A stretch of 33,243 bases of DNA from NCBI GenBank assembly GCA_944384215.1, contig CALWSN010000157.1:1-33243 (forward strand), written 5' to 3'. How positions within the stretch are numbered: position 1 is the first letter of the stretch; each line of letters opens with the position of its first letter. Below the pieces are notes generated by a model, which was not told the DNA's origin, did no database searches, and was given only the letters and a program-made list of their open reading frames with translations. Made by a program: the position numbers and the translations under genes. Positions 1 to 33,243 of this stretch are shown in pieces. The stretch is from an uncultured Clostridia bacterium. GTDB lineage: Bacteria; Bacillota; Clostridia; Lachnospirales; CAG-274.

Positions 1-1030
1 TTTCTTCTAGCTCAGGATAAGCATCTTTAGATGTTTCTATAACAATTTTACTTAAATCTGCTAAAAATAAATCATCTATACCTAAAATTTTACCGTGTCT
101 AGCAGCTCTTCTTAAAAGACGTCTAAGAACATATCCACGGCCTTCATTAGAAGGTAGCACACCGTCTGCTGTCATAAAAGTAACTGACCTAATATGGTCT
201 GTTATAACCCTTATAGATATATCTTTTTTGTTATCTTCACCATATTTAGTATTAGATAATTCACACACTTTATCTCTAATAGCTTTTACTGTGTCTACAT
301 CAAAAATAGAATTTACCCCCTGCATAACAGTAGCTATTCTTTCAAGCCCCATACCTGTATCTATATTAGGGTTTGCAAGGTTTGTATATGTTCCGTCTTC
401 TTCTCTGTTAAACTGAGTGAAAACTAAGTTCCATATTTCCATATATCTGTCACAATCACACCCTACATAGCAGTTAGGGTTGTCACAGCCATATTGTTCG
501 CCTTTATCAAAATATATTTCTGAACAAGGTCCACAAGGTCCTGTGCCATGCTCCCAAAAGTTGTCTTCTTTACCAAGACGCACTATTTTCTTTTCTGGTA
601 TACCCACTTTTTTATTCCATATTTCAAAAGCTTCATCATCATCTTGATATACAGATACATAAAGCTTATCTTCTGGTAACTCTAAAACTTTTGTAAAAAA
701 CTCCCAAGCCCAAGGTATAGCCTCTTCTTTAAAGTAATCTCCAAAAGAAAAGTTACCAAGCATTTCAAAAAATGTACCGTGTCTTGCAGTTTTACCTACA
801 TTTTCTATATCACCTGTTCTAATACACTTTTGACAAGTTGTAACTCGTTTATTTGGTGGTATTTGTTGTCCTGTAAAGTATGGCTTTAAAGGAGCCATAC
901 CCGAATTTATAAGTAATAAACTTTTATCATTTTGTGGCACTAAAGAAAAACTATTCATTTTTAAATGCCCTTTTTCTTGAAAAAAGTCTAAATATTTTTT
1001 TCTAATTTCATTTACGCCTAAATTTTTCAT
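1..1030 (-). CDS. alaS: Alanyl-tRNA synthetase, N-terminal 343 residues (3' end beyond window)
   Basis: Charges tRNA-Ala with alanine in the cytoplasm. My translation from 1030 starts [17 protein letters not shown] and carries class II AlaRS hallmarks: [20 protein letters not shown] near the start, [32 protein letters not shown], the GPCGPCSEI segment, and [15 protein letters not shown] followed by the helical tRNA-recognition region. About 343 of the usual 870-880 residues are visible; the editing and C-Ala domains lie off the left edge. The start is set by GGAGGAAAAT directly before ATG. It is transcribed alone from a consensus promoter at 1062-1090. The leader is only about 25 bases, so there is no room for the T-box leader that many Firmicute synthetase genes carry. 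Confidence 0.97.
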
Positions 1031-1061
1031 ATTTTCCTCCATAATTTTTTTCTTACTACTA

Positions 1062-1090
1062 ATTATATAAAATACACCTGTATATGTCAA
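1062..1090 (-). promoter_or_regulatory. alaS promoter, consensus sigma-A type
   Basis: On the minus strand TTGACA (1085-1090), a 17-base spacer and TATAAT (1062-1067) match the vegetative consensus at every position. Transcription would begin near 1055 and give a leader of about 25 bases before the alaS ATG. Confidence 0.9.
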
Positions 1091-1103
1091 CTTTTTGTAA
1101 ATT

Positions 1104-1685
1104 TTATTCTAGCTCTTTATCAAAAAAAGTTACTGTTATAGCTATTGCTTGGTCTGCATTTTCTAAATTTTTTGAAATATCAAAATAGGTAGTAACTTTA
1201 TCACCTAAAAAACCATATTTAGTATATAAAAATATTTCTTTATTTGGTTCTATATATTGTTCATTTTGTAAAAACTCATAAAAATTAACAACATCTGGTA
1301 TATTTTGTTTATTTTCATATGTAACAGTTGCACCATATCCATAATCATCATTTATTTTATATATATTTTTTTGTATATCTAAAGATATTGTAACTTTATC
1401 TTTGTATCTATCTTCATTATAATATGCTAAATCTTTAAGATTTGTAGAAAGGTTGCCAAAGCTTTTCCATTGCCCTTCATCTTTTTGCCATAAATCTATG
1501 CTAATAGCTTTTATTGTATCATCTATGCTATACTCAAAATTAATCTTACCATTACCAAAAGGATCTAATGTAGCATTAGACGTTATAGTCATATTTTTAG
1601 ACATTTTATATGAAATTTTTAACCCTATAAAACATATAGATAAAATAAGTAAAATAACTATTGTTTGTATATTTTTCTTTTTCAT
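1104..1685 (-). CDS. Membrane-anchored protein of unknown family, paralogue A (193 aa)
   Basis: I do not recognise this family. Residues 6-24 form one hydrophobic helix after a KKK start, giving a probable N-in anchor, with about 165 residues outside the membrane. It shares with the next two genes a central block ([19 protein letters not shown]) and a C-terminal block ([14 protein letters not shown], then AITVTFFD), so the three are paralogues. It is the most divergent copy. The start at 1685 is preferred because AAAGGTGATAAT lies just before it; an in-frame ATG at 1703 would put that site inside the gene and overlap the upstream stop. It begins 10 bases after paralogue B and is the last gene before alaS. 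There is no lipobox and no catalytic motif I can name. Confidence 0.8.
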
Positions 1686-1695
1686 ATTATCACCT

Positions 1696-2319
1696 TTATT
1701 CATCTAAAAAAGTTACTGTTGCCACCATACCTTTATCACAATCTTTTTCTCTAAAGTTTCCTCCTGTGCTATATACTTCTTTTTCATCAATATATCCATA
1801 TTGTTCAAATAACACAATTTCTTTATTAATTTCTATTTTTCCTTCACTTGAACTACCTTTTGTTACTGACTTTAAATTTTTATCTTCAAAATCTGGTACT
1901 TGCTGCCCTTCTTCATCTTCATATTGTGAGCTACTATATTCTTTTTCGTTTAAGTCCATATCTATAATAGTCAGTTTGTTTTTATCAACTTTCAAACCTA
2001 TTCTACCTTTTAAATCGTCTTCTGATTTCAAATTTTTAGTAGAGCTTGCAAAAGATACCCATTCATTGTTTTCATATTTTAAAAAATCAACTTTAAAAGA
2101 TTTTATCCTATCATCTATTTTATAATCAAAAAAATAAACTTCATCATTAAAAATCTTTAATATTTGGTCTGTCTCTTGAGAAAACTCTGACTTTTTAATA
2201 TACATATTATTATCTTCTTTAAAATTATTATAGTTTTTATCATTTTTATAATATGTAAATAAAATAATAAAAACTATAAATATTAAAAAAACTGACATTA
2301 AAAAATTTTTATTTTTCAT
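1696..2319 (-). CDS. Membrane-anchored protein of unknown family, paralogue B (207 aa)
   Basis: Middle gene of the three-paralogue cassette; function unknown. Residues 8-23 form a single hydrophobic anchor, followed by a linker rich in Asn, Lys and Asp, then a predicted extracellular domain. It aligns with paralogue C along most of its length: MYIKKSEFSQETDQIL against MYIEKFTFSDDAQQIL, YKIDDRIKSFKVDFLK..NEWVSFAS, NKEIVLFEQYGYI, and a C-terminal DKGMVATVTFLDE. The residues around the NKEIVLFEQYGYI block are also close at DNA level, which points to duplication. The ribosome site is GGTGAT three bases before ATG. It starts 12 bases after paralogue C ends, so the genes are probably cotranscribed. 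A secreted or surface beta-sandwich domain is a guess from the strand-like pattern. Confidence 0.8.
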   Translation of the reverse strand: MKNKNFLMSVFLIFIVFIILFTYYKNDKNYNNFKEDNNMYIKKSEFSQETDQILKIFNDEVYFFDYKIDDRIKSFKVDFLKYENNEWVSFASSTKNLKSEDDLKGRIGLKVDKNKLTIIDMDLNEKEYSSSQYEDEEGQQVPDFEDKNLKSVTKGSSSEGKIEINKEIVLFEQYGYIDEKEVYSTGGNFREKDCDKGMVATVTFLDE

Positions 2320-2331
2320 AATATCACCAAC

Positions 2332-2937
2332 CTATTTTTCACCTATTTTATTATCAAAAAATGTTACTGTTATTACTAATCCCTTATCACATTTATTATT
2401 TTTAAAATCACCTTTATTATTATTTACTTCTTGTTGCTTTTCTATATATCCATACTGTTCAAATAACACAATTTCTTTATTAGGTTCTATATCTCTATAA
2501 GCTAGCCATTTAGATGATATAGAATTTAACTGTTTAAAGCTTACAGGTTGTTGAAATCCTAACATTTTAGAACTATTTTTATCAAATTCTTCTATAATAT
2601 GTACCTTATCATCACTTATTTTTATACCAAACATATCTTCTCTTCTTGTTGGTAGGTCTAGGTTATATTCATTACTTGCAAATAAATCCCATTCACCTTT
2701 TTCGCATTTAAAAAATTTTATTTTCATAAATTTTATAGATTTATCTACTTTATAATTAAAAACCATTATTTTATCATCTATAATATTTAATATTTGTTGT
2801 GCATCATCTGAAAATGTAAATTTTTCTATATACATATTATATTTTTCATATTTATCTATATTATTACCTTTATTATAATACAAAAATACAACAAAAAATA
2901 TTAATATTAAGCCAATATATATTTTTTTATTTTTCAT
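2332..2937 (-). CDS. Membrane-anchored protein of unknown family, paralogue C (201 aa)
   Basis: First gene of the cassette and unrecognised. MKNKK is followed by a hydrophobic helix (about residues 6-21), a short polar linker, and a roughly 175-residue outer domain. Shared family blocks are YKVDKSIKFMKIKFFKCEKGEW (23-residue anchor region of the alignment, conserved Trp last), DIEPNKEIVLFEQYGYIE, and DKGLVITVTFFD at the C-terminus. The start at 2937 has GAGGTAGAAT upstream. Only 63 bases separate it from dnaB, and a strong terminator fills most of that gap, so expression must come from read-through or from a promoter inside the dnaB 3' end. No partner or enzyme gene is linked that would suggest a role. 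Confidence 0.8.
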   Translation of the reverse strand: MKNKKIYIGLILIFFVVFLYYNKGNNIDKYEKYNMYIEKFTFSDDAQQILNIIDDKIMVFNYKVDKSIKFMKIKFFKCEKGEWDLFASNEYNLDLPTRREDMFGIKISDDKVHIIEEFDKNSSKMLGFQQPVSFKQLNSISSKWLAYRDIEPNKEIVLFEQYGYIEKQQEVNNNKGDFKNNKCDKGLVITVTFFDNKIGEK

Positions 2938-2955
2938 ATTCTACCTCATATACAC

Positions 2956-2995
2956 AAAAAGCCCTTATCTTAATTGTAATAAATAAGATAAAGGC
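2956..2995 (-). terminator. Intrinsic terminator after dnaB
   Basis: Minus-strand arms at 2984-2995 and 2961-2972 pair over 12 positions with one mismatch around an 11-base AT-rich loop, followed by TTTTT (2960-2956). It ends the MazG-like-gdpP-rplI-dnaB unit and sits immediately upstream of the ribosome site of the first unknown paralogue. Confidence 0.85.
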
Positions 2996-3000
2996 AAATT

Positions 3001-4365
3001 TTATAAGTCGTTGTAAGTTCGTTCTAAGTTAGCAAATTTTGTATATTGCCCAAGCCAACTAAGATTTACTGTACCAACAGAACCATTTCTTTGTTTAGCA
3101 ATAATAACTTCGGCTTGTCCTCTTTTTTCAGTTTCTGGGTTATAGTATTCATCTCTATATAAAAAGCAAACAAGGTCTGCATCTTGCTCTATGGCTCCAG
3201 ACTCTCTAAGGTCTGATAGCATAGGCTTAGGAGGTTTTCTTTGTTCCACTGCCCTGCTAAGCTGAGAAAGAGCAACAACAGGTACATTTAGCTCTCTAGC
3301 CAATCCTTTTAAAGCACGAGATATATTAGATATTTCTTGTTGTCTGTTTTCATTTTTACCACTACCATTCATAAGTTGAAGATAGTCTATAACAATAAGT
3401 CCTAAGTTTTTATCTTTTTTAAGCCTTCTACATTTTGCTCTAAGCTCTGGTATAGTTATTGCAGACTTATCGTCTATATATATAGGTGCTTCTGATAAAG
3501 CACTAACTGCCTCTGCTATTTTATACCAATCATCAGACTGTATATCGCCTGTTCTAAGCTTTTGAGCATCTACCAAAGCCTCAGTACAAATCATACGATT
3601 AACTAACTGTTCTTTAGACATTTCTAGGCTAAAGATAGCTGTTGTAACATTATTATGTAATGCGGCATATTGAGCTATATTTATAACAAAAGCTGTTTTA
3701 CCCATAGAAGGCCTTGCTGCTATAAGTATAAAGTCAGAATTTTGTAGCCCAGAAGTTTTCATATCAAAGTCTATAAAGCCTGTTTCTACACCAGTAACTT
3801 TACTTTTATTTTTAAAAAGTGTTTCTATTTTTTCAATAGAAGTTTCTAAAACTTGGCTAATAGGAGAAAAGTCATCTAAATTGTTATTATCGCCTATACT
3901 TTCTACTATTTTTTCAGCTTTTTCTACAATATTTTCTATTGTTTGAGTATTGTCAAAGGTTAGTGCATTAATATCTTTAGATGCTTTTAAAATTTTTCTT
4001 CTTATAGATTTTTCTTTTACAATTTCTGCATATTGTTTTGTTAAAGCACTTGTAGATACTATGTTATAAAGCTCTACCACATATTCATATCCACCTATAT
4101 TGCTAAGCATATTAATACTTTCTAGCTTATCTTTTAAAGTTATAACATCTACTGGTTGGCTATCAGAATACATATCTATCATAGCATCAAACAATATTTT
4201 ATGTTCTGGTCGATAAAAATCATCTGCTTTTAACATTTCATAAGCAGTAGAGATACCATCTATATCAAATATCATACAGCTAAGAACAGCTTGTTCTGCC
4301 TCAAAATCGTTAGGTGGTATCTCTGGGTTTATATTAGGGTTTATATTAGGGTTTATATCTTCCAT
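3001..4365 (-). CDS. dnaB: Replicative DNA helicase DnaB
   Basis: Hexameric 5'-3' helicase that unwinds DNA at the replication fork (called DnaC in Bacillus subtilis). The 454 residues are the normal length. The N-terminal domain spans about 15-130, and the RecA-like domain has Walker A ARPSMGKTA at 217-225, the SLEMS segment at 246-250, Walker B LIVIDYLQLM at 323-332, and the conserved SQLSRAVE and SDLRESGAIEQDAD stretches. The start has AGGTGTAAT before ATG. Seven bases separate it from rplI, and it closes the gdpP-rplI-dnaB operon seen in many Firmicutes. The extreme N-terminus holds a short tandem repeat (INPN INPN INPE) in place of the usual short leader. Identification is secure. Confidence 0.98.
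   Translation of the reverse strand: MEDINPNINPNINPEIPPNDFEAEQAVLSCMIFDIDGISTAYEMLKADDFYRPEHKILFDAMIDMYSDSQPVDVITLKDKLESINMLSNIGGYEYVVELYNIVSTSALTKQYAEIVKEKSIRRKILKASKDINALTFDNTQTIENIVEKAEKIVESIGDNNNLDDFSPISQVLETSIEKIETLFKNKSKVTGVETGFIDFDMKTSGLQNSDFILIAARPSMGKTAFVINIAQYAALHNNVTTAIFSLEMSKEQLVNRMICTEALVDAQKLRTGDIQSDDWYKIAEAVSALSEAPIYIDDKSAITIPELRAKCRRLKKDKNLGLIVIDYLQLMNGSGKNENRQQEISNISRALKGLARELNVPVVALSQLSRAVEQRKPPKPMLSDLRESGAIEQDADLVCFLYRDEYYNPETEKRGQAEVIIAKQRNGSVGTVNLSWLGQYTKFANLERTYNDL
4321..4356 (-). repeat. 12-base tandem repeat at the dnaB 5' end
   Basis: Three consecutive 12-base units: ATAAACCCTAAT twice, then ATAAACCCAGAG. They encode residues 4-15 of DnaB as INPN-INPN-INPE. The first two units are identical, so the number of copies could change without breaking the frame. 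Confidence 0.85.
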
Positions 4366-4372
4366 ATTACAC

Positions 4373-4822
4373 CTATTTTTGTTCGTTAATAGTAACTTTT
4401 AGTGTAACGCTAACTTTAGGGTGTAGCTTAACAGTAGCTTCTTTTTCTCCCAATGTTTTTATAGGGCTTGATAAAATTATTTTCTTTTTATCTACCTCTA
4501 TACCTGCTTGTTCTTTTAAAGCACTAGCTATTTCTTTATTTGTAACAGTACCAAAAAGTTTTCCATTGCTACCAAGCTTTACATTTATTTGTAAATTTTT
4601 AGCTTCTATTTCTTTACCAAGAGCCACTGCATTGTCATATTCTTCTTGTTTTTTTGCATCTTCTATTTTTTTAATATTATCCATTTTAGTAAGATTATTT
4701 TTATCTGCAGGAACTGCTAATTTTTTAGGCAATAAAAAGTTTTTAGCATAACCATCATTAGCATTTATTATTTGGTCTTTTTTACCTACACCTTTTACAT
4801 CTTCAAGTAATATAACTTTCAT
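4373..4822 (-). CDS. rplI: 50S ribosomal protein L9
   Basis: Structural protein that binds 23S rRNA near the L1 stalk base. At 149 residues it has the family length. The N-terminal rRNA-binding domain is plain: MKVILLEDVKGVGKKDQI followed by NDGYAKNFLLPKKLAVPA. A long connecting helix rich in Lys and Glu follows (about 41-75), then the C-terminal domain with GSNGKLFGTVTNKEIASAL. The start codon directly abuts the gdpP stop (TAA then ATG), and its site AAGGAGGAAGATTAA lies inside the gdpP end, so translation is probably coupled. Conserved position between gdpP and dnaB. Confidence 0.98.
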   Translation of the reverse strand: MKVILLEDVKGVGKKDQIINANDGYAKNFLLPKKLAVPADKNNLTKMDNIKKIEDAKKQEEYDNAVALGKEIEAKNLQINVKLGSNGKLFGTVTNKEIASALKEQAGIEVDKKKIILSSPIKTLGEKEATVKLHPKVSVTLKVTINEQK

Positions 4823-6523
4823 TTAATCTTCCTCCTTAAAATATTCATCTATTGCTTCTTTAAGCATATCTATTGCTTGTTCTATTGTAACATTTGGTAT
4901 TTGAGTTGCCGATATAGACTGATGCCCACCACCGCCAAGTTTTTCCATTATAATTTGAACATTTATTTCTCCAAAGCTTCTAGCACTAATAGATATTTTA
5001 TCATTTAGTTTACAAAGTACAAAACTAGCATTTATATTATCTATATTTAATAGCTCATCACAAGCTTGTGCTACAACTAAAAGAGGGTTATCTACAATAT
5101 CTTCTAAAACTGATATAGCCAAATTATCTCTATATAATTTCATATTAGATACAACATTAGCTCTAGCATTATAACAATCTAAGCTATTTTTAAATAACTT
5201 TTTAACTCTAATAGTATCTGCACCTTTTTTCTTTAAAAATGCTGCTGCTTCAAAAGTTTTAATACCTGTTTTAAAGGCAAAATTTTTAGTATCTACAATA
5301 ATACCTGCAAGTATAGCATCTGCTTCTACTTGTTTTATAGGTATAGTTTTGTTAATGTACATAAGCATTTCTGTTATAAGCTCACAAGTAGAAGAAGCAT
5401 AAGGCTCGTGATATGTTAAAACAGCATTTTCTATATAGTCTACACCTTTTCTATGGTGGTCAAAAACTACTATTTTTTTAGCTTTATCTACAAGCTCAGG
5501 GCATTCACAAAGGCCTTGTTTATAAACATCTACAATTATTAAAAGAGTTTTTCTATTAACAAGCTTTAAAGCCTCTTCTGATGATACAAAAGCATTTTTA
5601 TATTTTTCATCTTCTATTATTCTGTCATATAAATATGATACAGAAGAGGTAACATCATTTAAAACTATTTTACAGTTTTTTTCTAAAGCAGATACAATAG
5701 AATAAACTCCAATGCCAGCTCCCATACAGTCTAAATCTGTATATCTATGCCCCATAATAAGAACATTTGAAGCATCTTCTATAAGCTCTGTTAAAGCATA
5801 GGCTTTAACTCTGGCTCTAACTCTAGAGTTTCTGTTACCTTCTTTAGAGTGGCCACCAAAAAATTGATAGTTTTCATTATCTTTAATAACAACTTGGTCT
5901 CCACCACGGCTAAGGGCAAGGTCTAAAGATACTCTAGCAAACTCCATATTTTCATCTAAATTTTCACCATTTGTGCCTATACCTATTGACAATGTAACAG
6001 GTATAGTGTTGCCCATATCTATTTCTCTAATACTGTCCAAAATATCAAATCTATTTTCTTTAAGCTCATCTAAATTTTCTTTAGAGATAATAAGTATATA
6101 TTTATCTTTTTCAAACTTTTTAACAACCCCACCTAAGTCTTTAGCCATTTTTTTAATTTTTCTATCTACAATGGCAAGTATAAGAGGGTGTCTAAATTCT
6201 TCTAAACAGTCTAAAACTTCATCATAGTTATCTATAACAACTAGGCCTACTGTTGTTTTATATTTGTCTAGTATTTTTATTTCACTAAAAAATAAGTCAT
6301 AGTTTTGCTCATTTCTTTTTACAAATATATTATACCCTTTTTGATTAATAATTCCTTGTTGTTCTTCTTTGTCAAAATTAAAATCTTCTAATATGTCTTT
6401 AATGTTAGATTTTTCTTCTATATAAGGTAAAATATTTTTTTCAAAAACAACATTATAAGAAATAAAAGCCCCATCTGGTGCTATTTTTAAAAAACTAAAA
6501 GGTATATTATCAAAATTTTTCAT
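4823..6523 (-). CDS. gdpP: c-di-AMP phosphodiesterase GdpP lacking the membrane anchor
   Basis: Hydrolyses the second messenger c-di-AMP to pApA. Seen in order: a PAS-like segment (about 5-90), a degenerate GGDEF domain (TVGLVVIDNYDEV at 91-103 to RGGDQVVIK near 206-214), a DHH domain with GHRYTDLDCMG (258-268), IIVDVYKQG (329-337), FDHHRKG (354-360) and IIVDTKNF (408-415), then DHHA1 with GGGGHQS (530-536). Typical GdpP has about 655 residues and begins with two membrane helices. This copy has 566 and starts at the PAS region. An in-frame TAG lies 15 bases upstream of the ATG and the MazG-like gene ends 54 bases away, so the helices are absent rather than missed. The His usual in the DTH motif is Tyr here (DVY). 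The metal-binding Asp and His residues look intact. Confidence 0.93.
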   Translation of the reverse strand: MKNFDNIPFSFLKIAPDGAFISYNVVFEKNILPYIEEKSNIKDILEDFNFDKEEQQGIINQKGYNIFVKRNEQNYDLFFSEIKILDKYKTTVGLVVIDNYDEVLDCLEEFRHPLILAIVDRKIKKMAKDLGGVVKKFEKDKYILIISKENLDELKENRFDILDSIREIDMGNTIPVTLSIGIGTNGENLDENMEFARVSLDLALSRGGDQVVIKDNENYQFFGGHSKEGNRNSRVRARVKAYALTELIEDASNVLIMGHRYTDLDCMGAGIGVYSIVSALEKNCKIVLNDVTSSVSYLYDRIIEDEKYKNAFVSSEEALKLVNRKTLLIIVDVYKQGLCECPELVDKAKKIVVFDHHRKGVDYIENAVLTYHEPYASSTCELITEMLMYINKTIPIKQVEADAILAGIIVDTKNFAFKTGIKTFEAAAFLKKKGADTIRVKKLFKNSLDCYNARANVVSNMKLYRDNLAISVLEDIVDNPLLVVAQACDELLNIDNINASFVLCKLNDKISISARSFGEINVQIIMEKLGGGGHQSISATQIPNVTIEQAIDMLKEAIDEYFKEED

Positions 6524-6577
6524 AATAAATCCTCTCTATAAAATCTAAAAAAAGATTAAGAAAAACAATTTTTAACA

Positions 6578-6889
6578 TCATAATTTGTTAAAATATCTTA
6601 AAAGTTCTTTAACATCTTCATTAAAAATATCTGTTTCATCTAAAACACCTATTTTTAATTTTTTATTTATTTTTAAAAGTAATGTTTCTGGGCTTATACC
6701 AATTTTTTTAGCAAGTATATATATTAATATAGTTAAATCTGCAAATATTTCTATTTTATCTGCCTCAGTGCTATCTGGCTGTATAAAACTATTGTGTAAG
6801 TCTGACACGCCTGCTAATATTTGCCCTTTTAATATTTCTATCATTTTAATATTTTTTGTAATGTCTAGCTGATTATCAAAGTTTATCAT
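6578..6889 (-). CDS. MazG-like family protein (103 aa)
   Basis: Small all-alpha protein resembling the MazG-like family of Firmicutes, related to nucleotide pyrophosphohydrolases. Visible features are DITKNIKMIEILKGQILAGVS, then FADLTILIYILAKKIGIS, then LLLKINKKLKIGVLDE, which matches that family's helix order as I remember it. I do not see a complete ExxE...ExxD metal site, so catalytic activity is uncertain. The start has GAGGGGATATT before ATG. It heads the operon with gdpP, rplI and dnaB, 54 bases before gdpP, downstream of the promoter at 6970-6998. Its role beside a c-di-AMP hydrolase is unknown. Confidence 0.8.
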   Translation of the reverse strand: MINFDNQLDITKNIKMIEILKGQILAGVSDLHNSFIQPDSTEADKIEIFADLTILIYILAKKIGISPETLLLKINKKLKIGVLDETDIFNEDVKELLRYFNKL

Positions 6890-6969
6890 AATATCCCCTC
6901 GTAAAATATTATTTAATAATTTTTAAAATATAAAAATATTTAAAAAATTAATACATTAGTCTTAATAAT

Positions 6970-6998
6970 ATTTTACTAGCTTATGTATATTTTATCAA
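6970..6998 (-). promoter_or_regulatory. Probable promoter of the MazG-like-gdpP-rplI-dnaB operon
   Basis: Minus strand TTGATA (6993-6998), 17-base spacer, TAAAAT (6970-6975): five of six matches in each hexamer at ideal spacing. The leader would be about 70 bases. The rest of 6890-7095 is AT-rich with no ORF or clear hairpin. Confidence 0.6.
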
Positions 6999-7095
6999 AT
7001 ATTATAAAAAACAAAAAATTTTCAAAATACATTACTTTTAAATATTTATTGATATAATTTTTTATTTTAGCACATTTTATTTATTTTTTCAACAT

Positions 7096-7932
7096 TTATC
7101 TAATTTTAAATAAATTAGTTTTTTCTAATATAGCATTAATTTGCCCACCTAATAAAAGCACTAAAGATATCATATTTATCCATATAACCAATACAAATAT
7201 ACTTCCTATACTACCGTATATTTTAGAATACCTAGAAAAATTATTTACATATATATTAAACCCTTTAGATAATATAAGCCAACTAAAAACAGATATTGTA
7301 GCTCCTGGCAATATACTTTTTAATGTAACTTTTTTTGATATAGATATTTTATATATAACAAGAACCATAACTAGCAAAACTAAAGCTACAAAAATATATA
7401 AAAATATACTATTTAAAAAATAAGGTATAAACTCTAATGGTGTATATTTTATTATTAGTTTTTCTATATAATCACTAAATATAAAAATAAGTAAAGAACA
7501 GTTTACTAATATAGCAAATATAAAAACTAACATAACACTTGTGCCTCTTTTTATAATAAAGTTTCTAGTATCTTCTTGTTCATAGGCTCTATTAAGCCCT
7601 TGTATAATAGAATTAAACCCAGTAGATGCACTATAAATTGTTATTAAAAAACTTGTAGATAATAAGCTAACACTTTTAGTTTGTACAACTTCTTTAACAA
7701 AAACTATTAATATATTTCCAATAGGTTTTGGTAAAGTTTTGCTAACTTCTATAAGATAGGTTTCTATATTAAGATTAGAAAAACCAAGAAGTGTCATAAG
7801 AAATATTATAAAAGGAAATATTGCTATAAGTAGCTTATATGTTAAAGCATTAGCCATAAGCATAAGCTCATTTTCTGTTGTTTTTTTTATTAAAATTTTT
7901 ACAAACTTTATAAAATCAAAAAACTTTTCCAT
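7096..7932 (-). CDS. YihY/BrkB family inner-membrane protein
   Basis: Polytopic membrane protein of the YihY/BrkB (formerly 'ribonuclease BN') family; molecular role not settled. 278 residues with about six membrane helices. The family pattern is visible: an N-terminal amphipathic part, NALTYKLLIAIFPFIIFLMTLLGF (first helix region), a SASTGFNSIIQGLNRAYEQED loop, GATISVFSWLILSKGFNIYV, and the C-terminal YSKIYGSIGSIFVLVIWINMISLVLLLGGQINA signature. The ATG at 7932 is preferred over GTG at 7938, since AGGAG lies five bases before the ATG and would overlap the GTG. It follows the GNAT gene by 8 bases, so the two are probably coupled. Confidence 0.9.
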   Translation of the reverse strand: MEKFFDFIKFVKILIKKTTENELMLMANALTYKLLIAIFPFIIFLMTLLGFSNLNIETYLIEVSKTLPKPIGNILIVFVKEVVQTKSVSLLSTSFLITIYSASTGFNSIIQGLNRAYEQEDTRNFIIKRGTSVMLVFIFAILVNCSLLIFIFSDYIEKLIIKYTPLEFIPYFLNSIFLYIFVALVLLVMVLVIYKISISKKVTLKSILPGATISVFSWLILSKGFNIYVNNFSRYSKIYGSIGSIFVLVIWINMISLVLLLGGQINAILEKTNLFKIR

Positions 7933-7940
7933 AAACACTC

Positions 7941-8378
7941 CTAAATTAAATTTTTACCTTTTATAACTAAATTATTACAATCTTCATAGCCCATATTATT
8001 ATAAAAATTAGTTCTCTTTTCATCGTTAAAAGCTTCTAATGTTAATCTAAAAGCTCCTTTATCTTTAACCTCTTTTTCTATTGCCTTCATTAATATTTTA
8101 CCAAAACCTTTATTTTGATAATTATAATCTATAAATATTTCTATTAAATGAAAAACTTTCCCATCAAAAAATTGTTCAAAATTACCTAAAGCAAACCCAA
8201 TTATTTTTTCATCTATTACAATCTTTAACCCAAAATAATCTTGTCTATTTACCATTTGGCTTAGTCTTGTTTTTATTGTTTCTCTAGTCCAATTATCGCC
8301 TTCTATGTTATTAAAATAGTGTATATACATATCTACAACATTGTCTATATCTTCTATATTAAACGGTTTTATGGTCAC
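7941..8378 (-). CDS. GNAT family N-acetyltransferase
   Basis: Acetyl-CoA dependent transferase of unknown substrate, 145 residues, a single GNAT domain. The acetyl-CoA binding motif A is seen as FIDYNYQNKGFGKILMKAI (Q/RxxGxG/A pattern), preceded by the beta4 strand HLIEI and followed by GAFRLTLEAFNDEKRTNFYNNMGY, the typical motif B with the aromatic-Gly ending. The start is GTG at 8378, supported by GAGGTGATATT just upstream; no better ATG is near. A TATAAT at 8407-8412 on the minus strand is a possible -10, but I find no good -35. It is followed 8 bases later by the YihY gene. Confidence 0.9.
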   Translation of the reverse strand: MTIKPFNIEDIDNVVDMYIHYFNNIEGDNWTRETIKTRLSQMVNRQDYFGLKIVIDEKIIGFALGNFEQFFDGKVFHLIEIFIDYNYQNKGFGKILMKAIEKEVKDKGAFRLTLEAFNDEKRTNFYNNMGYEDCNNLVIKGKNLI

Positions 8379-8431
8379 AATATCACCTCATATTATATTT
8401 GTTATAATTATACCATAATTGTATGTAAATT

Positions 8432-8472
8432 AAAAGTAAGTATAAATTATTAATAAATCTATACTTACTTTT
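8432..8472 (-). terminator. Terminator downstream of the D,D-carboxypeptidase gene
   Basis: Perfect 13-base arms (8432-8444 and 8460-8472) around a 15-base AT-rich loop; the stem ends in a T run on both strands. It lies 7 bases after the carboxypeptidase stop and upstream of the GNAT gene. Confidence 0.85.
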
Positions 8473-8479
8473 TATTATA

Positions 8480-9667
8480 TTATATTACCCAATCAATTAT
8501 TAGTTTTTTAAAAATATCATTTAAGGTTGCTTTTTTAATATCTTCTTCTGCTAAAATATCTATTCTACCAATTTCTTGTCCTTCATAGGTATAAATAGCC
8601 TCTCCTATTTTAGCACCTTTATTAATAGGAGCTTTTAGTCCTTCTATCATTTGCACATCTTTTTGTATGTCGGTAGACCCACCTTTTTTAATAACAAAAC
8701 TAGCTTGTTTTTCTAAAATCCCATTTACAATAGGCTTTTCTCCTTTATATATGTTTGTATAGCCCATATTTTTACCTTGTTCATCAGAGTTTATAACCTG
8801 ATAGTTAGCAAAGCCATAATCAAACATTTTAGCTACTTCTTGAAACCTTACTTTAGGGTCTGGCGCTGCCATAACAACTGCTATAAGGGAAAGTCCATCT
8901 CGTTCTGCACTACCAGATAAACAATATAATGCTTTACTTGTAGAGCCTGTTTTAAGCCCTGTTGCACCATCATACATTTTTAACAGCTTGTTTGTATTTG
9001 TAAGTCCAAATTCTGTTTCGCCTTTTTTAGTTTTATGAGTAATAGTATCTTGCCATTTTGTTGTAAACTCTTTTATCTCAGGATATTTTGTCATAAGCTC
9101 TCTACTTATAATAGCTATATCTCTAGCACTCATATAATGATTTACTGTATCTGTATCTAAGCCACAAGCATTTTCAAAATTTGTATTTTCCATACCAAGT
9201 TCTTTAGCTTTTTGGTTCATAAGCTTTACAAATTCTTGTTCACTGCCTGCTATATGCTCTGCCATAGCAACGGCAGCATCATTAGCAGATGCTATGGCTA
9301 TTGATTTAGTAAGGGTTTTTACATCTTGTTTTTCCATAGGCTCTAAAAATATTTGAGAACCACCCATACTTGCTGCATATTCACTAACTGTCACTATATC
9401 GTCCCATTTTATTTTACCATTTTCAATAGCCTCATATATTAAATAAAGAGTCATTACTTTTGTAACACTAGCTGGTGGCAGTTTTTCATCTGGATTTTTT
9501 TCATATAAAACTTTTCCTGTTGTTGCCTCTATAAGTATTGCAGATTTTGCAATCACATCTAAATCTTGTGTTTGTTGTTCTTGTTGGTCATTTGCAAAAA
9601 TTATAAAGCTATTAGCGTTAAACATAAATATTGATAATAATAAAAAGAGTAATATTTTTCTATTCAT
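8480..9667 (-). CDS. D-alanyl-D-alanine carboxypeptidase (PBP5/DacA-DacF type)
   Basis: Secreted low-molecular-mass penicillin-binding protein that trims the terminal D-Ala from peptidoglycan stem peptides. 395 residues: signal peptide about 1-26 (MNRK, hydrophobic core, then FANDQQ), and peptidase S11 domain with SVTK at 67-70 (Ser67 nucleophile), SAN at 127-129, and KTG at 239-241. A PBP5-like C-terminal beta domain follows (about 290-375), and the last residues (DIFKKLIIDWVI) may form the amphipathic membrane anchor. The ATG at 9667 is chosen over 9682, since GGGAGGTTATTAT directly precedes it. I cannot say which Bacillus paralogue (dacA, dacB or dacF) it corresponds to. Monocistronic between two terminators. 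Confidence 0.94.
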   Translation of the reverse strand: MNRKILLFLLLSIFMFNANSFIIFANDQQEQQTQDLDVIAKSAILIEATTGKVLYEKNPDEKLPPASVTKVMTLYLIYEAIENGKIKWDDIVTVSEYAASMGGSQIFLEPMEKQDVKTLTKSIAIASANDAAVAMAEHIAGSEQEFVKLMNQKAKELGMENTNFENACGLDTDTVNHYMSARDIAIISRELMTKYPEIKEFTTKWQDTITHKTKKGETEFGLTNTNKLLKMYDGATGLKTGSTSKALYCLSGSAERDGLSLIAVVMAAPDPKVRFQEVAKMFDYGFANYQVINSDEQGKNMGYTNIYKGEKPIVNGILEKQASFVIKKGGSTDIQKDVQMIEGLKAPINKGAKIGEAIYTYEGQEIGRIDILAEEDIKKATLNDIFKKLIIDWVI

Positions 9668-9745
9668 ATAATAACCTCCCATAAAATTTACCTATAAATT
9701 TATGTTTTACTAAAATTTTAATTTTATTCATAAATATTAAAATAT

Positions 9746-9772
9746 AAAAAACAGGCTAAAAGCCTGTTTTTT
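9746..9772 (-). terminator. Terminator of the tre operon
   Basis: Perfect hairpin ACAGGCT / AGCCTGT with a 3-base AAA loop (9751-9767), extended by A and T tracts on both sides. On the minus strand it ends in TTTTTATATT. The stem overlaps the treR stop codon region. Confidence 0.92.
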
Positions 9773-10487
9773 ATATTTTATTTCGTCTTGCAAAATCTAC
9801 AAATACAAATTTATCTGGTCTGTGTCTAGATTCTGTATATTGAAAAATATTATTATCTTCTAAATAAGTATAGCTTTTTACAACTGCAACTGTGTCATAT
9901 TCATTTAAATCTAAATATTTTTTATCTTGTTGTGTACATTTTTCAACAGTTATTTGTTTTTTTGCATAAGCTATTTTTAAGCTAAGCTCACCTTCTATAT
10001 ATTCATACAAAGAGTTTTTACAAATATCATATGTTAAATTATTTACAAATTTTTGCAAAATATAATCTTTATCTAATATAATATTTTCTTGCCCTATTTT
10101 TCTAGTTCTAAATATTCTCCAAACTTTTTCATTTTTATTAATGTTTAAACCTTTATAAATATCTTCTTTTGGTTGTATACATTCTAAAACTTTAACCTCT
10201 GTATCAAAGCTTTTGCCTAATCTTTTGCCAAGCTCTTTAAAGCTAACAACCCCCGATACTGGAAAGGTAAATCTATTTATATCTAAAACAAATGAGCCTT
10301 TACCTTGAGATTTTTGTATATATCCTTCTTGCGTTAATATATTTAAAGATTTTCTTATAGTATCTCTAGAAACACCATAAATCTTCATAAGCTCACTTTC
10401 TGATGGTAATAAATCATTAGTTTTATAATATCCGTTTGTTATTTTTTCTGCTAGTTCGTTGTATATAGTTAAATACTTATTACTCAT
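9771..10487 (-). CDS. treR: GntR-family trehalose operon repressor
   Basis: Transcriptional repressor that in relatives is released by trehalose-6-phosphate. 238 residues, the same length as Bacillus subtilis TreR. An N-terminal winged helix of the GntR/HutC type spans about 1-70 (LLPSESELMKIYGVSRDTIRKSLNILTQEGYIQKSQGKGSFV), and a UTRA ligand domain spans about 80-230, ending with ESRHRPDKFVFVDFARR. The ATG at 10487 follows GGGTGATTTT; the longer reading from 10505 would contain that site. It is the third gene of treB-treC-treR, 46 bases after treC, so it would be expressed with its targets. The likely operator is at 13639-13658. Confidence 0.94.
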   Translation of the reverse strand: MSNKYLTIYNELAEKITNGYYKTNDLLPSESELMKIYGVSRDTIRKSLNILTQEGYIQKSQGKGSFVLDINRFTFPVSGVVSFKELGKRLGKSFDTEVKVLECIQPKEDIYKGLNINKNEKVWRIFRTRKIGQENIILDKDYILQKFVNNLTYDICKNSLYEYIEGELSLKIAYAKKQITVEKCTQQDKKYLDLNEYDTVAVVKSYTYLEDNNIFQYTESRHRPDKFVFVDFARRNKI

Positions 10488-10533
10488 AAAATCACCCAAT
10501 AGCATTTTAACATATTTTAAGTAATATTAAAAG

Positions 10534-12189
10534 TTAATTTTCTATAAGATATACAATAGATTCATAAGGTTTTATTGTCATATTTTCATTTAAAATATTT
10601 TCATCTTTATAGTTAGATATTAATATTTTATTATTTTTTATTAAATCTTTATCTAAGCTAATATTTACATTTTCTCCATAAAAATTATTTATAACTAATA
10701 ATTTTTGATTTTTATGTTCTCTAATATAAGCAAATATTTTATTATTATCTTTTAAAATCATTTTAAATGTACCATCTGATATAATATCATATTGTTTTCT
10801 TAAAGATATTAGCTTTTTATAATGATAAAATATAGAATTTTCATCACTAAGAGAATTTTTAGCATTAATTTGTTTATAGTTATCTGCAATAGGTATCCAA
10901 GGTATGCCTGTTGTAAAACCTGCATTTTGTTCATCATTCCATTGTATAGGTGTTCTGGAGTTATCTCTAGATTTAGATTTTAATATGTTTAATATAGTTT
11001 CTTCATTTACACCTTGTTCTTTTAATATATTATAATAATTTATACTTTCTACATCTCTATATTTATCTATACTATCAAAATATGGATTAGTCATACCTAT
11101 TTCTTCTCCTTGATAAATATAAGGTGTACCTCTTAACATATGAATAGTAGTAGCTAACATTTTGGCACTTTCTTTATGATATTCTTTATCGTTACCAAAC
11201 CTTGATAAAGCTCTTGGTTGGTCGTGGTTACACATAAAGGTTGCACTCCAGCCGTTGCCTTGTTGCATACCTTCTTGCCAATCTTCAAATATTTTTTTAA
11301 GCATCATAAAGTCAAAGTCCATTAAAGTCCATTTATCACCATCTTTATAATCAACTTTTAAATGATGAAAATTAAATACCATAGATAACTCTTTTTCATT
11401 AGGATTTGAATATTTAATACAGTTATCAATAGAAGTAGAAGACATTTCTCCTACTGTAACTATATCATCATATTTGCCAAAAGTATTTTTATTAAGTTCT
11501 TTTAAATATTTGTGTATATTAACCCCATCTGTATAAAATCTTCTGCCATCACCTATATTGTCATCTTCAAAAGTTTCTGGCTTAGATATTAAATTTATAA
11601 CATCTAACCTAAACCCTTTTACACCTTTTTCTAACCAAAAGTTAGCTACTTTAAATATTTCTTGTCTAACTTCTTCATTGTCCCAGTTTAAGTCACCTTG
11701 TGTAACATCAAATAAATGTAAATAATATTCATCAAATTTTTCTACATACTCCCAAGCAGAGCCACCAAATTTAGAAATCCAGTTTGTAGGAGGTTTTTCG
11801 CCTTTACCTTTTTTAAAGATATAGAAGTTTTTATATTTTTCATCACCATTTATAGCGTTTTTAAACCAATTATGCTCTGTTGAGGTATGGTTAAATACCA
11901 TATCAAGCATTATATTTATATTTCTTGCTTTAGCTTCTTTAACAAGATTTTCAAAGTCTTCCATTGTGCCAAATATTTCATCTATATTGTAATAGTCTGA
12001 TATATCATAACCATTGTCTTTTTGAGGAGATTTATAAAATGGCGTTAACCATATATAGTCAACTCCTAATTCTTTTAAATAATCTAATTTTTCTATAATT
12101 CCTTTTAAGTCTCCAATACCATCTCCATTAGAGTCCTTAAAAGATTTAGGGTATATTTGATAAACTGTACTTTTTTTAAAATCACTCAT
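10534..12189 (-). CDS. treC: Trehalose-6-phosphate hydrolase (GH13)
   Basis: Cytoplasmic alpha-glucosidase that splits trehalose-6-phosphate into glucose and glucose-6-phosphate (treA in Bacillus). The 551 residues match the family. The GH13 barrel shows DMVFNHTS near 96-103, nucleophile Asp196 in GFRLDVIN, acid/base Glu248 in TVGEMSS, and the transition-state Asp323 in NHDQPR. YPKSFKDSNGDGIGDLKG and the C-terminal beta domain are also typical. AAGGGGGATTTAAA precedes the ATG. It lies 12 bases after treB, so phosphorylated sugar from the PTS goes straight to this enzyme. Oligo-1,6-glucosidase is the nearest alternative, ruled out mainly by operon context. Confidence 0.95.
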   Translation of the reverse strand: MSDFKKSTVYQIYPKSFKDSNGDGIGDLKGIIEKLDYLKELGVDYIWLTPFYKSPQKDNGYDISDYYNIDEIFGTMEDFENLVKEAKARNINIMLDMVFNHTSTEHNWFKNAINGDEKYKNFYIFKKGKGEKPPTNWISKFGGSAWEYVEKFDEYYLHLFDVTQGDLNWDNEEVRQEIFKVANFWLEKGVKGFRLDVINLISKPETFEDDNIGDGRRFYTDGVNIHKYLKELNKNTFGKYDDIVTVGEMSSTSIDNCIKYSNPNEKELSMVFNFHHLKVDYKDGDKWTLMDFDFMMLKKIFEDWQEGMQQGNGWSATFMCNHDQPRALSRFGNDKEYHKESAKMLATTIHMLRGTPYIYQGEEIGMTNPYFDSIDKYRDVESINYYNILKEQGVNEETILNILKSKSRDNSRTPIQWNDEQNAGFTTGIPWIPIADNYKQINAKNSLSDENSIFYHYKKLISLRKQYDIISDGTFKMILKDNNKIFAYIREHKNQKLLVINNFYGENVNISLDKDLIKNNKILISNYKDENILNENMTIKPYESIVYLIEN

Positions 12190-12201
12190 TTTAAATCCCC
12201 C

Positions 12202-13617
12202 TTATTTTTTTAACGAATATTTCTTTTTATAAGCTAAAATTGTTAATAAAAATGGTACAACTATTGCAACTATCATAGCTACCGCAAACATTAACATACT
12301 TTTAGGTTGTATAGATAATATACCAGGCAAACCACCTATACCTATTGCATTAGCCATAACACCACTTTTAACAGAAATTATAGCGGCTAATCCTGAGCCT
12401 ATCATACCACAAATAAAAGGCACTCCATATTTTAAATTAACACCAAATAATGCTGGCTCTGTAACGCCTAAATAAGCAGATATGCAAGCTGGTATAGAAA
12501 CTTGTTTTTCTTTTTCATCATTTTTTTGTAAAAATATCATTGCTAAAACAGATGAGCCTTGAGCTATATTAGATAAAGCTATCATAGGCCAAAGCATAGT
12601 TCCATCAAACTGTGCCATTAATTGTAAATCTATTGCATTTGTCATATGATGTAGCCCTGTTATAACAAGTGGTGCATATACAAAGCCAAATAAACCTGCA
12701 AATAACCAGTTAAAAGTAGAAGTAAGACCTGCATATACAACTTTTGCTATTATATCACCTATTTGCCACCCAATAGGTCCTAAAACTGTATGAGCTATTA
12801 AAACTGCTGGTATTAATGAACAAAAAGGCACAACAATCATAGATATTGATGCTGGAGATATTTTTCTAAAAAACTTTTCTAAATAAACTAATACAAAACC
12901 TGCTAAAATAGCTGGTATTACTTGTGCTTGATAACCTATCATATCTACTTTTGCAAAACCAAAATCCCAAAAAGGTATTTCTGTTGCCGTAGATACACTA
13001 TAAGCATTTAAAAGCTGAGGAGATACTAATGTTATACCTAAAACTATACCAAGTATTTGAGTTGTACCCATTTTTTTAGATATAGCCCAAGTAATACCTA
13101 CTGGTAAAAAGTGAAAGATAGCTTCGCCTATTAACCATAAAAAGCTATGAAAACCTGCCCAAAACTGTGATATTTCAATCAAAGTTTTTGTACCATCTTC
13201 AAAAAATTTAACATCACCTATTATATTTCTAAAGCCTAGTATAAGCCCCCCAACTATAATAGCTGGTATAAGAGGAGAAAATATTTCTGCTAAATTTGCC
13301 ATTAGCTTTTGCATAGGCTTCATATTAGATTTAGCCTCTTCTTTAACTTGTTCTTTATTAACCCCTTCTATACCTGCAACAGATGTAAAATCATTATAAA
13401 ATTGAGATACTGTATTACCAATAATTATTTGAAACTGACCTGCTTGTAAAAATGTACCTTTAACACTTTCTAAGCTTTCAATTTTTTCTTTATCTGCCTT
13501 TTCTGGCTCTTTAAGAACAAATCTCATACGTGTCATACAGTGTGTAACGGCAGATATATTGTCTTTACCACCTATATATTCTAGTAATTTTTTTGAGTCT
13601 TCTACATATTTACTCAT
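12202..13617 (-). CDS. treB: PTS trehalose transporter subunit IIBC
   Basis: Takes up trehalose and phosphorylates it to trehalose-6-phosphate in the membrane. 471 residues: IIB domain first (about 1-85) with phosphorylated Cys27 in VTHCMTRMRF, then a IIC domain with about ten membrane helices, including VGGLILGFRNIIGD, FHFLPVGITWAISKKMG, GLHHMTNAIDLQLMAQ, and ISAYLGVTEPALFGVNLKYG. There is no fused IIA, as in Bacillus TreP, so a IIA from another gene must supply phosphate. The ATG at 13617 has GGAAGGTTATCT before it; the extension to 13641 would read through the ribosome site and into the operator. Confidence 0.96.
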   Translation of the reverse strand: MSKYVEDSKKLLEYIGGKDNISAVTHCMTRMRFVLKEPEKADKEKIESLESVKGTFLQAGQFQIIIGNTVSQFYNDFTSVAGIEGVNKEQVKEEAKSNMKPMQKLMANLAEIFSPLIPAIIVGGLILGFRNIIGDVKFFEDGTKTLIEISQFWAGFHSFLWLIGEAIFHFLPVGITWAISKKMGTTQILGIVLGITLVSPQLLNAYSVSTATEIPFWDFGFAKVDMIGYQAQVIPAILAGFVLVYLEKFFRKISPASISMIVVPFCSLIPAVLIAHTVLGPIGWQIGDIIAKVVYAGLTSTFNWLFAGLFGFVYAPLVITGLHHMTNAIDLQLMAQFDGTMLWPMIALSNIAQGSSVLAMIFLQKNDEKEKQVSIPACISAYLGVTEPALFGVNLKYGVPFICGMIGSGLAAIISVKSGVMANAIGIGGLPGILSIQPKSMLMFAVAMIVAIVVPFLLTILAYKKKYSLKK

Positions 13618-13638
13618 AGATAACCTTCCTTTCAAATT

Positions 13639-13658
13639 CAACTTGTACGTATATGTTG
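13639..13658 (-). promoter_or_regulatory. Probable TreR operator
   Basis: A 20-base imperfect palindrome (16 of 20 positions symmetric), plus strand CAACTTGTACGTATATGTTG, with outer arms CAAC/GTTG and centre TACGTA. It sits immediately after the -10 hexamer, over the expected transcription start, where a repressor would block initiation. It resembles the TTGTATATACAA type of tre operator known from Bacillus. Confidence 0.7.
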
Positions 13659-13687
13659 ATGATATATTATTTTTATAATATTGTCAA
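13659..13687 (-). promoter_or_regulatory. tre operon promoter
   Basis: Minus strand TTGACA (13682-13687), 17-base spacer, TATCAT (13659-13664; one mismatch to TATAAT). The position directly abuts the palindrome at 13639-13658. I see no convincing catabolite-responsive (cre) element nearby. Confidence 0.8.
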
Positions 13688-13769
13688 TACATAATTATTT
13701 TTTTGTAACTATGTTACTATTTAAAATTTTATTTTTGTATATTTTGCATATTTATAATTATTCATATAC

Positions 13770-13804
13770 AAAAAAGGCTATAGATTTTATCTATAACCTT
13801 TTTA
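13770..13804 (-). terminator. Terminator after the ABC exporter genes
   Basis: 13-base arms (13771-13783 and 13791-13803) with one mismatch and a 7-base loop. On the minus strand the stem ends in a T run. It lies 9 bases after the stop of the downstream ABC gene. Confidence 0.8.
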
Positions 13805-13812
13805 TATATTTT

Positions 13813-15606
13813 CTATTCTTCATTTTTCAAAAACTCATATTGAGACATATAAAGTTTATAATAAGCACCTTTTTTAGCTATAAGCTCCTCGTGAGAGCCT
13901 TTTTCTACTATCTGTCCTTTATCTACATAAAGTATACAAGTGCTGTTTTTTATAGTAGATAATCTATGAGCTATAATAAATGATGTTCTATTTTTAAGCA
14001 GTCCTTTAAGCCCTTCTTGTAAAGCTATTTCTGTTTCTGTATCTATACTAGATGTAGCCTCATCTAGTATTAATATTTTTGGGTTTGCAAGCAATGCTCT
14101 AGCAAAAGATATAAGCTGTTTTTGTCCTGCTGATAAACCACTACCTCTTTCTTTAACAGTAGTGTTGTACCCATCTTCCATAGCCATTATAAAATCGTGA
14201 GCACACACAATCTTTGCAGCCTGTATAACTTCTTCGTCTGTTGCATTTTGGTTGCCATATCTTATATTATCCATTATAGTTCCAGAGAAGATAAAACTTT
14301 CTTGCATCATAACACCCATTTGGGTTCTTAAAGATTTTATAGTTACACTTTCTATATCTATACCATCTATATATATATGACCAGAATTTATATTATAAAA
14401 TCTACTTAATAAGTTTACAATAGTTGTTTTACCTGCTCCTGTTGGGCCAACAATAGCAAAGTTTTCTCCTTGATTAGCCTTAAAGCTAATACCATTTAAT
14501 ATATTTTGCCCTTCTTCATAAGCAAAACATACATTATCAAATACAACCTCACCTTTTATCTCTGGCATTTCTACTGCATCATCTCTATCTTTTACATCTA
14601 TTGGTTCATCTATTGTTTCAAATATTCTTTCAAGATAAGATATAGATGTAAGTATACTATTATAAAAACTTGCAATGGTGTTGATAGGTGTCCAAAAACG
14701 CCCTATATAAGATATAAAAGCTACAACTGTACCTGCTGTTATAACCTCAGAACCACCTGTTACCCAATATACACTTAAAACATATATTATAGCAGTTGAT
14801 ATAGCAGATATATTTTCAATAGCAGGGCCTAATAAAAAGTTATATTTAACGGCTTTCATCCAGCTATCTCTATAATTGTTACTAAGTCTATTAAATATTT
14901 GTCTATTTTCTTTTTCCCTAACAAAAGACTGAGTTATTCTAACACCATTTATACTTTCAGATATATAAGCATTAAGGTTAGACTGTTTGTTGCTAGCCTC
15001 TTGCCAAGCTTTACGTTGCCTAGACTGTATATACCATATAATAATACTTAAAACTGGTAAGCCTAACATACATAGTATTGTAAATCTAACATTTACATAA
15101 AACATAAAGCCTACTATAAAAAATAACGAACCAATCTCTGTTAAAACATTTACAAGACCTGTTGATAATAAATCACTTAAATTGTTTACATAGTTTACTA
15201 TTCTTACTTGTATTTTACCGTGTGGTCTGTTATCAAAATAAGTAAAAGGTAGTTTTTGTACGTGTTCAAAAATATCTTTTCTTATTTCAAATATAATATC
15301 TTGCCCCATTTTAGTCATTACCTGAGACCTTATTTTTAAAACAATAGATACATATAACGATATAGCCAAAATATATACACTAAGTTTTACTATCTCTGCC
15401 ATATCTTTATTAGGTATAGAAACGTCCATAGCCTCCATAAAGATTATAGGTATAAACATAGTAGCTATACTAGATGAGGCCATAAGAAATAGTATAAAAA
15501 TTATTGTCATTTTATATGGTGCTACATATTTTCCTATCCTTTTTAGCTTTTGGGCGTCAAAAGGAGCTTCTAATTCTTCATCTATTTCATAAGTGTTTCT
15601 AGCCAT
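13813..15606 (-). CDS. ABC exporter half-transporter, catalytic-site subunit (597 aa)
   Basis: Membrane-spanning domain (about 30-320, six helices) fused to an ATPase domain; exports an unidentified compound, and multidrug export is typical of the family. Walker A is GPTGAGKTT at 387-395, the Q-loop is MMQES near 433-437, Walker B is ILILDE at 511-516 with catalytic Glu516, and the H-loop is IAHRLS with His547. The signature is altered: LSAGQ (491-495) instead of LSGGQ. Its partner just upstream has the opposite pattern, so together they fit a heterodimer of the LmrCD/BmrCD/TM287-288 type with one weak ATP site. The start has GGGAGGTTATAAAA and lies 2 bases after the upstream stop, so translation is coupled. 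Confidence 0.94.
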   Translation of the reverse strand: MARNTYEIDEELEAPFDAQKLKRIGKYVAPYKMTIIFILFLMASSSIATMFIPIIFMEAMDVSIPNKDMAEIVKLSVYILAISLYVSIVLKIRSQVMTKMGQDIIFEIRKDIFEHVQKLPFTYFDNRPHGKIQVRIVNYVNNLSDLLSTGLVNVLTEIGSLFFIVGFMFYVNVRFTILCMLGLPVLSIIIWYIQSRQRKAWQEASNKQSNLNAYISESINGVRITQSFVREKENRQIFNRLSNNYRDSWMKAVKYNFLLGPAIENISAISTAIIYVLSVYWVTGGSEVITAGTVVAFISYIGRFWTPINTIASFYNSILTSISYLERIFETIDEPIDVKDRDDAVEMPEIKGEVVFDNVCFAYEEGQNILNGISFKANQGENFAIVGPTGAGKTTIVNLLSRFYNINSGHIYIDGIDIESVTIKSLRTQMGVMMQESFIFSGTIMDNIRYGNQNATDEEVIQAAKIVCAHDFIMAMEDGYNTTVKERGSGLSAGQKQLISFARALLANPKILILDEATSSIDTETEIALQEGLKGLLKNRTSFIIAHRLSTIKNSTCILYVDKGQIVEKGSHEELIAKKGAYYKLYMSQYEFLKNEE

Positions 15607-15608
15607 TT

Positions 15609-17351
15609 TTATAACCTCCCTTCTCTAAAATCTCCATATTGATGATGAAATACAGAATAATAATAACCTTTTTGGTCTAAAAGCTCCTGATGAGTACCTT
15701 GTTCTACTATTCGGCCTTTATCTAATACAAGTATTAAATCTGCCTCCATAATAGAAGATATTCTATAAGCTATTAATACTTTTGTACATTCTTTATCAAG
15801 TGCTTTTAAGTTTTCTTGTATCATATGCTCTGTTTCCATATCAAGAGCAGATGTTGTATCATCTAATATAAGTATAGAAGGTTCTTTTAATAAGGCTCTA
15901 GCAAGAGATATTCTTTGTTTTTGTCCGCCAGATAAACCAACTCCTCGCTCACCTACTATTGTGTCATAGCCTTCTGGCATTTTTTGTATAAAGTCGTGAG
16001 CACCTGCTGTTTTAGCAGCCCATTCTACCTTTTCAAAAGGACAGTTTGGGTCGCCATAAGCAATGTTACCCTCTATTGTATCAGAAAATAAAAATACGTC
16101 TTGCATAGCCATACCTATGTTATCTCTAAGCCAATATATATCTATATCTTTTATAGGTATACCATCTATTGTTATTTCACCTTCTGTTGCATCATAAAAT
16201 CTACATAAAAGGTTGACAACAGTAGATTTACCAGCACCAGTAGCACCTATTATACCTAAAGTTTGACCTTTTTTTATAGAAAAACTTACATTTTTTAATA
16301 TATCAAAGTTTTGGTCATCTTCTGGTTGATAAGACACATTTTTAAACTCTATATCTCCATATAAACTGTGTTTAGACACAGCCTCTATCGGCTTTCTTAT
16401 ACTAGGTTTATCTTTTACAGTTTTATGTATTTTATCTAATGATGTTAAAAATCTTTGCGTATCATTTATATACCAACCAGACATTCTAAGAGGATAGTTT
16501 AACATCCAAAGGTAGTTATATACAACTATTAAATCCCCAACTGTTATGTTGCCATCAATAGCCATTTTACCACCAACAAACATTAAAACAACTGTTAATG
16601 CATTTGATAAAAACTCAAATATTGGTATATAATTGCTCCAAACTCTAGTAGCATCTAGTTGGCTTTGTCTATAAGCCTCATTTTCTTTATTAAATTTTTC
16701 TATTTCATAATCTTCTTTTGCAAAAGCTCTAACCATACGGTTACCGCTAATGTTTTCTTGCACAAAAGCATTTAAGCTAGAAAAACAATCTCTTATTTTT
16801 TCAAAACATTTTTCTACGTGTTTAAATTGAAAAAGAGCTAAAACAAGAGTAAAAGGCAATACTAATATCATATAAAGCCCTATTTTTACATTTACAGTAA
16901 AGCACATAATAAGAGCTACAACAAAATATATAATAGCTTCATATATGGCAAAAAATGTAGCTGTAAAATGTCTAATAGCGTCCATATCGCCTATTTGCCT
17001 AGACATTAAATCTCCTGTTCTATTTCTGTTAAAAAATGCAAAATCTTGTCTCATAAATTTTCTATACACTTTATCTCTCATATTGTATAAAATATCTTGA
17101 GAACATTGCTCAAACAATACTAAATATTTCCATCTTATAGATGTTTTTATTATTGTAGAGCCTATTAAGCCTATTAATACATATTTAAGCATACTTATGT
17201 TGCCATCTGTCATTACATCATCTACAAATATCCCTATTACATATGGATTAACAAAAGATAATAGCGTAGCTATTGTAACTAAAAACAACCCAAAAGCATA
17301 TCTTTTTTTATAAGGTTTAAAAAACGAATAAAACCACTTAAAGGCTTCCAT
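15609..17351 (-). CDS. ABC exporter half-transporter, degenerate-site subunit (580 aa)
   Basis: Partner of the next gene. Membrane domain about 15-310, then ATPase domain with Walker A GATGAGKST (369-377), Q-loop Gln417 (AMQDVF) and a standard signature LSGGQ (473-477). The catalytic Glu after Walker B is Asp498 (ILILDDTTSALD), and the switch His is Tyr529 (IAYRISS). These changes make its own Walker site the weak one, while its intact signature completes the strong site with the partner's Glu516 and His547. The start has AGGAGGAGAATTAAT before ATG. It faces an AraC-type regulator across a 276-base gap, so that regulator may control it; the substrate cannot be told from sequence. Confidence 0.94.
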   Translation of the reverse strand: MEAFKWFYSFFKPYKKRYAFGLFLVTIATLLSFVNPYVIGIFVDDVMTDGNISMLKYVLIGLIGSTIIKTSIRWKYLVLFEQCSQDILYNMRDKVYRKFMRQDFAFFNRNRTGDLMSRQIGDMDAIRHFTATFFAIYEAIIYFVVALIMCFTVNVKIGLYMILVLPFTLVLALFQFKHVEKCFEKIRDCFSSLNAFVQENISGNRMVRAFAKEDYEIEKFNKENEAYRQSQLDATRVWSNYIPIFEFLSNALTVVLMFVGGKMAIDGNITVGDLIVVYNYLWMLNYPLRMSGWYINDTQRFLTSLDKIHKTVKDKPSIRKPIEAVSKHSLYGDIEFKNVSYQPEDDQNFDILKNVSFSIKKGQTLGIIGATGAGKSTVVNLLCRFYDATEGEITIDGIPIKDIDIYWLRDNIGMAMQDVFLFSDTIEGNIAYGDPNCPFEKVEWAAKTAGAHDFIQKMPEGYDTIVGERGVGLSGGQKQRISLARALLKEPSILILDDTTSALDMETEHMIQENLKALDKECTKVLIAYRISSIMEADLILVLDKGRIVEQGTHQELLDQKGYYYSVFHHQYGDFREGRL

Positions 17352-17557
17352 ATTAATTCTCCTCCTATTTTTATTATAATAAACTTTAATCTATTTCTAC
17401 ATTATAAACATATTTGCTAAAAAAAAAATGTACTTTCTTGCTTTAATAATGTAATATATTGTGCTTTATTTTTATATTGTTTTAATATAATATTATATAG
17501 TATTAAGGCTGTATTTATATTAGTTTATTACAAAAATATTAATATTTTATAGTTTAA
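17352..17557. other. Divergent ABC/araC intergenic region
   Basis: Very AT-rich with no ORF. Minus-strand TATAAT boxes lie at 17373-17378 and 17401-17406, but neither has a good -35, as expected of an activator-dependent promoter. A partly symmetric 25-base stretch at 17482-17506 (TTAATAT arm, TATTAA arm) is a weak candidate regulator site. AT-rich palindromes arise easily by chance. Confidence 0.35.
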
Positions 17558-17586
17558 TTGATAATTATTTCTTTGTATTGTATAAT
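17558..17586 (+). promoter_or_regulatory. Promoter of the AraC-type regulator
   Basis: TTGATA (17558-17563), 17-base spacer, TATAAT (17581-17586). Expected leader about 35 bases, ending in GTAGGTGATTTT before the ATG at 17628. Confidence 0.75.
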
Positions 17587-17627
17587 ATTATTAGCAAAAT
17601 ATATTTCCACAGATTGTAGGTGATTTT

Positions 17628-18455
17628 ATGCACATAACAGATATAGATTTTAAAGACTTTAACCCAAATATGCTATTTTGTGTTAAAGGAATTAGACAAA
17701 CTAAAGAATGTAGCCATAAGCATAACCATATGGAAGTTGCATATATTATGTCTGGTAAGGCTATTTTTAATATAAACGGTATTTCTTATGATGTAGAAGA
17801 AGGAGACATAGTTTTAATAAACCCAGAACAAGCTCATTATGGTATGCCTGTTTCGGTAGAAAAGCCTAGCTTAGAATTTTTTGTTGGTTTTTCTAACTTT
17901 AAGTTTAATAATATGATAGAAAACACTCTATTTTTAAATGAATACCCTATTATAAAAACTACACCTTCATCAAGAAAAAAGTTTTTAGACCTAATAGATG
18001 ATATAATGGAAGAAAACAGCTCAAACCAAACAGGTAAAGATTTTATGTTACAATCATATCTTACACAATTTATATTGTTATCTATTAGAGAAAAACAACA
18101 AGAAAATACTACATTTTCTGAAACTAAAAAATCTACTATTAGTAAAGAGATACAGTCCTATTTTCACGAGCATTTTGCTGAAAAAATATCTCTTGAACAA
18201 ATAGCAAAAAATTTATATTTAAGCCCTTTTTATATATCTAAAGTTTTTAAAGAAGAAATAGGAGAAACACCTATAAATTATCTTATAAAAATAAGGCTTG
18301 AAAATGCTAAAGATTTACTTTTAAACAAAAAAGATTTAAGCATAAAAGAAATATCTTCTATTGTTGGCTATGAAGATGCTTATCATTTTAGTAAGAGCTT
18401 TAAAAAATACTATGGTTTATCTCCTGCCGAATATAAAAAATTACATATATCATAA
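17628..18455 (+). CDS. AraC-family transcriptional regulator
   Basis: 275 residues. The N-terminal cupin-like sensor (about 1-130) shows HKHNHMEVAYIMSGKA, then GISYDVEEGDIVLINPEQAHYG, usual for sugar- or small-molecule-sensing members. The C-terminal double helix-turn-helix (about 175-272) includes SLEQIAKNLYLSPFYISKVFKEEIG, then DLSIKEISSIVGYEDAYHFSKSFKKYYGLSPAEYKK, the AraC signature. GTAGGTGATTTT precedes the ATG. Divergent from the ABC exporter pair, the usual place for a local regulator, so it may activate them; the ligand is unknown. Confidence 0.93.
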   Translation: MHITDIDFKDFNPNMLFCVKGIRQTKECSHKHNHMEVAYIMSGKAIFNINGISYDVEEGDIVLINPEQAHYGMPVSVEKPSLEFFVGFSNFKFNNMIENTLFLNEYPIIKTTPSSRKKFLDLIDDIMEENSSNQTGKDFMLQSYLTQFILLSIREKQQENTTFSETKKSTISKEIQSYFHEHFAEKISLEQIAKNLYLSPFYISKVFKEEIGETPINYLIKIRLENAKDLLLNKKDLSIKEISSIVGYEDAYHFSKSFKKYYGLSPAEYKKLHIS

Positions 18456-18578
18456 AATATTTATCAACCAATTTTTTACAATAACCAATTTTTTGAATAC
18501 TTTGTATTAAAAAACAGGTATTCCTAAATATTTTAAAACAAAATCATTTATAAACATACCTTAATTGTAATAAATAAA

Positions 18579-18615
18579 AAATATCCACAATAATTAAAAA
18601 ATATTGTAGATATTT
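18579..18615 (+). repeat. 37-base repeat, copy 1
   Basis: Reads AAATATCCACAATAATTAAA and continues to GTAGATATTT. It is itself an inverted repeat, with one stem mismatch (A where copy 2 has G). Identical to 18848-18884 apart from that base. Confidence 0.9.
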
Positions 18616-18652
18616 CAGACTGTAGATAAAATATTATTAAGGCAACTTTTTT

Positions 18653-18688
18653 AATTTTTATATACTATGTATATAGGATATAAAAATT
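18653..18688. repeat. Inverted repeat, 11-base arms
   Basis: AATTTTTATAT (18653-18663) pairs with ATATAAAAATT (18678-18688) around a 14-base loop. AT-only stem, so weak by itself, but it is part of the chain that follows. Confidence 0.6.
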
Positions 18689-18693
18689 TTAGT

Positions 18694-18722
18694 CACAAGA
18701 CGGGGCTTTGCCTCGGATTGTG
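18694..18722. repeat. GC-rich hairpin
   Basis: CACAA/TTGTG outer pairs, a 2-base internal mismatch, then a CGGGGC/GCCTCG stem including one G-T pair with a TTT loop. Among the few GC-rich non-coding stretches in the window. Confidence 0.65.
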
Positions 18723-18723
18723 T

Positions 18724-18776
18724 AAAAAGCTAGATTTCTAGGGGCTTTAGCCCTTATACGCAGAAATCAGCTTTTT
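18724..18776. terminator. Nested hairpin with T tract, probable bidirectional terminator
   Basis: Outer arms AAAAAGCT / AGCTTTTT and GATTTCT / AGAAATC (one bulged A) enclose a second hairpin GGGCT / AGCCC with a TT loop. It ends in a long T run on the plus strand and an A run on the left arm, so it could stop transcripts from either side. Confidence 0.7.
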
Positions 18777-18791
18777 TTCTTTAGAATATCT

Positions 18792-18818
18792 CAAAAAAAT
18801 AAACTTGTTATTTTTTTG
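18792..18818. repeat. Perfect 11-base inverted repeat
   Basis: CAAAAAAATAA (18792-18802) and its exact complement (18808-18818) with a 5-base loop. Confidence 0.7.
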
Positions 18819-18820
18819 AA

Positions 18821-18847
18821 GAGGTTGAAGACTTTGTCTTCAACCTC
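18821..18847. repeat. Perfect 12-base hairpin with TTT loop
   Basis: GAGGTTGAAGAC (18821-18832), TTT, then its exact complement (18836-18847). Its apex AGACTTTGTCT is the same as in the hairpin at 26112-26136. No T tract follows on either strand, so a simple terminator role is doubtful. Confidence 0.8.
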
Positions 18848-18884
18848 AAATATCCACAATAATTAAAAAATATTGTGGATATTT
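18848..18884 (+). repeat. 37-base repeat, copy 2
   Basis: Same sequence as 18579-18615 with one difference, here giving a perfect ATATCCACAAT / ATTGTGGATAT stem. On the plus strand a short T run follows. It ends 7 bases before the mazF stop codon, so it may also end the mazF transcript. Confidence 0.9.
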
Positions 18885-18891
18885 TTATGGC

Positions 18892-19239
18892 TTATGTATT
18901 AAGTCCCAAGCTAATTAATAATGCCTTGTCTACCTTACTCATTATAGTATCATCTAAATGACCTATTTTTTCTTTCATTCTTTTTTTATCAATAGTTCTT
19001 ACTTGTTCAAGCAAAACAACCGAATCTTTTATTAACGGATATTTATTACAATCTATTTCTATATGTGTTGGTAGCTTAGCTTTATTTATTTGAGATGTTA
19101 TGGCTGCACAAATAATGGTAGGGCTATATCTATTGCCTATATCATTTTGCACAACCAAAATAGGTCTAACGCCTCCCTGTTCGGAGCCTACAACAGGGCT
19201 TAAATCTGCATAGAAAATATCCCCTCTTTTCACAATCAT
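18892..19239 (-). CDS. mazF: MazF/EndoA-type mRNA interferase toxin
   Basis: Sequence-specific endoribonuclease of the MazF/PemK family that cuts mRNA at short motifs. 115 residues, very close to Bacillus EndoA as I recall it: [26 protein letters not shown] at the start (its conserved Arg and Ser/Thr residues form the active site), [31 protein letters not shown], and [13 protein letters not shown]. The ribosome site is GGAGTG, 8-10 bases upstream. The usual upstream partner mazE is missing: between alr and mazF there are only 148 bases and one 16-codon ORF. Toxin residues look intact, so its control must come from elsewhere, or it is expressed weakly. Confidence 0.95.
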
Positions 19240-19286
19240 TTTTTTTCACACTCCGCATCAGTTTCAATCTGTATATATATATTCAT
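19236..19286 (-). CDS. 16-codon ORF overlapping the mazF start
   Basis: ATG at 19286 has an excellent ribosome site (GTAGGTGATATT) and encodes [16 protein letters not shown], stopping at TGA (19238-19236), which overlaps the mazF ATG as ATGA. Such overlap usually couples translation. It lies where mazE is normally found but is far too short to be an antitoxin with a DNA-binding domain. It may be a leader peptide or a remnant; expression is unproven. Confidence 0.5.
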
Positions 19287-19347
19287 AATATCACCTACTA
19301 ACTAATTTGTTACTGTTATTATGAACATATTTAAAAATATTTATACT

Positions 19348-19364
19348 TAATGTTACTAACATTA
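19348..19364. promoter_or_regulatory. 17-base perfect palindrome upstream of mazF
   Basis: TAATGTTACTAACATTA, symmetric about the central base, in the alr-mazF gap. It looks like an operator half-site pair rather than a terminator, because the loop would be too tight and no T tract follows on the minus strand. No good -35/-10 pair is visible next to it. Confidence 0.4.
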
Positions 19365-19387
19365 TTTTTTGCGAGTGTATTTTGTAT

Positions 19388-20527
19388 TTATTTTTTCATC
19401 TTTAAAAACTCACTATTTTTTATATAAACACGAGGTACTCTTTTACCTATATTACATACAACTTCATAATTTATCGTATTTTGAAGACTAGCTAGTTCTT
19501 CTGCTGTTATGCCATCACCCATAAGAGTAACTATATCTCCTTCTTGTACATTAGGTATATGAGTTACATCTATCATAAACTGGTCCATACAAATATTGCC
19601 TACAACATTTGCATAATAACCATTTACAAAAACTCTTGCTTTATTACTTAATATTCTTGCATAACCATCTGCATAGCCTACTGGTATTGTAGCTATTTTA
19701 GTTTTTTTATTAGTGAAATATGTACGACAATAACTAACACTAACATTAGGCTCTATTTCTTTTACATAGCTTATATGAGTTTTTAGGCTCATAGCTGGCT
19801 TTAAATCTATATTTTTTAAAACTTGGCTTGATGGATACATACCATATAAAATAATGCCAGCTCTAACCATATCTAATCTATATTCTTTTAAATCTAATAT
19901 AGCTCCACTATTAGATATATGCTTTATAAGGTTATTAACCCCTTTTTCTTCTAGTTTATTTATAACCCACATATATTTTTCAAACTGTTCTTTTGTAAAT
20001 GTCTTATCTTCCATATCTGCTGTTGCAAAATGAGTAAATATACCTGTTATATTTATATAAGGTAAGTTTTTTATAGATAATATTTCTTGTATGGTTTCTT
20101 GTGTTGGCAAAAAACCAAGCCTAGACATACCTGTATCTATTTTTATATGTATATCTACACTTTTTTTTATTTTTGATGCTTCATCTGATAGTTTTTTTGC
20201 CATATCATAAGAAAAAACTGTTTGTGTAATATTATATTTTATAACCTGTAAAAGCTTATGCTCTATTGTATGACCTAAAATTAATATAGGTTCAAATATA
20301 TTATTTTTTCTAAGCTCTATCGCTTCATCTATTATAGCTACTCCTAGCCAATTAGCTCCATTATAAAGAGCCGTTTTTGCTACCTCAACTGCTCCGTGTC
20401 CATAAGCATCTGCTTTTACAACTGCCATTATACTTGTGTTTTTATCAATAGCTTTTCTAATATTAGCCATATTATAAGCTATATTATCTAAGTTTATTTC
20501 TGCTATTACTCTTTCATAATCTATCAT
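19388..20527 (-). CDS. alr: Alanine racemase
   Basis: PLP enzyme that makes D-alanine for peptidoglycan. 379 residues. PLP Lys38 lies in VVKADAYGHG, then IDTGMSRLGF, HFATAD, and the second active-site region SYCRTYFT..TIPVGYADGYAR with the catalytic Tyr candidate in SYCRTY (SYGRTY in many relatives). NICMDQFMIDVT near the C-terminal domain is typical. AAGGTGATAATAT precedes the ATG. It follows the lipoprotein gene by 38 bases and precedes mazF, the Bacillus-type order ydcC-alr-(mazE)-mazF. Confidence 0.97.
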   Translation of the reverse strand: MIDYERVIAEINLDNIAYNMANIRKAIDKNTSIMAVVKADAYGHGAVEVAKTALYNGANWLGVAIIDEAIELRKNNIFEPILILGHTIEHKLLQVIKYNITQTVFSYDMAKKLSDEASKIKKSVDIHIKIDTGMSRLGFLPTQETIQEILSIKNLPYINITGIFTHFATADMEDKTFTKEQFEKYMWVINKLEEKGVNNLIKHISNSGAILDLKEYRLDMVRAGIILYGMYPSSQVLKNIDLKPAMSLKTHISYVKEIEPNVSVSYCRTYFTNKKTKIATIPVGYADGYARILSNKARVFVNGYYANVVGNICMDQFMIDVTHIPNVQEGDIVTLMGDGITAEELASLQNTINYEVVCNIGKRVPRVYIKNSEFLKMKK

Positions 20528-20565
20528 ATATTATCACCTTCTAAAGTCTATAATAATATATAATA

Positions 20566-21216
20566 CTAATTTTTTTGTGGGTTTGCAATATTTTCTATAT
20601 TAAATTTACTGTCTTCTATTTTAGGGTTATAAACAAAATTATCATAGCTAACCAAAACTCTCTCTTTTCCATCTACATCATATATAACTAATTTTTCTGG
20701 TTGTTTTGTTTCATTGTTTATCCAAAGTTTTTCACTATCAAAATATTTATTGCCACCAGGTATTTTAGCCTCTAAAACAGAATATATACTTTCGTCTATA
20801 TTAGCTGTTTCTAAAGCTACATCTTTACTTTTTAAATGATTTTCTAAAAATGTAAAAAGACATATTTCTTTTCTAGCCATTTTGTCTTTATCTCCAACAG
20901 ATACCTTACTATCTAAATTAGGGTTATATTGCCAAAGCATATTACCATCATAAAGTATTACATTACCTTTTACATTATCAGGAGCTGTTGTTTCTATGTA
21001 ATATCTGCCATCATTTTTAGCTTGTTGGCTTATTGTATATGTATTTTCTCCTTTATTAGAATAAAAAGTTACCTCTGCATTACAAGAATAAGATTGCATA
21101 TTAACAAACTTATCTTGTATGTCTACATAATCATCTGTATTATTGTTATTACCTTTTGAACAGCCTACTAATGCAAAAGTAAGCATAATAAAAAAAGATT
21201 TTTTTAGTAATTTCAT
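20566..21216 (-). CDS. LolA-like lipoprotein (YdcC/GerS-like)
   Basis: 216 residues beginning with a lipoprotein signal MKLLKKSFFIMLTFALVGC, where Cys19 would be acylated (lipobox LVGC). The rest is a LolA/outer-membrane lipoprotein-sorting fold: YSCNAEVTFYSNKG, YYIETTAPDNVKGNVILYDGNMLWQYNP, and the terminal EKLVIYDVDGKERVLVSYDNF. In spore-formers members at this locus (YdcC in Bacillus, GerS in Clostridioides difficile) affect sporulation or germination. That role here is inferred from position beside alr, not shown. AAGGAGAATAAT precedes the ATG. Confidence 0.85.
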   Translation of the reverse strand: MKLLKKSFFIMLTFALVGCSKGNNNNTDDYVDIQDKFVNMQSYSCNAEVTFYSNKGENTYTISQQAKNDGRYYIETTAPDNVKGNVILYDGNMLWQYNPNLDSKVSVGDKDKMARKEICLFTFLENHLKSKDVALETANIDESIYSVLEAKIPGGNKYFDSEKLWINNETKQPEKLVIYDVDGKERVLVSYDNFVYNPKIEDSKFNIENIANPQKN

Positions 21217-21291
21217 ATTATTCTCCTTATATATTTTTATATAAATATACTAAAAAAATCTTATTGTATGCTTATTATTTTTTATAAAAAT

Positions 21292-22584
21292 TTATATACC
21301 TAAATTTATTCCTTTTTTATACATTTCATCTATTGCAAGTATTATACCAACTTTACTATGAAACCAAGTAAGTCCACCTTGCATATAAACAGTATAAGGA
21401 GGTTTTATAGGTGCATCTGCACTAAGCTCAATAGAAGAACCTTGAACAAAAGCACCAGCCGCCATTATAACAGGGCAGTCATAGCCAGGCATATCCCAAG
21501 GCTCAGGCACAACAAAGCTATCAACAGGAGCTCCTTTTTGTATACCTTGGCAAAAAGCTATTACTTTATCTGCATCTTTCATTTGTATAGCTTGTACTAT
21601 ATCACTACGTTTATCTAAAGGTTTAGGCTCTACATCATAACCTAAGTTTTCAAATATTTTAGCACAAAATACTGCACCTTTTAAGCTAGACGCTACAACT
21701 GTTGGTGCTAAAAATAACCCTTGTATTAAAGCACCGCTTATACCTAAAGAAGGCCCTACCTCTTTACCAAGGCCTGGAGCAGTTAATCTATAAGCACAGT
21801 TGTCTACATATTCTTTTTTGCCTACTATGTATCCACCAACAGGTGCAAGACCACCACCAGGATTTTTTATTAAAGACCCAACCGCCAAATCTGCTCCTAC
21901 CTCTGTTGGCTCTATAATGTCTACAAATTCACCATAGCAGTTATCAACCATACATATAATATCTTGTCTTACACTTTTTACTATTTTTATTATTTTTTTA
22001 ATTTCTTCTAATGTAAGACTAGGACGGTAGCTATAACCTTTAGAACGTTGTATAGTAACCATTTTGGTTTTATCTGTTATATTTTTAGCTATATTTTCAA
22101 AATCTACTGTGCCGTCTTCTAATAAATCTAACTGTCTATAAGACACACCGTGTTCTTTTAAAGAGCCTTTTTCTTCTCTAGCGTGTCCTATTACACCTTC
22201 TAATGTGTCGTAAGGCTTGCCCACTGGTGAAAAAAGCTCATCTCCATATCTTAAATTGCCAAATAGTGCAACTGTTAAAGCGTGTGTACCTGATATTATT
22301 TGAGGTCTTACTAAAGCACTTTCTGCATTAAATACATCTTTATATATTTCTTCTAAAGTATCTCGTCCTAAATCGTCATATCCATAGCCTGTTGTCATAC
22401 CAAAATGACAATCACTAAGTTTATTTTTTTGCATAGCTTGTAATACTTTATATTGGTTTATTTCTGCATTTTTATCTATACTATCAAATATTTCTTTAAC
22501 ACTTTCTTCTGCATTTTTACAAAATGCTAAAACTTTTTCATCTACATTAAATTTTTCTTTTATATAGTTATATGCTATATCCAT
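21292..22584 (-). CDS. PLP-dependent Met gamma-lyase-like family protein (YnbB, 'aluminium resistance')
   Basis: Fold-type I PLP enzyme related to cystathionine beta-lyase and methionine gamma-lyase; substrate not established. 430 residues from MDIAYNYI. Seen are HFGMTTGYGYDDLGRDTLE (59-77), RPQIISGTHA with the aminotransferase-like SGTHA loop, VDNCYGEF with cofactor-ring Asp214, and PLP Lys240 in GSLIKNPGGG. The start at 22584 has AAAGGAGAAGAA and overlaps the miaA 3' end by 17 bases; the longer reading from 22653 is an artefact of open frame. Linked to miaA as in Bacillus, but with no hfq between them. The aluminium link is historical and weak. Confidence 0.9.
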   Translation of the reverse strand: MDIAYNYIKEKFNVDEKVLAFCKNAEESVKEIFDSIDKNAEINQYKVLQAMQKNKLSDCHFGMTTGYGYDDLGRDTLEEIYKDVFNAESALVRPQIISGTHALTVALFGNLRYGDELFSPVGKPYDTLEGVIGHAREEKGSLKEHGVSYRQLDLLEDGTVDFENIAKNITDKTKMVTIQRSKGYSYRPSLTLEEIKKIIKIVKSVRQDIICMVDNCYGEFVDIIEPTEVGADLAVGSLIKNPGGGLAPVGGYIVGKKEYVDNCAYRLTAPGLGKEVGPSLGISGALIQGLFLAPTVVASSLKGAVFCAKIFENLGYDVEPKPLDKRSDIVQAIQMKDADKVIAFCQGIQKGAPVDSFVVPEPWDMPGYDCPVIMAAGAFVQGSSIELSADAPIKPPYTVYMQGGLTWFHSKVGIILAIDEMYKKGINLGI

Positions 22585-23527
22585 TTTCTTCTCCTTTGTT
22601 TTTAAATATATCTTGCATATATGCCGATAGGCTTTCTTCATTATCAAAATCACTAGTATCTAACCATATAGCATCTTCTGCTTGATGTTTAAACCAAGTA
22701 AGTTGCCTTTTAGCAAAATGCCTTGTATCTCTTTTTATTATTTCTATTGCATAGTCTAGGCTATATTCTCCTTCTAAATATTTTACTATTTCTTTGTATC
22801 CAAGCCCTTGCATAGATACAAGCTCTTTTTTATAACCTTTATCTAACAAGCTTTTAACCTCTTCTACAAGCCCTTCTTTTATCATTATATCTACTCTTAA
22901 GTTTATTCTATCATACAATTTTTCTCTGTTCATATTTAATACAAAAAATGTAGTATCATATGCTTTTTCTCGTTGTTTTTCTTTTTCGTTATGTGTAGAT
23001 ATTTTTTCTCCTGTTAGTTTATAATATTCTAAAGCTCTTATAACTTTTTTTACATTGTTTTTATGTATAGCCTCTGCCGATTTTTCATCTATTTGCTTTA
23101 GCATATTATGTAAAAAATCGTTACCTTTATTTATTGCTAATTGTTCTAGTTCTTTTCTATAAGTATCATCTTTTTTTGTTTCTGTAAAATCGTTATTGTA
23201 TATAACAGAATTTATATAAAACCCTGTACCACCTACTAATATAGGCACTTTACCTTTTTTATATATTTCTTCTATATACTGTGTAGCCTTTTCTTTAAAT
23301 ATGGCAATAGAAAAATCTTCATCTGGGTAAAAATCGTCTATAAGATAATGTTTTATCCCTTGTTTTTCTTCTTCTTTTATTTTTGCCGTACCTATATCCA
23401 TATATTTATACACTTGCATACTATCTGCCGATATTATTTCACCATTTATCTTTTTAGCCAATAAAACAGATGATGCTGTTTTTCCACAAGCCGTAGGCCC
23501 TGCAATAATTATAAGTGGTTTTTTCAT
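22568..23527 (-). CDS. miaA: tRNA dimethylallyltransferase
   Basis: Adds a dimethylallyl group to A37 of tRNAs reading UNN codons. 319 residues. P-loop GPTACGKT at 10-17, SADSMQVYKYMDIGTAK, the LVGGTGFYINS loop, RALEYYKLTGEKIS, and QGLGYKEIVKYL..RRFAK-type region (TRHFAKRQLTWF) are all present. AGAGGGATAGT precedes the ATG. Its 3' end overlaps the ynbB start, so the pair is translationally coupled. It lies 82 bases downstream of rpmB, beyond that gene's terminator; see the possible promoter at 23549-23575. Confidence 0.97.
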   Translation of the reverse strand: MKKPLIIIAGPTACGKTASSVLLAKKINGEIISADSMQVYKYMDIGTAKIKEEEKQGIKHYLIDDFYPDEDFSIAIFKEKATQYIEEIYKKGKVPILVGGTGFYINSVIYNNDFTETKKDDTYRKELEQLAINKGNDFLHNMLKQIDEKSAEAIHKNNVKKVIRALEYYKLTGEKISTHNEKEKQREKAYDTTFFVLNMNREKLYDRINLRVDIMIKEGLVEEVKSLLDKGYKKELVSMQGLGYKEIVKYLEGEYSLDYAIEIIKRDTRHFAKRQLTWFKHQAEDAIWLDTSDFDNEESLSAYMQDIFKNKGEENGYSI

Positions 23528-23548
23528 ACTATCCCTCTTTTATATATT

Positions 23549-23575
23549 TTTATAAGTGAAAAGGCTTTTTGTCAA
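23549..23575 (-). promoter_or_regulatory. Possible miaA promoter embedded in the rpmB terminator
   Basis: Minus strand TTGACA (23570-23575), 15-base spacer, TATAAA (23549-23554). The -35 is exact but the spacer is short. A 17-base spacing gives only TAAAAA. Confidence 0.35.
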
Positions 23576-23601
23576 CAGTAAAAACAATTAACAAAAAGCC
23601 T
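23558..23601 (-). terminator. Terminator of rpmB
   Basis: Perfect 11-base arms AGGCTTTTTGT / ACAAAAAGCCT (23562-23572 and 23591-23601) with an 18-base loop; TTTT follows on the minus strand. Confidence 0.85.
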
Positions 23602-23609
23602 AAAAAATA

Positions 23610-23810
23610 TTATATCGCACGAGTAACTTTGTTAGAACGTAAACATCTTGTACAAATATTGATAGATTTTACAGTTCCATTTTCAATTATTTTAATTTTC
23701 TTAACATTAGGTTTCCAAGTTCTGTTAGCACGACGAGAAACTTGGCTACGGTTAATGCTAATTCTATGACCAGTACGAACTGATTTTTCACAAATTTCAC
23801 ATTTAGCCAT
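23610..23810 (-). CDS. rpmB: 50S ribosomal protein L28
   Basis: 66-residue ribosomal protein. It carries two Cys pairs, CEIC at 4-7 and CTRC near 53-56, the zinc-binding form. The rest (GHRISINRSQVSRRANRTWKPNVKKI) is typical. AAGGAGGTGTAGTCA precedes the ATG and the gene has its own promoter at 23853-23881. Divergent from yloU, a widely conserved Firmicute arrangement. Confidence 0.97.
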   Translation of the reverse strand: MAKCEICEKSVRTGHRISINRSQVSRRANRTWKPNVKKIKIIENGTVKSINICTRCLRSNKVTRAI

Positions 23811-23852
23811 TGACTACACCTCCTTAAATAGGTTAAAAAATCATCGTTTAAA

Positions 23853-23881
23853 ATTATAACAGATTTTTTTCTAAAAATCAA
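23853..23881 (-). promoter_or_regulatory. rpmB promoter with extended -10
   Basis: Minus strand TTGATT (23876-23881), 17-base spacer ending in TGT, TATAAT (23853-23858). The TGnTATAAT form is an extended -10. Between this and the yloU promoter (23882-24036) I see only AT-rich sequence, including a 12-base inverted repeat of A and T (23945-23956 / 23975-23986). Confidence 0.8.
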
Positions 23882-24036
23882 CCTTTATATTAAAAATTTT
23901 TAGTATTTTTTATTATTACAATTAAGCTATCATTTAATATTTTATTTATAAAAATTATAAATGTTTTTAATTTTAATTTTTATAAATAAAAAATGCTTAT
24001 TTTAGTAACTAATTTTTCATAATCAAGTTTAAATAG

Positions 24037-24066
24037 TTGATAAATATATAATATTTGGTGTATAAT
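24037..24066 (+). promoter_or_regulatory. yloU-fakA promoter
   Basis: TTGATA (24037-24042), 18-base spacer, TATAAT (24061-24066). The leader is about 25 bases, ending in CTGGAGGTAAAACAT. Confidence 0.8.
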
Positions 24067-24096
24067 ATAATAAAAGTTTATCTGGAGGTAAAACAT

Positions 24097-24453
24097 ATGA
24101 TGGCTAATATACAAAACGATTTGGGTATAATTAATATAGAAGCTGAAGCTATTGCAAAAATAGCTGGTCTTGCTACAACAGAATGCTATGGCATAGTTGG
24201 TATGGCAAGCAAAAATGTAAAAGATGGTATAGTTAAACTTTTAAAAATAGAAAGCCTTACAAAAGGAGTTAAACTTCGTATAGAAGATAATAAGCTTATT
24301 ATAGATTTACATATTATTGTAAAATATGGCACTAACATAAAAGCCGTTGCAGAAACTATTATAAGCACAGTTAAATATAAAGTTGAAGAGGCAACAAGTA
24401 TGAAAGTTTCATCTATAAACATATTTGTTGAAGGCATAAAAATAAACGATTAA
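24097..24453 (+). CDS. Asp23/Gls24 family protein YloU
   Basis: 118 residues from the first ATG at 24097; a second ATG follows at once. Asp23/Gls24 proteins are small alkaline-shock or membrane-associated proteins of unclear function. The family pattern is visible: IEAEAIAKIAGLATTECYGIVGMASK, then LTKGVKLRIEDNKLIIDLHIIVKYGTNIKAVAETI, and KYKVEEATSMKVSSINIFVEGI. GGAGGT lies 7 bases upstream of 24097. A GTG-started reading from 24055 is rejected, because it would include the -10 box. The gene lies 18 bases before fakA, its usual neighbour. Confidence 0.93.
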   Translation: MMANIQNDLGIINIEAEAIAKIAGLATTECYGIVGMASKNVKDGIVKLLKIESLTKGVKLRIEDNKLIIDLHIIVKYGTNIKAVAETIISTVKYKVEEATSMKVSSINIFVEGIKIND

Positions 24454-24471
24454 CTTAGGAGGATATAAACA

Positions 24472-26106
24472 TTGAAATTATTAATGATAGATGGACATAA
24501 GCTTAAAAAATTTATTATATCAGGTGCTAATAGACTTAATAAAAATAGAGAAACTGTTGATGCTTTAAACGTTTTTCCTGTGCCAGATGGAGACACTGGT
24601 ACAAATATGTCTTTAACTGTTTTATCTGCTGCTAAAGAAGTATCTAAAGTAAATTCCCCTAACATACATGATGTAGCTAAAGCTTTATCTTCTGGCTCTT
24701 TAAGAGGTGCTAGAGGTAACTCTGGCGTTATATTATCACAGCTTTTTAGAGGCTTTTCTAAGGCTTTAGAAGGTAAAGATATAGCTAATGCTAAAGATAT
24801 AGCTAATGCTTTTACAAAAGGTATGGAAACAGCTTATAAGGCTGTTATGAAACCAAAAGAAGGTACTATACTTACTATATCAAAAGCAATAAGTGATAAA
24901 TCTTTAGAAATGGCTAATAAAACAGAAGATATTATGGAAATGATGAAAGAAGTAGTATCTTATGCTAACACTATTTTAGATAAAACTGTTAATATGCTGC
25001 CAGAGCTTAAACAAGCAGGTGTTGTAGATGCTGGTGGTAAAGGCCTTTTATCTATATTAGAAGGTGGTTTATTTGATAATGATGACTATATAGAGCTAGA
25101 CTTAAACCAACCTAAAGAAGAAAATAGCTTACCTAAAAATATAGAAAACGTAGATATAAAATATGGCTATTGTACAGAATTTTTTATTAATCTTAACAAT
25201 AATAATCCTGAAATAGAAAAAGACTTAAAAAGCTTCTTAGAAAGTATAGGAGATTCTATCGTTTTAGCTAGTGATGATGATTTTATAAAAATTCACGTTC
25301 ATACAGATAACCCTGGTAGAGTTTTAGAAAGAGCTTTATTAGTTGGTAGCCTTGATAATATAAAAATAGAAAATATGAGAACGCAACATACTAATCTTAT
25401 AGACTTTAACGTAAAGCAAGAAGATAACAAAAAAGAAGAAAAAGAATTTGGTTTTGTTGCAGTATCTATTGGTGAAGGTATAAATAATCTTTTTAAAGAG
25501 TTTGGAGTAGATGAAATTATACAAGGTGGGCAAACTATGAACCCTAGTATAGAAGATATTTTACTTGCTGTTGAAAAGGTTAATGCTAAAAATATATTTA
25601 TATTACCTAACAATAAAAATATTATATTAGCAGCTAAACAAGCTAAAGAAGCTTATGATAAGAAAAATATTTGTGTAATAGAAACTATTAGTATAACTCA
25701 GGGCTTTGCCTCTTTAACTAGCTTTTTATCTACTGCTAGCCTAGAAGAAAACATACAAAATATGCAAGAAGCAATAAAAAATGTATCTACTGGCCAAGTT
25801 ACATTTGCTGTTAGAGAAACAAAACTTGATAATTTTGATATAAAAGAAAATGATATTTTATGTATGCTTGAAGGTAAAATAAATAATGTAGATAAAGATA
25901 TACAAAATGGTACAAAACAGCTTATAGATGCTATGATAGAAAAGGCTGAAGACCCTAGCATTATTACTATATACTTTGGTGAAGATATAGAAGAAGAACA
26001 AGCTATACAGTTAGAAGAATATATTAATGAAAAATATGACTATCTTGATATAGAAATTATATACGGTGGTCAACCTTTATATTATTATGTAATATCTGTT
26101 GAATAA
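24472..26106 (+). CDS. fakA: Fatty acid kinase FakA (YloV, DhaL-domain protein)
   Basis: ATP-dependent kinase that phosphorylates fatty acids bound to a FakB (DegV) partner for phospholipid synthesis. 544 residues, as in Staphylococcus FakA. The N-terminal DhaL domain (about 1-200) has the metal/ATP motif PVPDGDTGTNM (36-46), SSGSLRGARGNSGVILSQ, and VDAGGKGLLSILEG. A middle domain and the C-terminal DegV-contacting part (GGQTMNPSIEDIL; IYFGEDIEEE) follow. The start is TTG at 24472, supported by AGGAGGATATAAACA; the next ATG at 24484 is too far from it. No fakB lies in the window. Confidence 0.93.
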   Translation: MKLLMIDGHKLKKFIISGANRLNKNRETVDALNVFPVPDGDTGTNMSLTVLSAAKEVSKVNSPNIHDVAKALSSGSLRGARGNSGVILSQLFRGFSKALEGKDIANAKDIANAFTKGMETAYKAVMKPKEGTILTISKAISDKSLEMANKTEDIMEMMKEVVSYANTILDKTVNMLPELKQAGVVDAGGKGLLSILEGGLFDNDDYIELDLNQPKEENSLPKNIENVDIKYGYCTEFFINLNNNNPEIEKDLKSFLESIGDSIVLASDDDFIKIHVHTDNPGRVLERALLVGSLDNIKIENMRTQHTNLIDFNVKQEDNKKEEKEFGFVAVSIGEGINNLFKEFGVDEIIQGGQTMNPSIEDILLAVEKVNAKNIFILPNNKNIILAAKQAKEAYDKKNICVIETISITQGFASLTSFLSTASLEENIQNMQEAIKNVSTGQVTFAVRETKLDNFDIKENDILCMLEGKINNVDKDIQNGTKQLIDAMIEKAEDPSIITIYFGEDIEEEQAIQLEEYINEKYDYLDIEIIYGGQPLYYYVISVE

Positions 26107-26111
26107 TATTA

Positions 26112-26136
26112 AGGCTATAGACTTTGTCTATAGCCT
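26112..26136 (+). terminator. Intercistronic hairpin between fakA and recG
   Basis: Perfect 11-base arms AGGCTATAGAC / GTCTATAGCCT with a TTT loop, followed by TATTATAATTT rather than a clean T tract. It may be a weak terminator or an RNA-processing barrier. Apex AGACTTTGTCT matches the hairpin at 18821-18847. Confidence 0.6.
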
Positions 26137-26158
26137 ATTATAATTTAAGGAGGTAAAA

Positions 26159-28213
26159 ATGTTATTATCTGACAATATTATAAATATAAAAAATATAGGT
26201 GAAGAACGCTCTAAAAAGTTGCAAAAGTTAGGTATTTATACAATAAATGACCTTATAGAATACTTTCCACGAGATTATGATGATAGAAGTAACGTTTGTA
26301 AAATAAAAGATATAGAGCTTAATAAAATAAATACAGTAAAAGGTAAAGTTATATCTAAGCCAGAAACTACTAAAATAAAACATTTATCTATTACAAAAAT
26401 TCGTATAGATGATGGCACTGGTTTTTTAGAGATTGTTTGGTTTAATCAACCTTATTTAAAAAATACTATTAAATATAAATGTGACTATATATTTACAGGT
26501 AAAATAATTCAAAAATATGGCAGAACACAGATGGAAACACCTGATTATGAAATAATAGATGAAAAAGAACTTTTATCTAACGGACGTATAGTGCCTATAT
26601 ATGCATCTACATATAAATTTCCTCAAAAGCTTTTTAGAGAAGTAATAAATCAAACTCTTAATAATGTTAAAGAACAAATAAAAGAGTTTTTGCCTGATGA
26701 AATATTAAAACAAAACAATCTTTGTTCTAGAGCTTTTGCAATAGAAAATATACATTTTCCTAAAGATAACAAAAGCTTTTTTATGGCAAGACGTAGGCTT
26801 GTTTTTGAAGAGTTATTTTTGTTGCAAACTAAACTTTTACAAATAAAAGGTATTTTAGAGCATAAAGAATGTAATATAAATATAAAAGATACAAATATTA
26901 AGCCTATATTAGATATATTGCCTTTTACTCTTACAGATGCACAAAATAGTGTTTTAAAAGATATAATAAATGATTTATCTTTAAACAAAGCTATGAACAG
27001 GCTTATACAAGGTGATGTTGGTTCTGGTAAAACTGTTATAGCTCAAATACTTGCCTATATAACAGTAAATAATGGCTATCAGGTAGCTATAATGGCACCT
27101 ACTGATGTTTTAGCTAGCCAACATTTTGAAGGATTTAAAAATATATTTGATAAACTAAATATTAAGTGTGTATTTCTATCTGGCAACCAAAAAGCTAAAG
27201 AAAAAAGAGAAAATTATGCTCTCATACAATCTGGTGAAGCTAAGGTTATAGTTGGTACACACGCTATTATACAAGATAAAGTTGTATTTAATAACTTAGG
27301 TGCAGTTATAACAGATGAACAGCATAGATTTGGTGTTAAACAAAGAGAAATTTTATCAAAAAAAGGTAATAACCCTCATACACTTGTTATGACAGCTACC
27401 CCTATCCCTAGAACACTTGCTCTTATTTTATATGGCGATTTAGATATATCTATCATAGATAAATTACCACCAGGTAGACAAAAAATAGATACTATATTTG
27501 TAAACTCTACATACTACCCTAGAATATACAATTTTCTTAAAAAAAATTCAGATGAAAAAAGACAATCATATATTATATGCCCTATGATAGAAGAAAACGA
27601 AAAAATGGAGCTTAAAGCAGTTTTATCTTATACAGAACAATTAAAAAATGAAGTATTTACAAATTATAGTGTAGAATGTATACACGGTAAAATGAAAAAT
27701 GATGAAAAACAAGAAATAATGGATAGATTTTATAAAGGAGAAATAGATATTTTAGTATCTACAACTGTTATAGAAGTTGGTATAAATGTGCCTAATGCAA
27801 CAATAATGATTATAGAAAATGCAGAAAGGTTTGGTATATCACAATTGCATCAGCTTAGAGGACGTGTAGGACGTGGTAGTGATAAGTCTTATTGTGTTTT
27901 AGTAAGTGATAGCAAAAGTAAACAATCTAAAGAAAGATTAAATACTATGGTAAAACATAGTGATGGTTTTATACTAAGTGAAAAAGACTTAGAGCTTAGA
28001 GGCACGGGCGACTTTTTTGGAACAAGACAACACGGTGTACCAGATATGAAAATAGCTAATCTTTACAAAGATATAGAAATATTAAAACAAGTACAAAAAG
28101 CTTCTATTATGCTTTATAAAAAAGACCCTATGCTTATAAATGATTTACATAAGCCTTTAAAAGACAAAATAGACCAATTTTTTAATAATTTAGACAATAC
28201 AGTTTCATTATAG
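26159..28213 (+). CDS. recG: ATP-dependent DNA helicase RecG
   Basis: Remodels stalled replication forks and recombination junctions. 684 residues. The N-terminal OB wedge domain (about 50-135) includes IRIDDGTGFLEIVWFNQPYL. Helicase motifs: TDAQNSVLKDI (Q-like), Walker A GDVGSGKT (285-292), MAPTDVLASQH, DEQHRFG (386-392), TATPIPRTLAL, STTVIEVGINVPNA, HQLRGRVGRG, and the RecG-specific FGTRQHGVPD near the C-terminus. AAGGAGGTAAAA precedes the ATG. It is 52 bases after fakA, with a hairpin in between. Confidence 0.97.
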   Translation: MLLSDNIINIKNIGEERSKKLQKLGIYTINDLIEYFPRDYDDRSNVCKIKDIELNKINTVKGKVISKPETTKIKHLSITKIRIDDGTGFLEIVWFNQPYLKNTIKYKCDYIFTGKIIQKYGRTQMETPDYEIIDEKELLSNGRIVPIYASTYKFPQKLFREVINQTLNNVKEQIKEFLPDEILKQNNLCSRAFAIENIHFPKDNKSFFMARRRLVFEELFLLQTKLLQIKGILEHKECNINIKDTNIKPILDILPFTLTDAQNSVLKDIINDLSLNKAMNRLIQGDVGSGKTVIAQILAYITVNNGYQVAIMAPTDVLASQHFEGFKNIFDKLNIKCVFLSGNQKAKEKRENYALIQSGEAKVIVGTHAIIQDKVVFNNLGAVITDEQHRFGVKQREILSKKGNNPHTLVMTATPIPRTLALILYGDLDISIIDKLPPGRQKIDTIFVNSTYYPRIYNFLKKNSDEKRQSYIICPMIEENEKMELKAVLSYTEQLKNEVFTNYSVECIHGKMKNDEKQEIMDRFYKGEIDILVSTTVIEVGINVPNATIMIIENAERFGISQLHQLRGRVGRGSDKSYCVLVSDSKSKQSKERLNTMVKHSDGFILSEKDLELRGTGDFFGTRQHGVPDMKIANLYKDIEILKQVQKASIMLYKKDPMLINDLHKPLKDKIDQFFNNLDNTVSL

Positions 28214-28299
28214 CAATATTACCATAAATTACTATTTATCATATTATATTTTTTTGTTTATTTTTTATAAAAATTATATATATTTTTATAAAGTTTTCC

Positions 28300-28328
28300 T
28301 TTACTAACATATAAAAATTAGTTATAAT
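28300..28328 (+). promoter_or_regulatory. Promoter of rsmD-coaD-yitT unit
   Basis: TTTACT (28300-28305), 17-base spacer, TATAAT (28323-28328). The leader (about 60 bases) contains a 7-base hairpin TTAGCTA / TAGCTAA at 28342-28363. The rest of 28214-28299 is AT-rich with no clear terminator for recG. Confidence 0.65.
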
Positions 28329-28394
28329 TAAATATAACAGATTAGCTATTATTCCCTAGCTAAATAGTATTATTTTACAGAAAGGAAATTATAT

Positions 28395-28946
28395 ATGAGA
28401 GTTATTTCTGGCTCTTCTAGAGGACTTAAACTTAAATCTCCAGAAGGTTTAAACACTAGACCTACTGCTGATAGAATAAAAGAATCTTTATTTAATATAA
28501 TTGCACCTTATTTATATGATTGTTCTTTCTTAGATTTGTTTAGTGGCAGTGGTGCAATTGGTATAGAAGCTTTATCAAGAGGTGCTAAAGATGCTACATT
28601 TGTAGATTTTGACAAAAATAGTATAGAGATAATAAAACAAAATATATCTATGGCTAAGTTAAACGAAAAATCTACTATATACAATTTAGATGTATTAAAT
28701 GCCCTAAATATATTGGCTAATAATAACAAAAAGTTTGATATAATATTTTTAGACCCACCTTACGATAAAGGACTTTTATTGCCTGCATTAAAAAAAATAG
28801 AAGAATATAATTTATTAAAAGATGATGGCTTTATTATTTGTGAACAACATATAAATGAACCTGAAATAATATTAGATAAATTATATACATATAGAATTAA
28901 AGAATATAAAATTACAAAAATGGTTTTTTTAGAATATAAAAACTAA
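28395..28946 (+). CDS. rsmD: 16S rRNA (guanine966-N2)-methyltransferase RsmD
   Basis: Uses S-adenosylmethionine to methylate G966 of 16S rRNA. 183 residues, Rossmann fold. RVISGSSRGLKL at the start and TRPTADRIKESLFNII are typical; SAM loop DLFSGSGAIGIEALSRGA (47-64), acidic FVDFDKNS (69-76), and catalytic DPPY at 120-123. AGAAAGGAAATTATAT precedes the ATG. It is followed 20 bases later by coaD, the normal rsmD-coaD pairing. Confidence 0.96.
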   Translation: MRVISGSSRGLKLKSPEGLNTRPTADRIKESLFNIIAPYLYDCSFLDLFSGSGAIGIEALSRGAKDATFVDFDKNSIEIIKQNISMAKLNEKSTIYNLDVLNALNILANNNKKFDIIFLDPPYDKGLLLPALKKIEEYNLLKDDGFIICEQHINEPEIILDKLYTYRIKEYKITKMVFLEYKN

Positions 28947-28966
28947 TTTTATGAGGAGGTTATCTT

Positions 28967-29452
28967 TTGAAAGCAGTTTATCCTGGTAGCTTCGACCCAC
29001 CTACAAATGGACATTTAGATATTATAACTAGAGCTAGTAAGCTAACAGATAGTCTTACTGTAGCAGTTTTAAACAATCCTTCAAAAAAACCTATGTTTTC
29101 TATAAATGAAAAAATAGAAATGTTAGAAGAACTTACTAAAGATATGCCCAATGTAAAAGTTGTTAGCTTTTCTGGGTTATTAGTAGACTTTTGTAAAGAA
29201 AATGACTGTAAAATAGTTATAAGAGGCCTAAGAGCACTAACTGATTTTGAGTATGAATTTCAAATAGCACTTACTAATAAAACTATGAATAAAGACATAG
29301 AAACACTTTTTATGCCAACAGATACACAAAATCTCTGGTTAAGCTCTAGCGTTGTTAAAGAAATTGCTATATTTGGTGGACAATATGATGCTATGGTTCC
29401 TAAGATTGTAAAAGATAGATTAGAAAAAAAAGTTAATAAAGGAGATTTTTAA
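28967..29452 (+). CDS. coaD: Phosphopantetheine adenylyltransferase
   Basis: Adenylates 4'-phosphopantetheine in coenzyme A synthesis. 161 residues. PGSFDPPTNGH at 6-16 holds the TxGH nucleotidyltransferase motif with His16; IRGLRALTDFEYEFQIA and the WLSSSVVKE motif follow. The start is TTG at 28967 with GAGGAGGTTATCT; no ATG fits better, and the product then begins KAVYPGSFDPPT as the family does. One base separates its stop from the next ATG. Confidence 0.97.
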   Translation: MKAVYPGSFDPPTNGHLDIITRASKLTDSLTVAVLNNPSKKPMFSINEKIEMLEELTKDMPNVKVVSFSGLLVDFCKENDCKIVIRGLRALTDFEYEFQIALTNKTMNKDIETLFMPTDTQNLWLSSSVVKEIAIFGGQYDAMVPKIVKDRLEKKVNKGDF

Positions 29453-29453
29453 T

Positions 29454-29978
29454 ATGCAAGAATATACTAAAGTAGATGATTTGATAGATGAATTATTCAC
29501 TTTAATAAGTGAAAGCAAAAGTGGTAGCCTTTTTGGTGGCAAAGGTATAGATAAAGATGAAGCTTTTAATATTTTAGAAGATATTAGGTATAATTTACCT
29601 AGAGAGCTAAAAGAAGCCAAAAAAATAATTGATAATGCAGATAAAATTTTACAAGATGCTAATCTTGAAGCTAATAAAATAATAAAAATGGCCGAAGAAG
29701 AAGCTCAAGCTATGGTTAGTGAGCATAATATCACTAAAATGGCAAAAATTATGGAAGAAAATAAAAGAAAAGAAATGAAAGAATATGTTACAGAAATGAG
29801 AGATGGTGCTATTAATTATGCTGATAGTTGCCTTTTAGATGTAGAAAAAATATTACAAGATTCTTTAAATGAAATTAACTACATAACAAAAAATATGGAA
29901 GAACGTCTTTCTCAAGAATTAGAAAGGGTTTATAAAAATAGACAAGAAATAAAAATGGAAGATTTATATAATAACTAA
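29454..29978 (+). CDS. Coiled-coil protein of unknown function (174 aa)
   Basis: Highly charged helical protein with no membrane helix. MQEYTKVDDLIDELFTLI is followed by a Gly-rich loop (SGSLFGGKG) and then nearly continuous coiled coil from about 45 to 170 (Lys/Glu/Ala heptads, for example IIDNADKILQDANLEANKI). This resembles DivIVA-like or F0 subunit-b-like helices, often annotated as 'ATPase' at this locus, but no ATP-binding motif is seen. AAGGAGATTTTTAAT lies inside the coaD end. Its place between coaD and YitT suggests cotranscription, not a function. Confidence 0.85.
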   Translation: MQEYTKVDDLIDELFTLISESKSGSLFGGKGIDKDEAFNILEDIRYNLPRELKEAKKIIDNADKILQDANLEANKIIKMAEEEAQAMVSEHNITKMAKIMEENKRKEMKEYVTEMRDGAINYADSCLLDVEKILQDSLNEINYITKNMEERLSQELERVYKNRQEIKMEDLYNN

Positions 29979-30005
29979 AATAGGAGCTTTAAAGTGTGAT
30001 AAAAA

Positions 30006-30887
30006 ATGGGTAAATATATTAAAAACAATAAAAAACTAGCACATATAATTACTATAATGGCAGTAATTATATCAGCATTATTACAAACTTTTGTAATACA
30101 AGCATTTATACAACCTGCAGACTTACTTTCTAGTGGCTTTACAGGTATTGCACTATTAATCGATAAAATATCAACGGCTTTTTTTGGTCATTCTATTTCT
30201 ATTTCATTTTTATTAATAGCATTAAACTTACCTGTTGCTCTTTTATGTTATAAAGCAATTAGCAAACGCTTTGTATTTTACTCTTTATTACAAGTTTTTT
30301 TTAGTAGTACATTTTTAAAAATTTTAAACTTTGAACCTTTTTTTGGTACAAATGATGATATATTAAATGTAATATTTGGTGGTTTTTTATATGGTATATG
30401 CATTGTTCTAGCGTTAAAAGGACGTGCGTCTACTGGTGGAACAGATTTTATTGCATTATATGTATCTAATAAAAAAGGTAGGTCTATATGGAACTATGTA
30501 TTTATATTTAATGTAATTCTTCTATGTATATTTGGGGTTTTATTTGGATGGACTGAAGCAGGATATTCTATATTATTTCAATATGTTACAACAAGAACTA
30601 TATCTACCTTCCATCAACGTTATGTTCGCGTTACACTACAAATGACAACATCAAAACCAAATGAGGTAGTAGATGCTTATATTAGAAACTTTAGACATGG
30701 CTTATCTTGTGTAGATGCTATTGGTGGATATAGTAAAAAAAATGTTACTGTTATACATACAGTTGTATCTTCTTATGAAGTACCTGATATTGTAGAAACT
30801 ATGAAAATGGTTGACCCATATATAATAATTAATAGCTTTAAAACAGAACAATTTTACGGAAGATTTTATCAAGCACCTATCGATTAA
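30006..30887 (+). CDS. YitT family membrane protein
   Basis: Polytopic protein of the YitT family with a C-terminal DUF2179 domain; role unknown, transport proposed in some relatives. 293 residues: five or six membrane helices in 1-200, including ADLLSSGFTGIALLIDK, the GGFLYGICIVLALKGRASTGGTDFIAL block, and a soluble end (about 215-290) with RNFRHGLSCVDAIGGYSKK and DPYIIINSFKTEQFYGRF. The start at 30006 has no close GGAGG site: AGGAG lies about 19 bases upstream, before a GTG-TGA pair, and the two in-frame codons before the ATG are TGA and TAA. Coupling to the preceding gene is possible. Confidence 0.9.
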   Translation: MGKYIKNNKKLAHIITIMAVIISALLQTFVIQAFIQPADLLSSGFTGIALLIDKISTAFFGHSISISFLLIALNLPVALLCYKAISKRFVFYSLLQVFFSSTFLKILNFEPFFGTNDDILNVIFGGFLYGICIVLALKGRASTGGTDFIALYVSNKKGRSIWNYVFIFNVILLCIFGVLFGWTEAGYSILFQYVTTRTISTFHQRYVRVTLQMTTSKPNEVVDAYIRNFRHGLSCVDAIGGYSKKNVTVIHTVVSSYEVPDIVETMKMVDPYIIINSFKTEQFYGRFYQAPID

Positions 30888-30895
30888 AACTTAAT

Positions 30896-30936
30896 AAAGT
30901 CAAGCCTCTATTCTATTTAATAGACTTGACTTTTAT
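30896..30936 (+). terminator. Terminator after yitT
   Basis: Outer arms AAAGTCAAG / CTTGACTTT (30896-30904 and 30925-30933) with an inner TCTATT / AATAGA stem, ending in TTTT. Ends the rsmD-to-YitT unit. Confidence 0.85.
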
Positions 30937-31030
30937 ATATTCTATTATAATCTAAAAAATGTGTATATGAATAAAAATATAATTGTAAAGTATTTTATTT
31001 AATACATTAATAAAAATAAATATATATAAT

Positions 31031-31117
31031 AAAAAGAGAGTATAATGTTAATTTTTTGTAATAATAATTAGTAGTAAATAGTTTCTACTTTATTTTTTAC
31101 AAATATACTCTCTTTTT
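31031..31117. terminator. 87-base nested palindrome, convergent terminator
   Basis: Perfect 14-base outer arms (31031-31044 and 31104-31117: AAAAAGAGAGTATA and its complement) enclose a second stem TTGTAA/TTACAA and an apical AGTAG/CTACT stem. The arms end in A and T tracts, so it can terminate transcripts arriving from both YitT and the transglutaminase gene. The 287-base gap 30888-31174 holds no gene. Confidence 0.75.
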
Positions 31118-31174
31118 TGATAAATTAATATAATAATATTATTTATAAATTATAATCTAAATTAACACTTAATT

Positions 31175-33019
31175 TTATTTTACTATAGGAAGATTACCAG
31201 GTTTATAAGTTTGTCCTAATTCTTCAATGCTATATTGTAAAAATACTTTTAAATTTTTAATATCTTCAATAGTTAAATCATTAGAATTAAGACTTTCTTT
31301 AACATAATCTTTTGCATAAATAAAATTATTAAATCTCTGTTCTACATGTGTATCCACTAAAACATAGGATTTATCTACAATATGTTCTGAAAATTCAAGT
31401 AATTCATATAAACTATCTATTTCCTTATCAAATTCACTCTTTACAGTAACTATTTTTGCATCACCCCAAGCACCGTGATTATTACCAGCACCTTTTGGAG
31501 TATTAACTAATTTAATAGTTCTAGTACCTTCTGGTATTTCTACAACTATATTTTCATAATTATCTTTCCACCCTAACACAGAACTTTTATATATTAAATT
31601 AGAATCTGCATATACTTCAAATTGTACTTTTCCATAGTGTCCATAATTTTGATTATCTCTTACATTTTTATTGATACCAACATTTGCTTCAAAATACTTA
31701 GCATTTTTACCTTCAATATTATATTCTATATATGTATTTTCACTTCCAAAAAGACCATCATAGAAAAATGATTCTCTGCCATTAAGATATAAAGAAACTT
31801 CTTGTTCTCTAAGATTTCCAGATAATTTTTCTAATTCGTTAACAGACATTTTTTTACCATCAACAATTTGAACATTCATTTCAGCTCTTACTTTATTACC
31901 GTCTTTGTTTGAAACTTCATATACTACTTTATAAGAACCTGAAACTTCAGTGTTTACATCATTTTCTATAATATCAACACTACTGCTTACAACAAAATCA
32001 GTTCCATATATATCACCAATATCTAAGATATAATCTAAAGGATAGAAGTGTGAACCTTCAGATAATGTTATTTTTGATGGTACTGAAATCCAAACACCTG
32101 GATATGTACCCCATTTATAAGGTACTCCTTCTTTTTCAAGTTTAGGCATTATATGATATGTATCATAAGTTAAACGTTCTTTAATTTCTCCTCTTAAATA
32201 CCAGTTTTGTCCACCCCAAGTAGTATCCATTAAATACCATTTACCATCTATATTTACGTGGTTCCAAGCGTGAAATTCGCCAGCAATACCATCAACCCAA
32301 ATATTTTGTATACCTAATTTTAATAAAAGATACTCAAATCCTTTTGAATATCCTCCACATATAGCTTTTTTATTTAAAAAAGCTCCTCTTAAGTCACTTG
32401 GAGAACCAACATTTTGATAAACTACACTTGATTCAAAAGCTTTTTGTATAGCTTGTATTTTTTGATATGTAGTCATATCATCTTTAACAACACTTAAAAT
32501 TTTATTAGCTTCTTCATCTATCTTCAACAAAGTTTCTTGGTATCTATTACCTTCAGAAACACCATTTCCAATATAAAATGTTTGTGTCTCTACAATGCCA
32601 TTTTTATCTAAACTAACAGTTGCACCCCAGTCTTTTAAATGGAACATTCTAGGTTCTTGTCTTACAAGATATTTTTGAATATATTGAGCTTGGGTTTTGT
32701 CTATGTTAATTCCTAACTCTTTATAATTTATTACTACTTCACTATTACCATTTTTTATAGGATATTTATTATCAGAATTATCATACTTTAGAAGAATATC
32801 TACGGCTATATCCCAAGCTTTTTTACCTTCTTCACTTAAAATACTTCTTGCATAATATAAATCTTTATCAAATGATTTTGTAACATCAAATTCAGATGTA
32901 TATGCATTAGAATAATTAATAGTATTACTTACATCTGCATATACAAAACTTACTTGACTTGTTAATGCAGTTGTAGCTATCAAAGCAGCTAATAAGTTTT
33001 GTTTTAAAAATCTTTTCAT
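31175..33019 (-). CDS. Secreted transglutaminase-like protein with Ig-like and NPCBM-type domains
   Basis: 614 residues. A signal peptide spans about 1-29 (MKRFLKQNLLAALIATTAL, cleavage after VYADV region). A helical pre-domain is followed by a transglutaminase-like cysteine-protease fold with Cys221 (KKAICGGYSKGFEYLL), His250 (EFHAWNHV) and Asp265 (WYLMDTTWG), a complete triad. Next a DUF5011-type Ig-like domain (about 318-387, ending VQIVDGK), then an NPCBM-like carbohydrate-binding module (about 405-526: LYLNGRESFFYDGLFGSENTY to NHGAWGDAKI). The C-terminus is helical, with no LPXTG or membrane anchor. AAAGGAGTGAACTATT precedes the ATG. A surface-glycan or cell-wall role is inferred from the modules; whether it cleaves or cross-links is unknown. 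Confidence 0.88.
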   Translation of the reverse strand: MKRFLKQNLLAALIATTALTSQVSFVYADVSNTINYSNAYTSEFDVTKSFDKDLYYARSILSEEGKKAWDIAVDILLKYDNSDNKYPIKNGNSEVVINYKELGINIDKTQAQYIQKYLVRQEPRMFHLKDWGATVSLDKNGIVETQTFYIGNGVSEGNRYQETLLKIDEEANKILSVVKDDMTTYQKIQAIQKAFESSVVYQNVGSPSDLRGAFLNKKAICGGYSKGFEYLLLKLGIQNIWVDGIAGEFHAWNHVNIDGKWYLMDTTWGGQNWYLRGEIKERLTYDTYHIMPKLEKEGVPYKWGTYPGVWISVPSKITLSEGSHFYPLDYILDIGDIYGTDFVVSSSVDIIENDVNTEVSGSYKVVYEVSNKDGNKVRAEMNVQIVDGKKMSVNELEKLSGNLREQEVSLYLNGRESFFYDGLFGSENTYIEYNIEGKNAKYFEANVGINKNVRDNQNYGHYGKVQFEVYADSNLIYKSSVLGWKDNYENIVVEIPEGTRTIKLVNTPKGAGNNHGAWGDAKIVTVKSEFDKEIDSLYELLEFSEHIVDKSYVLVDTHVEQRFNNFIYAKDYVKESLNSNDLTIEDIKNLKVFLQYSIEELGQTYKPGNLPIVK

Positions 33020-33083
33020 AATAGTTCACTCCTTTTTATTCTCTATTATACTTTTTTAATTTAATATATTAATTTAGTATAAA

Positions 33084-33111
33084 AAAAAGTATCACGTAAG
33101 TGATACTTTTT
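33084..33111 (-). terminator. Terminator of the tRNA operon
   Basis: Perfect 12-base stem AAAAAGTATCAC / GTGATACTTTTT with loop GTAA, ending in T on the minus strand. It separates the tRNA genes from the transglutaminase gene. Beyond it, a minus-strand TATAAT at 33045-33050 is a likely -10 for that gene, with a weak -35. Confidence 0.9.
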
Positions 33112-33116
33112 AGATA

Positions 33117-33190
33117 CGACCCAAAAGGGGCTCGAACCCTCGACCTCTGGCGTGACAGGCCAGCGCTCTAACCAACTGAGCTATTGGGCC
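33117..33190 (-). tRNA. tRNA-Asp (GTC)
   Basis: 74 bases. Acceptor arms GGCCCAA / TTGGGTC pair with one G-T; the D arm is AGCTCAGTTGGTTAGAGC; the anticodon stem CTGGC / GCCAG encloses loop CTGTCAC, giving anticodon GTC; the T arm contains GGTTCGAGCC. Discriminator G73, typical of tRNA-Asp. The 3' CCA is not encoded. Confidence 0.97.
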
Positions 33191-33194
33191 AAAG

Positions 33195-33243
33195 TGGATC
33201 CTCAGGGACTCGAACCCTGGACCGTCCGGTTATGAGCCGGATG
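33195..33243 (-). tRNA. tRNA with CAT anticodon (Met, or lysidine-modified Ile), 3' part only
   Basis: The visible 49 bases include stem CCGG / CCGG around loop CTCATAA (anticodon CAT), T arm CAGGG-TTCGAGT-CCCTG, acceptor AGGATCC and discriminator A. The 5' half lies beyond the window, so elongator Met and Ile2 cannot be separated. No CCA is encoded. Four bases separate it from tRNA-Asp, so they are one transcript. Confidence 0.9.

Follow-up and report, generated by a model that had tools for sequence, protein, structure and literature searches.

The window analyzed here is a stretch of 33,243 nucleotides from an uncultured member of the Clostridia, and between the convergent ends of an AraC-family regulator gene and a MazF/PemK-type gene it contains 306 bases (18579-18884) made up of seven inverted repeats, two outer and five inner (Table 1). 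A preliminary description of this DNA had listed two terminal stems and five further inverted repeats between a convergent araC and mazF; all seven repeats are present, and the gene names are correct as judged by their Pfam domains. It had suggested that the set might be a structured RNA, a miniature mobile element, or a barrier against convergent transcription. The folding z-scores relative to dinucleotide shuffles are −10.0 on the plus strand and −11.4 on the minus strand, with none of 100 shuffles folding equally well, and the GC content is 27% for the window and 30% for the 232-bp element that lies between the outer hairpins. This element has no ORF of 60 amino acids. A simple terminator scan of the window called none of the seven hairpins a terminator, and the terminator role that we assign to hairpins is a prediction from the anatomy of a hairpin with a T-tract. 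The key to the whole structure is that the two outer hairpins, of 37 nt each, are direct repeats of each other with an identity of 36/37.

Table 1. Features of the mazF-araC intergenic region and its flanking genes (window coordinates).
Feature	Position	Strand	Evidence or remarks
AraC-family regulator gene, convergent neighbor	17628-18455	+	PF12833, PF02311
Left target copy: palindromic stem-loop AAATATCCACAATAATTAAAAAATATTGTAGATATTT, former putative mazF/araC terminator	18579-18615		36/37 versus 18848-18884; lone homologous hairpin at the G007 empty site
MITE, probably IS1182-type, non-autonomous, 232 bp	18616-18847	+	Dispersed copies in its own genome, copies in congeners, ends set by 31 two-ended copies
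Left terminal inverted repeat CAGACTGTAGATAAA, family consensus CAGACTGTAGACAAA	18616-18630	+	15-mer also at the ends of IS1182 elements L080, L341-L343, L346 and L348
Inner hairpin 1, AT-rich, stem variable	18653-18688		Compensatory AU/GC change, columns 48-75
Inner hairpin 2, GC-rich, CACAA..CGGGGC-TTT-GCCTCG..TTGTG	18694-18722		Folding and covariation
Inner hairpin 3, GC-containing; plus-strand T-tract in and after the 3' arm, A-tract in the 5' arm	18724-18776		Bidirectional terminator-like
Inner hairpin 4, perfect 12-bp stem	18791-18819		Another palindrome in its place in G005 copies
Inner hairpin 5, the palindromic right end, perfect 12-bp stem	18821-18847		UA 16, CG 7, GC 5 at columns 260-278
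Right terminal inverted repeat, reverse complement GAGGTTGAAGACAAA, consensus GAGGTTGTAGACAAA	18833-18847	-	
Right target copy: stem-loop AAATATCCACAATAATTAAAAAATATTGTGGATATTT	18848-18884		7 bp from the mazF stop codon
MazF/PemK-type gene, convergent neighbor	18892-19239	-	PF02452, E 8e-37

The left target copy is abutted by a second, unrelated dispersed repeat (18481-18578; AATCAATTTTTTGAATACTTTGTATTCAAAAACAGGTATTCC...AAGTCATACCTTAATTG), which has 47 matches in the same genome and matches in seven of eight congeners, is at times in tandem, and is often located directly 5' of a terminator hairpin. A few bases after ACAG in this repeat seem to covary with those before CTTAATTG (GGTAT/ATACC, GATGT/ACATC, and GATAT/ATATC), not in every copy.

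The part between the outer stems is a dispersed element with defined ends. A search of the genome for the unit, which had been suggested as a check, yielded ~17 additional copies, whole or fragmentary, in the same genome (G000; 157 contigs, 81% complete) with 71-95% identity, nearly all of them limited to the part between the outer stems, and copies are also found in four congeners (G002, G004, G005, and G007). The copies start with CAGACTGTAGACAAAAT and end with ..GTAGACAAAGTCTACAACCTC, representing 15-bp terminal inverted repeats whose two consensus sequences are 12/15 identical. The C62 copy and one of the G002 copies have the same ends as the window element and different interiors. Elements with the terminal repeats of the MITE, hairpin duplications, and other interiors that contain a GGTGGGTGGGTTTAGATAA-like motif are seen at L029 (3593-3788) and L064 (1235-1520), and such interiors are also found in L052, L057, and L067, representing several MITE lineages with common ends. 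The same end group is present in a distant family of the order (G063 and G226), in which L050, L059, and L190 are GC-richer elements with the right end AAGGGTGTCGACWWWGTCGACACCCTC, some of them next to terminator hairpins.

The hairpin that flanks the element differs from locus to locus and is present on both sides of it, examples being AGGCTATGATATAATCATAGCCT (C86), AAAGGACAAGCCTAAGCTTGTCCTTT (C121), and TAAGGCAATAAATTATTTTARTTTATTGCCTTA (C36 of G005). A duplication of 15-41 bp is found in 21 of the 31 two-ended copies (C94 is marginal at 17/24), and in 18 of these it is as long as the flush hairpin, to within 1 bp. A flush hairpin with a score of 7 or more is present at the left end of 22 of the 31 copies as compared with 2.65% of 29,952 control positions, and this signal is maximal at offset 0, exactly at the junction. 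By a stricter identity rule the left and right flanks of the same copy match in 17 of 31 cases versus 11 of 930 mismatched pairs, at least one of which (C130/C121) is a truly shared flank. A clear duplication is missing in about 10 of the 31 copies, by decay, recombination, or assembly (e.g., C130). The copies adjoin a gene 3' end in 28 of 31 cases, 14 of them are between two convergent gene ends, and none of the 31 was seen inside an open frame. The hairpin next to one G004 element (1737597) is itself the right end of a different copy. The flanks of L012 (C130), L015 (C74), L023 (C94), and L019 (C116) derive on the left and right from different hairpins that are common to other contigs, which reflects either that copies have recombined or that the assembly is broken at the repeat. 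The two target copies of the C92 element (L017) have diverged by compensatory change (CACTAG..CTAGTG versus CACCAG..CTGGTG), as if both hairpins remain constrained.

Across the genus the mazF-araC locus contains the element in two of eight genomes. At this locus G007 has a single hairpin, AAAATAGCCACAATATTTTTATATTGTGGCTATTTT, that is homologous to the window target, G003 likewise has one hairpin, and G006 has one different hairpin, AAAGACCATCATTAATAGATGGTCTTT. The latter is duplicated in G005 around an insertion of the same element family that is in the opposite orientation relative to mazF and is independent of that in the window, and hence the mazF-araC intergenic terminator has been targeted twice. 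A further degenerate copy is found in G007 upstream of mazF, between mazF and alr (L337, about 579-736), while the mazF-araC terminator of that genome is empty. The two outer hairpins are therefore one 37-bp mazF/araC terminator that was duplicated by insertion, rather than two separate terminators. As the hairpin chain is short, without coding capacity, and has dispersed copies, terminal inverted repeats, a target duplication, and an empty site, it is a MITE; of the options originally offered, the miniature mobile element is the one that these data, together with its autonomous relatives, bear out.

The probable parent family was found when viral contigs were scanned with the 15-mer CAGACTGTMGACAAA. 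L080 is an element of 1565 bp with CAGACTGTMGACAAA at both ends and a 444-residue IS1182-type transposase (PF13751, 4e-23; PF05598, 3e-21; PF01609) that is ~94-98% identical to Staphylococcus simulans proteins annotated as IS1182 family, and it is flanked by a duplicated hairpin, AAGGGTGCTTCAAGCACCCAT, a palindromic duplication of 21 bp. The 15-mer end is common to the MITE and a set of such elements (Table 1). Of the 85 distinct 15-mer matches in the viral contigs, 23 have a flush hairpin, even though many of the matches must be chance. Other autonomous elements with such ends and whole-hairpin duplications are found in Cytobacillus (19 bp), S. caeli (27 bp), a plasmid of S. simulans (27 bp), S. 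arlettae (21 bp), Macrococcoides (22 bp), Sutcliffiella (30 bp), a Listeria plasmid (21 bp), Peribacillus (24 bp), and a phage contig (24 bp). The transposases were collected by degenerate patterns, and the collection is skewed toward Staphylococcus because the query was staphylococcal. The closest full-length relative by host family is from G012, which belongs to the same taxonomic family as the window (L208); it is 1511 bp long, is flanked by a duplicated hairpin of 25 bp, and has ends, CAGTCTGTCAATAAA, that are close but not identical. The same region (L208, about 1368-3196) has three copies of one terminator hairpin. An IS1182 element separates copies one and two, and an additional palindrome-ended piece of ~240 bp precedes the third, representing serial insertions at one terminator. 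An IS1182-like element of Desulfosporosinus that has other ends duplicates a 17-bp palindrome.

Given the ends shared with transposase-bearing IS1182 elements and the stem-loop target, the best reading of the sequences is that the MITE is an IS1182-family derivative, even though the outer bases of its right end (GAGGTTG..) differ from those of most autonomous elements (CAGACTG..). A helper transposase was found neither in its own genome (81% complete, searched with PF13751) nor in seven congeners (searched with the L080 protein), and the element was not found at the DNA level in sequenced phages. As no matching transposase was found among the eight genomes sampled from the genus, the helper can be inferred from relatives only, and the MITE looks orphaned and is probably not moving at present.

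Covariation across relatives was the second check that had been suggested, and the inner hairpins covary strongly. In an alignment of 28 copies, 92% of the cells pair, and 19 of 70 pairs have changed on both sides versus 10.6 in shuffles (79 versus 22.6 such cells), a control that overstates significance because the copies are related. Slid controls, which are free of that fault yet favor a structure derived from one sequence, gave 44-57% paired cells and 4-9 pairs changed on both sides. The covarying columns include 260-278 (UA/CG/GC), 141-193 (UA/AU/CG), and 48-75 (AU/GC). The T and A tracts on the two sides of inner hairpin 3 are nearly invariant among the 28 copies, and its predicted anatomy is that of a bidirectional terminator. 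G.U cells outnumber A.C cells on the plus strand by 106 to 35, and this excess, which rests on few columns, is suggestive at most of selection at the RNA level. The inner stems may be selected either as RNA, for termination or stability, or as DNA palindromes, for transposition or cruciform-based correction. A known RNA family was rejected, as the region has no Rfam match at the gathering score (the best sub-threshold match has 26 bits) and the matches are at chance level when the threshold is relaxed. The structured RNA option is partly borne out, in that the inner hairpins covary, yet they belong to the element, and a discrete RNA would go beyond these findings.

It is nevertheless conceivable that the copies are retained by the host as a domesticated insulator or structured RNA that stops convergent read-through or provides a stable 3' end, rather than being just selfish DNA. 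The strong covariation of the inner stems, the bidirectional terminator-like hairpin 3, the G.U excess, and the fraction of copies located between two convergent gene ends all count in its favor. We consider this unlikely, since the sites had a terminator already, a minority of genomes have the element at mazF-araC, the single locus that was compared throughout the genus, and elements with the same ends and other interiors (C62, L064, and the autonomous IS1182 elements) behave identically. The few columns behind the G.U excess also weigh against it, and cruciform or template-switch correction can maintain palindromes without RNA selection. The barrier against convergent transcription proposed earlier is plausible as a side effect of the bidirectional terminator-like hairpins and is probably not the reason why the element is there, because the 14 of 31 copies between convergent gene ends leave the rest not seen in that arrangement. 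Stacked ordinary terminators arising by local duplication without transposition would account for a near-identical pair of outer hairpins beside two convergent genes, and we regard them as extremely improbable: the unit between the hairpins is repeated genome-wide with fixed ends and a different flanking hairpin at each locus, and these copies and the single homologous hairpin at the empty site in G007 rule them out. A remnant of an IS200/IS605 or TnpB-type end (omega RNA) or of a group I intron, to which the sub-threshold Rfam matches point (IS605-orfB-II, 26.3 bits, E 0.022; group I intron, 16.7 bits), is hardly credible, as the gathering scores are far higher (88 and 50), the window ends match IS1182 elements with DDE transposases, and neither true terminal inverted repeats nor long target duplications are in keeping with IS200/IS605.

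We therefore propose, with high confidence, that the common bidirectional terminator of mazF and araC was the insertion site of an IS1182-type MITE, and that the whole stem-loop of this terminator is now present on both sides of the element. The transposase would recognize the stem-loop, probably as an extruded cruciform, rather than a sequence, and in our model of cruciform cutting both transposon 3' ends would be joined at the two 5' feet of the palindrome, which gap filling would then copy. Because the two feet meet at a four-way junction, the stagger, and hence the duplication, would be the length of the palindrome (15-41 bp) instead of a fixed few bases. Insertion would be harmless as each gene keeps a hairpin and has the bidirectional terminator-like hairpins of the element in between, and a contribution of the element's own hairpins to such harmlessness would explain why the inner stems are kept by compensatory changes. 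A broader proposal, toward which we are nearly evenly disposed with a slight lean to doubt, is that transposases of this IS1182-type clade act like a junction-specific nuclease and cut an extruded cruciform at its two 5' feet, so that one entire terminator is always duplicated regardless of its length, and that the MITEs have evolved into self-insulating terminator cassettes that spread via the 3' ends of genes and cost the host next to nothing.

Repeat lengths given by ISfinder for IS1182 are very variable. Palindromes or terminator hairpins likewise serve as targets for IS1111/IS110 elements and group IIC introns, which use different enzymes and give no long target duplication, and the window element is distinct from both in that its ends match IS1182 elements. 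IS1272 and TnSha1/TnSha2 of staphylococci resemble the MITE in transposase family and in having a stem-loop target, often a terminator, that is chosen by structure rather than sequence (PMC4923244; PMC5678879). However, IS1272/TnSha1 insertion at hairpins, several of which are terminators, removes a portion of the hairpin (Furi et al., 2016, PMC4923244), and IS1272 deletes or replaces the hairpin without target duplication, whereas the hairpin is present on both sides of the MITE, which therefore did not arise by such a stem-loop replacement. Wan et al. (2017, PMC5678879) observed the stem-loop deletion by IS1272 and drew the joining at 5' feet and copying of the palindrome as a hypothetical branch, and IS1182 transposases are described as producing a duplication, a deletion, or neither, and as possibly recognizing the structure of the target (PMC12056078). 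Plasmid-borne IS1182-family elements of Staphylococcus, Macrococcoides, Sutcliffiella, Listeria, Peribacillus, and Enterococcus (ISEfa7) have CAGACTGTMGACAAA or a near version at their ends, as does the MITE, and six of the nine examined are flanked by a duplicated whole hairpin of 21-30 bp, but these elements are autonomous (about 1.5-1.75 kb with a transposase gene), reside in other hosts, and lack the five-hairpin interior. Bacterial MITEs, including the pneumococcal BOX, RUP, and SPRITE, are likewise small, mostly non-coding, intergenic, strongly folding, and dispersed; they are thought to be mobilized by IS transposases and SPRITE is terminator-like, but target duplication of an entire terminator hairpin, as seen in the window, is not reported in these accounts of them (PMC3049150; PMC10969869). 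Structure-targeted IS1182 insertion is already known. As far as we have searched the open-access literature, there is no description of whole-hairpin duplication by a wide range of IS1182 elements, nor of a heavily structured MITE that exploits it.

If the mechanism proposed herein is correct, there is a group of DDE transposases that duplicate an entire structure of the target, with no set length for the duplication. Such behavior would suggest that a DNA junction is recognized, a prediction open to tests in vitro. Mobile DNA would also have a way to spread with little harm in compact AT-rich genomes, in that it inserts at terminators, leaves one of them on either side, and carries additional ones itself. 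For annotation the lesson is that intergenic chains of hairpins can be transposon insertions and not regulatory RNA.
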